Origin: Cystobasidiopsis lactophilus | Taxonomy: Eukaryota > Basidiomycota > Agaricostilbomycetes > Agaricostilbales > Chionosphaeraceae | DNA length: 64,000 nt | Assembly (NCBI GenBank): GCA_001599975.1 | Contig: BCIO01000006.1 | Location: 1,483,587 to 1,547,586 of the forward strand | Direction: 5' to 3' | In this document: piece after piece, positions 1 to 64,000 of the stretch | How positions within the stretch are numbered: the stretch's first letter is position 1 | Layout: each line of letters starts with the position of its first letter | Position numbers and translations under genes: made by a program | The notes under the pieces: generated by a model | The model's database searches: none | The model's input: the letters and a program-made list of their open reading frames with translations, nothing else | Told to the model about the DNA's origin: nothing

Positions 1-1264
1 TGTCTGTTTTCAACGGAATCCCCAGTATTCGGTGCCCGCTGGGCTTCGAGACCTGACGCCAGAAGAGATTTCCAACTTTCATGCCACTTGGCCGCAGACG
101 TGGGACACTGTGCGATCCCACACCTTTGGCCTCACCTTCCCAATTGGAACCGAATCGTATCATTCTGTATCTCCCGAAGAGGCCGAACGGCGGTTTGAAG
201 AAGCCTACCAACTCGGCGGCGGATTCAGGTTCAGTAAGGCCAAACCTTTCTATCATACGGGCAGTGACTGACATTGAGAGAGGGAGCAGTGTTCATGCCG
301 TTTTGTGATATTGCCACCGATGAAAAGGCCAACGAGGCGGCCTGCGCTTTCCTGCGAAAGAAGATCAAGGCCAAAGTGCTGGACCCCGAAAAGCGCCGCA
401 AACTAACGCCTCTGGGACTGCATGCTCGAAGGCCCGTTTGCGATGAAAATTATTACGAGTGCTTCAATGCCGACAACGTCGACATTGTGCTGCTCCCAGA
501 AACACCTATCGTCGAGTTCACGGCGACCGGAATCAAGACCACAGCGGCCAACTACGACTTTGACGTGATCATTTGTGCCACGGGCTTTCAGGCGATCGAT
601 GGCAATTATAAAGTCGGTCCCACTTTGATGTGTCTTCCTGCCTTTTCCTCTTACTGACTTGTTGGAAATCTCAGCTGATCGAGTTGGTGACCTTTCTCCT
701 GAACCCGCAATCTGATTATTCCTAACGTTTACGAGTAGCTTTACCGGGCGCGATGGCATCTCCTTGCCCGACAAATGGGGCGACCACCCCAAGGCCTACT
801 TGGCCATCGGGACAGACCAGTTTCCAAACCTGTTCTGTATCAACGGTCCTTTATGCGGCGTTGTTAATCGTAAGTGGTTGGCTGACAAGCAACCGAGTTG
901 AGCTAATGGAGCACCAAGAACCGCCGCTGATCGAAGCTGCGGGAGACGCAATTGGCAAGATCATCGAGCACGCAAACAAAAAAGACACTGTTGAAGTCAC
1001 TCAAGAGTCTTGCGAGCAGTGGGCAGACATTTGCACAACGATTGCTGACCAGCTCGTGTTCTCCAAAGTCAAGTGTTGGCATCGTGGCGACAACATTCCC
1101 GGTCGGAAGGGCGTCGCGATGGCTTTCTTTGGCGGTGAGCTGCAATTACTCAAGCATTTGATTCACTGCTCAAGTGGCGCTCAGGCCTGGCTGCCTATCG
1201 AGCAGCCGTCGATGACTGCATTGCCAACGACTTCAAGGGCTTCACTTTCAGTGCTGCAGCATAG
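1..1264 (+). CDS. Baeyer-Villiger-type flavin monooxygenase, C-terminal part
   Basis: This is the 3' part of a class B flavoprotein monooxygenase that would use FAD and NADPH to insert oxygen next to a carbonyl. The gene runs off the left edge, so the FAD-binding start is not seen. Visible family landmarks are ARRPVCDENYYECFN near 430-470, the IICATGFQAIDG segment near 570-600, then DKWGDHPKAYLAIGTDQFPNLFCINGPLCG at 767-860 (two short stretches of one exon), and the closing YRAAVDDCIANDFKGFTF just before the stop at 1262-1264. Reading through needs introns at roughly 612-738, 870-918 and 1136-1187, each with GT and AG ends. It is close to the next gene on the same strand. The family is fairly sure; the substrate cannot be told. 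A related FMO-type enzyme is the alternative. Confidence 0.82.
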
Positions 1265-1449
1265 GGGCCGGCATCAATGGTATAAGGCGCTTGTAATTGT
1301 ACAAGGAGGTCAAGAAGGAGAGCATTTAGACCATCGGTCGTGAGCCGATGAAGGACATGATCAGCCCGCTCCGTAATAAAACCTTGGAAGCAGCGGCCGG
1401 CAGCGAAGCTCGGACGGTCGCCTGCTCCGCTTGTGCAAAGAAGAAGACG

Positions 1450-4115
1450 ATGCGTTGGAGCTTGCTGCCGTTGTCGTTGCAGCTGCTGCTTGCCTTGGCA
1501 GCTCCCGAAACCTCTGCCGCAACCGAGCTGGAGAATGCGTGTCCTGCGCCGTCCGTCTGGCCAGCGGCTTTCTTGGCTCCAACATGCTGCTACAACGATG
1601 AAAAACCAGACGAAGCAGAGTCGGCCAGCAAAAGCGTCCCCCCAACGCAGGTGCCTCCCAGCACGCCGACACCGGCGCCTTCTCTTTCGGGCGCAGCATC
1701 AACGGACAGCTCCCTTCTTAACACGCCCTTCCTTTCATTTTCAGAGTGGCGAGAGCGGCAAGAAAAGGTCCTGTCGCAGCTGCAGCACTCGCTCAGAGCG
1801 GCGGCTCCTGCAACGACTGCATCCGTAGAAGTGGGAAGCCCGGCGGGCAGCGCCGCCAACCCTGTTGACACTACGCTCGGAGGGCTTTCAGACGACGAGC
1901 AAGCTCTGTTTAACGCCTCGCACGCCGCCTTGGGCCCGACCATCCATTACATTCAGCCTCTTCCTTTCTCCGGCTCTGGCAGCCCAGACGACCCCCTGCT
2001 TCCATTGTCGGCGCGGACCAACTACGCGTCCATAGACTGCTCGGCGTCCCTTCTCGCCTCTTCTAAATCGTCTAAAAGCGCCTCTTCCGTCTTATACGCC
2101 GCGAAGGATCGCTACATGCTGACGCCGTGCTCCAGCAAGGAGAAGTTTGTCGTCATCGAGCTCTGCGACGAGATCGACGTGGACACCATCGTTCTCGCGA
2201 ATTGGGAGTTCTTTAGCTCCATGTTCAAGCATGTCAAGGTCATAGGGAGCGAGGTGTATCCAGGGCAAGCGGGCGATTGGGTGACATTGGGGACTTTCCG
2301 GGCTGGCAACGTGAGATCACCGCAGGCAAGTCGCACAGTTCTGTGCCAACAGGTGTTCAAAGCTCACAGTGCTATTGCCAGGTGTTCAAGCCGCCGAGCC
2401 CAGGACGATTCTTCAAGTACCTTCGGCTCGACTTTTTGTCGCACTACGGCAACGAGCACTACTGCCCAGTCAGCTTGGTTCGAGTCTATGGCCGTAACCA
2501 GATGGATGCATTTCGCGACGAAGAAGCTGCAAGGCTGACCCAGCAAATGGCAGAAGAGCAACAGATCATTCCCGCTCAGCCAGAGCAGATCGTCGTCACC
2601 CTGCACCCAGCCCAAGAGACCGCCATTCCAGACCAATCCACTGCTATAGAGTCATCAGAGTCACTTTCTGCGAGCGCCTCTACCAGCCAAGCCAAAACCG
2701 CTGCATCAGAGGTGCCCAATACATCCGAAAGTGAAGGACTCAGTGCAACCTCCGCCTCCTTGGTCACTTCCAGCCCACATCGGTCTTTGACATCGACCTC
2801 TACTGCGGTAGATACCTCATTATCAGTATCAGAGTTGGCCCATGTCGCAAACACCACCACAGTCGCTCAACATGGCCAGACCACGGCGACCTCCGGATCA
2901 GCGACCACTACCGTGGCCACTTCTACCACTCCTTTGCTAAAAGATCCCATCTCAGAGAGCAGCGGATTGTCTTCTTCCGCGCCTGCAAATTCCGCGACTA
3001 CCATAACAAACGTTGTGCCGCCCTTGCCAGACCGGCCGGCTAGCCGAGTTCAAGCCAACTCGACAATCAACCGGCCACAGCCTCACCAGCCCCTTTCAAG
3101 CGGCGAGTCAATATACGGTGCCATCACTAAAAGGCTCAACAGCCTCGAGCGCGAGGTAGCCTTGACACTTCGATATGTGGAAGAGCAGGGGCACCTTTTC
3201 CAAGACCTTTTCTCGAGGTTGGAGAGCCGACTGGCTGATATTGAAAATGCGAAGGTCAAGAGCGAGCAAAGCTTGAGAAGGCTTGCGCTGGAGTTAGACT
3301 TCCAAAAGGCGCGCCTCGAAGAAGAGCGCATCGCGTTGGCATCGCAGGTCAACATGCTGGCGTCCGAGGTATGTTTCGCTCTTTTACGATGTTCTTTGTA
3401 CTCAGTCGCTATTACAGATTGTCTTCGGCAAGCGACTTGGCGTCATTCAGCTTGTGGCATTGTTAGCCGTCCTGGGCTTGGTCGCGCTGACCAGGGGCTC
3501 GGTGGCGACCTTGGCCAGCTTCCCACTAAATCAAGCTCGAAGAACGTCCTTGTGGCGGTCGCCCAACGTTTCGACGACCAATATCGCCAAAAAGACTTCC
3601 TTGCCTGATCTCACAGCCCTTCGGAATAATCCTCCTGCTGGCGAGTCTCTCCAAATACTTTCTTTTCGTGTGCTCTTCTGAAGGGCGACTTCAAAGGTCG
3701 ACGACCAGAACGGATGGACCGACTTCCAAAGAATGCTGCACCACCGGTCCATCGCACCTCCTCCATTCGGCGGCGGCACCGTCTTCCGGGGCGTCTTCCG
3801 AACACCGTCGGCCAGGCCGACAGAGGGCGAAAGTCGTCTCTTCCCATCAAGCTGCCTCGTTCGCTCACGCCACCGGGGCGCTATGCCACTGCCGGCGATG
3901 GCATCGCCCTCGACTCCAGCCCTCGACCCCCTCTCACTGCGTACAACTTGAACGCAAATTCTAATGCTGCCATTGCTAGTCCCAAGGCAATCGGCCTCAA
4001 GCCTTCTTTCGAGGGTTGGCAATCGGCCTCCGGCGACGAGTCTAGCGATGTTGGGGGTTCGCCGCTAAACCGGATGTCACGACCAGGACTCGGCATAGAC
4101 ATGGACAATCCATAG
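1450..4115 (+). CDS. SLP1: SUN-domain ER/nuclear-envelope protein, SLP1 type
   Basis: A membrane glycoprotein of the SLP1/Opt family, whose yeast member acts in the ER with Emp65 to protect folding proteins. I start at 1450 rather than the in-frame ATG at 1348 because 1450 gives a clean signal peptide (MRWSLLPLSLQLLLALAAP). After a Ser/Pro-rich stretch comes the SUN domain: NYASIDCSASLL, DRYMLTPCS, EKFVVIELCDEIDVDTIVLAN, then across an intron VFKPPSPGRFFKYLRLDFLS, HYGNEHYCPVSLVRVYG. A Ser/Thr-rich linker and a coiled coil (about 3120-3360) follow, then a transmembrane helix (VIQLVALLAVLGLVAL) encoded after the intron at 3369-3417. The tail is less certain: a join at about 3668-3708 would lead into a Pro/Arg-rich end stopping at 4113-4115. 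The second intron, 2326-2381, has a GC donor. Confidence 0.85.
2326..2381 (+). other. GC-AG intron in the SUN-domain gene
   Basis: The exon ends in CAG at 2323-2325 and the intron starts with GCAAGT, the usual form of a GC donor. It ends with AG at 2380-2381 and is 56 nt long, like other introns here. Joining gives NVRSPQ-VFKPPSP, which matches the expected NVR..QVF.PP turn of the SUN domain in SLP1 relatives and restores the frame. A GT donor at 2311 would remove the conserved VR..Q residues. Confidence 0.8.
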
Positions 4116-4372
4116 CTTTGCGCATCCTTGTAACTTATCATTCTCGGCATGTTTTGCCACGTCCGCGTGAAGAGCTGAGCTCGGGCCAACCTCGCTCAAA
4201 GACAGGACTTCCTCTTCTCGCCTCCACCGCGAAGGCATACCAACTCGCTTACTAAAGCCCTTCTCCGACACGTTAATAAGTTCACAGTCCAGTTTCTGTG
4301 CCTATTCGGGTGCCCACCAAGCCCCACCGCTGCTTGTCCGCGCCAGCATCTCATTACCAACGATCTCGAGGG

Positions 4373-5781
4373 ATGAAGCTCTTTCTCTTCGCCCCATTGG
4401 CCTTCGCGCCCTGCGCGCTCTCCTGGGGAGTCGTAGGACATGAAATCGTTGCGTGAGTCAATCTGAGCGGATGCCATCGGACTTCAAGCCTGATATTCTT
4501 GCCAACAGAACGAGTAAGCCACCTTCCAGAGGGCCTTCGTCAGTGTGGCCTAATCTCGAGTGCAACAGTCGCCAACATTTATCTGCATGACTCTGCGCTG
4601 GCCAAGCTCCAGCAAATCCTGCCGGACTACACCAAAGGACGACTAGCTCCTGTGGCGGCTTGCGAGTTTTCTCGCTTCAACCAACGCGCGTATTTGGCTA
4701 ATAAAGCTCTAGGGGCCGACCGTGTTCGATATCAAATGCCCTGGTCTGGCTCGTTGCACTATGTCTCGCCCTTGTTAGACAGCCCGCCGGACACTTGCCA
4801 CTTTGACGACCACAACGTCAAAGACGATCGCAACGTGCTCACGGCTATTGGCAACTATACCAGCCGGTTTGCAGCTGGTTATGATGACATTGATTTGAGG
4901 TTTCTCGTTCACTACATTGGCGACGTGTGAGCCTTTGCCGATTTCATCTGCGCGAGGTTGAGCTTACCGTCGCTCAGCCACCAACCCCTGCACTTGATTA
5001 TGCGCGAGCGTGGCGGCAACGGAGATCCTGTGTTATTCGAGAAGCGCCATTATTCTCTCCATGGCGTGGGTTTCGTTCCTTGCTCGATTTGGAGTTCAAG
5101 TGCTCATACCGCTCCTCGTAGGTTTGGGACACGCAAATCATTTCCAAGACCCTCCGCACCCAAACCAACTATACTAGACCTCTCCCTAGTACCCATGTCG
5201 AGAGTATCTTGCGAGGAAGCATTTGTAGGTCTTTTCAAACTGTGCGCCCAGGCTCGAACCTTGACCACCTTGTCGTTCAGACGACCCCTATATTCGCTTT
5301 ATCCTTTGGGAAGGCCTCAGGTTGTGGTGGAAAGACGACATCGAGGGCTGGCTCAACTGCCCTGCCGCAGAGGCTCAGGCTCAGCAGCACAGCCAGATGG
5401 TCTTTAGCAAGAAGAGCGCCACCGCGGCCTATGCGCCTTGTCCCGCTGCTTGGGCTCCCGCTGTTCATGAGATTGGTTGTTCGCACATCTTTCCTCCTCA
5501 TTGTGAGCGTCGCTTCTTTACGGGATGAGCGACGCTAACCCGCCACACCAGATGATCCCACCAACCTGCCTCTGCTCGAGCTGTCCGGGCCAGATTACTA
5601 CGGCAAGATCCAGAAGGACAAGGTCATCGAACGCCTGCTTGCTCAAGCTGGCATCCGACTCGCCGCTACGCTCAACGCCATTTTGGCCGACGAAACTGAG
5701 CTGCTCTCCACCGCCTGGGTCGCCACCGCTGAAGCCCAAGCGCAGACTTGGCAGTACCGATATCTGGGAATGACTGCATGA
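4373..5781 (+). CDS. Secreted S1/P1-type zinc nuclease
   Basis: A secreted single-strand-specific nuclease/3'-nucleotidase using three zinc ions. The ATG at 4373 opens a signal peptide ending just before the mature N-terminal Trp (SWGVVGHEIVA), as in S1 and P1. All family zinc ligands can be seen once introns are removed: Trp and His in WGVVGHE, Asp in APVAAWAD, His in SLHYVS, the HYIGDVHQPLH block, and SLHGVWD. Later blocks are YDPYIRFILWEGLRLWWKDD, a Cys-containing CPAAWAPAVHEIGC, and the end GIRLAATLNAIL. I place introns at 4453-4508, 4514-4568, 4662-4712 (GC-AG), 4927-4977, then near 5064-5119, 5225-5283 and 5504-5551. One internal exon is only 5 nt. Neighbours on both sides look unrelated. 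The identity is firm. Confidence 0.92.
4509..4513 (+). other. 5-nt microexon of the S1/P1 nuclease gene
   Basis: The five bases AACGA lie between AG at 4507-4508 and GTAAGC at 4514. The flanking introns are 56 nt (4453-4508) and 55 nt (4514-4568), both typical here. Joining reads GHEIVA-T-IANIYL and keeps the frame. Skipping it by a single 106-nt intron ending at 4558 would be twice the usual size and give GHEIVAAATVANIYL. Confidence 0.65.
4662..4712 (+). other. GC-AG intron in the S1/P1 nuclease gene
   Basis: The 51-nt stretch starts GCGAGT and ends TAG. Its length is a multiple of three and it has no stop, so it would stay open if retained, but retention inserts 17 residues into the metal site. 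Removing it joins T to GG and gives LAPVAAWADRVRYQ, which restores the Trp-Ala-Asp of the family with its zinc-binding Asp. Confidence 0.78.
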
Positions 5782-6036
5782 TTTTGGGAATGATGATGGG
5801 GCCTGATGAAGACCGCCATTCGAATGCATTGAATGTTGTAGATAGCTAGACCCATGAAGACTTGAACAGTCATTGTGTAAGAACGACTCTTGCTTGCTTT
5901 TGGACCTTTTTTTCTGGGTTATATGATTTTGGTCGTGTCGTCCCCTTCCTCCCCTCCTCAAACAATGTTGTTGAAACATACAAAGCTCAATCCCCTCCAA
6001 GCGGGAAAAGAGCAAAACAAGAGCCGCATGCTCCGT

Positions 6037-8106
6037 TTAGAGCTGCTCCGGCCTCTTGATGACAGAGGTATCCGGCACACCGGGCAGCGGGAAGCTGGTG
6101 GCGAACGCCTGGACGTCGGCGCCGAGCTTCTCGAGCGCCTGCTTGCCCTCGCCGTTGCCCTCAGTGGCGACGCGGACGAAGTCCTTGAGCAGCCTGGAGC
6201 CGGCCTCCTCTTGGAGCTTGAGGGCGATCTGGACGGCGCGGTGGAGGAAGTCGGCGACGACGACCATGTCCTTCTCGACCATGGAGCGCGAGGTCAGGGC
6301 GGACGTGCCGACGCGCACACCGCCGGGGGTGGCGGCCGAGGTGTCGCCCACGACGGCGTTCTTGTTCAGGGTGATGTGGGCCAGGTCGCACACCTTCTCG
6401 ACCTTGGAGCCGGTCAGCTTGAGCGGGCGGAGATCCCACAGGTTGAGGTGGTTGTCGGTGCCGTCGGTCTGGAGCTTGTAGTTGTGCTTGACGAGCTCGG
6501 CGGCCAAGGCGCGCGAGTTGTCAATGACCTTTTGGGCGTACACCTTGAACTCGGGCTCGGCGGCCTGCTTGAGGGCGACGGCGATGGCAGCGATGGTCTG
6601 TGGCGACGGACAAGACACCAAAAGTCAGTGCCTACTTGACTTCGAGGAAAGAGCCCGACCCACGTTGTTGTGCGGGCCACCCTGGCACGCGGGGAAGACG
6701 GCGTTGTTGACCTTGGTCTCGATCTCTGGGTCCTTGTCCTTGCGGAAGAAGATGAGGCCAGCTCGCGGTCCGCGCAGGGTTTTGTGGCTGTTCGATCCGA
6801 CCCCATGTGCTATATAAGCAGCATCCTTTAAATAAGCGAGGCAAGAGGACGAACGTGGTGGTGCAAACGACATCGCAGTCGTTGAACGGGTTCTCCTGCA
6901 GCTGGGCCGCCACCAAGCCGGAAATGTGTGCCATGTCCATCATGAGGTAGGCGCCCTGGGCGTCGGCGATCTTGCGCAGGCGCTTGTAGTCCCAGTCGCG
7001 GGGGTAGGCGGACGCGCCGCAGATGAGCAAGCGGGGCTTGAACAGGCCGGCCTGCTTCTCGAGGAACTCGTAGTCGATCAAGCCGGTCTTGACGTCGACC
7101 TGGTAAGGGAGCGACTGGTAGTAGATGGACGAGGCCGAGATCTTGCGCTTGGGCGTGTAGGCGCCGTGGGTCTGTGACGAGAAAGCTCGCCTTCCATCAG
7201 CACACTCTTGGGCTGATGAAGGTAGGGGAGTTCGACGCACCAAATGGCCACCATCGGGCAATCCGAGACCCATGATGCGGTCCTGGGGCTGCAAGAGAGC
7301 AGTGAAGGCCTCAAAGCTGCCATCGCACGGAAAGGTCAGATCGAGTTGATGGTGATCTGAATTTTTTAGGAGAGGGGACTGACTTGGCGCTGCTGCCAGA
7401 ATAAGGCTGGACGTTGACGCCCCAGACCTGTGCGACTCTTCCATCAATGCGATTCCATATGGAATAGCAAGAGAAGCGAAGCGCACCTTGGGGTCCAAGT
7501 TGTAAGCCTTCAAGGCGCGCGCTCGGCAGAGGTTCTCGAGCACATCGATGTGCTCGTTGCTGTTCGCTCCCGTTCAAATCCTGACCTTGTAAGAGTAACA
7601 GCATGCTCACCCGCCGTAGTAGCGAGCTCCAGGCAGACCCTCAGAGTATTTGCTGTGGAGATGTCAAGCTTTAGACCAAGCTCGTTGTCTAAAATGTTAA
7701 CACGCAAACGCACTTGGTCAAGATGGACCCGTTGGCTTCGGTGACGGCCAAGGAGGTCAAGTTCTCAGAGGCGATGAGCTCCAAGCCGCAGAACTGGCGC
7801 CACGTCTCGAGTTGCTGTTTTTGCGCGCATCAAATTTTGAGTCCATCGCCCCTCGTACACTAGCCTCAAGCACTGACGATGAGCTTGTAGACTTCTGGGT
7901 CTTCCTTCTCGAGCGTCGTGTACAACCCAGCGTTCTGTGAAGACCGCGCGATTCTTCAGCAAATTGGCAACTGCTGAAATGGAGGCAGGCCAGCTCACAA
8001 AGTCCTTGGGGATGGGGATGGAGGAGGCCATTCTGACACTCGCGGCGTTCAAAGTGGTCAACGGTGGAGAAGTGCGGACGAGGTTGGCTAGGCTCCTTCT
8101 GAGCAT
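6037..8106 (-). CDS. Serine hydroxymethyltransferase with two possible starts
   Basis: A PLP enzyme that converts serine and tetrahydrofolate to glycine and methylene-tetrahydrofolate. Blocks in order: [114 protein letters not shown], the PLP-lysine segment [13 protein letters not shown], then the C-terminal domain ending VIKRPEQL at 6037. At least nine short introns interrupt it. Two in-frame ATGs matter: 8106 gives a 25-residue Arg/Ser-rich leader ([20 protein letters not shown]) that looks like a mitochondrial presequence, and 8031 gives [11 protein letters not shown], a normal cytosolic start. One gene may therefore supply both compartments. Fungi often have separate SHM1 and SHM2 genes, so I give no symbol. 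Confidence 0.95.
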
Positions 8107-8264
8107 ACAAGGTTGAAGCTCATCGACATGTTTTTCGCGCGCAAAAATCTTGGGAGGCGTGGAGTCACGGCCGACGGTCTGGCCAGCTAGCCCTTTTGGT
8201 TTTACAAGCACACACTTGAAAAGCCCGTTCTAAAACACAGTATTGTAAACACGCGGAGAAAGAA

Positions 8265-11200
8265 TCAATGGAGCCTGGTGTTGAGCCAAGGCAGGAAGCT
8301 CAGGATCTTGACCCTGTCGAACGGCGCCAAGGGTGGCACGTCGGCCGGCCAGGCGCTGTAGCACTCGAGCTCGAGGAGCTGCTTGTAGTCCGCCTGCGAG
8401 ACGTTGTCCAGCTGGACGTCCGACACCTCCATGCCCGACTCGGCGTCCAGCCAGTTGAGGACATGCTCCATCGCCGGCCAGTTCTTGCGCGAAGACGCCG
8501 CCTGGCTGTACTGCAGGTAGAGTGACTTGAAGGTGGGCGTCGTGCTCGCTGCTGAGAAGCTGGTTGTGGAAGAGGTGCTGGCGGACAGTGGCGTCGGCGT
8601 GAAGGAAGCGACCGGGCTGGGCTCCTTGGCCGCCACCTCGGGCGTGGTCATCTTGGGAGGCGGGGGTGGTGATATTGGCATTTTTGGTGGCGCTGGTGGT
8701 GGAGTTGGCATTTTGGGTGGCGCTGGTGTCGGAGTGGTAGCTTTGGGGATGGGGATGGGGGCTGGCAGCTGCACAGGTGGAGAGGGTGGTGGTGGCGACG
8801 GATCGAGCAAGACTTGGCCCATTTCGATGTCTTCCGAAATCGGCGCCACTCTGGAAGCGACAAATGTTAGGACCAAACCGATGCTGCGGGAGATTGGGAG
8901 CCCACTTTGAATAGTAGCTGTTCAGCTCCTCTTCAGACGCTTCCTCCTCTTGGACGCGAGAAGACGGGGCTGTGGCCGGCGGCATTGCCTCCTCCTCTTC
9001 TTCACCCTCTGCGTCCTCCGACGACTCGTCGCCGACATCTCCCTGCGAGAAAACCTTCTTGTGCTGGTGCACTGGTGGCGCTCCGTCTCTAGGGGACATA
9101 ACCACGTCGCCGCCGCTGACAGCTGACAAGACGGTTTTCGAATGAGGTGGCCTCCGCACGCTCAGGTGCGACACTTGCGACAGGGCTTCTTCAGCCTCCG
9201 ACGACGATGAGGAAGCGGCAGCGCGCGCTATGGCCGCCGACAGTTCCTCGTCGTCCTCCGAGTCGTCAGACGAATCCGAGTCCGAGGGGTCTTCCGCCGT
9301 CTTGAGAGGTCGACCCGGACTGACAATTTTCAGCGTTGAGTTCGCGGGCGGCCGGATCGGAGCTGATGGGGCTGACGCCGAGACCTGGCGTCGTTCCTCG
9401 GCCGCTTGGGCCTCAGCTGCTTGTTGGTCTTCGATCAGCTTCCTGTCCAATTCGCCTTGGATCTGGGCCAGCACATCATCCAGGTGAGCTCCAGTGGAGC
9501 TGGCAAGGGTGGGGCTTCTGGAAGCTAGCAGCTGAGGGCCGGTGAGTGGAGATGGAGCTGCTGCTGTAGACGTGGACGGAATCGGATTGGGAGCGGACAA
9601 GGTAGCTGCCGTCTGCGGCGACGCGCGGAACGATGGGAGGAAAGCCGAAAGGGTGCTGAGAACAGACGGGCTCTTGGCAGGCGGGCTCACTGGTGGGCCC
9701 TGAGCTGAAGGCTGGAGCTGCTGGAGAGCGGAAGTCTGTTGCTGAACAGGTCTGGTTGCCGCGGGCGTGGAGACATTCGGAAGTCCCACCTGCATCGTTG
9801 CCGGTCGGATCATTGTCGGAAGAGCAGACCTGGGCTGTTGATCTCGGATCATGTGCTGAGAGCTTTTTCGGCGCTTCGCCTCTGGACCGGTCTTGCTAGC
9901 CGAGTTGCGGTCGACAGCGCCTTCGGACGCCCGCCCTCGCTTCTTGGATGTAATAGCCACAGACTTGCTGCTAGGGCCGCCCTGGGACGTCGGCTGCTCC
10001 CAATTATCGAAGCGATATCGTTGCTTGTGGCTTTTGCCCGAAGGCGGAGTCCTGACTAGCTGCTGAGAAACATCCTGGTCTTCCACTTTGACGGCAGACG
10101 TCCTGTAAGGGCGAGAATGAGACCTTTCTTGCGTTTACAGAGAGGAAAGCTCACGAAGCTTCAACGGACTGCAGGGTAGCGGAAGTTGGGAGAGCCCTTC
10201 GAGATACCCAGTAGCGGATCGCGTGGGGCAACAAAGCACCCCGCCAAGATTCCGAGCGGAAGTCCTTCAGAGCCGTGGTGTAGAGCGATTGGTAGAGCCA
10301 GTGAGGGATCGTCGGTAAGTCGGGATCGAATTGGGCTGGAAGGACCGGATCTTCCCCTGGACAATGCTTGTGGCAAAAATAGTGCTGGTAGGCTTCGCGA
10401 TAGTTGCTAGATGTGGGGATGGACACCTCGAAGCCGTAATTGCGCGCACATGTGACGTGAAGTCCTGTTCTGCAGTTGGTTTCGTTGCACTGGGCGGGGA
10501 AACCGAGCCCAGTCTTGCCGCACAAATAGCATTTCTATTCCAACATGTGTTAGCGAAGGTGGAGAGCGACAAAGACAAGGCCACGTACGACATGTCGCTT
10601 GCGGTCCGGGTCCAGGTTCGACACGTCCCAATCAAATGGACTGCTGTTGTTCGCCTCCTTCCGCGGAAGCCCATAGGCGCAGATAGAGTGGAGCCATACG
10701 CCGGGGTAGGCGCGGAGCATAGCCCCCTTCTTGCCCCCACAGAGGTGACACGGCTTGCGGGGTGTCAGCCTTTGATACGACCTCGATCAGCATACGAACT
10801 CACGGCGCCAAAGGCATTGACTGTGCACCGATGGCACTTCCATTCGTTGGCGGAATAGGTGGAGTCCAGGCCGTAGCAATTGGGGTGGACAGAGACGCCG
10901 CAAGAGGAGCACGACACCAGCGGAGCAGTGCCGGCTTGGTCGCAGACGTCGCAGTGGCGCATTGAAGGGCCTGAGCGATTGTTGATGTTGTTGTAGAGCG
11001 GGCCAGCAAAGGGCAGGAGGCAATTTAACGACTTCTTGTCCAGCTCGTTGAAGATGACCACGATTGCTTCAGCAGGAATTGCCTTCAGGCGGACCTGTCG
11101 CCGGGATTCGTTGAGCTGAGTGAGCCATTCGACGTCTGTGTTGGTTTGGATCAGATCAAAGAGGAAAGTGGTGGCAGCAAGTGGCTCGCCTTCGGGTGAC

Positions 11201-11734
11201 AGCACCAGGCCCGCGGACGAGTCCTTCGCTTCTCGCAGATTTTCATACCAGTATCGTCCGATGGACTCGGCGATGGGCACGAACTCCTCACCTGCGGTCT
11301 GCACGATGAGAGCCGAGCCAGGTGGGTTAGAATCGGATCTCACCGTCGTGGCCTTTCTCGAAGACAGAGCGAGCCACATTGAGTCTCCAGTAGCTGCCCT
11401 TCTTTTCAATCACCAGACGGTTGGGGCAGCTCTGACATTTAAAAAGTTGTTCCTGCTCTTGGCCGCGCAGGATGTGGTTGGAGGCCTGTAATTGTCGGGT
11501 GACAACCTTCGGATCGTCCATCTTGCACTTGCTGCTTTCGGGGCATTGCCAGTCGCAGAGTTGGAAGACGCTGCTCTCCTCCGGGCTTGTCAGGCAGGAG
11601 AAGTTGGGCCGCATCGCGCGAACATAGCCGAGGTCGAACGCTTCTGCCAGATCATGCGGCCCACGGCCCTCACTCAGCCAAGGCAGGAGGTCCCGGATGG
11701 CGCTCTGGAAAGCCCGTCGGTCATGGAGCGGCAT
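8265..11734 (-). CDS. PHD/extended-PHD chromatin protein, Nto1/JADE/BRPF-like, copy 1
   Basis: Probably a histone-reading nuclear protein. The N-terminus (MPLHDRRAF...) holds a module GRGPHDLAEAF plus a CxxC pair (KCQSCP). It is followed by an EPL1-like helix (EWLTQLNESRRQ), a PHD finger (CDVCDQAGTAPLVSCSSC, then HPNCYG and WKCHRC near 10860-10960) and an extended PHD finger in two exons: GAMLRAYPGVWLHSICAYGLP and CYLCGKTGLGF, HVTCARNYGFEV, CHKHC. The RYW motif after it (RYWVSRRALPT) is typical of the BRPF/JADE group. A long Ser/Pro-rich, acidic region follows and, across an intron at about 8853-8906, a C-terminal domain ending VKILSFLPWLNTRLH. The neighbouring gene at 12175-14677 has the same order of parts. 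The family level is good; which HAT complex it serves is inference. Confidence 0.75.
8640..8830 (-). repeat. Pro-rich tandem repeat inside PHD copy 1
   Basis: Imperfect repeats of about 30 nt encode units such as APPKMPTPPP, APPKMPISPP and PPPKM. They sit in the low-complexity linker before the C-terminal domain and are candidates for length variation between strains. Confidence 0.7.
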
Positions 11735-12174
11735 GGTCCTCAGCGAGGAGGCTCGAGGAGGAGGTTCGAAGCGGGCGGATTCTGAAGCCTCTTCAAGCCC
11801 GATTTCGAGGCGGTTCGAAGGGCGTGTGCGCTTTTCGTTGTCGGCGGAGGGCTTTCAGTGTCCCAGCTGTCGACTCTGAGGCTGCAGGGCGCTAGTTGGC
11901 ATCTGGCTTGCGACGGATCGGGTCAAAACAACACGGTGCGCCTGGCGCTGCTTTCGGACGCGGACGCCGTCGAACTTGTGGCAAATGCGCCAAGCCTTGG
12001 ATTTCATTGCTATTTCACGCAGAAGGACACTCATAGACGGAATGCTTGTTCTTGTGTCCGACCGCGCCCCCGACCTATCAGGGCTACGTATCAGGGCTAC
12101 TTGGTCAGCGTGTTGGCCTGGAGAGAGGGTGGCGGCGAAGACGCTCACCTCACTAGTTACCTTTGATGCTTCCT
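11735..12174. other. Gap between the two PHD genes
   Basis: This 440-base spacer should hold the 3' end of copy 2 and the promoter of copy 1. I see no gene. A short direct duplication of TATCAGGGCTACG lies at about 12077-12102. Confidence 0.5.
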
Positions 12175-14677
12175 TTAAGACACCTTTGCAAGTTCCACCT
12201 TAAGCCAAGGAAGAAAGTTGACCATTTTGATTTTCTCCATAGGAAGGAGGGGCGATCCGAGGTGAGTTTCGAGAGTCGAGAGGAGGGCCTTCCATTCATC
12301 CCCGCTGACGCAGTCCTCCAGAATGTCATCGTCCGCCAAGCCACAGCTGTCAAGCCATTCCCCAGCCCTCAGCATGCTCTCCTTCCCTTTGGCTGACGGC
12401 CAAAACTTGAACAGGCGGTCCGACCACAAAGTTGGAGCCACAGCTGCATTACTCGAAGAGCGCGGTGATGAAACAGGGCGATTCAGAGGTGTGTCTGGAG
12501 AAGCAGGACAGGGCGGAAGACCAGAGCTCCCTGAACCGAGGCTTGGAGAAAGAGAAGGAGAGCGGCGTGGTGACGATGAAGCCGGGGTAAACGGAGGACG
12601 GTTCGAAGTAGTACGGCTACTAGAGCTAGTCATTGGAGAGGATATAATTGAGGTGGACACGGTGGCATTTTCTTGGCGTTGCCGTTTCTTTGCCGGGCGA
12701 GAGGTCAAGGCAGCAGCTTGAGCCGCGGTCGGCCCTCTCTTTCTTTTGACAGCCGATGACTGGCGCTTCTTTACCGGAGCTGAAACTGTGCGAAATGAAA
12801 CCGGTTCGGCGCCATCGTCGCTGTCGGCCTCGCTGGTGAGAGAGCCGGACCGCCGATCATGCCTTGTGACCTTGGATATCCGTTTCTTCGTCGGAAACGG
12901 GGTTTCGAGCAATGAAACAGATTCTGTGCCGTCGTCGATGTCGCCTCCGCTGTCGGACCCGCCGCAGCTTCCGAAATTGATGACAATGCCATCGTGAGCA
13001 GCCGCAATTCTGTTAAGGATGGATGGCTGTGAGCATTCTTGTAAAGAGTTTGTACAGCTATCAGCATCCTCACGTCGGCTGATACTGGGTAATAGTCCAA
13101 TACTTGACAACTTGGTTGATCAAGGTACGCCGGTCCTCCAAAGCGGGAATGGCAAGCATTAGACACGGCTCGACCATCTCGGCGACAAATTTGGAACGGG
13201 TGGAAGGCTAGAATCAAGTCGGCGAGGCACGGCGACAACACGCGATTCGCCCATTCTGCCGTGAGAGTGGCAGTAGTACCGAACCTCTTCGGTCTCGTCG
13301 GTTTCTTTAGTGTCGGATCGCGATCTTAGTCCATAATGCTGTGCGCAAGACACATGCATGGAACGTGGACACTTCGTAGACGAGCACCGAATAGGATAGC
13401 CATCTAGCTTGCCACACAAGTAGCATGTCTGGGCCCACTTATGAGAATTTTGCGTGTATGCAGCAAGTCTCCACTCACCAGGTCTAGACGGTGCCTCATT
13501 CGCTCCAAGTCGAGCTGCCACTTGAAATCGGTGCCCTTCTGTTTCGCTTCCGGGGCAGGTAGCGCATAGCCGCATGCCTGGTGGAGCCATTGGCCCGATT
13601 GTGAAATGCGCATAGGGCCATTACGTCGCAAACAGGCGATACACATCTGGTGGTGAAGCTTGAGCCGCGAAAAAGAGCGCGGTTGTGGGACTTCACCCAC
13701 AGCGTCTGATGCTTTGCGCCGGCATCTCTGGCAACGCCAGACCTCTCCTGGCCGTTTTGAACCGTCGGTATAACACTCCCAATGGACAACTATCTTGCAG
13801 GCAGCGCATTCGACAAGGTCGGCAGCGTTGTGTGAGTCGCAAATGTCACAACATCGCTGGGGCAGGTATTGGACGCAATGCGCCAGCGTCGTGGCGTCCG
13901 TGTAAGGAATGAGTCGAATAAGCTTGGCCTTGTGCAAATTCAATCTTGCGAGGACTTGGCCGACTGCTTCTTCGGAGAAGGGAGCATTCTGCTCGCGTCG
14001 AGAGTCATTCAGTTCTTTCAACCATGACGCCTCTGTGCCCAAATCTTAAGTGTAATTCAAATGCGGCTGCAAAAAGACTGACCGTCAATAGTCAGGCTTT
14101 GAGGTGTGGTGTCGGCCGCCAGCACGCCTATTTTGCTCCAAGGGTTTCGCCAGTACTCCGTCGGAGCGAGAGTTTCTATATGGCATTGTGGACTATTGTT
14201 AGATGAAAGCGACACGATATGAATAGACCGCCTACGGGAAAATTCCAAAAGCTCTTTGCTGGTCCACATTCGGTCGGTACGGACTGCCCACCGAGTTGTT
14301 GGCGTACGGCTGACGGTGACCTTGATCGGGCAACCGTTTCTGGTGCAAGTGAATGTTTCGGCTAAAGCGTCTGATTCGGCCTTTTTCCGGGTCGTCCGCA
14401 CGTCGTTGACCAGAACAGGATGTGAAAGCGTGCACGGCTTGCGATCACCGACTTCGGCTGCACTCTGCGCCTTGCAGACGGACGGCGTCCATTTGAAAGC
14501 AGTGTAGACAGCAGTAACTTCAGGGGCGCCGCCGAAGTAGGATGGATGCGCCCAAGCCTTGAACAAAGCCAGCTGAAAAGCTTCCGCAATGTTGTCCGGG
14601 CCCCTGCCTCGTCCAGCGAAATCCGGCAGGCTGTCGAGCGCAGTCTGCAGAGCCAGCTCTTCATTGGACTTCGACAT
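12175..14677 (-). CDS. PHD/extended-PHD chromatin protein, Nto1/JADE/BRPF-like, copy 2
   Basis: A paralogue of the gene at 8265-11734, on the same strand and in the same order. The start at 14677 (MSKSNEELALQ) precedes the shared module GRGPDNIAEAFQLA, and a Cys pair follows (FTCTRNGCPIKV). The EPL1-like helix reads SWLKELNDSRRE. The PHD finger is CDICDSHNAADLVECAAC, then HWECYTD and WRCQRC. The extended PHD is CIACLRRNGPMRISQSGQWL, HQACGYALP, then after an intron CYLCGKLDGYPIRC, HVSCAQHYGL and CHSHG. A YW segment (VVKYWTITQYQPT) follows, equivalent to RYW in copy 1. The tail is Ser/Arg-rich and ends with KIKMVNFLPWLKVELAKVS, matching KILSFLPWLN of copy 1. Similarity along the whole length but low identity suggests an old tandem duplication. 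Confidence 0.73.
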
Positions 14678-14951
14678 GTTATTGGTTCCGAGGCCGCAAA
14701 GAGACAATGTAGGCAAGTTGCTACGGCGCACAGGTGGAAGCACAGCGGGAAGACTAATTGAGGCAACAACTGAGCGAGTCTCTTAGGGAGCACGCTCAAT
14801 GTACAATAAATTCGGTCACGAAGAAAAGGATAGACGTCAATTCGAGGTGCTGGCCGCACGGACGAGGAGATCAGAACGCAGGTCCGTGGCGTGGCTCGGC
14901 TGAGTGGCAAACTTGTGGCCAATAAGCGTGCGGGATTAAATGCAAAAAGGT

Positions 14952-16644
14952 CTATACAATGCGAGCTATGCGAAGAGACTGTGCAGTTTGGACGGCTGTC
15001 CATTGGTGATTGTTGAGCCCACCGTGGAAAGCCGCCGAGGCGTCCAAGCACCCCGTCTCAACCGAGTACTCTCGAAGCACAGCGATGCCACCAGGATGCA
15101 GCACTCCGTAAGGTGCAGCGTCGACGACATGCCGGTCGATGACAATGAGGAGCGGCCGCCGGAGAGCACCGGTGGCCAACGTTGATTCCACGTAGGCCCG
15201 ACAGAGCTGGCTAAGGTCCTTCGATGGCCATTCCAGAAGGGTTTGGTCTTTTTTCGGCTGGAGTTGAGCCGCCCGAGTCGACAAAACGTGGGCTTGAGCG
15301 GCGAGGATGTCTCTCTGGCCCGTTTGACGGACCGAATCAATTTGATTTGTACATTTCGAGCTGCACATCGATGGCCGTCAATTTCGATGTAATTTCGAGC
15401 TCTGGGACCAAGGGAGCTCACACTAAGTAGATGAGCCACTTGGTCGGGTCCCAATCGAGCAGCCGAACTCCGTTGCGGTAGTCGCTTGGGCTGCGATATC
15501 TCTGAGCGTTGATCTTCAATTTCTTGAGAAGGACCTACAAAGCATGGTGGAAGTTGTGATAGCTTTCGCCACCCGTCAAGATGGCCAGCAGGTAGTTGCT
15601 TTTGGCTGACAGATCTAGCGTGAACTCTTGCTCGCCCCAATAGTGCTGCATTTTGGGTGAACTTTCACCCTATGAGTTCCATAGAATGAGACGCACAGCT
15701 AATGAGTTGATGAAGAAGGTGCAGTGCCATATTCTGGAGAAGGTCGTCAGCTCTCGCGGCTGCCGGGAACAGAGCTCAAAGAAACGCACAATAAGCGGGC
15801 GACAATTCCGCCCCAGATGAAACCTCCAATACCATCTCCCCAGAGCGAGCCCACAGCAGCCGGCAAGCCTAGCCCCAACGTCAGAGCCAGCGGCACGTAG
15901 TTTCGGTGCTGCCACCGCACGACCGGATCCCGCTCCAAATCCCGCTTGTCAATGAGCGCTAGCTTTGGGTACTTGGGCTGCGTTCGATGAAGCACACTCT
16001 CAATGTCTGGGAGGGTACAAAGTCAGGAAGGTGGCCCACCCGGTAAAAGATCCAGCCCATGTGGGAGAAGAGCAAGCCACGGGAAGCGTCGTACGGGTCG
16101 TCCGGCCCATCGGTGAAGCGGTGGTGAAGCCGATGCCGTAGCACCCACCACTTGATGCTGCCTTGAAAGCCCAGCGCACCCATGAGGGCGAGTATGACCC
16201 TCAATGGCAAGCGGGCGCTGAAAGCCCTATGCGACCAGAGTCTGTGGTAGCCCATGGTGATCCCAAAAGTAGCCAGCTGCCATGAAACGAAGCAAAGCCT
16301 GGTGCACATCTGGATCAGACCACATCTACATTCCGGTTGGGTTTAGCGATTGCTCAATTACCATGCTGTTTTTGCCTGCAGCTGTGAGAATGGACTGATG
16401 TATAGAACTCCTATCAAGGCCAGCACTGCGAAAGCGAATCAGACTGAAGTTGGCTGCCGTCGACACGGAAGCCGAGACACTGACGATGCATCCCGGAGAA
16501 GAAGATGGCATTGCTGTACCAAATGGGCGGCTTGGAGTCTTTCCTAGAAGGCACAAAAGCAGGTTTGGGCGCTAGTTGAGGGCCATCGCATGCGCTCTCG
16601 TAGCCCGAATCATGCACATCGGCCAGCTTGTTGACGGGACTCAT
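14952..16644 (-). CDS. OLE1: Delta-9 fatty-acid desaturase with fused cytochrome b5
   Basis: An ER membrane stearoyl-CoA desaturase that makes oleate and palmitoleate. The three His boxes are HRLWSH (in ITMGYHRLWSHRAF), HRLHH (in WWVLRHRLHHRFTDGPDDPY) and, across an intron near 15490-15540, YHNFHHAFPSDYRNG. Membrane segments flank them (for example LLALIGVLYISPFSQ, exposed by an intron near 16440-16500). The C-terminus carries a cytochrome b5-like domain with HPGG and a second heme-ligand His in GGLNNHQW, the layout of fungal OLE1. The start at 16644 (MSPVNKLADVHDSGYES) is the most likely of two in-frame ATGs; the other is at 16731. It is divergent from the helicase gene, with only 234 bases between the starts. 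Confidence 0.9.
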
Positions 16645-16878
16645 GCCTGCGTCTTTGGCTGGCCCGATCCTCCAAGTGAGCCGGCAGATGTTTTCAAAGG
16701 CCGATTTGAGAAGTGTGAGTAGCGGTCGCAATGCCAGCCGAGAGCTGCCTGATCGTTGACGACGGGAGAGCGTCCTAAATCTGTCGAGTCGCTGGAGGCT
16801 CCATAACCTGTAATCACGAGCGCTGCCAAAAAATTCTCTGCTCTGTGCGCTGTTTGTTCTGCTCGTCCAACCCTGGCA
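16645..16878. promoter_or_regulatory. Short divergent promoter region (desaturase / helicase)
   Basis: Only 234 bases separate the start of the minus-strand desaturase from the start of the plus-strand helicase, so both promoters must share or overlap this stretch. No clear TATA box is visible. Confidence 0.55.
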
Positions 16879-19232
16879 ATGGCCAGCTCTTCTTTGAGAA
16901 CGATTTTTAGAACACAGAGATGTGGCTGGTACTTGTCGCAGCAGCGTAAGTTATCTTCAAGCAGCGAGAGGCGCAAATTGACAGCGACGCAAATTTCCCA
17001 CAGGATTCAGCTCGTCGGCCGCTGCGTTGGCCGTCAAGCCGCAAGCTGCTGTGGAAGAGGAGATACCCGTGCTTGAAGATACCCAAGAGGCAGTACAAGA
17101 CCAACCAGCTGGGCCAACGCACTTTGCCGACCTGCGGAAGCACCTGCAAAGCCCACTTTATCATGCGCTGACCGGCAAGCCGTTCAACTACTCCACTTTG
17201 TCGCCCGTTCAGCAGGCCGTCATGGCACAACTACCCAATTTGTCCAGCGCCATCACGGACGACCCAGCGACAGCGCCAAAGGACGTCCTCGTCAAGGCGA
17301 AAACTGGCTCGGGCAAAACCCTCGCCTTCTTGATCCCCGCCGTCCAGGGCCACCTGGCCAGCATCCCCCAGCTGCCGACCATCTCCATCAAGCGGATAAA
17401 GGACAGGAAGGGCTTGACGGACAAGACGGGCGTGCTCATCCTCAGCCCAACGAGGGAGCTGGCCACCCAGATTGCAGAGGAGGCCAAGAAGCTGCTCACC
17501 AACGTTCGCCACTGCGACGTCCACCTGTTTGTCGGTGGCGCCAACAAGTCGGGCCAGATCAAGGAGTTCTCCAGAACGAGCAGGGACATCATCGTCGCCA
17601 CCCCTGGCCGCATGCTCGATCTGCTCCAGAGCGTCCCGATGATTGCCCAAGCCGTCGACAACTGCCGCACGCTTATTCTTGACGAGGCCGACACACTTTT
17701 GGACATGGGTTTCAAGGACGAGCTCGAAGGAATCACCGGCTACCTCCCACCTTCCTCCCAACGCCAAACCTTTCTGTTCTCCGCCACCGTCTCCAAGGAG
17801 ATCCAGAAAGTCGCGCGATCGACCCTCAAGCCGGACTACATGTTCATCGACACGGTGCCTCAGGACGAGGTCAATGTGCATGAGCACATCCCCCAGTTCG
17901 TGTCGGTCGTCGAGCCCGCCGAGCAGTTCGCCCACATCGCCAAGCTCCTCGCCGAGGACATGCTCCTCCACCCTCAAGGCGGCAAGGCCGTCATCTTCCT
18001 CCCCACCACCAAGCTCACCGAGCTCATGACCACCATGATCGACGGCATCAAGGACTACCTGCCCTGGGGCCGCAACAAGACGACCATTTACGAAATCCAC
18101 TCGCGCAAGTCCCAGATCCAGCGCGACCGCGCCTCGGACCGCTTCCGCCGCTCCTCGGGTGGCTACCAGATCCTCGTCACCTCCGACGTCTCCGCTCGCG
18201 GCGTCGACTACCCCGGCGTCACCCGTGTCATCCAGGTCGGCGTGCCTAAATCAAAAGACCTCTACATCCACCGTGTTGGCCGGACAGGTCGTGCCGGCAA
18301 GGCTGGTCGAGGCGACTTGATCCTCTTGCCTTTCGAGAAAGGTTACCTCAAGTCCGAGCTGGGCGACCTGCCTTTGCAACGGCTGGAGACTGATGTCTTC
18401 GCATCTGGCGTCCAAGAGCTGGCAGCCAAGGAGGACGCCACCCCAACCCCGCGCACTTCTCAGGCTGCGCCACCCTCCACCCCAAAGCGCAGTGGCGACT
18501 TCCGCTCGCGCAGCGCCGACGACTTTGCTCGCTCCTCCACTTCCCTCCCCATGCAACCCCACATCGCCTCCCGCCTCTCTCAGATCGACGCGGCCGTTTC
18601 CGAGGTCGTCTTCCCTGCCTTGGACGCCCAAGAGACCAGCGACGTGTTCATGTCCTGCCTGGGCTACTACGTTCCTTTGGCCCGGTTGTGCGGCGTTGCA
18701 AAGTCGGATGTCGTTGCCGGTCTGAAGGCGTGGGCCGACAAGGGCCTTGGGTTGGGCTCTGAGCCGTATGTGAGCCCAGCGTTCTTGGCCAAGATTGGCG
18801 CGGCCGAAAGGGCACCAAGGGTGTGTTTTCTTCCTTCCTTCTCGATCAGATTGAACATTCTTTGATTGCTGGTCCGCTTTTGCACACAGAGGGGGCGCGC
18901 TCTTGGCGGTGGCCGACCTTCCTTCGACCGAGGCGCGAGAGGTGGCTTCTCCGGTGGCGACCGCGGCTTCTCAAGGGATAGAACTTTCGCTAGAGATGGC
19001 GACAGCAGCGATAGAGGGTTTTCAAGAGGCGGCGACCGCGGCGGCAGCAGCAATTTCCGAGGCTCCAGGGACTCGCCGGTGCAGCCTTCGTTCCCTGGCC
19101 GTAGGAAGATGACGGTGCCGTTCAACGACAGGCGGGACAAGGTGACGCCACGGAGGTACCAGGTGAGCCAGCTCTTTCCCTGAAGACGTTTGATTTGGTC
19201 TAATCACCTGGGGTCTCAACTTGCAGTCGTAG
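16879..19232 (+). CDS. Mitochondrial DEAD-box RNA helicase, MSS116-like
   Basis: An ATP-dependent RNA helicase, probably acting in mitochondrial splicing and translation. Exon 1 (16879-16945) plus the start of exon 2 gives a presequence (MASSSLRTIFRTQRCGWYLS then QQRFSSSAAA). Core motifs are all present: AKTGSGKT (I), PTRELATQI (Ia), TPGRMLDLL (Ib), DEAD (II, in ILDEADTLLDMGF), FSAT (III), TSDVSARGVDYPGV (V) and HRVGRTGRAGKAG (VI). The C-terminal extension after motif VI is followed by an RGG/Gly-Arg-Ser-rich tail typical of MSS116. Two late introns lie at about 18822-18890 and 19163-19226; the last exon codes for only Ser and the stop (19227-19232). Substrate RNAs cannot be read from the sequence. 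Confidence 0.92.
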
Positions 19233-19335
19233 TGCATCTAGAAGGGAATCCGCTCTGTAACACTAGCCTGTTTCATGTTCTCTCTCCTCTGCATTCATCA
19301 CGCACACCACTGCCACACCCACAAATTTGCTGACC

Positions 19336-20960
19336 ATGCTCATCGAAGCTTCGAGGCTTGTTTTCCGCCTGGCCTTGGCTGACCAACAATGCATGCTCAG
19401 AAGTGCCTATAAGACCCAGCTTGTTAGATCCGTTTTGAGCAGCTCCCACCAACTCCAACTCCGAACCATGGCCACTAACTCGGCAGAGAATGTGCGTGTG
19501 TCCGCCTCCCCTCGCCTCCTCCCAGGGCTGATGCTCGATGGCGCTCTGTGCAGTCGCTCGCCTTGGGCCGCTCCAAGAAGATGCATTCCAAGGTGGTCAT
19601 TATTGGCTCCGGCCCAGCTGGCCACACAGCCGTGAGTGACCCTTGCCCAAACGCGCATGAATTTCCGGTGCTCAATGCTACATTGCACCCCCCAGGCTAT
19701 TTGTACGCTTGAATCGCTCCCCTCGCCCGCTACAGAGCCCTAACAGCAGCATACAGATCTGGCCAGAGCGCAACTAGAGCCCAAGATGTTCGAGGGTGCG
19801 TTTGCCCTCTTGAATTTTGGCAGCAAGCGCCGGATCTGACTAAAACGGCGCATCCACAGGCATGCTCGCCAATGGCATCGCTCCCGGTGGCCAGTTAACA
19901 ACCACCACTGATGTCGAAAAGTAGGCCAGAGCCTGCACTGTTCCAGAGAGCCAAGCTAAAATCGCATGGCGTTAAAGTTTCCCTGGTTTCCCTGAAGGCA
20001 TTCGCGGGCCAGAGATGATGGACCTGTTCCGAGCCCAGTCCATCCGCTTCGGCACCGAGATCTTCACCGAGACCATCTCCAAGGTCGACCTCTCCAAGCG
20101 GCCGTTCAAGTACTGGCGCGAGGGCGCCGAACAGGACGACCCGGAGACCTGCGACGCCCTGATCTTCGCCACCGGCGCCAGCGCCCGCAGGCTCAACCTT
20201 CCTGGAGAGGACACCTACTGGCAGTCTGGCATCTCCGCCTGCGCCGTGTGCGACGGTGCTGTCCCCATCTTTAGGAAGAAGCCGCTCGCCGTGATCGGTG
20301 GCGGAGACTCGGCCTGCGAGGAGGCCATCTATCTCACCAAGGTGCGTTCTGCCTCTTCCTTTATCTCAATGCTGCGAACTTGACGTGAACGTCCACAGTA
20401 TGCCTCGCATGTTTACGTTTTGGTTCGCCGGGACCAGCTGCGGGCATCAAAGGTCATGGCCAAGCGCCTGATGACCCACCCCAAGGTCACCATCCTCTGG
20501 AACACCGTGCCTGTCGATGCCAAGGGCGACGGCGACCTGCTCACCGCCATCGGCATCAAGGATGTCAAGACGGGCGAGACCAAGGACCTGCCCGTGAACG
20601 GCCTGTTCTACGCCATCGGCCACGAGCCGGCGACCGCCTTGGTTAAGGGCCAGATGGACTGCGACGAGGACGGGTACATCAAGACGATACCGGGCACCAG
20701 CAAGACGTCGGTCGAGGGCGTGTTCGCCGCCGGAGATGTTCAGGACAAGGCCTACCGCCAGGCCATCACCTCTGCAGGCACAGGGTGCATTGCAGCTTTG
20801 GAGTGCGAGCGCTTGTTGGCTGAAGAAGAGAGTGAGTTTCACCGCTTTTGACTTTGCCACCCGCCTGGAAGCTGATTTTCTCCTTCCCCTACCAGTGCCG
20901 GACGCTACGGGCGACCTTCATGTGCCGGAACCTGGATATCTCGGCACCGATAAGGAGTAG
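19336..20960 (+). CDS. TRR1: Thioredoxin reductase, low-molecular-weight type, two possible starts
   Basis: An FAD/NADPH disulfide reductase that keeps thioredoxin reduced. Seen in order: FAD motif [54 protein letters not shown], the redox pair CAVC ([16 protein letters not shown]), NADPH motif [29 protein letters not shown], and [20 protein letters not shown]. It stops at 20958-20960 after YLGTDKE. Two in-frame ATGs are plausible: 19336 gives a 44-residue leader rich in Arg, Ser and Leu, and 19468 gives MATNSAEN, close to the usual cytosolic start. Introns lie at about 19491-19554, 19632-19695, 19703-19756, 19799-19859, 19922-19979, 20342-20398 and 20831-20895. The exon between the second and third introns is 7 nt long. 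Confidence 0.95.
19696..19702 (+). other. 7-nt microexon of the thioredoxin reductase gene
   Basis: GCTATTT lies between AG at 19694-19695 and GTACGC at 19703. The flanking introns are 64 and 54 nt. Joining gives [20 protein letters not shown], which is the invariant AIYLARA segment of thioredoxin reductases, in frame. No other way to encode AIY is visible nearby. Confidence 0.85.
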
Positions 20961-21539
20961 AGACTAGTAGAAGGGTTCTTCGCACGATTGTAAAACCTGT
21001 TGGCGTCTCATTTTTGCCACCTCCCAGTTTTCATCTGCTGCGGTCCATCCCAGTAGTCGCAAGCAATTCTTGGCCTCCTGACAACGTCGTCTTAGAAAGG
21101 AACTGCCCGCCAATTGTAAGACCACCAGTGAATGGAGCTCGGCCTCGGAGCCTCCACGGTTTCAGCCAAGGCAGCACTCGTCTCCAGCTCGCTACCAACT
21201 CCGTCCTTATCCTTGATTTTCTGCTGTTGCACAGGTTGTCTACAATGACGTCTAAGAGCGAGGCTGTGTCTGTTCCTCGAGAGTTCGATGGCAAGTGGCA
21301 AGCTCCAGCGCTCCCTCTTCACTGGCAGCTGCATGTCGTTGCTTCCACTGTCTCTCGTGTCTTTGCCCTCCTCTGCCAGAGACTTTGTCAACTGCTCGCA
21401 ACGACCAGTCCCCAAATCACTGCTCATAGCCACATTCTGTCCCAATGCGCACCGCCGCATTGACAGGACAGTCTTCCCTTCCCACGAAGGCTGCTCTCCA
21501 ACCTCGACCGCCCGTTTTGGTTGCTTGAGTACCTGAAGT
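20961..21539. other. Gap downstream of thioredoxin reductase
   Basis: No gene can be assigned. A possible upstream exon of the next gene starts at an ATG at 21245, and a coding-looking peptide, DRPFWLLEYLKYGDITSADA, is open at about 21508-21568 in another frame, but I could not join them convincingly. Confidence 0.35.
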
Positions 21540-22661
21540 ATGGAGATATCACCTCTGCAGATGCTGCAGCACATGGAAGGCTTTAGTACCTTTGCCTGGA
21601 ACAACGTCTGGAACCATGGTGGCAACCGTTACGAGTCAAATCCAGACTTTCGAGTTGCTTTAGACGCCCCATACCTTGCTAGCTTCTTGCTCTGGCTGTC
21701 TGGGCAAGTCCGCGTCCGACCTGCTTGGATGTCGCAGGACTGGGAAGCCAAGGAGCGTCGTGCTGGATCCTTTCAGTTCGCTCCGAAGACGCATCACTTC
21801 AAATTGAACTGCTGGGAGTACGCCTTGGTATCTGGCGCGCTCTCTTTTATCTGGCAATACGGAATGGTTGCTTGGGAAGGTTCCTCCGTTCGACGTTTTC
21901 TTGACCGCCAGCTTCCAGGACACGCTGTCTATCCACCCGCATCAAGCCACGGCGAGGACCGGCTTGAGGCAATTGCTCTTGAGCTGTGGGGCGGTCCAGC
22001 TGGCTTCCTACCTCAGTTTCGAATGGAGCACGAAATTGTCACCAAACACTTCTTCATATGTTCAGATGGGGCAAAACCTCAAATCATTCCAGCTGGTCGT
22101 CTTCTTCTCCTCTATGCAGCGGAGGCAGACTACAATGCCCCGGCACGCCAAATGTTCAGTGCCAACTCTGTCAGGACAACAAAGGAACTGATGCATGTCG
22201 CGTTCAACGAGCAGCCTATCGAATGGAACGGCCTTGGCAAAGTTGATGTGACAAGTACACCGACTCGAAGCCTTTGCCTAGAAAGCACTGGGAATGGTTC
22301 CCAACCGCTGTCCTTGTTCAGGGATTGGGGCTGGAATGACCAATCTTTGCTATGCTCAGTAGCCGCGATCGACCTTTCTGCCACAGCTTGGTGGAGTGCA
22401 AACAATCGACTAGTTGCACGCGAGGCGCCCGTGCAGCAGCAATGGACCGCTTTCCATGCGGCCACGCCAAGAGACCGTACCTTGCTCGCTGTTTTGCCTC
22501 GCCTCCGATCTGGCTGGTTTGCATTCACGCGTGACTACTGCATTAATCAGGTGCAGCAGGTAAATCCCTTCGTCCTCCCCTTTTGAAACACAACTAACGT
22601 GGGCATCGCCAAGGTTCTACGCGTCGAGATCAAGTGGCTTGAAGCGAAGGCGAGCTTTTAG
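21540..22661 (+). CDS. Unrecognised protein, about 365 residues
   Basis: A long open frame with normal codon use runs from ATG 21540 to 22559; a 54-nt intron (22560-22613) then leads to a short last exon ending VEIKWLEAKASF with a stop at 22659-22661. The product is rich in Trp and aromatic residues, for example STFAWNNVWNHGGNRY, WEYALVSGALSFIWQYG and FRDWGWNDQSLL. There is no signal peptide or obvious transmembrane helix, and I recognise no domain. Upstream exons are possible. It may also be part of one gene with the next entry, because a different donor at about 22623 could lead into the exon at 22703. Being coding is likely; the exact limits are not. Confidence 0.4.
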
Positions 22662-22702
22662 ACCTCAAGTCTCGCGAAATCTCACCTGAATCCTACCTTT
22701 AG

Positions 22703-23770
22703 ACTGTTGGACAGGGAGCAGACCTACATGCAGATTCAGCTGCCCAAGTTGCTGGCATGGTGAGTTTGTATCTTGTAGGCCTGGCCTCCAATTGCTGAGA
22801 TCGTGGTCAGATTTACCGATTGATCTTGGAGCGGGGTCTTGGGGCCTCCCCGGACATGGAACCTCCCGCTGGTGAGAGCATATGCGGCAGAGCTTTGCAC
22901 TACCTTGCACTTGTAGGTATCAGTACTCAACAGCCGCCCCATACCCTCATGTGTCTACAAAGCTCGCTGACTGGCGCTCGTCACAAACAAAGCAGCACGT
23001 GCTCTCTCATATTGGATACAAAAGTCAATCGCAGTCGCTGCACTTCCTCACTCAAAGCCTCTATTCGCTCCAACTGCCTTTCTTTGACATGGCGCCTTGC
23101 ATCGAATGGGCGGTTGCTCATCCCCCGGTTGGTGGATTGGCCACTTGGAAGATATACCTCGAGAAGTACCATGAATACATCAAAGAACACAAGGTTCCAG
23201 TGCTTGGTTTGCTAACGATTCCACGCTGACTTCGTTGGCCAGGACCTACATGTGCAGGCGCACCTCCTCGATGTAGGCGCGCTTTCTGGCCGACAATAAT
23301 TTCCTTACTCTATCTTTCTCAGACCAAACATTTGCGCCTGGTCGAGTGCCGATCGAGCGGTCATGCTCATCAAGTCTTTGGGCTTGCAAGCCGAGTTCGT
23401 AAGATTGCTTTCTTTCTACGAGCGCAAACTCACACTTCGTTTGCGAAAGTTACACCACATCATGCGGGAGCATCTCTTCTCCAGGACTGCCGACACTTCT
23501 TTGGAAGGCCAATCGGTAAGTGCCGAACCCCTCTTCACCACCAGCCGTTGCACTCAAACTTCCGATAGCGCCATCTCGATGCTCTCTACTTCACCGAATT
23601 GGTACGTTTGCTCTTCTTGAAGCACATGATCTTCTCAAATCATCCTACAGGTCGCACAAATTGCCGCCCACGCCACTGACCACCAAGATGCCAAGCTTGC
23701 CCTGTTCGGCTTCCCCAGCGCCAAGGCCGACTTTGAGCACTTGCTTGCTTTCCTCAACGGCTATCAGTGA
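22703..23770 (+). CDS. Unrecognised multi-exon protein, C-terminal part
   Basis: Several exons look real but I could not join them all. The first, starting at 22703 after CTTTAG, reads TVGQGADLHADSAAQVAGM and continues after an intron as IYRLILERGLGASPDMEPP. A later piece from ATG 23089 is MAPCIEWAVAHPPVGGLATW followed by KIYLEKYHEYIKEHK. The end is clear: MLIKSLGLQAEFVRLLSFYE near 23363, LHHIMREHLF, then across introns RHLDALYFTELVAQIAAHAT and FGFPSAKADFEHLLAFLNGY, with a stop at 23768-23770. No domain is recognised. The true start is unknown, and the gene may include the preceding entry. Confidence 0.4.
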
Positions 23771-24167
23771 ACTCGCTTCCTTCGCGTTCCATATTCTCTT
23801 GTATTTCTCGCCCTCCCAATTTCACCCAGGTTCATCGTTCGAGAGCAACATGATTGCAAGTGAGAGATAGCAATATGAGGATATGAGTGTTCTTTGTGAG
23901 AGGCCCCATGCTAAAGAGATGAGAACGACAAGGGAAGGGAAGCAAAGTCGAAGTGAACGCGGTCAGGAGGGAAGTTGAGGAGGTAAAAGTTACAACGTTG
24001 TCTTCTACAACAGGGAGGTGATGGACCGCGCGGTCTTTTGGTGGGAGGAGAAGAGTGTACATCGAAAGGGGATGGGCGCTAGTGGCGGGCATGGGCGGCT
24101 TGGCCAGAAGGCAAATGCCGACAGCTGCAGAGAGAAAGCGGAAAGAATGCTGTTTTAGGATGAGGCA
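23771..24167. other. Convergent 3' region
   Basis: About 400 bases between two convergent genes. I see no gene. It probably holds both 3' untranslated regions. Confidence 0.4.
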
Positions 24168-26565
24168 CTAGTCCAGGGTGAGAGTGAGGCGGCTGAGGAA
24201 CTCTTGCAAGTCGTCCTTGCGGATCTCAAGCACGCCGGCGTCAAACTTGTCGTGCCGGGTTCGGGCGCCAGATATTTGAGCTGCCTCTTGGAAAGCCAGG
24301 CCAAAGCGACTGTCCCACACAGGCGTAAGTACTCACAGAGGAACACAAGCAAAGAAGAACAGCTCACTTCTTGCGGACATCACCATACTCGGCCGCTCCG
24401 TTCATGCCCACCACCAAGAACGCGTCGTTCTTCTCGTCTAGGCACGCCACGACAAACGGCAGGCTCTTCCTCGGCCGGCCCGACTTTTCCTTGTCCACCA
24501 AGTCCCGCACGGCATCGATGAGCCAGACCGCAAGGCGGGTTAAGGTGGCCGGATGCGCAAAAACGCCGAGGTCTTGGCCTTCTTGGATGACGGCGAGTCG
24601 AAAAGTGCGAAGGGTTTTGATGGCTTGCTTGTCCATCAGGGAGGTGCCTTGGCGGATGACGGAGCGATGTAAGGCCATGCTGAGGTGGAGCGCGCGCCGC
24701 AATTGTGCACAGCTGAATTTTCGCGCTGATAAGCCACGATACGAACAGGCAAGAAAAGGAAAAGACGCACTCGGTGCCAAGGGCGTTCCAAGCCAGCCAG
24801 AAATTCTGGACCCACCACTGATCCTCCGCTTTCGCTACCACCGCCTCTGCTGCTACCGCATCCTCCTTCAGCGAACGGTCGTGGTTGCCGTTGGCCGTTG
24901 TCGCGCCGTTGGCCGACTTGGGTTGGAGCGGGCCGTTCGGGTGAGTGTTCTCCTTGTTTTCCTCCTCACCCTTGACGAAGGCGCCAAACGTCTTGAACCC
25001 TTCCTCCCTACCGAAATCCATCCGCACAGATGTGCCGACCTCGAGCAGCGCCCCCACGCCTTCCACGCAGTCCGAGGCGGAGAGCACGGACTGATAGCCG
25101 GCCGCTCGGACAAAGGAGGCGTAGGCCAGGTCGAACAGGCCGTACTCTGGAGCGATGGAGTCGACCTTGTTTCGAAGGGATTGTTTAAGAGCCATGTCCA
25201 TGTGGGCGTAAGTCTGCTGGCACTGAGCCAAGCTGAAACCCATCTTGGCCAGCAAGCCTTGGAGGTTCTTCCGCCCGCGGTCGCGCCAGAGCTTGAGCTT
25301 GCCGGCGACGTAGCCGGAGTGGAACATGGCGTCGTAAAGGTTCCAGTGCCGGAAGAGCATGAATCGCAGCTCCTCCGAAGGGCGGATGGAGCGGTCGGTC
25401 GGGCCGGAGACGAACTGGCTGCCTAGTTGGACCAGGTCGTGCTGAATGTTGAGGCGCGCGACTTCATTAGAGAGGACCAGGGCGTAGGACTCGTAGCGCG
25501 TCCGGTCGATGAGGTTAGAGGTGAACTGGTGGGTGAGGCCAATGATGGACCACCACAGCAGGTTGTTGTCCGTCCGCTCCAGGACGGTGGCCAGGACGTA
25601 CATCTGCATGGCGACCGATTGACCATAGAAAGTGCCCGACTTGTAGTACTTGGCGATGCGGGCGCGGTGCTTTTGTTTTTGCTTTTTCGAAAGGCGTTTC
25701 GGCCGGCGCTCTTCGTCTTCCGCCTCCTAAATGAGCCAAAGAACACAATCAGCAAAGGTTCAGAAGTGGGCTTCGGAAGGCTGGACGTCGCTTTTGAAAG
25801 GCGAACGCCCAGTGCAGAGAAAGGTAAACAAACCTCGTCCGTGACCTCGTTGCCCTCTGAGTCTAGTCGCCGCTTCCGCGGCCGCCGCTCGCCGTCTTCT
25901 GAATCTAGCTCTTCGTCGTCGCTGTCGATTATCCGCCGCCGCCGAATGTTCGGGATGTCGTCGTCATCCGAATCCGAGTCGTCCTCCGAGTCGCTCTCTG
26001 GCTCAAACTGTTGACATTTGCATCATCCGTTCTTTAGCTGGTGGTCTCGTTGATTGGAATGAGCGAAAAAGGGCCCGACCTGAAGGGCCTCGAAGGCTTC
26101 TCGCTCTTGCTGCAAGTCGTCCTCCACATCGCCGTCGTCCCACACCACGACCCGCTGCGCGTCGAGACCTTGGGAGAAGACGTTGGCCAAGTTCCACGGG
26201 CGGTGCGAGTCGATGACGTGCAGGGTGGCGGACGCGGGCAGGTCGACGTACTCGATCAGGTCGACCAACGCGCCGAGGTTGAGGAGGATGACGGCCCTGA
26301 GGTCGTGGTTGTCGGCAATGTGCGAGGCCGAGGCCTGGGCGAGCTCGCTCCAGCCAGAGATGGGAATCACCCGGTAGCCCACCGTCTCGTCGTTGAGGAG
26401 GGAGACGAGGATGCGGCACGCGCAGAGGGCGTCGACGTCTGGCGCCACGAGGACGAGCACAGAAGCGGCGTTGGTGGAGGTGGCCCTGGAGAGGCTGACG
26501 GCCTGCCTGGCTGCGGCGACGACTTGCTCATAGGCGGACTGGTAGCCGTCCTTGTTGATGAACAT
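24168..26565 (-). CDS. CDC45: CDC45 replication-initiation factor
   Basis: Part of the CMG replicative helicase with MCM2-7 and GINS; nuclear. The start at 26565 reads MFINKDGYQSAYEQVV, followed by the RecJ/DHH-like core VLVLVAPDVDALCACRILVS, YRVIPISGWSEL and HVIDSHRPWNLANVF. A long acidic and basic stretch (ESESEDDSDSDDDDIPNIRR) follows, as is usual in CDC45. Then come RARIAKYYKSGTFYGQSVA, LLWWSIIGLTHQFTSNLIDR, EELRFMLFRHWNLYDAMFHS, KMGFSLAQCQQTYAHMD and DLAYASFVRAAGYQSVLSAS. The C-terminus reads LPFVVACLDEKNDAFLVVGM and ends LSRLTLTLD at 24168 after an intron near 24300-24370. Gene length and block order fit the family well. Confidence 0.95.
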
Positions 26566-27078
26566 CCTCTAAGCAGAGACCACGCGCGTCCTGCTGTTGC
26601 GCCCCGTTTGCTCTGTGCGTGGCCGGGGTGGCTGTGGGCAGAGCAGGCGAGAGAGCAGCTAGAATTCGCTCGACGGGCGCGAGGGAGCGGAGTGTCGCTG
26701 GTTGTTGGCCGCAAAGGGAGCAGCGGCGCCGACTTTGTTTTGCTTCGGAGACAATTTTGTTTTGATTGTCCTCGAACGTCGTCGTCACCGAGAATGCGTG
26801 TTGCTGCCCTCTCCTCAGCTTCTCACTGGGCCATATAGATAGGCAGAGGCAGGCAAAGTAGGCCATGGAAAGCCAGAATCGACACAACCGCGACACCACT
26901 CATGCGCATTTTTGGCCCTCAGCGCCCACCCTTCACTCTCCGCTCGCCTGCTCTTGGTCATTGTCGTATCTGAAGACAGCTACACGTCCTGTTGCCGACG
27001 CGCCTTGCTTTCGACGCGGCCGTTCCTACGTATTGATTTGACTGGGCCCCTTCCGGGGCCCTTTCTTCCACAAACTTC
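26566..27078. promoter_or_regulatory. Divergent promoter region (CDC45 / reductase)
   Basis: This 513-base spacer separates two divergent starts. It holds no gene that I can support. GC-rich words such as ACGCGCGT at about 26582 resemble but do not match the ACGCGT cell-cycle box known upstream of yeast replication genes, so cell-cycle control is only a possibility. Confidence 0.4.
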
Positions 27079-28388
27079 ATGTCCGAGCCGTGGTCCGAGC
27101 ATGACAAGGAGCGCTCTAACAACTTGGATCTTTACCACCATACTGCTAAAAACAACTCCAAAAGATCCGATATGTCGAAGGGCGTCGTTTTGATCACCGG
27201 CATCACTGGCTTTGTCGGCTCGTCTGTCGCAGATGCCTTCATCAAATCAGGCTACAAGGTCCGAGGCGCCGTTCGTAGCCAGGAAAAGGCCGACCAATGG
27301 AGCAAGAAGCTGCCTGAGCTCGCTCCCTCGGTTGAGTGGGTCTTGATCAAGGACGGCAGTCAGATTGGCGCCTACGACGCTGCGGCCAAAGGCGTCGACT
27401 ACATCGCCCACGTCGCCTCGCCCTTTGTGTTGTCCGTCAAAGACCCCAAGAGCGAGCTCCTCGACCCCGCTGTCAACGCCACCCAGGCCATCCTCGACGC
27501 CGCCGACAAGTCCGGCTCCGTCAAGCACATCATCGTCTTGAGCTCGTTCGCTTCCATCCTCGACTTCGCCACCTGGCCTTCCCCTGGGAAAACCTTCACC
27601 GAAAAGGACTGGAACCCCGCCACCTACGAGGAGGCCGCTGCCAAGGATGGCTCCAAGGACGGCGCTTTCATCTACTGTGGGTCTCTCTCGCTTCCTATGG
27701 GACAGAGTAATCAGAGGAGCTTAATACTGGATTTGACAAACAGGTGCCTCGAAAGCGCTGGCCGAAAAGGCCGCCTTCGCTCATGTTGAGGCCAACAAGC
27801 CGTCCTGGAACTTGACGACGCTGTGCCCTCCGATGATGTGAGTTCTTTCGCTATTACGACATGGCATAAGGTTTTTGGTATTGACTGTCTTCTCAGCTAT
27901 GGCCAAACCATCCAGCCCGTCTCCTCCGCCAAGCACCTCAACGAATCCAGCGACATCATCCACAAGCTCATGAACTTGTCCGACCCGACACAAGTGCCCT
28001 CCACTGGCTTTCCGGTGGTTGTGGACGTCAAGGACGTTGCGCTCGCTCACATTCGAGCCATTGAGCGGCCCGAACTCAAGAACCAGCGCTACTTGCTGGT
28101 GAGCGGACTCTTCTCCGCGTCGAACTTCATTTGGCTCACATGAATTTTGTCGTGATGCAGATCGCTCACCACGCCTCCAACGAGCAGCTGGCTGTCATCT
28201 TGCGCGACAACGTCTCCGAGCTCAAGGGCCGCATCTCCGCCGACATCCAGCCCACGCCTTACCAAGCGCACTTCGACAGCAACTCCAGCAAGGCGGAGAG
28301 GGAGCTGGGCATCAAGTTCGTGCCATTGGAGCAAACGATGCGGGACGCGGCGGAGAGCTTGCTGGCTTTGGAAAAGGAGTGGAAGTGA
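27079..28388 (+). CDS. NAD(P)-dependent reductase, extended SDR (GRE2/DFR-like)
   Basis: A cytosolic short-chain dehydrogenase of the extended type that reduces ketones or aldehydes with NADPH, like methylglyoxal/aldehyde reductases. The cofactor motif TGITGFVG is at about residues 39-46 of the long form, followed by the Arg-rich GAVRSQEKA that favours NADPH. The active-site Tyr-Lys pair is split by an intron at about 27677-27743 and reads Y-CASK-ALAEK after joining. Further blocks are NLTTLCPPMMYG, the partial VDVKDVALAHI and the end ESLLALEKEWK. A second in-frame ATG at 27172 (MSKGVVLITG) gives the usual family N-terminus, so the first 31 residues may be untranslated or a lineage extension. 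Introns also lie near 27837-27896 and 28099-28159. The substrate is unknown. Confidence 0.87.
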
Positions 28389-28847
28389 AATTTCTCGGGC
28401 GCTTTGTGGCAGATGCTCTCTCCAGAGATTGATTCTGGTCTCTTTCTGCTATTAGGAAGGCTGTATCAGCAGCCAAGTCTTCCCACCACCGCGAGACCCA
28501 GCTGCGAGAGCCCTGAATGCCAATGCCACCAATTTGTCCATCTGATTTCGCTCTTCCAGATTTGGCCACAAACATCTTTCACATTTGCTCGACAGACCGT
28601 CTGGCCAGCCCGGATAAAGCCAAAAAGGCCGACTGGGGCCGCGGTGCCGCTCTGCCAGTGCCCAGCGGGTGGGGCCCCAAACGCTGCAAGGCGGTTCTGC
28701 AAATGAAAGGCCTTTGAAGCTCCATTGTGCTGACTTGCTCCAGCTTCCCGCAAGCGCAAGTAGCAGTACGTCCATTCCATGCATGAATTCCATTGGCCGA
28801 GCGAGCGCTGACGGCTGGCATCCTGCCAAAGCTTAAAAAGGTCAATC
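28389..28847. other. Gap before the APH-like kinase
   Basis: No gene is supported here. It should contain the 3' end of the reductase transcript and the promoter of the kinase gene. Confidence 0.4.
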
Positions 28848-30575
28848 ATGGTCCGAAACGCAAAGAACAACTTCATCTACACGGAGCCTCATCCTACCTC
28901 GCTCGAGCGAATGGAGGAGCTTCGTCAAATCTATGCCACCGAGGTCAAGGACGATGCGCCGGCCAAGGAGGTCACCGACATTGTGGGGTTTTGCCTCTTC
29001 TTTTCATGCCTTGGCAAGAGCTGAACGCGCTTGCAGCCCATCACCTACAAGCACATGACGAAGGAATACCTCACCAAGATCCTGGCACCTAATCAGACCG
29101 AGGCCCAGATCACCGCTTTCGAGCTTGGCGACGACGACGATGGCACTTCCAACCGCATGCACATCAAGAGCATCACTTGGAACGAAGCTGGACAGAAAGC
29201 CGGCCTGCCCAAGTCTGCTTTCGTCAAAGGCTTGTTGAACTTGAACAACCGTCTCCAGCACTCCTTCTCCTACGGCGCGTCCGAAGTCAACTTCTTTAAC
29301 GATATCCAGCCCCTTATCGACTTCGAGACCCCGAAGCCTAGTATGTTCAAGCAAGCGTCCTTATTGGCAGGACCACATATACTAAGGCTCTGAGCCAGTC
29401 TTCTCCTACGTCAACTTGAAGAGCTGCGGTTCCACCATCTTCTTGCACGATTTGCAGGGCAGCGTCGAATGGACTAAGTACAAGCCCGACGTCACGAAAG
29501 AGCACTGCAAGCAGATGGCAAGTCTCTTGGTCGCTGTAATGACCAAGTTGGGGGCAACTGACAAGGGTGTTGGTAGCTCACCACCTTCGGCAAGCTGCAC
29601 GGCAAGTTCTGGCTGAGCGACCTTCCCGCCCTCAAGGGCTTTGTTCCCTTCGCTCTCGGCTGGGACTGTTACATGCGAAGTACGTCGTGTTCCCCTCAAG
29701 CGGATGAGTGCCCAGCCCTGACCAATTTTGCCCCGTTAGCCACTGCCCTCAAGGATGCTTGCAACAATGGCTGGATTGGTGCCCGCGATGTGCCTGGAGG
29801 TCTGCCCAAGGACCTGGATGCCGAATGGGAGAAAATCTGGCCTGCCACCATCGTCTCGTGAGTATGCACACCCTTGCTCTGGTCGTTTCTGATTTCTTTG
29901 TTCCAGATACACTCGCAACGGCGAGGTGCCATGGACTTACTGCCACGGCGACGTGCACATCGGCAACTGGTACCTCACCGAAAACGGCAAGGGCGTTATG
30001 GGCCTCTCGGACTGGCAATGCAGCAACCGTGGCCCGTGGGCTCGCGACATCGCGTACATGCTCGGGACATGCGTTCCCGTCGAGACTCGCCGCGAGTGGG
30101 AAAACGAGCTGCTGGACCACTACCTCGCCGAGCTCCACAAGTATGGCGGCCCGAAGATCAGCCTCGAGGACGCATGGTTCGATCTGCGCACGGAGATTTG
30201 GACTGGTCTGGCTTACTGGACTGTGAGTTGGATCGTTCCGGTGGCAATGAGAGCATGAGCTGACAGCTGGACGTGTTTCAGCTGACTCTCGCTCCTGATG
30301 CCGAGACTATGGTGAGAAACCGCCTCCAATAGATCCCTGTCAGCCTCTAACGACGATCTCATTTCTTTCACAGCCCGACATGCAGCCCCAGGACTTCGTG
30401 AGCTGCCCTCATGCTAGCAAATCGTAGCAGAACTGACTGCTATTTTGTGCCACAGACCAAGGAGATGATCAAGCGCCTTGCGTACTTTGCCTCCGACCAC
30501 AAGGCTCTTGAAGCGATTGACTCCATCAAGGAGGAGTACAGGCCCGAGCTCGAAAAGTATGGCGAAACCTTGTAA
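28848..30575 (+). CDS. APH/choline-kinase-like small-molecule kinase
   Basis: A member of the aminoglycoside phosphotransferase/EcKinase superfamily, which phosphorylates small alcohols or amines; the substrate is unknown. The start at 28848 reads MVRNAKNNFIYTEPHP. The catalytic loop is TYCHGDVHIGNWYLT (HGD..xxN), the metal-binding segment is VMGLSDWQCSNRGPWARDIA, and GTCVPVETRREWENELL follows. The end is EEYRPELEKYGETL with stop 30573-30575. At least eight short introns interrupt it. Two neighbouring exons near the end are tiny: 30282-30311 (30 nt, LTLAPDAETM) and 30374-30397 (24 nt, PDMQPQDF). Joining them keeps the frame. No antibiotic role is implied; fungal genomes carry many such genes of unknown substrate. 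Confidence 0.85.
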
Positions 30576-30690
30576 ACAATCTTGGGTCAAATGGTGAGGT
30601 TGGGAAAATGGCTAGAGTAAGGAGCATCAAGCATGTGTTCCCGTTGTTCTTGCAATGCTCAGACGCTGTGGGAACAAGCACCATGCAAAT

Positions 30691-31383
30691 TTACTGCCGC
30701 CAAATCATGGCTTTCTCCTCGTGCAAGACCCTATCACCATCCTTCCAGATGAACGAATCACCGGTTTCCTTGAAACCCGCCCTCTCGTACACCGTCTTGC
30801 CACCTGGAGCCGGTGAGCGGGACAAGTAGACCGGCAAGCCCTTGCCCTCCGCCTTGACTTTAGCCAACAGTGCAGCCATGATTTTGCTCGCTACGCCTTT
30901 GTTCTCGTACTTGGGAGCCGTCAAAATGGGTCCAATTGCTAGTTACTTCTGTTTCAGCCATGGAGAAGATTTATTAGGAGGTCACGAAGAGGCAAACTGA
31001 CAGTAGAAGGCTTGACCGGCCATCACCCGTTCTCGCAGTTGCGCACAGCCGCCAAGGTTGAAAGAGCACAACTCTTTATTTGCTCCTGCTGGCAAGCTGT
31101 CCACAGAGAAAGCGACTGGCTCGTGATCTTCAGGCCACACAACCAGCCTGGCAAAGCCCAGAAGCTCTCCAGATTCGTCGTCCACCGCTTTCAAGACGAA
31201 ATGTGATTTCGAGTCCGGGGAAGTGGATGCTGCATATGCAGCCAGAAACCAGTCGTAGAGGTCGGCGGGCGGAGGGAACAGGACTCGGAAGCGGTCGTTG
31301 AAGGCGTTCTTGCGGACAGCCATCTCGACCTCAGTCATGGCGACGGCGTCCTGGCTTGTCGCTGGAGATATAGTGTACTTCAT
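30691..31383 (-). CDS. GNAT-family N-acetyltransferase
   Basis: A GCN5-related acetyltransferase using acetyl-CoA. The start at 31383 reads MKYTISPATSQDAVAMTEVE, a usual GNAT opening, followed by LLGFARLVVWPEDHEPVAF. After an intron at about 30950-31010 comes ILTAPKYENKGVASKIMAAL, where the last part is the acetyl-CoA pyrophosphate loop (Q/RxxGxG/A in related enzymes, here NKGVASK). The end is YERAGFKETGDSFIW and HEEKAMIWRQ with the stop at 30691. An upstream in-frame extension exists but has no sensible start. It is convergent with the kinase gene. The target is unknown. Confidence 0.82.
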
Positions 31384-31751
31384 GATGGAGCGTGATGGTC
31401 GCGAGCAAAAGAGAAGGAGAATGGGCAGGCCGTTGGTGTACGTAGGGCGTAGAACTGTTGCCACCGCTTCCCAAGGCTTCGGAGGACACATTTGAGTGGC
31501 GTTCATCGCAGCAAGACGGCAGGGCTCAGCACTGCAAGACGACATCAACATGTCCAACATATATAACAAGGCAGAGCAGAGCAGGGCAGGGCAGGGCAGA
31601 ACGCAGGGTGGTTGCTCGCCGCTCGACTCCAAAAGGCGGGCTTCCCAACAGTTTGCCGCTGATGCTCTCAACAGGCTGTGACTTGTCCGCGTATGGAAAA
31701 AGTCTCTGATTTGAAGGGCTACAAGTGCAGGATACCCAGGCTCCAAAATAA
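31384..31751. other. Spacer with pentanucleotide repeat
   Basis: The 368 bases between two minus-strand genes hold no gene. They should contain the promoter of the acetyltransferase gene and include a short tandem repeat. Confidence 0.4.
31571..31600 (+). repeat. GCAGR pentanucleotide repeat, six units
   Basis: Six consecutive units of GCAGA or GCAGG run from 31571 to 31600. They lie about 190 bases upstream of the acetyltransferase start and may vary in number. Confidence 0.85.
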
Positions 31752-33305
31752 TCAGGCCAAGAATCCAAACTTCTTCAAAGCCTCCGCTTCAGACCCAGTC
31801 AGCTTGGCCAAAGCATGCTCTTGGAGAAAAACATTGAGCGCTTTGCCATCTTTGACATCCGACTTCACCTCCATCAAAGCCTTCTGTACTGCCGCCAAGG
31901 TGGACTCTGCAATCTTTTTGCCGTGAAAGACGAACTGGTCCGCCTCGCGAATCACCTGGATCTCCAGGCAGAATCCCAGTGCCTCGCTGATGCGAGCCAA
32001 AGCAGAAGAAACCTTTGCTCGCTGCTGCTGGAGCTTGACCGGATCGGTCGAGTCATAGTGGCCCTTGTGGAAGTCGAGGGACAAAGCATCCTTTGGAGAC
32101 AGGCCCGTCAAATGAGCAGCAAGTCGACTGCCGGTAGACAAATGATAGAACGTCGGGAAGTTGATGCCCACAAAGGCTCTGCCGAGCGTGAAAAAGCGGC
32201 CGTTCTGAAACTGCTCAGCCACCATGGCTCGTGGATCGATTCGCTTCACTACCACCGTGCCCGTTATGGCCGTAGATAAAGTGGTCGATACCAGCTCTCT
32301 GAATCGCAAGACGGGCTTAATTTGCTTTGAAATGGTTTGCGCCCAAGCTTGATGCTTGACAGCAGCGTCGCTTTCCAAGTCTTGCCAAGTGTATTTTCGT
32401 TCGGTTGACCCATCTTGCTGCATGCGATTCCAGAGATCAGTTTCAACCGATCGGTCTATTCCTGAGGAAGTCCGAGAGGCAAAATCAACGGAGTACATTT
32501 CGACGCTGCTGGAGGCATTCTGCAAACGCCCAACACGACAGCCGCTGCGTCCGGCGGCGTCGACGAGATAGGCCCTCTCGAGGATGTGGAGAGGCTCCGA
32601 ATCTTTAATATTGAGAGATACGGATGCCGAGACCCGCGGTCTGCACAGTGAATCTCAGTCTAGTCGACGGTTGCACAGAAAGTCAGATCAGAGCATCTCT
32701 CACCCAAAAAGTGGCCTGGAAAGCCCGCCAATGCCGTCCGCACAGATAATGAAGGCCTCTTTGAAAGTCGTCGCGAGCGTGTCCAGATCTTGCAAAGTGA
32801 CGCCGTTCTCCATATCGTGGCCAAACTCGGTCTGGTAGTCCTTTGGGCTTGCTCGATGGAAGCGATTTGGAAAACGAAGCTGCAACACTCGGTTGAGATG
32901 ATCCTCGAACTTCCAGAACAGACCGCCCAGGCCGTCCTCCGTTTCGATTCGCGTCACCAAGTTGATCTTCTTAGCAAAATGGTACAGATCCAAATCAACT
33001 CTGGGCTCCGCGAAACGCGTGCACTTCTGCATATCGGCGTCATAGTCGCAGAGGGGATACGGGAAAAATCGCAGCACGGATTCCGCCGGGCCATCGTCTG
33101 GAAGAAAGATGGGCGTGTCGATGTTAGGGTTGTTCGTGCGGCCCAAGTGGTTCTCGTAGCCTTCGTGCTTAGTCCAGAGGCGAGCATAAGCCTTACTGTC
33201 TCTGCTCAACGCGGACAAGATGAACCAGAGGCCAGCGACGCCGCCACCAACGACTTCGAAGTGCTGAGATTCCGAGTGGAAGGCTTCACTCAGCTTGACA
33301 GGCAT
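31752..33305 (-). CDS. FAD-dependent oxidoreductase-like protein
   Basis: The N-terminus (MPVKLSEAFHSE) leads straight into a dinucleotide-binding motif, VVGGGVAGLWFILSAL, so FAD or NAD(P) binding is likely. A second segment, AFIICADGIGGLSRPLFG, resembles the ADG..S motif of flavin hydroxylases. An intron of about 60 nt near 32636-32695 joins PLFG to PRVSASVSLN, and the frame continues through HILERAYLVDAAGRSGC. The C-terminal half is helical and ends LKKFGFLA at 31752; I recognise no known catalytic motif in it. The fold is reasonably sure but the reaction is not. It could be an oxidase or a monooxygenase. Confidence 0.65.
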
Positions 33306-33960
33306 GTCCTTGAGGTCGGTTCAGTACGCAAGGCTGAGAAATATCGCCTGAAAGAAAGACGTCCAAGAAGGAGTCCAGTCCGAAGGCTTCCAGCCCACAA
33401 CGCAGAGCGATGAAACAATGCCTCTGAAGAAGGCGTCTTCTGCCCATCTCACAACACTTCTAGGACGCCTTATTGAACGGAAAGCCATCAAACTTCCATC
33501 CAATGCGCATCTGTTGGAATGAGCTACGGCAAACCACTCTGCCAAGAGGCAGGTCAACGTCTGTATCGCAAAAGCAAGGTCTAGGCAGAGGACAAAGGGA
33601 GCAAAGGCATGTCTTTGACGAAGCCCAGCATCCAGAGCAGAGACGATGCTGATGGGCGCCGGCTCCGCAGGGAGCAAGCTCGAGCCAAGCCACCGAATTC
33701 AGAATGGGGCGAGTGCAACGCATCGAAGGGGACGGCATGGGCAGCGCGGGCATCTTGAACGCTTCCTGGGCAGCCAATCAAGCAGTACAGACGATCAAGC
33801 CATGGCTGCTGGCTGAAGAGAGGCTTCCACCGGAATGCCGCGGGCTAAAGCTTGCAGGGGCGCGATGTTGACTTCTTGAGCTCGCTCTGCCACGCTCGCC
33901 CAAAATGTCCTTCTTGACTGGCCTGTGAGCGCGTCTCTGCAAGGATACAGGCCAATGCTG
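33306..33960. other. Divergent spacer before MOB1
   Basis: This 655-base spacer separates the FAD protein from MOB1. I see no gene. It may contain a short upstream MOB1 exon, because AG at 33979-33980 could be an acceptor. Confidence 0.35.
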
Positions 33961-35069
33961 ATGGCGCAACTGGCTCACAGCAAGCCGCAAAAGACGTTCA
34001 AGCCGAAGAAGGTAGATTCCTGGCTTGTTTGTGCCCCTTGCCCTCAGCGCTCACGCAGCTCGCTGCCTACAGAACATCCCAGAAGGCACCAAGCAGGTTC
34101 GTAGCTCTTATATCCAAGCAGCGACGACGGGCTCAAACGGCGGGCGCAAACAGTACCAACTCAAAAAGTGCGGACCCTCGCTGCCTCCAGCTTCTTGACT
34201 TCAGCTCATGATGTGTTTCGCGGCCCCCCCACAGATATGCAGAGGCCACACTCGGGTCTGGGAGCCTCAGGGCAGCGGTCATCTTGCCAGAGGGCGAGGA
34301 CTTGAACGAGTGGCTAGCTGTCAACAGTGCGTTCGGCGTCTTGCCCCCCTGTCACCTTAGCAATTCTTCGGTGGCTAACGTTCAAGTGTGATCCGCACAG
34401 CCGTCGACTTCTTCAACCAGATCAACATGCTCTACGGCACCGTCACCGAGTTCTGCACGCCGCAGGAATGCCCAGTCATGAACGCCGGCCCGAGGTGCGC
34501 ATGCCCCGGTCTTGACAACTCCGTCGTTCGCTGAGTTCAAGATCTGGACGTCCTCAGATTCGAATACCATTGGCAAGACGGCATCACGTTCAAGAAGCCC
34601 ACCAAGCTGTCCGCCCCAGGTGCGTTTTCTCGAGCCCCACCGCAAGATGGTGCATCCGTCTAAGTACAAAGGTTCTGCGCACAGAATACGTGGACGCGCT
34701 GATGAACTGGGTGCAAAACATGCTGGACGACGAGGCCATCTTCCCCTCCAAGATTGGCGTCCCCTTCCCGCGCACCTTCCACGCCACCATCAAGTCCATC
34801 GTGCGCCGCCTGTTCCGCGTGTACGCCCACCTCTACAACCACCACTTTGCCCAGCTGTGCGCGCTGTCCATTGAAGGTTCGTCGCCGTCCCTTTTACCTC
34901 CCAGCCAATTAGCTCGTTGTGCTGAGCTTCAAATTCGCGACGAGCAGCCCACATCAACACCAGCTACCGCCACTTCCTGCTCTTCGTCAACGAGTTCTCG
35001 CTGATCGACAAGAAGGAGCTGGCCCCCTTGGCCGAGCTCAACGAGGGCATCTTGAGCGACGCCAACTGA
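33961..35069 (+). CDS. MOB1: MOB1/phocein kinase activator
   Basis: The adaptor that activates NDR/LATS-type kinases (Dbf2 in yeast) in mitotic exit and cytokinesis. Blocks in order: [145 protein letters not shown] and [17 protein letters not shown]. The zinc ligands (two Cys, two His) are all in place. It has at least seven introns. An exon of 24 nt (34073-34096, NIPEGTKQ) and one of 14 nt (34154-34167) lie next to each other. The start at 33961 ([11 protein letters not shown]) is the nearest ATG, but an upstream first exon is possible, since relatives often begin with a few other residues. Confidence 0.93.
34154..34167 (+). other. 14-nt microexon of MOB1
   Basis: TACCAACTCAAAAA lies between CAG at 34151-34153 and GTGCGG at 34168. 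Joining it gives [18 protein letters not shown], the conserved region of MOB1, in frame. The next exon begins at 34237 after CACAG. Confidence 0.88.
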
Positions 35070-36852
35070 CTTCTCGATTCGTTTTCTTGGTTTTGTTTTG
35101 ATTTCCTGAGCGGGTTTTTGGAGGGCTGGCTCGACTCTCATCTTATGCATCGTATAACTACCTCGTCTTCTGCTTTTCTTTCTTTCGTTCTTGGAGAAAC
35201 TTCATGTAATTGTCACACGCGGAGAAACCACATCCCACGCGCTGCCAGGGGTTGCCGCTGGGTGGCGAATTCTGAGGGTTGCTCTGCTCCTGCATGAAGT
35301 TTGGGCCTGCGATGGTGAGCCGGCTTTGCTACTACAGACTGAGGTAGTCTGCGCTCGAGCTCCGGATTCACAGATCACGCAAACGGGACGACGTCGCTCG
35401 GCCTGGGAGCGAGCGGACTCAGGCGAGCAAGTTGACAGCTCATCCTCGTCGCCGGCCAGCCTAAACAGTGCCTCGAGGTGCGCGAGGATGCTTACCTTAG
35501 GCCATTTAATGCCTTTGCAGAGCTCCCAAGCACAGAACCCGGTCGCAGGCCTTGGCTCGACCCAAACTTGACAGGTTCATTCGATGCCTTCGTTTGAGCC
35601 TGTCCAAGCGCACCGGCTCACAGTTCTTTTTGTGATGAACAGCTGTAGCCTAGAATGAATCCCTGCCCGCTTCCCAACCGCTCAACTTGCCCGGCTGTCA
35701 AATGCTTTACGGCATGACCGCTCGCTCTCTTTGGGTTCTGGTCATACGTGTCTGCGCCTAGCAATCGCTCGTTTATGTTTCTTGGACCGATTCTGTTGGA
35801 GGAGAGATGGTCAAGGACTAGACTTAGATAAGGTTCGTTGCTGACTTGCCTTGATGAGCTGGACCCAGTTGCTCATCGTACCCTGCGGTTCGCCGAACAG
35901 AGCGTTCCCGGCAGTTGTCTGTCTTTGATGAGGGTATGCCTGCGCTTGATACTTTACAGCTCGCGGAGCTGATGTCACACTGGCCAACGTACAGATCCGG
36001 CTGAGGAGAAGGTGGGTCCCTCCGCGCTGATGCCCCAGTTCGATCTGAACTGTTTGGCTTGTCGGTCTCACAGTCCTGCGTAGAACCAAGGTTCGTGTTT
36101 ATACACAGGTACAGCAGCGCTGTTCAAGATGATTAAGCTCCGAACAGTTTGCGCTGGCGCCAAAGCTTCAAGGCCCACCACCTCCCGCGAGAGCTAGCCG
36201 GTGAGTCACAGGCCCATCCTTAGTTCCTGATATGAGACTCACACTGTTGCCGTGGTGTTCACAGCTCACTGCCCCTCCACATTCTCCCTTAAGTTCAAGG
36301 AGAGGTTCTCTGGTGGCGCTCAAAAACTAGAACGTGCTCGGCGCCTCGCTCTGGCGAGAATCTCAGGTGAGCGGTCTGCCCATTTCTTTATGCTGCCGCA
36401 GTATTTCTGAAGCTTATGATACCGGAGACCTCACAGAAGCATCATTTATAAGATTGAACCAGCGTGATAGCCGGTGTGCGTTTGCCGCCCCTGCTCGAGG
36501 TTTCGAAAGGAAACTCAGTGGCCGCACAATTCGCACAGTGTCTTCTTAAAGCTCAATTGGCGTCGGGTCGAGCCGACTGGTCAGTTCTTACGTTGTCAAG
36601 TTTGCAGGGTGAAAGGAATGCCTGTCGCTGAGGGCAAGGAACGGCAAAGGACAGTAGTGGGGTTTTACAATGCATACAACAAGCAAAGCTCTGTTTACGA
36701 TTATGAGGAGGGGTTCGGGATTAGGATGCAAAAGGTCCCGCCCGCCACCTGGACCGAAACCAGTTCCATTCGAGGTGGCGCGAGGGGAGGATGCAAGAGA
36801 AGGGTAGAAATGCGTGCATTGAGAGAAACATGCAAATGGCGAGAGGGGCGCT
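35070..36852. other. Large gene-poor interval
   Basis: At 1.78 kb this is the longest stretch without a gene I can support. Open frames are short and show no known domain. Intron-like pairs occur, for example GTGAGT at 36201 with TTCACAG at 36258-36264, and GTGAGC at 36366. An unannotated non-coding transcript, a decayed gene or long untranslated regions are all possible. Confidence 0.45.
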
Positions 36853-38244
36853 TCAAGGCGAGTAGACGACCGGCTCGCCGTTGAGCAAATGGTACAGTTG
36901 GCGCCAGTACGAGAGGGCGCTACGGAGCTGTGAGCGTCCAGACAAGGAGTGTATCAGCTTCTTATTCAAAGACGATAGAGGTAGCTGGCAACACGCACGC
37001 CTTGGAAAGCGAGCGAGCCCGAGTTCTCGCCACCGGCCGCGCTCTCCCGCCGCTGTTGGTGGTGGTACGAGTGCGGCGCTCCCCTTAAGGCCAGCCGCTG
37101 GGAGGCGGACACTTCGGTCTCGGTGTCGTGCCCGTCGTCCGCGTCGTCCTCCTCCGCAAAGGCCCGGAGCGCCCGCGACAGGTGCGGGAGCTCGCCGAGC
37201 TCGGACTGGATGTGGGTGCCGAAGCGGTCTAGTGTTTGCTGATGCTTAGAAGATCTGTACGTCCTCCTCATAGATGAGCCACTTTTGGCAAACAGGGGCT
37301 TTGAAGTTGGCAAGGACGTACGTAAGAGTGGGTTTGGAATCCGACGCCACCGGTGGCAAGGTCTTAAATTGCTTCCAAACCGTTCTAGGGCCCAAAGGCT
37401 GCCTTTGGGGTGAAGTGGGCCGGGCGGCCTTAGTGGTCACACTGGCGGACGCGGCCGGCGGTGCGACTTTAGAAGGTGGAGGGGCGCCAGAGATGACGCT
37501 GCCGGACGTATTGCTTCGCTTGCTGCCCCGATCGCTGAGCCCGCTCTGCCGATGCCTGCGCTTGACGGCCGACCGGTGCTGTTGCTGCTGCTGGTGCCGG
37601 CGCTGGCGGGCGGAGACCAGGTGCTTGGGTGTAGCACCCCGCGGGACAGCGGGCTTAGCGTAGACGCCTAGGATGCCGGCCGACAAAGCCTGCGGCGGGT
37701 CCGGCTCTGCATCGTCGTCGTCTTCGTCTGAAGATGCTTCGGAGGAGGTCAAGATGGCCTCTTGGCGCTCGGACGTCGAGGCCAAAGATGAGCGGGAAGC
37801 CACGCGGGACAGGGCGGTCTCAGTGAGGGCCAAGGTCGAGCCCCTCCTGTGGCGGCTGCTGGTGAACGCTGGCAGCTGCTCATCGCCCAGGACCAACGGC
37901 GAGGTCGGGTGGGGCGAGGAGAGCGACGAAGGCCAGGAGGACGCTGATTCGACGCCGAAATCGGACGACGCAACCGAGCCCAGCTGGACGGACGGGTACA
38001 GCGATTCAGCGCCGGGCCTGAGCAGCGCGCCGCTGTCTGAGGACGCAGTGTAGTCGCCTTCTGAGAACAGGCCCTGGCCATTGTGCGTCGGCAACGCAGA
38101 GTAGTCGAGCGGCTCGGGCGAATGGTGGCCAGCGCCTCGCACCAGCTCGAACGCCTCCTCGTCCTCGTCCAAGTCGAGCTCGTCGTCCGAGTAGTTGTGC
38201 TGCTGCGCCTGGTAAGGCCGGGCGACGGGCGCGAAGGTCGCCAT
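36853..38244 (-). CDS. Ser/Asp-rich protein of unknown function
   Basis: The start at 38244 reads MATFAPVARPYQAQQHNY and leads to an acidic stretch (SDDELDLDEDEEAFELV), then long Ser/Pro-rich disordered sequence with a Gln/Arg-rich patch (RQRRHQQQQQHRSAVKRRHR). A conserved-looking part, PRTVWKQFKTLPPVASDS, follows. A GTACGT donor after ...KPTLT joins, across an intron at about 37256-37318, to SSKHQQTLDRFGTHIQSELG, an acidic EEDDADDG patch, and after a second intron near 36930-36990 to LRSALSYWRQLYHLLNGEPV, with the stop at 36853-36855. I recognise no domain. The amphipathic C-terminal helix with aromatic residues suggests binding to a partner or membrane. Confidence 0.65.
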
Positions 38245-38724
38245 TTCCCGTTATCGCTGGCTCAGGTGCAAGCTTGTCGCCTGGAGCTCACGCCTTTGGG
38301 TTTCGAGCCGATGAAGTGCCGATTTCACGTGCATTTTGCATTGGCACCCTTGACCAGCTCTTTGGGCCTGCTCGTCGTCCATTTGAGTCGAAAAAAACGA
38401 CTTCAGTGTATGGCGCAGCGAGCGAATGCATCCCCGTGTTGGCCGCAGGGCGGAAACAGCGGCAAAGCTTCTTGGACCTCCTGCTTTTGCTTGTGCCCTG
38501 CCCTGCCTCGTTCGAGTCATATCCTGCTGCCCTGCCACTTATCACAGCCTGCCTGAGGAACTTTGGCCTCAGGGACGGTCGATCCTATGTCTCAAAGCTT
38601 CCCGTGGGAGAGAGTCGACGCCTCCGCCACTTCTGCATCGCCATCCAGCTTGGCCATAAAAGCGCGCCCAAATCGACTCTTGTCCTCTCATCCACTTCTT
38701 CTCACTCTCAAACTCACTTTCAAC
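38245..38724. promoter_or_regulatory. Divergent promoter with TATA-like box
   Basis: The 480-base spacer separates the Ser/Asp-rich gene from the secreted-protein gene. An ATAAAA element lies at 38656-38661, about 65 bases upstream of the secreted-protein ATG, followed by pyrimidine-rich sequence (TCTTCTCACTCTCAAACTCA), a common fungal core-promoter layout. Confidence 0.5.
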
Positions 38725-39456
38725 ATGGTCTCCAAGTCGCTCTTCGCTGCCTTCGTCTCCGCTGTTGCCCTCGTCTCGGCCGCTCCCGCTCGCCTCAACA
38801 AGCGCGCCGACACTTGCCAGCCCAACTTCCAAGGGCAGAACGTCAAGGTCATCTCTCAAGCGCCCGGCCCATACTTGAAGTGGTCTGCGTACTCTACAGT
38901 GAGTTTAGCTCTTCAGCTGGCGGCTTCAAGTGCTCAGATGATTTTCGCAACAGCCCGCCGAGGCCGGAGATATTATCTGGGCCCCCAGCGATGTCGACTT
39001 CTCCCCCTTCCGCTTCGAGTTCACTGGCTCGCCCGCAAACGATTACATTCTGAAGTGAGTATCAATTGACCTCCTCTCTCTGAGTCGCATTCTCATTACC
39101 AACTTCTGCAGGCTCGGTGACATCCCAGACAACAGCCTTGGTGCCATCGAGGTGTTGAACTACAACACTCTGGCTGTTGCTCCTCTTGACGCTGTGTACG
39201 CATTCTTCGCTCAAAAGCAAAGCTCCAAAACTCACCAAAAGCTTCATACAGCACAAACCACTTCCAGCTGTCCTGCAGCTGGTGCCAAGAGCCCGGCACT
39301 CCTTACTACGACGGACAGACCGTTGCCGACTGGTGTTCGATCGTTGACACCGAGTCCAACTTGGCCGTGCAGCAAGTCGGTGGCTACCTGCAGCTCGCCC
39401 CCCTCGACGTCAACGACTCGTCCTTCTTCTACTACTTTGACGCCACCACCGCCTAG
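38725..39456 (+). CDS. Small secreted protein with KEX2-like site
   Basis: The start at 38725 gives a signal peptide (MVSKSLFAAFVSAVALVSA) followed by APARLNKR, a dibasic site for KEX2-type cleavage at about residue 27. The mature part reads FQGQNVKVISQAPGPYLKWS, IIWAPSDVDFSPFRFEFTGS, LGDIPDNSLGAIEVLNYNTL and NHFQLSCSWCQEPGTPYYDG, then WCSIVDTESNLAVQQVGGYL, ending FFYYFDATTA with the stop at 39454-39456. Cys residues at about four places would allow disulfides. Introns lie near 38899-38952, 39055-39111 and 39200-39251. The fold is unknown; the short beta-rich segments recall extracellular lectin-like proteins, but that is a guess. Confidence 0.75.
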
Positions 39457-39599
39457 AAGGTTTCCTTTAGAAGGGTTTTTTCTATCCACGGATTCTCTCA
39501 CACTTGTACTACCACCCACACTTCACTTCCACCATGCATTGCATTGCACTTTTGCATTCCTCACACTGGGCTTACACTTTGGACTTGGTAGCTTATAAG

Positions 39600-41540
39600 T
39601 CAAGAGCCCTTCTCCAGACGCTTGCCTAATAAGCCGTCTCTGAGCTCGAGGTAACTGGGGTTGAGCTGCTTGAGGCTGGTGACACCCAAGAAGCGCATTG
39701 TCCGCTGAATTTCCTCGTCCAAGGCTGCGAGGACCAGCATCAAATTCTGAAGCGAAGGATAGGAGACCAAGCTCACTATCCAGTACTTTCTTGACACCAG
39801 GAGCGCCATAGCATGCCATGCCGAAGAGAATGGGTCGGCCTAAGGCAACACCCTTTGCGCCGAGGGCAACGGCTTTGACGACGCTGATGCTCCATGGGTC
39901 AGATTTGGACATCAAACAGAGGGGATACTTACTCTGAGCCCCTTCGGATGCCGCCATCGATCAAGACGTCAAACTTGTCGTCCTTGAGAAGGTCGGGCTG
40001 CTCGAGGTGGATGCGGACCAGAGTGGCCAGAGCCGAAGGAGCATCATCTAGTTGCCGACCACCGTGATTTCCCAATAACACCCCATCCGCACCAGCCTCG
40101 CGCGCTTTCGCAGTGTCGGCCACAGAGCCCACGCCCTTCAGGTAAACCTTCACTCCCGGTGCGAGCTTCTGGATCCACGAAATATCGTCCCAACTCAGAT
40201 CGGCTGTATCAAGGAGCCATTAAGCAAGAGTCAGGAAACGCAAGTTACGTGAAACTCACCGTCAAAAGTCGCGCTGGGCCCTTTGTCCGAACTGCCCACC
40301 ACATTCTGGGCGGCAAAACCCGCAGTGTCCGCCTCACGTTTACCTGAATAGACTTTAGTAAGTCCAAAGCGCGCTAGAGGCACGATAGAACGAACCAAGC
40401 ACGGGGGTGTCCACCGTAAAAATGATTGCGTGGACGCCACCAGCCGCTGCCTCCTTGATCTTCTCTTCGGTCGCCTTCCGATCCGCTCGAACATAGAGCT
40501 GCCATAACAGTGGTGCTCGACCTTTGCCCTCCTTTTCCAGCCGGTCCCGCTCTGCGAATATTTCGCCCATTGTCCTACTTGACGAGCTTGAGATGACTTG
40601 CGGGATGCCAGTCTCCGCTGCTATCCGTGTAGCGATTAGTTCGCCATCGGGATGGGCGGATGATGAGTGGCCGGTTGGAGCCAAGAAGACGGGCATGCTT
40701 AGCGGGAAGTCAAACAGGTTGGTGCTGGTGTCGACCTGGCTGACCGGGATTAGGACGTTGGGGATGAAGCGGAGGTACGCGAAAGATTCCAGGTTGGCGC
40801 GATATGTTCGTCCATCGTCGCCATAGCTCGAGATGTAGTTCCAGGCCGCGCTGTTTGCCCCCAACACTTCCTTGGCCAACGGCTCGAGCGCATTTAGATT
40901 GCGAATGAGCTTCACGTCAGGAAGCTTCTGACGCCGTGCTTCAATGTCCTTCTCGTCCTCTCCAGCAAACACATGCTCGAGCTGCTTATCGGAGGGCTTG
41001 AGCACGCCAATTTCGGCCTCGTCGCTCAAAACGTTGAGCGTTCCGACAGGGTGCAGCTTCTTAAAGATTTTGGACACATCCTTTCCACCATTTTCAAGCA
41101 ACCGCTCGGGGCCGCCAGGGTGCAAATGGATAAAATTAGTGACATCTGCTCTCCCATCGTCAGAAGAGCGTGGTGGAAGCTTGAGCCAGGCAATCTACCA
41201 TAAACCTTGTCGTCGATGACCATCCAGAGGCCTTCGTCTTTAGTTTTGTGCTTTTCAATCTCTAGAGAGCGCCAACGAATCAGCTCTCCGCGATTCGCCA
41301 TTTCAGGTGCAGTCGCTCACCGGCTGCGTCAAAGTTGGACTTTGGCTTCTTTGGCTTGGCGGCCTCTAATAGAATGGGAGATTTGTGCTTCTGAAACTCC
41401 ACAGCCAATAGGACGGCGGTAGCTGAGGCAGCGCCAGTGGCGAGCAACAAGCGGGGCGCGATCTTGCCGCTGCCATTGAAGGCGGAGGAGCACGCCGCCC
41501 TAGCGGACTTTTGAGTCAAACGGAGCCACTTAAGACTCAT
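39600..41540 (-). CDS. CYB2: L-lactate dehydrogenase (cytochrome b2)
   Basis: A flavocytochrome that oxidises L-lactate and passes electrons to cytochrome c in the mitochondrial intermembrane space. The start at 41540 (MSLKWLRLTQKSARAACSSA) is a presequence followed by a hydrophobic sorting segment (LLLATGAASATAVLLAVEF). A cytochrome b5 domain comes next (LEIEKHKTKDEGLWMVI, then HPGG near 41105). The FMN domain has YISSYGDDGRTYRANL, FLAPTGHSSSAHPDGELIAT, VYLKGVGSVADTAKAREAG, the catalytic His in LGNHGGRQLDDAPS, DGGIRRGSE and LGRPILFGMACYG. It ends with a RLEKGS tail at 39600. About eight introns. The start at 41540 is the first ATG of the open frame. It sits next to a b5-less paralogue at 41725-43662. 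Confidence 0.92.
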
Positions 41541-41724
41541 TTGATGGTTGAAGAAGCAAGAGACGCAGGCTTGGCAAAGCCCTGGAGCAAAGCGGACGGC
41601 GGCTCGCTCCAAAAGAAGTCGGTGATCGGCAGGTCGCCCGGGTAATCGTCCCGAGTGGCGTGGTTTACAAGTGGCCTATAATATATTGCAACAGACAAGG
41701 CAAGAGATGAAAATGGGAGGCGAA

Positions 41725-43662
41725 TTAGGTGTGGAACTTCTGGCCCATTAAACCGTCCAGCAGCTCGACGCAGGTCTGGTCACAGTCTCTGATGGTCGGG
41801 GTTCCCAGCAGGCGCATGCCTCGCTCAACCTCGTCTTTGAGAACTGGAGGAGAAGGGTCAGCTCTGAGCGATACGGGATAGTGAGAAACGCTTACTCTCG
41901 GCGACTTGCTCGACACCCTTGGCTTGGAAACAGGCGGCCCCGTACAGGAAAGGTCGGCCGACGCCGACACCTTTGGCACCAAGACAGACAGCCTTCAAGA
42001 TGTCCGTGCCCCTCCGGATACCTGATGGTAGCTTTGAGAATTGTTCATGCAAAAGTCAACAGCAAGCTCACCGCCGTCACAGTAAACCTCGAAGTCCGAG
42101 TCTAGCAGCTCTGGGTGCTCCAGACGCATTCGGACTAGCACAGCAACGGAGCTGGGGGTGTAGTCGAGGTTGCGCCCGCCTTGATTGGAGAGGATGACGC
42201 CTTGAGCCCCGTAAGCTCGAGCCTGGAGAGCGTCGGCACTATTGCATCCATGATGAAAAGCCACTCAATTCATCACAAACACAAGAAACTGACACCGAGC
42301 TGACACCTTTGATCAAGAGGCGAGCTTTAGGGGCGATTGCGCGAATCCATCCAATGTCGTCCCACGACGCATCGGCTGTCTTGCGGGATGAGATCCGTCA
42401 CACCGACGTATGGAAGGAGACGAACCATCTTGGACGGCAGAGGGGCCATCTCGGCTGCTGGCGATGACGGCCTTCGGAGCTAGGCCTAAAGACTCAGTTT
42501 ACTTCGGATCGCTTGGACCAAAGGAGAGGACAATTATACCACTCCAATCGGTTTCGCGTTTTCCATTGACCGGTGAGTCCACCTGGCAAAGCTGTAAGGT
42601 CGAAGAACACAGCCGAGGTGAGAAACAGAACCAACTGTGAGAACAATAACGCCGCAGCCCTTCACGGCCTCCTTCAGGCGCATCTCGGTGAGAGCCCGAT
42701 CGGCGAGCAAGCTGAATTGGTACCAGAGCCTGGCTGTTCCGAAACCGCTTTGCTTGAGCCGATCGCGTTCAGCGCTGAAGGGAAGCGGAAATTGAGTAAA
42801 GATTAATGGTTCGGGCAAGCCGCCTTACAAGATCGCCTGAATGGGAGTACTGGCCCAGCATGAAATGCAAAGCGGGATGCCGGTGGTCGCTGCGCCTCGG
42901 ACCAGATCGAGCTCGGTGGAAGGGCCGACGATGCCGAGCGGCGCCATGGGAGCGATGAAGAAAGGCGAGGGCGCGGTCCGGCCGCAAAGCTTGACTGATG
43001 GATCGACAACCTTGACAGGAATCTAGAGGCCAACCCAAATGGGCAAGTAAGTCGGCATTCCGATTTGCACCCCCTTTCGGAGAAACTTGACAGCAGCGCT
43101 CACCAAAACTTTCGGGATGAACCTCAGGAAGGTGTAGGAGAGCAGGTTGGCCTTGTAGGCTGCCACTGCGATCAGGACATGGTTTCAGTGAGAAAAAGAT
43201 AAAGAAACCAACTTTGGCCGTCGTCTCTGCAATCGGCAGTGAGCCTTGCGATGCCATTTCAAGAAACGGAGCTCCTCACCCAAAGCTGGAAACGAAGCCC
43301 ATTGCAGGCGTGTTTTTACCCAGTGCGGTGGGGATCAGCATGTCGAACTGGTGGAGGTTGGTGATGGATTGCACCGAGGGGAACCGGTTGTTGCCGCCGA
43401 CTCCATTGCTCAAAGGCGACCCATCTGGAGCTTTCTCGCCGGCTGCTGAAGGCTGAGGTGGAGGTGGTACAATAGCATGAGCCAGAGCGGGCATGATCGG
43501 CGGCATCACTGGAACAGGCTGAGTTTGGGTTTGCTGGTTGCCGGCCGCGCTGGTGTTGGGCATGGGGATGGGCGTCATATGGCCAGGCATGCCGTTCGAA
43601 GGCTGGCCTTGCATCTGCATCATGCCATTGGGAGGGGCTTGACCTCTTTTCCAAAAGGCCAT
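41725..43662 (-). CDS. FMN alpha-hydroxyacid dehydrogenase-like protein, catalytic His missing
   Basis: A paralogue of cytochrome b2 without the b5 domain. The start at 43662 ([20 protein letters not shown]) opens a Met/Pro/Gln-rich extension of about 100 residues. The FMN domain starts at [17 protein letters not shown] and, across a 14-nt exon, reads [20 protein letters not shown]. Next are [20 protein letters not shown] and [12 protein letters not shown]. Near the active site the frame reads [18 protein letters not shown]: the usual SNHGGRQLD has Gln in place of the His that takes the proton. The Arg of RRGTD and the end ([23 protein letters not shown]) are kept. It may be inactive, altered in chemistry, or regulatory. 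The fold is sure. Confidence 0.85.
43213..43226 (-). other. 14-nt microexon of the b5-less dehydrogenase gene
   Basis: On the minus strand AGACGACGGCCAAA lies between TTGCAG and GTTGGT. It joins SSFG to MAAYKANL as SSFGDDGQMAAYKANL, the counterpart of SSYGDDGRTYRANL in the neighbouring cytochrome b2 gene. The GTTGGT donor is weak but the peptide match is strong. Confidence 0.8.
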
Positions 43663-44062
43663 TCCGAACAGCGAGGCCGGGGAAGAGATGGTGGCGACAA
43701 GGGGGGCCAAGCAAGGACTAGTCGCTTGGCGAGCGCAACGAAACTAGAAAGAGAAAATTTGCGCCTTGACTGTGGCGGTTGCGGGAAAAGCGAGGGGGAA
43801 AGAAGGCGGGTTGTCGTGGTCCAAGGCCTCGCTTCGGTCATACAAGCACACAAACGCACAGCTGACCGACGAAGAAAAGAGGCACTTCTTTTCAGGGGTA
43901 CGGGGCACTTTGCAGTGCATGACGAGGCCCAAGTCCAGGTGGCAGGTCGATCAGCAGGCAAGAGACGTTCGGAATAGGCAGTGCAAGTTCGACTCGTACG
44001 CGGTGCACTCGTTTCCAGTGGCGTTCGTCCGTTTCCCTCTTAACCTGGCCTCGGTGACGGGT
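43663..44062. other. Gap upstream of the b5-less dehydrogenase
   Basis: No gene is supported in these 400 bases. They should include the dehydrogenase promoter and the 3' end of the GCFC gene transcript. Confidence 0.4.
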
Positions 44063-46584
44063 TCACGACTCGCCTTTCAGACGGCGCAGAACGCGCGGTG
44101 GGACGTCGGTGGATTTCTCGAAGAGGGAAGCGACTTCCGCCGCCACCTCGCTTTCGCCGGTGTGCCAACCAGCTTCCAGAACCGGCAAGAGGCACTTCTC
44201 GACCAGTTCGACTGCGACCACCAGATCCAGGCTGGCCCCAGCTCCGACCGGCGATCCGGACGGGAAGGGGATGCCGGCCGCCCAGCGGCGCCACTTCAAG
44301 GCGCAGGTGACCAGCTTGGTCAGGCGCCTGCAGAACCGGTGTCGGGCAGTGATGGAGGAGATGTCCATAGAAGAGACCGGGGTGGTGACCGCGCTCACGT
44401 GGGGGAGCAAAAGCTGCTGGATGCAGGAGATGGCGTGGGCGATTTGGAGCAAGATGGCTTGGATCAACATCTGTTCGAGCTCCTGCTTAACAACGTATCA
44501 CAGGAGAGAAAAGGGTAAGAAGAGGACGAACCTGAAACTTGGAGCCCTGCGGATCGACGCAATAGGTGATCTCCGTCACAATGTCGTCCGCGAGCTTGGT
44601 GGCGGCGGTCGAGTAAGGGTCGTAAGCCTTCAGCAGCGCCTTAAAGCGGGGTAGAATGACGTCCGCGACCAAAGCGCCGACGATGTTGTCCTCTTCTGCC
44701 GCGGCGCCGTTGTTGGCCGAGGCCTGGTGGTGGGCGTAGTCGGTTAGGGCGTTTTGCCACTGAAAGTCCTCGAATCCTTTGTTGGTCTTTGGCAATTGAG
44801 GTATCTGTGCACACTCCCAACAGCCATCAGCATCTGAAGCTGAGGAAGGATAGAGAGAAAAGGGCGCACCGCAAAGGGATTCCAAAGCGCCATCTCCTTC
44901 CTCGCCCAAAACTCCCACACGTTGCACATCACCAAGCCACCATAGCTCTTGTTGTACTCGTCTTCGTACAGCGCTCTCCACTCTTTGAACCTGGGCAGAA
45001 TGCCAATCGTGGGGTCCTTGAATTCTTCGGCTTGGACGTCGTCGAACATCTTGTCCAGCTGTGATGAGAGCCGGGTGGAGGCCAGGAGGAGGTCTTCGGT
45101 CTGCTCTGGGGCGAGCGAGTCGTCGGTCATGTAGCCCTCGTCGCCTTGAGCTGAACGATGGCGAAGGGCGCGTTCGGCTCGCCGGGCTTGTCGAACCGCC
45201 GAATCAGGGGAGGTGATCAATTGGTTCTGGAGGGCTTCAAGCTCGGCGTCTTCTGCTGGAGGAAGCGGGGAGGCAGGGATGGGCAGGCCGGTGAAGAGCG
45301 CGAGGTCGTCCGCGTCGTCCGCATACCGCCGGGCGGTGAGCAGGTCAAAGCGCTCTTTTTGAATGGCCAAATTGTCCCTTTCAATACTTTCCAACGCCGG
45401 AAACTGTGTCCCGAACGCCTTGATAAGACACCGGGAGGAGCATCTCAAAAGGGTGGAGGAACGACACACCTTTGCATCCATAAAAGCTGCCACATCTTCC
45501 ACCCAGTTCCTCAGGCCTTCGAACCACTGCATCTTGCGAGAGGCGCGGTCCACCTCGTGCCGGAGGTCGGTCTCTTGCGAGTCCAAGTCGGCCACTTCGG
45601 CCTGGCTCGACGCCACCAGCTCCTCGTTGGCCTTGTGCGAGCTGCGCAAGTCTTGTAAGGCCGCCTGGAGCCGGTTGGTGATGCTGCTTAAGGTGGGGAC
45701 GTTGGACGCTGCCGGGACTGTTCGAACTTGTCAAGCTGATCTCAATGAGAGAATGAGGGAGACGAAGAGGACGAACTTGGAGTAGGCTTGTAGACCCCTG
45801 ACGCTGCTGCCTCCTCTTCGATGTTGCCGCCCCGACGCAGCTGGGCGTTCTCCCACTCCATGGCCTCCACATCCCGCTCCTGGAACTCGTCCTCGACGTC
45901 GTCAATGGCCTCCCTGATCCCCTCCTTGCGCCGCTTCTCCTCGCGCGCGCGGCCCTTGTTGCCCAGCGCGATCTTCTCCTTGGAGCCCGTGTACGCCGCC
46001 AGGTCCTCGTCGCCGGACCCCAGCTCGTCGTCCTCCCTCATGAACCTCGACTCGCCCGCCTTGCTCGCCCCCGTGCCCACGTCCAAGCTGATGAACCCCC
46101 CGTCCTCGGTGTTGACGCCCGCCTTCCTGGCCAGCTCGCGCTTCATCTTGGCGGCCGCGATCGCATTCTCCGTGGGGATCAGCTCCTCCTCCTCCTCCTC
46201 TTGGGCGTCGATGGACGTCGCAAACTTGGACCGGGCCAGCTCCGAGTACCGGCTGTTGGTGGACGCCTTGAGAGACTGCAAATACGAAGCGTCGTACTTG
46301 GGCTCGTCGTCGGCCAAAGCTGAGGAGGGCGGCGCCGGGCTGAAGTGCGACGAGGGCTTCAACGAGAGCTTGGAGCTTCGAGCTGGCGTCGACGGGTCCT
46401 TGGGAGCGCCCAGGGAGAGCCGCTTGCTGGAGCCAGACGGAGTCGAGCGGGAGATGACCGTGTTGCCGTCCTCGTCGCCCTCGTCTTGAAATGAGAGCAA
46501 AGAGGAGCGCGGCGTGGACCTCGCCGACGACTTCTTGAGCCGCTTCTTGATCACCAACGAAGGTGACGCTTCGTCCAGCTCCAT
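44063..46584 (-). CDS. GCFC/PAXBP1-family spliceosome-associated protein
   Basis: A nuclear protein of the GCF/PAXBP1 family, known in animals and plants to work in lariat-spliceosome disassembly or splicing. The start at 46584 (MELDEASPSLVIKKRLKKSS) leads to a Ser-rich basic start, then a family-like segment ELIPTENAIAAAKMKREL, SRFMREDDELGSGDEDL and FQERDVEAMEWENAQLRRGG. A coiled coil (EVADLDSQETDLRHEVDRAS) follows, then the GCFC domain: FKDPTIGILPRFKEWRALYE, YNKSYGGLVMCNVWEFWARK, EMALWNPFA, ADVILPRFKALLKAYDPYS, and the all-helical end down to the stop at 44063. Several short introns separate these. Length and order fit the family. It is on the same strand as its neighbours but unrelated to them. 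Confidence 0.85.
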
Positions 46585-46722
46585 TTTTGAAGGACTCTTG
46601 GCCGTGTGCGGAACAAGGTCGAAAGCGGGCGAGATTTTTGCAGTTGGAGCAGACGACGACGGCTTGTGGGGGTTTCAAATAACCATCGTAAATCAGGAAA
46701 AAGCTCTATGCAAGCATGCATT

Positions 46723-48389
46723 TCAAAAGGGAGGGGTCGAATTCGGTCTGGAGTACAGGAGGAAGGTGCCCGCGCCAAACCAGAAAGCCAGGATCACAAA
46801 GATTTGGATGGTCGAAGCTTGATCGAGCCTCGTGAGGTTGAAGTAGAAGCCGATGAGGATGAAGGGAACGAAGAAGAAGGCGTGAATGCCGAGCACGGAG
46901 GCCATGCGGACGAGCTTGTTCTCAAGGAAGACGGTGGCGATAGTGTCGAGTACTAGGACCAGGAGGATGATGAAGCCCAGGGTCGGGAGACGGAAAGTGG
47001 CCCAGACTAAGAAGAGGTGGCGAGTCAAAATAGGGAGGAATCAAAGGAAGAAAGAGTCGCACTTGGTCGATTGGCAGCTTCGAGAGGCTCGCTCCAGGCT
47101 TCTTCAGTTTCGACCACCTCCTTGTTGAACGCTTCAGATTTGGTCTGGAGCGAATCGATGTAGCCCCAGAGCTTGTCCCATTTGTGGACATCGACTTCCA
47201 GAGTGTCAGCATCCTTGACGCCTTTGCCCAACAGAGCTGATGCGAAATCAGCCCCCGTAGTTTCGACCCAGCAAATGTGCTTACCGAAACCGAGATCGTG
47301 CAATTGAAAAATGAGGCCCACCCCTCGCTGGCTTTGCCGATGGAGTGAGGATAGGCGACGATTCAGCTTCGACGAGAGGAATGGTGAAGGGACAAAGTCA
47401 TTGGACGGGTGGATGCGAGCCAAAAACTTCTTCTCATCATCCGGTAAATCATGATGTTGGCTGTTATGAAGGCCGCTGGTGTCTGGCTCTCGCTGGACCG
47501 GGGCGGTCTTGCCCGCGGCGTCTTCTCCCGGCGCAAGGGATGGCAGAGCAGCTTCACCCACACCTTGGCGACCAATGCCACGGTCAATCAGAGCAAAGGC
47601 TTGGGCGGACTCGTGCTGCGCAGCAGGCTTCGTCGTCTCGTCGTCCCTTCCCGCCTCTTCGTCCGTCTCCTTGTGCGCAGGCCTCCAAAAGCGCCTGCGC
47701 CGGGGTTCTGCAGCACCACCACCTTGATCTCCTTTGGTCGGAGCTTTGCCGTCGACTTTGGGATCTCCAGGCGGCGGCTGGTTCACGGCAGGCTCTAGCG
47801 CATCAGTACCGGTCGTTGGTGCAGGCCCCGTCGCATCGGGGTTTGGTGCCACGTAGCCATCTTTTGCTTTGGCACTTGTTGTATCAGGAGGCGGCGGCTC
47901 GGTTGCTCTGGAGGGGGACGAACCCGAGAGTGCCTGTCAAACTCTGTTGTGGCTCCTGTGAGGAAGAGAGCTCACGGTGGCCTGGAACACAACTTGGAGC
48001 GGCAGAATTCGTCTAGCACCCGCAGGCGCAAGCTAGGCGTGTGCTGTCAGGAAGAGAGGCCGCCAGAGCACGAGCTGCACAGGGGACTTACGTGCGAAAA
48101 TGCTCTGGCTTTAGGGCGAAGAGGTTTGGGCACGGCTGCCCGTCGCCTTGCACATACATATCTTGCAGGCTGCATGTAAAGATCGTGATCACGGAGGCGA
48201 TTTGGGCTCGAAAGAAAGCCTTGTGATCTGTCCCCTTTTCCGCGAGGTTGGTGGGCTGCCAAAACTGTCAGGCCACCGCAAAAGCCGCTCTCTAAATCAG
48301 CTCACGACTTTAGGCAGCCTGTAGCTCTGCCGGATCAATCGCGACAGCGCACCGGCCGAGACGTCGGGCGCCGGCTGCTGCTCGTCCAT
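46723..48389 (-). CDS. Membrane protein with three C-terminal helices, unrecognised
   Basis: I do not recognise the family. The start at 48389 (MDEQQPAPDVSAGALSRLIR) is joined across an intron at about 48259-48302 to FWQPTNLAEKGTDHKAFFRA, QIASVITIFTCSLQDMYVQG and PEHFRTLRLRVLDEFCRSKL. An intron at about 47899-47967 then leads to a long Pro-rich linker with an Arg patch (RRRRFWR). Further on are QRGVGLIFQLHDLGF and VDVHKWDKLWGYIDSLQTKS. The end has three hydrophobic helices (LGFIILLVLVLDTIATVFL, SVLGIHAFFFVPFILIGFYF and IQIFVILAFWFGAGTFLLY) and stops at 46723. Splice sites were chosen to keep the frame and good peptides; an internal ATG at 48175 in another frame gives a less plausible protein. 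Confidence 0.65.
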
Positions 48390-48590
48390 CGCGGTTCAAG
48401 CCAAAGAAGCTCCAACCCGTCTGCAGCGCCCCGTAGTAGTCGCATCTTTCGATACGAATGCTTCCAGCTAGTATTCAGTTAAAAGTGAGAAATGTCCACG
48501 ATTCAACGGGCGATAGGCACTGAGCCTCAAGTCGGCCCTGCCAAACGCCACCGTAAGATGAAGGCGCGCGTTCTTGCCTCCGGACCCAGG

Positions 48591-48978
48591 TTAGCTCATT
48601 CGGAGCATGTCCACGAGCTTGCCCCAACTGCCCTTCGCCTTCACCTGAGGAACAGCCATGCCCCTAGCCAGCGCAGCGGCCGAGTCCATAAGGCCCTGCG
48701 CGACGCCCATGTCGACTGCCAGCCGGGCAATTCAGCGGGGGGTGACGGGGCACAGAGCGGCCAGCACACACGTTCAATGATCGTCTTCTGCTCCACATGG
48801 GCCATCAGACCGAGGGTCAGGCATCAAGCAAAGGCGAGCTCACCTCGATCCCATAGCTCTCCGGGTCGATTTCCTTGGCCTCCAGCCTGCGTTTGAGCTC
48901 GTCCAGGGTGGCCTGCATCTCTCGTATCTCGGCGGCCTTCATGTCCCGCGTCCAGGCAAAATGCGCGCGCACGTCCAT
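48591..48978 (-). CDS. Very small coiled-coil protein, about 91 residues
   Basis: Three exons give a short helical protein: MDVRAHFAWTRDMKAAEIRE with MQATLDELKRRLEAKEIDPE and SYGIE, then a 16-nt exon KTIIEL, then DMGVAQGLMDSAAALARGMA and a basic end GSWGKLVDMLRMS with the stop at 48591-48593. The two introns are both 56 nt. The size, helical heptads and small-residue C-terminal part recall subunits of small coiled-coil complexes such as kinetochore DASH proteins, but I cannot name it. Easily missed by gene finders because no exon is long. Confidence 0.6.
48772..48787 (-). other. 16-nt microexon of the small coiled-coil gene
   Basis: On the minus strand AAGACGATCATTGAAC lies between GAGCAG and GTGTGT. 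Both flanking introns are 56 nt. The join gives SYGIE-KTIIEL-DMGVAQ and is the only one I found that keeps both outer exons in frame. Confidence 0.65.
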
Positions 48979-50021
48979 ACTGGCAAGTCGAGGAGATGGC
49001 TCAAGAACGAATCAGGCACTGCCAGCTGGCTTTTGTCCCCCACACGTCATCATACATTGTTGTCTGCTTTGGTCTTGCTGCACTGCACACCGTCTCTAGT
49101 GATACTCTAGCTGCTGTCTAGGCGCTCGGCTTGCTCTCGCGCGGCCCAGGGTCTTCCAAAACCGCCCATTTCGCGCGGACGATCAGTGCCCACGGTGATA
49201 GCTCGCGCTCCCTTCCATTTGCTAGGCTTGCGCTCGACTTTTTGTTGAGAACATGTGTTCGGGGGGCCAACTCTGTCCCGTTAACAGAGACCGAAGTCAT
49301 GAATCGGCGTCCCGCCCTGTTCGACTTGCTTGTGTTGCTGCCGAACTTGGGACCTTGCCTCTTCCAAGCTGGGCCTTGAAGCATGGCTTGTAGCAGTATC
49401 ATGATGAAGCATCTAGTGTCGTCTCTGCGTGCCGCTGTATTGCCCTCGAGAACCAAAGCTAGCGGCACTACTGATTCGCTTCCTCAGCATCCTCAGCTGT
49501 CGGTGAGTTCAGGGCCCTCTATCAGTTGTGCAACAAGAGAAGCTGACTGTCCTCTTCCACAGATTCAACGCACTGCTCCAAGAGGGCGATCGATGGCAAG
49601 GCGTGAGAATGAGGGTTAAAATTGGTGGGTGGGACTTCTCGCAGTCGGCCCATTGGAACCTCTCAAGTAGAGATACTTCTCACAGGGCTGTTAGCAAAGC
49701 TCATGGTCCAGGTTTCCCGGATTGACAAGTGGATTGGCTAAGCAATCATTCGTCGACCGGCTGGCGAATCCCAAGACCTGTTCACCACCGCCAAGTAATG
49801 CGCTCTTTGCAGTCCACTCTGCAGTGTCTCCGTCCTAAAATTGACCATCGTACAACACTCCATCTCTCCAATACCCTGTCGCGTCACCGATAACCGCATG
49901 GAAAACGACATGACAGGGCTGTTCAGTTGTGCACGCCTCCTCCCCTCCACAAAGGATTTTCACTCTTTCGTTCCACTTCGCTCTCCAGCCACCAGTTTCT
50001 TCGTCCTTACTCACCACCGCT
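48979..50021. other. Interval before the zinc-knuckle cluster
   Basis: A 1.04-kb stretch with no gene I can support. Splice-like sites occur around 49504-49561, but the peptides are short and unremarkable. It may hold the promoter of the first cluster gene. Confidence 0.4.
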
Positions 50022-50941
50022 ATGGGTGTCCCTGGCCCGAAGGCACTGCGGAAGAAAGCCAAGAAGTCGGCCGCTCGCCAGATCCGCGCTGGAGCGCCAG
50101 GCTCCAGCAAGCAGCTACGAAAAGCTGTCGAAGCTGACATGCGAGCCTCAAGAGTCAACAACATTCTCCAGAACACACACAGGGTGTGCGCCGACCACTT
50201 CAGATCCGGCTTCTGCCCTCGCCGCGAAAGCTGCCAATACGCGAATTCGCACGAGGAAGCGCCCCATGAGATCCGAGAGCGCCTCCTCTGTGCAACCGAA
50301 CAGCAAAAGGATACCGGACCTGCCGCAGCAAGGGATGCCGCTTCATCCGTAGGCACCTTCATCTAAACTTTTGCCCGGAGGAAACCTCATCGGAAGGCAA
50401 ACGCAGATGTCGCTGCTAAAAAAGGCCCTGATGTGAGCGCTTGGGATATATCTAGGAATCGAGCTTATTTCTTTCGCTCAACTGTTCACAGGGTGACCTC
50501 GATCGGCTTCAGCCGCCGAAGCCTCGGGCAGTGGCGACTTCAGCTCCTTCCTACTTGAAGAAGCTGATCAAGAGGAACACTGCTCCCTTGCCCACGAATA
50601 CCTCCGACAACCATGACGATATGAAAAGCACGCCTACGAAGTCCATGGGAACCAAAGCGGCCAGCCAGTCGAGCGGCTCCAAGGATGACACCGTCGACTG
50701 GGAATATGGTGGGTGACTTTGACTCCAAGCCGACACCAAGAGATGTTTTTGCTCATTCAAGTCCACAGAGATGCTCTCGATAGAGGTCGCCACCCTGAAA
50801 GAGCAGCTCGAGGCCAAGACGCGCGAGAACGACCGGCTCAAGATCAAGAAGCAGAAGTACAAGCAGCGCTGCAAGGCTCTTCGCGCCGTTATCTCTGAGA
50901 AGGAGAAGGCCGCTACCTGTGGGACTCGTTTGCTTCTATGA
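50022..50941 (+). CDS. Zinc-knuckle/coiled-coil family protein, copy A (frame broken once)
   Basis: First member of a five-gene family. A basic N-terminus (MGVPGPKALRKKAKKSAARQ) precedes finger 1 at 50187: C-ADHFRSGF-C-PRRES-C-QYANS-H. Twelve residues later is the first Cys of finger 2. The continuation of finger 2 (YRT-C-RSKG-C-RFI) is in another frame, and an intron (50349-50406) completes the final His codon, as in copies C-E. The shift lies around the A-run at 50305-50308, where one more A would give C-X10-C-X4-C-X3-H; it is either a real lesion or a base-calling error. Downstream exons are intact: a Lys/Ser-rich linker (50492-50708), then a coiled coil (IEVATLKEQLEAKTRENDRL) ending at 50941. 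Introns of 58, 59 and 60 nt. Confidence 0.65.
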
Positions 50942-51624
50942 ACGGGAATCAATCTCTTACCGAGTCGGTGGAACCATCTTCCCAGAGCTTGTGCTTATGT
51001 CAAGGAAGTCATCTGGCGCGTGGTGAGTTGGGTCCTGTCACTTCCACAAATGGGAAGCTTTTTGAAGTCATCTCACAGAGGAGCAAGGGCCTTGCCAACA
51101 TCGGGCTGGAAAAGGTGGAAAGTGGGTGGGGTAGACCGCCGCGGGAGCCTCGAGCTTTGCTTGCACTCATCCAAGCACATCTTACAATCACAACAATTCG
51201 ATTGTACGACGCGCTGAGCTCACTGCTGAGTTTGCCGCCATTCGCCACCGCGGCCTCGCCTTTTGCCTCCGCTCAGCCGACACTTGGCCAATGCTTTTCT
51301 GCCCTTTTCGAGCGGCGCAAGTGCCCTCAATAAGCTCTAGTGCACTGTTCGCGGATGGCTGCGTGAGGCACCTGCCCTAAGAATGCCCACTCCACTCTCC
51401 GCCGCCGTGCTTGAAGTCCGCCGCCCTTCGAAGCGGGACGAAGCTCTCCTTGCCGGACGTCTGTGAATCTGCTGCCTTTGCACCTCTTGTGATCTTAAGC
51501 CTATTCCACAAGTGATGCACGCCCAGAGCAAGGCGGCGGCTTCTGTTCTTTGTTGTCGGCGCGTCTGACAAATTTTGGCCGCTTCCCGTCCCCCTTGTCT
51601 CTCTGCCTTGCGGACCAGTCTTGC
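50942..51624. other. Spacer between cluster copies A and B
   Basis: No gene is supported. The sequence near 51230-51310 is rich in pyrimidines and could belong to the promoter of copy B. Confidence 0.4.
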
Positions 51625-53083
51625 ATGAAGGAGGAGGACTTTGGTGTCTGCTTGGCGCTCGCTAAGCATGGGAACTGTCCTCTGCGCTCGAAATGCCCTC
51701 AGATCGACTCGCACCAAACACCTTTGAACGAGCTTCGGGAAGCCAGCAAATGTCCGCCCGAGTCCTACGCCTCTATCAAAACGACTGGCACTTCCACTTG
51801 CCCAGATTGGGCCCGGTGCCCGTACATCCACGCTGCGGATCTGCTCGTTCCCGTGGCTCAGTTCAGCCAAGGCCAAGGGCCAAATCGTCTCAGCTCGGTT
51901 TGTGCTCTCCAGTCCTGTCCAGCATGGGTGTAACCAAGGCTAAGTTTGGCCCCATCAGGTGCTCAAGCGAGGCAAGTCGATCAAGGAAGCGAAGGACGAG
52001 GCGGAAAAGTTGAGGGGCGAAGTGTCGGAGCTGAACGCGACCCTTCAAAGCGTGCGGGCGGCCAAGGGCAAGGCGGTAGAGGCCAAGGTCAAAGCTCAAG
52101 AGGCCAAGGTCGAGGCAGAGGAGGCAAGAGCCAAAGCGGAGGAAGCGAGAGCCAAAGCGGAGAAGAGCGGCAAGGTTGCGCGTGATAGGGGAGACAGGCT
52201 CAAGGACAAGCTCCAAAAGGCTAACAAACAGGCCAGTGAAGCTGCAGGTACGCTTCATTGCTCTGGATCCTTGTGGCAACCAAGGTTTTGCGCTGACGCG
52301 GGTCAAATCGATACAGAGCGGGAAGCCGACCTGCAAGAGGAGCAGACCAAGCTGCGAGACGATGTTGCAAGACTGCTACAGCATCTCCGAAAGTCTCAGA
52401 AGCGAGTGCAAGCTCACGAGGATCTGGAGGAAGAAGTGCTCGCCCTTCGCCAGTTCAAAGACGACTCTCTGGATTTAGGCACGCAGGACGCCCAGGTCGA
52501 CCAGATCTTCAACCTCCAGGCTCAAGTCGTGCGCCTCACTCAAGAGCGACGAGACCTGGAAGAGCAGCTGGGCCAGGCCGAGAATGAAGAGATGCTCGAT
52601 AGCCTTCTCAAGATCAACGCCGAGCTCTCCCTCACCAACGCCAAATCGGCCGAAGTCTCGCGCGTCGCCAAGTTGCAGCGCGACAAGCACCGTGCTAAAG
52701 CCCAGCGGTTGCAGGCTCAAGTGGACGAACAGAAGTCGGCGGTTTCCGAACGTGACGCGTATAAGACCCAGCTGCAGGCGCTGCAAGATGCCTATCATGC
52801 ATTGGAAGTCAGGCACGAAGGCTTGAAGCTCGACCACGCCCAGCAGTTGAAGGCCAGCAAGAAGTCGTCGAGGAGGCAACGATCCTTCTCACCTCCGTCT
52901 TCATCCTCTTCATCGCCACCCTCTACTCCCCCTCCGCCAACAAAGTGCAAGACGAAGGCTTCCAGTGGAACGGGGGCGGATGGCAAAGCGGCCAAGAAGA
53001 GAAAGGGCAATAACCGGGTGCGCACTCCAACGCCACATCCTTTCAAGGCGCGAACCACGGTGCATGTAATCGAGCTCGACTAG
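51625..53083 (+). CDS. Zinc-knuckle/coiled-coil family protein, copy B (long coiled coil)
   Basis: Starts at 51625 (MKEEDFGV). Finger 1 is C-LALAKHGN-C-PLRSK-C-PQIDS-H, then 12 residues, then finger 2 with wider spacing: C-X14-C-PDWAR-C-PYI-H. Unlike the other copies the final His is encoded without an intron inside its codon. Introns lie at about 51898-51959 and 52248-52314. The rest is an unusually long coiled coil (about 270 residues), beginning with alternating Ala/Glu/Lys repeats (EEARAKA) and continuing LRDDVARLLQHLRKSQKRVQ, DQIFNLQAQVVRLTQERRDL and KHRAKAQRLQAQVDEQKSAV. It ends in a Ser/Pro-rich, basic tail (KSSRRQRSFSPPSSSS) that looks like a nuclear signal. Function unknown. Confidence 0.78.
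52085..52172 (+). repeat. Ala/Glu/Lys-rich short repeat in copy B
   Basis: Several near-identical units of about 21 nt encode AEEARAK-type heptads (KVEAEEARAKAEEARAKAE). The heptad period fits a single alpha helix or coiled coil. The repeat is specific to copy B in this cluster. Confidence 0.7.
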
Positions 53084-53163
53084 TCTAGGAAAAGCGCTTG
53101 TGAATTCATCTTGCTCTATATCATAAACACAATACAATCCGAAAAACCAAATACAAGCCCAAT

Positions 53164-55342
53164 CTAAACCGAATACCTGAAGTGGACATTTTCTGTGTGA
53201 AGCAACAGACAAGTCAGACCCAGCCAGTCGAGGAAAGGTAGCAGAGGAAGGAACATACGGCGATCAGTCATTCCGCTCTCCGCGTTCATTTCGCCAATGC
53301 GCTCCTGCTCCTCCTTCGAGATGCCAGCAGCTTGGGCAGCGCGGTCGCGGCGCCTGTTCTCGACGGCGTAGTAGATGCGCCAGCCGACCATGATGGCGAG
53401 CTCAAGGGCGTACATGGTGGCGCTGATGGCTATGCCCTTGAGGTAGCGCGGCGCATCGGTCTGGGTGGCGTCACCGAGTCAGCATACGCCCACCGGCGAC
53501 ACGTCAGAAAGGCGAGCTCACAGAACGGAAGATCTGGGGACCAATGCTGTTCCCGCAAGCGTAGGCGATGAACAAGAGGGAGAGAAGGACGGTCTTCTTG
53601 GTGCGGCCAGCCACATTGGAAGGAACAAACTGAGTTCCGACATCAGGTCTGATCAAGCTTGAATGAGGAAGCATAGTGCGTACAGTCTGAATAAGGAAGC
53701 CACTGATGCCACCGGTCTGGCCGAACAAGTACATGGCAAATTTTTGGTTGCGGTTGGACGAGGTGGTGGGGATGAAGGCGAGGAGGAACAGGCAGACAAT
53801 GCTGGGGATCAAAGCACCGAGCATGAACCAGACTGTTCGTATTTTGCGTCAGCATAGAGATTTGATGTGGAAGGAGGCAGATAACGAGGCAGATAACGAA
53901 CAGCGAATGCGGGTGTAGCGGAGGGTGAGGAAGCCAAGTGCCATGTACAGCCCAAACTGGTAGCAGTTGATGGGCAGGGTTCCACGAAGAATGGTGTCCA
54001 GCGCCGAGAAACCAAAGGACTTGATGACCAGGTTGCCTTTGCGCCCATCAAAATCAGTCCGAGACCGTAGACAGATGCCAAGGGGAGGAACTCACCAAAA
54101 GTCTGAACGCCAGAGTTGGGAAGGCCATTGACCAAAGTGGCGAAGAAGTAGAAGTAGGTCTGGGGGTCTTGGAACACCTCGCGGGCTTGGACCCAGTCCC
54201 AAGGCTGCTTTTCCCGGTCGGTGCCGGTCTTGTTGGCGACGGTGCGGGCGGCGGTCATGCGCTTCTCTTCTTCACTGAGCCATAAAACTTCACGAGGAGT
54301 ACCAAGAAACTGTTAAATCGCAACCGAGCAGTTATTTTCTGTTGGCAACGTCGCACAGCAGGAGACAGACGCACGAAAAGAGCCAAGATGCCGGTGAAGA
54401 TAGTGAAAGCGCCGAGGAAGTAGGAGATCCTATTCGCCAAAACCCAATGAGAACAGCTCTGGCTGTGGTTCAAGAGGGAAACCTACGAGCGCCAGGCACG
54501 GAGAGGATCGACAGCCTCGGCCTTCTTAGCGATGAAGTAGATGCAGATGTTGGAGATGGCGCCAAAGCTGAACGGCGCTGTGCCCCAAACCAAGCATCGT
54601 AGGGTGTGCTCCCGCTTCGTGTAGAAGGCGCCGGTGATAATGAGGAAAGCAGGTGCGATGGCGCATTCGCAGATACCTGTTCGATGCCCACCTCTCAATA
54701 TGACAGTTCGCCAAATCTGGAGCGTAGAACGAACCTTGGAAGAAGCGAAGAGCAGCGAGTTCAGCAAAAGTGTTGGAGACGCCAATGACGGTGACAATGA
54801 CGCCCCAAACGATCATGAGCGCGGCGACGCTGCGGCCAACGTGGGTGCGCTGCATGACCCAGTTGGCGGGGAACTCGGCGACCAAGTAGGCGATGAAGAA
54901 GAGCGTGGTGAGCATGGAGAACTGCTGGCCGACCAAGTGGGTGTCTTTGATCAGGCCGAAGGTTGCTTGCTGGGCTGTAGCGTGCCTTTTAATCAGCCCC
55001 AATTCTGGCTCCAGGCAGAAGAAAGCTTACATGTGGACGACTTGTCAGCTTGGACCAAGCCATAAGCGAGCCACAACATGGGAAGAAGGATGAGGTCCGT
55101 CTTCAGCCGAAGCCTGCTGAATTGGGCCGGAGTGTCTACGTCGCTCTTCGTCAGCTTCCACTAGATCAGCAACCAGCATATGACTCACACTGCAAGGTAG
55201 CTTCGATGGTATCGACGGCCACTTCCGAGACGAAAACTTTCGCCGCCTTATCGCTGGTGACCGAAGGCATGGCTTCTTCAGTTGAGCCGCTGACAGACCA
55301 GGCGAGCGTGTCCTTCTCGTTCAAAGTTGGTGAAGCAGACAT
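53164..55342 (-). CDS. MFS transporter, allantoate-permease (Dal5) type
   Basis: A plasma-membrane major-facilitator transporter of the anion:cation symporter group, which imports organic acids, ureido compounds or vitamins. The start at 55342 (MSASPTLNEKDTLAWSVSGS) is followed by a cytosolic N-terminus and the first helices (LILLPMLWLAYGLVQADKSS). Then come QQATFGLIKDTHLVGQQFSM, AYLVAEFPANWVMQRTHVGR, GICECAIAPAFLIITGAFYT, the central loop with REVFQDPQTYFYFFATLVNG, and the second half ending FRSTDAPRYLKGIAI, YALELAIMVGWRIYYAVENR and VHFRYSV at 53164. About nine short introns. The order of helices and the short motifs fit Dal5-like permeases. The cargo cannot be read. It lies between copies B and C of the zinc-knuckle family. 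Confidence 0.88.
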
Positions 55343-55662
55343 TGGGTACTATAGTCGATGGGCAGAGGGGCAAGTGGCAAAAAAGCAGCGAGCCAACAGT
55401 GATAGGGAGATGGCAGGGAGAGGATGTGATGCGAAGGGAAGGAAGAGACGCATTTTAAATGTCAGCAGGCGTGTTTACGACTCCCGCCAGACTGCCTATC
55501 GATTAAGCGCCGGCGGACCACAGAACGGGCCAAGGCGCATGTTGGCGGATTTACAGCAGGCGACGTTTTTCCCTTGTTCCGCTCCCAATCATTGTGCTCA
55601 AAAATGGTTTTCTTCCACTTGCTTGACACTGCCAAAGTCTGTTACGCGCGCAACGAACGAAG
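55343..55662. promoter_or_regulatory. Divergent promoter region (transporter / GST)
   Basis: The 320-base spacer lies between the start codons of the MFS transporter and the GST, so both promoters must be here. No clear motif is visible. Confidence 0.45.
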
Positions 55663-56632
55663 ATGGTGTCCACTGCTGCTTTCAAATCCGACGAGTTTGC
55701 CACCGATGCCTCCGGTTTCCGAGTTTATGGCTACATGAGGTCTCCTCGCTGCTTGGCGGCTATGGTAGGCAATCTCCCAAATACCTGCTTGTTATGGGAA
55801 AGTGGGATTCATGGGCATGACAGGTCGTCGCGGACTACTGCGGCTCTCCCGCCCTGCTTGTCGACACCCACCCGGCCGGCTCCAAAGATGGCTTCTTCGA
55901 CGAGCCCTACCACAGCCACTTTCCCTTCGGCAAAGTCCCAGGCTTCTCGCACGGCGACTTTTTCCTAGCCGAGACGCCCGCCATCTTGTCCTACATCGCT
56001 TCCGTTCACGACCCCTTGAAACTGGCTGGTGACACTCGCCAGAGCAGGGCGGAGATTCTGTCTTGGGTGTCTTGGGCTACCTCGATGGCATTTCCAACTC
56101 TTCAGCCTTGGTATGTTGTCCTTTGCCATTGCACAGATTGACTTTTGGGCTCAAGGCGTGGCAGGCTGGACCCCATTCGGAACCATGGTTTCTACAACTA
56201 CGATGCTGTGGCTGCCGCCCGTCGTGCTACTTATGACCTCTTTGCCGTGCTCGATTCGATCCTCGCCACCCGCACTTACTTGGTCGGCAACCAGCTGTCC
56301 TTGGGCGACGTCATGGTAGCTGCCGTTGTTGGGCGAGCTTGCACTTTCGTACAGTCCCTCTCTTTCTCATTAAAACTCCCCTTGCTCAATCTGTTTGGTG
56401 TCCTTGGGCCATGCAGATCTTCGACGCCAAGTTCCGATCTGCCCATCCTCACGTCTTCCGCCACTACGAGCTGATCGCTTCCTGCCCGACGTACGAGAAG
56501 TATGCTGGACCCATCCGCTACATCGAAGAGGAGAACGTGCCTCCAGCTGCTGCGGCCTGGAAGAGCAAGGTGGAGGCTGAGAAGAGACTGGAGCTGGCGA
56601 ACCAGCGATGGGTGCCAGAGCTGCTCTACTAG
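55663..56632 (+). CDS. Glutathione S-transferase, elongation-factor-1-gamma-like
   Basis: A glutathione transferase of the EF1Bgamma/phi-like type; conjugates glutathione or acts as a stabilising domain. The start at 55663 reads MVSTAAFKSDEFATDASGFR. The thioredoxin-like part has KVPGFSHGDFFLAETPAILS (the cis-Pro and Glu-Thr/Ser of the GSH site). After an intron near 56110-56160 the helical part gives YDLFAVLDSILATRTYLVGN, QLSLGDVMVAAVVGRA, then after another intron FDAKFRSAHPHVFRHYELIA and the end RWVPELLY. It has no EF1G C-terminal domain, so it is a free GST. Divergent from the transporter; the pair could be co-expressed for detoxification, which is an inference. Confidence 0.85.
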
Positions 56633-56791
56633 ATCGCCTGATTGTTACTGTTTATACGGTCTGTGTGCTTCATATGGTTCATCTCTACCTTGCAAACCGC
56701 TGTTTTCACCATTTGCCACCCATCGCCCACTTCTTCCTTCGCGCGACGCGTTTTGGTCCTGCCCGTCCATCGCCTTGTTCAAAGTCCTTAT

Positions 56792-57710
56792 ATGCCCACA
56801 ATGTCCCCACCTAAACTATGTTGGACGTATGTCGACACGGGCTCATGCGCAGAAGGCAGCGCCTGCGCCAAGAAGGCGTCGCACAAGATGAAGTCGTCGG
56901 AGCTGCGGCTTCTCGCCCTTTGCGCCGAAGAGAAGGTTTTTGGGGTGGGCAAGTGCACCAAACCGCGCTGCAAGTTCTATCGTGAGCGCTGGGCCTTTGC
57001 AAATCCATGTCGGGGACGAGCGGCTCAAAGACCAGGGCGACAGACTCGCTGCCTCAGTTGGCCCAGCATCGGAACAAGGTGCGCCTTGGAATCCCCTTGT
57101 TTTGGGCGCCCGCTGATGTTCATGGAGCAACAGAAGAACATGCCAGCACACCTGCTAGATCCCAAGAGCCCCAAGAAGAAGTCTTCATCCAAGAAGCGGC
57201 CGGCAGAGCAGTCTGGGGAGCAATTGCAGCTGACCTCCCTTCAAGCCGAGTTAGAAGCGGCGAATGGTGTGTCCTCTCCCCTCCTCTGTGCCTAGATTCA
57301 GTGCATTGATCCTATTTGTTGGACTCACAGCACGGGCAGACGCGTCAGAAGCGGCTCAGGCCATGCTCCGCACCAAGCTCGAGTCCCGCAAGACCAGGCT
57401 CGAGTCCCGCAGGGCCAAGATCCGCGTGCTCAAGCAGAAACTAGCCGACGCCCAGCAAGAACCACCACCACCACCGGCACGAGACGAGGACACCTACGAA
57501 GTGGACGACCGGCCCATCAAGCTGGCCAGCAAGCTCGAAGGCCTGGTCGTCGACTTGACGCTGCAAATCATCGCTTTGAAGAAGGATGTAGGACCACTGG
57601 CGCAGGCCATTGCGAAGGAAGCGGATAGAAAGAGTGAAGCACGGGGGCCGATGGCGGTGGACCAGATGGCGGTGGGACAGTTGATCTCACGGCAGAGCAT
57701 GGATGGCTGA
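56792..57710 (+). CDS. Zinc-knuckle/coiled-coil family protein, copy C
   Basis: Starts at 56792 (MPTMSPPK) or, equally, the ATG nine bases later. Finger 1 is C-WTYVDTGS-C-AEGSA-C-AKKAS-H; 12 residues later finger 2 is C-AEEKVFGVGK-C-TKPR-C-KFY-H, its His codon being split by a 49-nt intron (56982-57030). A further intron (57080-57132) leads to a Lys-rich segment (SPKKKSSSKKRPAEQSG) and a Leu-containing helix (LTSLQAELEAAN). After another intron comes LESRKTRLESRRAKIRVLKQ, a Pro patch and EGLVVDLTLQIIALKKDVGP, so the coiled coil is shorter than in B, D and E. The stop is at 57708-57710. It is closest in order to D and E. Function unknown. Confidence 0.78.
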
Positions 57711-58245
57711 CGGCTGGCCCGTCGTGTTCTTGTGAGGCACCTCCCTTTTTGCTCACCAGTCTTCATTAAAGCCAATAAGTTGTTGGGCAGACTGTTTTGG
57801 GCGGTGGGACGGCAATCGGATCTTTTGAACCGGTGGCGACCAGTCAATTTGTAGCACGGATGTCCCCTGCATTGTCTCTTCTCACAGCCACCACAGGCTA
57901 TTTGTACTTCAAGTGAACCGAAACTTGGCAGAGAGGCACAGAGAGCTCAGTTCTGTCCGCCCATAAGTTGCCGCCACGGCCCTCGATTCCCAGGATGGCG
58001 GGTGGCGAGGGCGCTTTTCTCTCCCAAACGTTGAGCTGGCCTTCGCATCGCGCGCAATTTACATTCATATTTGCTTTGTCAAGACGTCAAGATAGCACCA
58101 GAGTTGGAGCGCCTCCCGGCCATCGCGGCGGCTCGAAGATGGGTCGGAGTGGACGAAACAGCTTGGGAGCTTCTCGTGCGTTGATTGCCCTACCTTCCCA
58201 TCTTGAAGCCCTCGCTGAACCCATGTTCGAACAACAGTGGTTCCA
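57711..58245. other. Spacer between cluster copies C and D
   Basis: No gene is supported. These 535 bases should contain the 3' end of copy C and the promoter of copy D. Confidence 0.4.
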
Positions 58246-59336
58246 ATGAGGCCAAAGCAGGCCAAGTTCTGTTGGGCTTGGTTCAATACTGGCCAGTGCA
58301 AGTTCGGCGAGGCCTGCGGCAAGAGCCTATCCCACAGCTTGTCCGCCGTCACCTTGAAGAGCCTTGGCAGCTGCGTCAATGAGAGCACCTTTGGCGACGG
58401 CGCGTGTAAGGAACCGAACTGTCGCTATTTCCGTAAGTCCCGTCATGCTGATTTCCGAGTCAGGATGTTGCTGACCGGCCTTTAAGATCAGATCACAAGG
58501 CGGCGATCAAATCGCACAAGCTATACGTAGGCTCATTATTCCATTGGACCGAAAAAGGATTTCATTGAAGGGTGCTTTCAGGCCGAGATGGATGTGATCG
58601 TTGCCAAGTCGGTAGCGGTGGCGAAAGCAACTTTGGAACCGGATCATGCGAGTATGCTGAAAGAGCCCACCAGCAACAGAAACGATTCTTCCAACAACTC
58701 GTCGGGGCCTATCAGCAAACGCAAAGCTCCCACTCCAGTCTCGCCATCGGAGGAGCCGGAAAGCAAGAGGCCCCGGGCTTCCGTGGACTCCAGTGGTGCC
58801 CGTAGCAGCACCTTGATCGATCCTGAAGATGGTAAGTCGAGCTCATCTGGCTTCTTCGCTGGTCCATCTTAACCAAATAGCTTGCAGGAGTGGCCGCCCG
58901 TGAATCGGCGCTGGCCCAACTGCGTCTTCAGGTGCAAGACTTGCAAGGGCAGCTGGTTGCTGCCAAGAGGACGGCCACTCTATATGAGGTCTATGTTGCA
59001 GAGCTCGGGCAAGACGTGGCCAAGCTCTCCGTCGCCCGGCAAGAAGCGATGAGCCTTGCCGCAGCTCGAGCGGCGGAACTCGACCAGGTTCGCCGGAGAC
59101 TGGTGACGGTCAAGACGGAGGTGGTAGACACGCAGAACCTGTTGGCGGAGGCACAAGCGCAAGTGGCGTCACCCCAGCCTAGCCATCAGCTGGCACCGAA
59201 CACCTCAGCAGACGCCTTATCCAGGGTGGAAGATAACTTGACCTCGCTGTCGGCCCAGTTCTCGAACGCTTTGGCGGAACTGTCCGCTGAGATTGCGGAG
59301 CTCCGTCGTCGCAGTGCTTCGAGGACTATCTCTTGA
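58246..59336 (+). CDS. Zinc-knuckle/coiled-coil family protein, copy D
   Basis: Starts at 58246 (MRPKQAKF). Finger 1 is C-WAWFNTGQ-C-KFGEA-C-GKSLS-H, then 12 residues, then C-VNESTFGDGA-C-KEPN-C-RYF-H. The His codon is split by a 59-nt intron (58433-58491), and the frame continues HKAAIKSHKLY, then across another intron EMDVIVAKSVAVAKATLEPD. A Ser/Asn/Pro-rich linker (KRKAPTPVSPSEEPESKRPR) with a nuclear-signal look precedes the coiled coil LAQLRLQVQDLQGQLVAAKR, LGQDVAKLSVARQEAMSLAA and LTSLSAQFSNALAELSAEIA, ending RRRSASRTIS at 59336. It is most like copy E, with which it shares the RL..QVQ.L...L and KLS.AR.E segments. Confidence 0.8.
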
Positions 59337-59676
59337 GTGTTGCCCATGAACGTTCAAAGTGCAATCCGTGTGCGCTCTGAAGGGTTCTGTGAGTATTTGT
59401 GGCCCTGTCTATATCAAGTCTCGAATTGCAACTTCTGCGCAACGCGATGACGAAAATTGCACCTCGAGAGCGAGCGAGCTTGTCCAACCTTCCCCTCCTT
59501 TCAACCGTCGAAAATATGCATGTTCTTGACAACTGAATGCTACGCCGCTTCTTACTTGCGACCGTATGCCGTTTTCAGCGATTTCCGCCCTCGGCCTCGA
59601 GCTGCCTTCTTGTCTTTGTTGTGCTGAAACTTTTTGGCTTTGGTGCTTTACAATTTTTTGGACCCAAACTATCATC
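59337..59676. other. Spacer between cluster copies D and E
   Basis: These 340 bases hold no gene that I can support; the T-rich stretch before 59676 fits an upstream region of copy E. Confidence 0.4.
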
Positions 59677-60779
59677 ATGCCCAAAAAGCACATACGACAG
59701 TGCTGGGGCTTTTTCAAATCAGGACGCTGCCATCTCGGCGAAACATGCGGCAAACTAGCAAGTCACGTCTTTTCGGCGGCTCAGCTGAAAGAGAACGCCA
59801 GCTGTCCCAAGGAGACTGCTTCAAGCGACTGCCAGGAGCCCAATTGCCGTCATTATCGTATGTCTTTCCATTCGTTGCTCTGGGACACGCTCAGGAATTC
59901 CGCTTTAGACCTTCGGCCCCAAAGCAGCAGTCACAAGTCCTCCGTGCGTTGATGTTTGTAGTTTATGATGCGCCAGTCTGCTGTCCTCTCACATCACGGT
60001 CAGGCGGATATGGAAAAGGCACTCCAATGGCTACAGCAAGAGGAAGATGGTGCCCGAAACGGTAGGGGATTCCTTAAATTTAACCCTCAAGAGGCTCAAA
60101 CCTGAATCAGATCCATCCACAGGCTCTGATACCAAGACACAGAAGAAGCGGTCCGCAGAGGTTGAAGTCAAGCAAGAGAAGCAGCAGCGAAAGAAGCGAC
60201 GACTCGAAGAGGAGCGAAAGTCACTCACCAGCGAGATCATGAGCGTGGTCGAATCCGAAGATGGTATGATGGGGTCAATGAGCCATGTCATGTCCCTCGT
60301 GCTCATCTAAATTTGCAGACACATCCCAAGCAGACGACCATGAAGACCTCAAGGCAATCGAGCTGGATAGACTGCGACAGCAAGTGCAAAGTCTTACAAC
60401 CAAGCTTGCAGAAGCAGAGGCTAGAGTGTCTAGGCGGGATGCTCGCATTGGACAGTTGAAAGCTGAGCTGGCCAAGCTCTCGACTGCCCGTGACGAAATC
60501 AAGCGTCGCCTTGCAGCCCGCGACAACGACGTGGACCAAATGCAGCAGTATGTGAAAGATGCGGAAGAGGCGCTTGCTGAAGTGCGGGCGCAATGGAAGG
60601 AGGTTCAAGCTACGGTCAACATGCCACCTTCTCCGCGCAACTCTCTCGACAAGTCGGCAGTCATCTCCTCTGACACCATCGACGAGCTTCAAGATGATGT
60701 GAGGGCTATGCTGGAGACATTGGGCAGGTTCTCAGGCAGGATCACGGAAATCAAACGTTTGAAGGATATGGAGGAGTAA
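59677..60779 (+). CDS. Zinc-knuckle/coiled-coil family protein, copy E
   Basis: Starts at 59677 (MPKKHIRQ). Finger 1 is C-WGFFKSGR-C-HLGET-C-GKLAS-H, then 12 residues, then C-PKETASSD-C-QEPN-C-RHY-H, whose His codon is split by a 51-nt intron (59858-59908). Further introns (about 59949-60006, 60061-60121, 60265-60318) join LRPQSSSHKSS, ADMEKALQWLQQEEDGARNG, a Lys-rich stretch (KTQKKRSAEVEVKQEKQQRK) and the coiled coil LDRLRQQVQSLTTKLAEAEA, IGQLKAELAKLSTARDEIKR, VDQMQQYVKDAEEALAEVRA. The end, DDVRAMLETLGRFSGRITEI, resembles copy D's Leu-rich tail. The stop is at 60777-60779. Function unknown. Confidence 0.8.
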
Positions 60780-60942
60780 AGAAGGGCGATCAGAAAAGCA
60801 AGCTCAAAGGCGCAAACGCCTTCGGAGAAGAATAAACAATTTCAAGCCATCCTATTCAGACAAAGTTCCCAGTAATAATTTAGTTGAGGATACAGCAGAC
60901 AAAAAGCGCGCCAGAAACCTTTCAAGCATTTGAGAGAGTTGA

Positions 60943-62210
60943 TCAAGGAGAGCGGGTGGGGGGCGCGGCCTCGTAAGAACTGACGGGCGGCTCGGAGAGC
61001 AGAGGAGTCGATTCGTTAGTCTTTGCGGAGAGAGTCAGCATGGATACACAAGAACGCGAAGAGACAAACTAACGATAGCAATCGGCTGGGTGATGGTCGC
61101 TTTGCCGCTGGAAGGGCCCTTGCTGTCTGTTGGCACCGTGGCGGCAGCGGGAGCAGCGGTGGTCACCGCGCGACTGAAAATCACGAAGCTCAGCCAAAGT
61201 CAGGAACAGCCGAGAGGTCGCTCACCTGTGAGTCCCAAAGTGCTCGCTGAGCTTGTGGGGGAAGAGCCAAGCCTTGCGGGCCTGGGGCGACCAAAGCCAT
61301 CTCCACTGATCCTTCTCGATGTCCAGCTCTTCCATGAGCTTGAGCTCCGCCTCCCAGAAGATCTGCGCAAGGGATCCGTTCAACGCCGCTTCTGAGAGCA
61401 CGAATGAGCAACATACCAAGCCAGTCAAGACGTAGACGAAAAGCGGAATAGCGCTGATAGAGACGATCAAGACGGTGGCAATCACTTGTAAGGCAATGTC
61501 CACGCTGCGTGGCAGGTCCTTAGTGGGGTCGGCGCGGAGCAGCTCCGAGTCCCGCCAGACGATGAACAGCAGGCCGCAGAAAAAGAAGAAGATGGCGGCC
61601 GAGAGAGTTCGGTGGAGCCAAGCTGTGTACGGCAGGAGCTGGTTGAAGATGTGGAAGCGCGAGAAGCCGGCACGATGCGTAACGCCCTCGATGGGAGTTC
61701 TGCGAAAGTCGTCCTCGGGCAGCTTCGAGACGTCCAATGGGCGGTCGGCATAGAGCAACCACGAAGCGAGAGGTGAGTGCAGCCGGTAGATGAGGACTGA
61801 GGCTGTTCCGGCTGTGCACAGGGAGAAGGCCAGGGAGGCGAACGCGGAGACCTTGACCAGGAAACGCAAGTCTTGGGCGAGGAAGATGGAAGTGGCGGTG
61901 ATCAGCAAGCCCGCAATACCAGCGATGGATGAGATGGAATTGATGCCTGCAACAACGCGTTAGTGGGTTTGGGCGAAGGAGGCAGCAAGCGCGCTAACGG
62001 TTATCGACGATTTCTTTGGCAATTTTGGAGTGGCCATCCGCGTCCTCGACCTATGCAATTGCTCAGCTTTCTTTCAGTGCTGTACAATCAGGCGAATGGC
62101 CTACCTTGCCCAGATCTGAAGGGCTATCCCTTAGGATTTTGTCAAGGATCTGTCGAGAGGCCCGATTGCCTCAGATAAGCTTTAGACGACGTGCAGTCAC
62201 TCACGCCCAT
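60943..62210 (-). CDS. Four-helix membrane protein, unrecognised
   Basis: The first coding exon is only 6 nt (62205-62210, Met-Gly), followed by a 55-nt intron (62150-62204). The frame then reads ILDKILRDSPSDLGK, VEDADGHSKIAKEIVDN, and GINSISSIAGIAGLLITATS with further helices (LVKVSAFASLAFSLCTAGTA, LHRTLSAAIFFFFCGLLFIV, VIATVLIVSISAIPLFVYVL). A conserved-looking helical segment, FWEAELKLMEELDIEKDQWR, precedes SPQARKAWLFPHKLSEHFGT. Two more introns lead to a Pro/Thr/Ala-rich tail ending EAAPPTRSP at 60943-60945. I do not recognise the family. The conserved charged region after the last helix suggests a cytosolic domain. Confidence 0.7.
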
Positions 62211-62687
62211 CGTATCGTAGAGCTCTAGTGTCTTGGATTAGAGTGGAGCACGCTCAAGAGTCGTCCTCCCGGTGCAAGAAATTTCTGCGCGTCAAAAAAT
62301 TCATTTGGCACCGACGACGATCATGGTGCTCGGGTCGTGTTTCTGGCTCTCAATGCCTGTTGTCGAAAGTGCTGTGGCATGTTCTGTGAGATCCCGACTG
62401 TCGGCCTGCCCACCGGACGCGACAAATGTCCCATCCTCCGGCAAAAATGCGGTCGCTCTGTCCCCGGTCCTTGAAGGACGATGCCTTGCTCCTCGTCTTG
62501 GTGAACTGGCAGTGATCTATTTTTGGCATCTGAACCCCTCTCAACTCTGCTCATCGCACGTCAACTTTTGCCTAACCGCGCCAATGCGAAATGACGTCCG
62601 GCCTGCGGCTGACCTCGAAAGCGGGACAGTGCTGCTTTGCTCCCTTTTTGTCCTTGCCTTCTTCACTCACCGACCAGACAACCAAGA
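62211..62687. other. Divergent spacer before the APP1-like gene
   Basis: These 477 bases separate two divergent starts. I see no gene. The stretch near 62637-62670 is pyrimidine-rich, typical of a fungal upstream region. Confidence 0.4.
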
Positions 62688-64000
62688 ATGCAATTGCCTA
62701 GACTTCTGTTCGCGGTTTCCGGTGTAGCGGCTCAGCTCTCCAGCTTGACTTCTGAAGCGGGCGGAGCCGTCTCCAGTCTAACGTCCGACGTAGGAAGCAT
62801 CACTTCGGAAGCTGCCAGTGCCGTCAGCAGTGTTACTGGAGCTGTCGCTTCAGCTTTCACTCAGGCCGTCTTGGGCGTGCCATCGCTTTCCGACATCGAA
62901 AAGGCGATTGGATCAGATGCGGCCAACGGGTCCACCCAGGCGCTGCTCATCCCTTCCTATTCTAATTACACCAATGGCGGCTGGAATGTCCGCTTCTATG
63001 GCTTTACCTATCAAATACCGGTCAGTGGTCCTCTCTCTAGCGTCTTAGAACTTTTAGGCGGAGTGCGCGATGCAGAATGTCACCAATTCGACCATCAATG
63101 ATGTTGAAAACCTCTTGACTATATCCAACTCTTCGCTGAATTCGACCGAGCAAGCGCTGCTATATAATCGCACTTTGGACTTGATTTCGTTGCCCGTCTC
63201 CAACGTATCCCTTGCGATTCAGATCTCGCTGAATGGGTCGTCTATTGGCCAGCCCATCAACTCCACCGCATCAGACGACTTCGGCGAGATCGACGAGTTT
63301 CACGTCGTCCCGGAACTGAGCTCCGTAGGCAACATCACGGAAACCAAAGTCATCAACCTGTACGCGCAAAACATGACCGGGCCTGGAAACGGAACGTCTA
63401 TATTGGTGCCTCAAACGGGCATCTCGGTCGTCTCTGATATTGACGATGTGCTTCGGGTTACGAGTAAGGCGTCCAGCTCACAGAAAATCCGCCTCCTTGG
63501 CTGACGATGAACTTCGGCAGAGGTCTTCGTTCCAACAACTGGCCTTAAGAACAGCTTTGCCGAGCCTTACGTCAACGTCAACGACACACCGGCCGTCTTT
63601 GAGTACTGGTTGAAGAATTTGCCTGGAGTTGCCTTCCACTACGACACCACCACGCCCCTGGAACTCACCAGGACATATGTGGACTATCTGTTCAACAACT
63701 ACCCCTTAGGATCACTGGAGATGCGACCTGTTAACCTGTCCTCGCCTTCCGAAATTTTGGATGCCAGGTCAAACAGCTTGACCAAGCTCTTCAACTCGTT
63801 TCCGAACCGTGAGCTTGCCCTCCTGCTATCCGTTGCTGCGCCACAGCTGACATCAATGCGTCTGACAGGCAAATTTGTCCTGGTCGGAGACACTTCTTCG
63901 TCAAGCCTCCTGAGCGCATAGTAAGTCATCAGCGTTTTCCTCGCATGCCACGAAAATTGATCTTTTTTGACCAGCCCCGACATCGCCAAGCAATACCCTG
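62688..64000 (+). CDS. Secreted APP1-type phosphatidate phosphatase, start only
   Basis: A member of the App1 (DUF2183) phosphatase family, which removes phosphate from phosphatidate in yeast. The start at 62688 (MQLPRLLFAVSGVAAQ) looks like a short signal peptide, unlike cytosolic yeast App1, and many N-X-S/T sites follow (for example NVTNSTINDV, NSSLNST). The catalytic DxDx(V/T) motif is GISVVSDIDDVLRVT, across an intron from FVPTTGLKNSFAEPYVNV. Further blocks are FHYDTTTPLELT, NNYPLGSLEMRPVN, and after an intron KFVLVGDTSSSSLLSAY (the KF.L.GD motif). The gene runs off the right edge. An extracellular or vacuolar form is inferred from the leader and glycosylation sites. Confidence 0.85.

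Follow-up and report, generated by a model that had tools for sequence, protein, structure and literature searches.

The window (the whole stretch of DNA that was analysed, 64 kb) contains a cluster of duplicated genes for divergent tandem CCCH zinc finger proteins, at least three of which have predicted coiled coils and which probably act as multivalent RNA-binding regulators through the formation of oligomers.

Organization of the gene cluster

A six-frame motif scan of the 64-kb window recovered five copies, all on the forward strand, at coordinates 50022, 51625, 56792, 58246 and 59677, in full agreement with the original prediction. The motif of the first finger (F1), C-X8-C-X5-C-X5-H, occurs in the six frames of the window at exactly these five places and nowhere else, compared with a mean of 0.115 occurrences in 200 simulated first-order Markov windows, and F1 followed by 12 residues and a further Cys was likewise observed five times against a simulated mean of 0.01; a chance origin of the motifs was rejected on these counts. 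Two genes outside the family, both correctly anticipated, are located between copies 2 and 3, represented by part of an MFS transporter gene (54526..54999, reverse strand; PF07690, E = 5.1e-10) and the GST C-terminal domain of a second gene (56145..56471, forward strand; PF00043 (GST_C), E = 2.7e-7). An Rfam scan of the window yielded 0 matches.

Four of the five window copies have complete open models with splice sites, which were assembled by hand and contain 2-4 introns each. Intron length, like the size of the genome, would fit a fungal origin. Copy 2 (g2; 51625..53083, forward strand) comprises three exons encoding 442 amino acids, with finger 1 at 51649-51714, a second finger (F2) that is free of introns, and a long Lys/Ala/Glu-rich predicted coiled coil. 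The remaining models, all on the forward strand, are copy 3 (g3; 56801..57710, four exons, 242 amino acids, finger 1 at 56819-56884), copy 4 (g4; 58246..59336, four exons, 306 amino acids, finger 1 at 58270-58335) and copy 5 (g5; 59677..60779, five exons, 291 amino acids, finger 1 at 59701-59766). Another in-frame ATG is present in g3 at 56792. In these three hand models, a phase-1 intron splits finger 2 (56982-57043 in g3, 58433-58491 in g4 and 59858-59908 in g5), and the final His of F2, which lies outside the open frame, is reached by splicing to exon 2 (57044-57078, 58492-58526 and 59909-59943, respectively). As intron positions are common to g3, g4 and g5 and the second exon is exactly 35 nt long in each, these copies look like tandem duplicates.

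Copy 1 (g1; 50022..50941, forward strand), which was delineated by the motif scan with exon borders set by hand, is not intact in the present assembly. Finger 1 (50187-50252) and finger 2 (starting at 50291) are encoded in different frames, and an intron bringing them into one frame was rejected because the 38 nt between them contain no GT and a GT-AG intron does not fit. The later exons of copy 1 are open, including a predicted exon from 50407 and exons from 50492 and 50769, with a stop codon at 50939-50941.

Additional paralogues and coiled coils

Six-frame searches with five members identified two further copies, C4A and C4B, in tandem on contig C4, which raises the family to at least seven copies in the genome, with some of the search links being weak (E = 0.041 for the link from copy 2 to copy 1, for instance). 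A family confined to the cluster was rejected on account of these two copies; the predicted family of genes with paired zinc-finger motifs is genuine, but it extends beyond five genes. In a single hhalign comparison, the C4 and cluster finger pairs matched with E = 1.4e-13. Both C4A and C4B join the finger pair to a body of TPR repeats and a J domain and contain the HPD motif; the DnaJ model (PF00226) scored 28.7 bits in C4A against a cut-off of 27.8, and 26.3, just under it, in C4B.

Coiled coils were sought with a home-made heptad score, the significance of which was taken from the number of 300 shuffles that reached the observed score. This was the case for none of the shuffles of g2 and g5, one of g4 and 13 of the last exon of copy 1; g3 (57/300), C4A (147/300) and C4B (257/300) were not significant. 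A second, different scan gave a coiled-coil signal in g2 and g5 only. Coiled coils had been predicted in all five cluster members, and such a segment is supported by these scores in g2, g4 (from about residue 160) and g5 (from about residue 155), is suggestive in copy 1 and is not significant in g3.

Finger geometry and relationship to CCCH zinc fingers

F1 is C-X8-C-X5-C-X5-H in all five window copies, and the distance of 12 residues from F1 to the next Cys is equally constant (5/5), as originally predicted, although in copy 1 this Cys is in the frame of F1 and F2 sits in the other. F2 reads C-X10-C-X4-C-X3-H in g3 and g4, C-X8-C-X4-C-X3-H in g5 and C-X15-C-X5-C-X3-H in g2, which retains the general form of the predicted C-X8-14-C-X4/5-C-X3-H but places its first spacing slightly off. 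All eight ligand positions together with Leu37, Glu46, Ser29 and Gly16 are invariant in the alignment of the six intact pairs.

The CCCH zinc finger is a well-known, usually RNA-binding fold with a usual last spacing of C-X3-H, and the CCHC zinc knuckle has the pattern C-X2-C-X4-H-X4-C. The ligand order and spacing observed here depart from the latter and are those of CCCH fingers, and the Pfam matches listed for sequences with these fingers (E up to 1) include no CCHC model. The term zinc knuckle, under which the fingers had been described, was therefore wrong. A profile of the six intact pairs searched against the PDB matched CPSF30 (E = 2.3e-4), a C3H1 protein (3.5e-4), TIS11d (3.7e-4), TTP (1.8e-3) and Yth1 (2e-3), and 28 of the 31 matches at E<=10 had names recognised as those of CCCH proteins. 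TIS11d was still matched by a profile built from the cluster rows alone (E = 4.2e-4). When non-ligand columns were permuted (one permutation, in which one of the eight ligand columns lost its invariance after realignment), the CCCH matches were lost and GLI1 was the sole match (E = 0.28). In the printed profile alignments, the F1 His is not aligned with the His of CPSF30 or TTP, and the first Cys of F2 is unmatched in those of TIS11d and TTP.

According to the available part of PMC2873481, CCCH fingers fall within the range C-X4-15-C-X4-6-C-X3-H and carry at least two of four marker residues at C1+3, C2-2, C3-3 and C3+2. After splicing, F2 fits this range in all six intact pairs, and the Cys spacings of F1 lie within it in 7/7 copies, each with a last spacing of X5 instead of X3. 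At least two markers are present in F1 of all seven copies and in F2 of four of the six intact pairs, the exceptions being g2 with one and g5 with none. Pfam CCCH models scored the family below cut-off only (best PF00642, 14.6 vs 20.5 bits), and a zf-CCCH search of the same genome returned 20 matches at E<=10, loci whose motif context was viewed by script and which included copies 1 and 4 as family members (E = 0.33 and 1.13). By profile similarity, and in part by ligand spacing, the fingers are classified as a divergent tandem CCCH pair related to pairs of the CPSF30/TIS11/TTP type.

Search for relatives

Protein searches covering 5.8 billion proteins, with a reach mainly to close relatives, revealed no convincing relative outside the genome itself. 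For g4, no protein at E<=1 was found among the 8000 candidates scored, which coiled-coil words may have exhausted, and residues 1-66 of C4B retrieved no candidate among the 5.8 billion proteins. With the profile of the C4 pair, 7999 proteins were scored and one reached E<=0.001; this match, to a TPR repeat protein, covers 29% of the query and was judged generic. Two weak NCBIfam families, each in one of six members, were taken as chance matches, and a description of the family was absent from the literature matches listed. With its combination of CCCH pair and coiled coil, it appears to be an unnamed family with a known kind of finger, not a new kind of system. In the libraries searched, no named family with the exact layout was present, as originally predicted; a known family of the same spacing was found by half, in that the superfamily is described and the F1 spacing is reported in the available part of a Brassica rapa survey (PMC6307296).

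Proposed function

The most likely role of these proteins would be that of RNA-binding regulators that self-assemble through their coiled coils, with RNA binding by the finger pairs made plausible by analogy to related CCCH proteins. Each finger would bind one zinc via Cys3His, and single-stranded RNA would be the target of the pair, with a protein partner as the less likely option. Additional affinity for nucleic acids or import into the nucleus could come from the basic linker. Through their coiled coils the paralogues could form homo- or hetero-oligomers, giving rise to multivalent RNA-binding regulators. The C4 relatives may use their J domain to recruit Hsp70 to RNA-protein complexes of this kind.

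Possibly, the CCCH fold has instead become a protein-protein module, with coiled-coil scaffolds and C4 co-chaperones that make no contact to RNA. The protein-binding TPR and J domains of the C4 relatives would be in keeping with this, as would the Lys at the C3+2 aromatic/Gln position in F1 of g3-g5 and the lack of all four markers in F2 of g5, but the C3+2 aromatic is kept in both fingers of the C4 copies and in F2 of g2, g3 and g4, and the profile comes closest to CCCH pairs that bind RNA. RNA-binding regulators that oligomerize remain our preferred reading. Its extension to a single network is rather doubtful: an unnamed tandem CCCH module with constant spacings (X7/8-X5-X5, a 12-residue link, X8-15/X4-5/X3) would be common to a diversifying coiled-coil array and a TPR/J-domain co-chaperone pair, and RNA-binding oligomers would come together with a recruiter of Hsp70 on shared RNA-protein assemblies.

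That the copies are decaying or idle duplicates on the way to becoming pseudogenes, with no present common role, is improbable. Copy 1 is out of frame between its fingers, and the four pairs of cluster genes that were compared have a low identity of 25-32% across their aligned length. However, the other four copies have intact models, none of the ligands varies among the six intact pairs, and pN is lower than pS both in these four cluster pairs and in the C4 pair (e.g. g4/g5, 0.477 vs 0.729), a weak indication with synonymous change near saturation. Descent from retroelement Gag-like proteins with zinc knuckle and coiled coil, which had its only support in the earlier use of the former term, is extremely improbable and was rejected on ligand spacing (CCCH, not CCHC), introns (2-4 per model, positions shared in g3-g5) and profile matches, with no retroelement family among the Pfam matches listed for sequences that contain the fingers.

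If expressed and able to bind RNA, the family would represent an added lineage of tandem CCCH proteins that lies under Pfam cut-offs and has a displaced F1 His, and the CCCH-TPR-J combination could tie RNA regulation to Hsp70. The sub-threshold scores suggest that counts of CCCH proteins at Pfam cut-offs can miss whole families.

Comparison with known systems

TIS11/TTP proteins contain two C-X8-C-X5-C-X3-H fingers that are 18 residues apart, with a YKTEL-like lead-in before each. The present proteins resemble them (PDB 1rgo, 1m9o) in that a pair of CCCH fingers makes up a single small module, and the profile match spans profile positions 6-66. In contrast, F1 ends in C-X5-H, the link comprises 12 residues, lead-ins are absent from the alignment and coiled coils come after the fingers, which sets the family outside the usual TIS11/TTP definition. 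CPSF30/Yth1 proteins have five CCCH fingers and are not known to carry a coiled-coil tail of the present sort. Of this group (PDB 2rhk, 7zgp), CPSF30 provided the best profile match, and the printed alignment to 2rhk includes an F2-like C-X8-C-X4-C-X3-H finger; each of the present models has one finger pair, in contrast to the five fingers by which CPSF30/Yth1 is usually defined.

The available part of the Brassica rapa survey lists C-X8-C-X5-C-X5-H, the same spacing as in F1, as a novel CCCH motif of rare occurrence, and that part contains no described pair of the present geometry or coiled-coil family (PMC6307296). For the C4 pair, orthology to TcZC3HTTP of Trypanosoma cruzi is not claimed. 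The C4 proteins differ from it in having two fingers and TPR repeats; both combine C3H and DnaJ domains in one protein, and TcZC3HTTP is reported as an RNA-binding protein in the portion of that study available (PMC10913370).

Organization of the cluster

The source genome comprises 22.1 Mb on eight contigs, of which the window covers C6:1483587-1547586. A six-frame scan of the window with the finger 1 spacing C-X8-C-X5-C-X5-H matched the five plus-strand sites at which the original prediction had placed members of one family (copies 1-5, at 50022, 51625, 56792, 58246 and 59677) and no others. Two hundred simulated windows of the same first-order make-up gave a mean of 0.115 matches, and of 0.01 when 12 residues and a further Cys were appended, against five observed in both cases, which rules out a chance origin of the motifs. 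The cluster contains four intact copies and one that is broken. In copy 1, finger 1 (50187-50252) is read in one frame and finger 2, starting at 50291, in another, and the 38 nt between them lack any GT, so that no GT-AG intron fits there. The downstream exons of copy 1 are open, and it represents either a gene broken by a recent loss or an assembly error.

Predicted models of copies 2-5, built by hand on splice sites, encode 442, 242, 306 and 291 residues, respectively. Copies 3-5 have a common phase-1 intron, located three residues past the last Cys of finger 2, and an exon 2 of exactly 35 nt. The final His of finger 2 is therefore supplied by exon 2, and the finger ends in C-X3-H once spliced, a feature that the unspliced open frame alone does not reveal. 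Copy 2 has no intron at this site and carries both fingers within exon 1. A 29-nt stretch in the last exons of copies 3 (57433-57461), 4 (59017-59045) and 5 (60469-60497), 69-76% identical to that of copy 4, reflects a shared ancestry that reaches past the fingers.

The coiled coils originally ascribed to all five copies hold for copies 2, 4 and 5; copy 1 ends in a possible short one, with 13 of 300 shuffles reaching its score. Three direct repeats of 21 nt, or seven residues, lie within the copy 2 coiled coil (52060-52122; 76% identity to the first repeat), giving it the appearance of having expanded through heptad duplication.

Relatives on a second contig

Searches with five members as queries raised the genome total to at least seven copies, including a tandem pair on contig C4 near 1.333 and 1.335 Mb (C4A and C4B; 361 and 356 residues in nine exons each, as modelled by hand, with the last exon of C4A uncertain). 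Their finger pairs are homologous to those of the cluster (profile comparison, E 1.4e-13, spanning both fingers) and are followed by a stretch without significant heptad signal, TPR repeats (PF00515 in C4B, E 8.5e-8; PF13432 in C4A, 6e-8) and a J domain with HPD. The C4A and C4B proteins are 60% identical, and their genes are nearly saturated for synonymous change (dS about 2.1). Roughly 205 nt upstream of the two genes (C4:1335460-1335668 and C4:1333222-1333426) are 96% identical and occur only at these two places in the genome search; gene conversion may have homogenized this upstream part during the divergence of the coding parts. An adjoining stretch of about 1.1 kb is also duplicated (L013:54-1138 and L013:2320-3399 within this C4 locus; 71% nucleotide identity), so the locus seems prone to tandem duplication.

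Identity of the fingers

Pfam CCCH models matched the finger-bearing sequences below threshold only, none reaching the cut-off. A profile of the six intact pairs (copies 2-5, C4A and C4B; copy 1 excluded) retrieved 31 different PDB sequences (E<=10), of which 28 are CCCH proteins judged by name, the others being less tellingly named ('cytoplasmic zinc-finger protein', OTTHUMP00000018578 and KIAA1064). The top matches were CPSF30 (2.3e-4), a C3H1-type protein (3.5e-4), TIS11d (3.7e-4), TTP (1.8e-3) and Yth1 (2e-3). The four cluster rows by themselves retrieved TIS11d (4.2e-4) and TTP (2.9e-3) among ten PDB matches at E<=1, which included an unrelated lipocalin at 0.65. In a single permutation that fixed the eight ligand columns and shuffled the other ungapped ones, and whose realignment upset one ligand column, GLI1 (0.28) was the sole match at E<=10. 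As the CCCH matches were lost, kinship seems to extend beyond Cys spacing. Against this kinship, the printed profile alignments leave the finger 1 His unpaired with known His residues, and the first finger 2 Cys unpaired with that of TIS11d and TTP.

Four marker residues serve as an acceptance criterion for CCCH motifs in Kramer et al. (PMC2873481). At least two of these four residues occur in finger 1 of all seven copies and in finger 2 of four of six (one in copy 2, none in copy 5; copy 1 excluded).

Proposed function and comparison with known proteins

The fingers would bind zinc and the finger pairs RNA, and the proteins may oligomerize. Basic stretches (K[KR]x[KR] in copies 2, 4 and 5; absent from copy 3, C4A and C4B) could carry them into the nucleus. 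Position C3+2 is Lys in finger 1 of copies 3-5 but remains aromatic or Gln in finger 2 of five of the six intact copies, which suggests that copies 3-5 may bind RNA mainly via finger 2 or have switched partner.

The C4 proteins point to a possible connection with Hsp70. TcZC3HTTP of Trypanosoma cruzi is reported to combine C3H and DnaJ parts (PMC10913370), so this combination does occur in a protein that binds RNA, with no orthology to the C4 pair implied. No description of the finger family was found in the open-access literature searched; the finger 1 spacing itself is already in print for Brassica rapa (PMC6307296), and we regard the family as a divergent form of the tandem-CCCH proteins.
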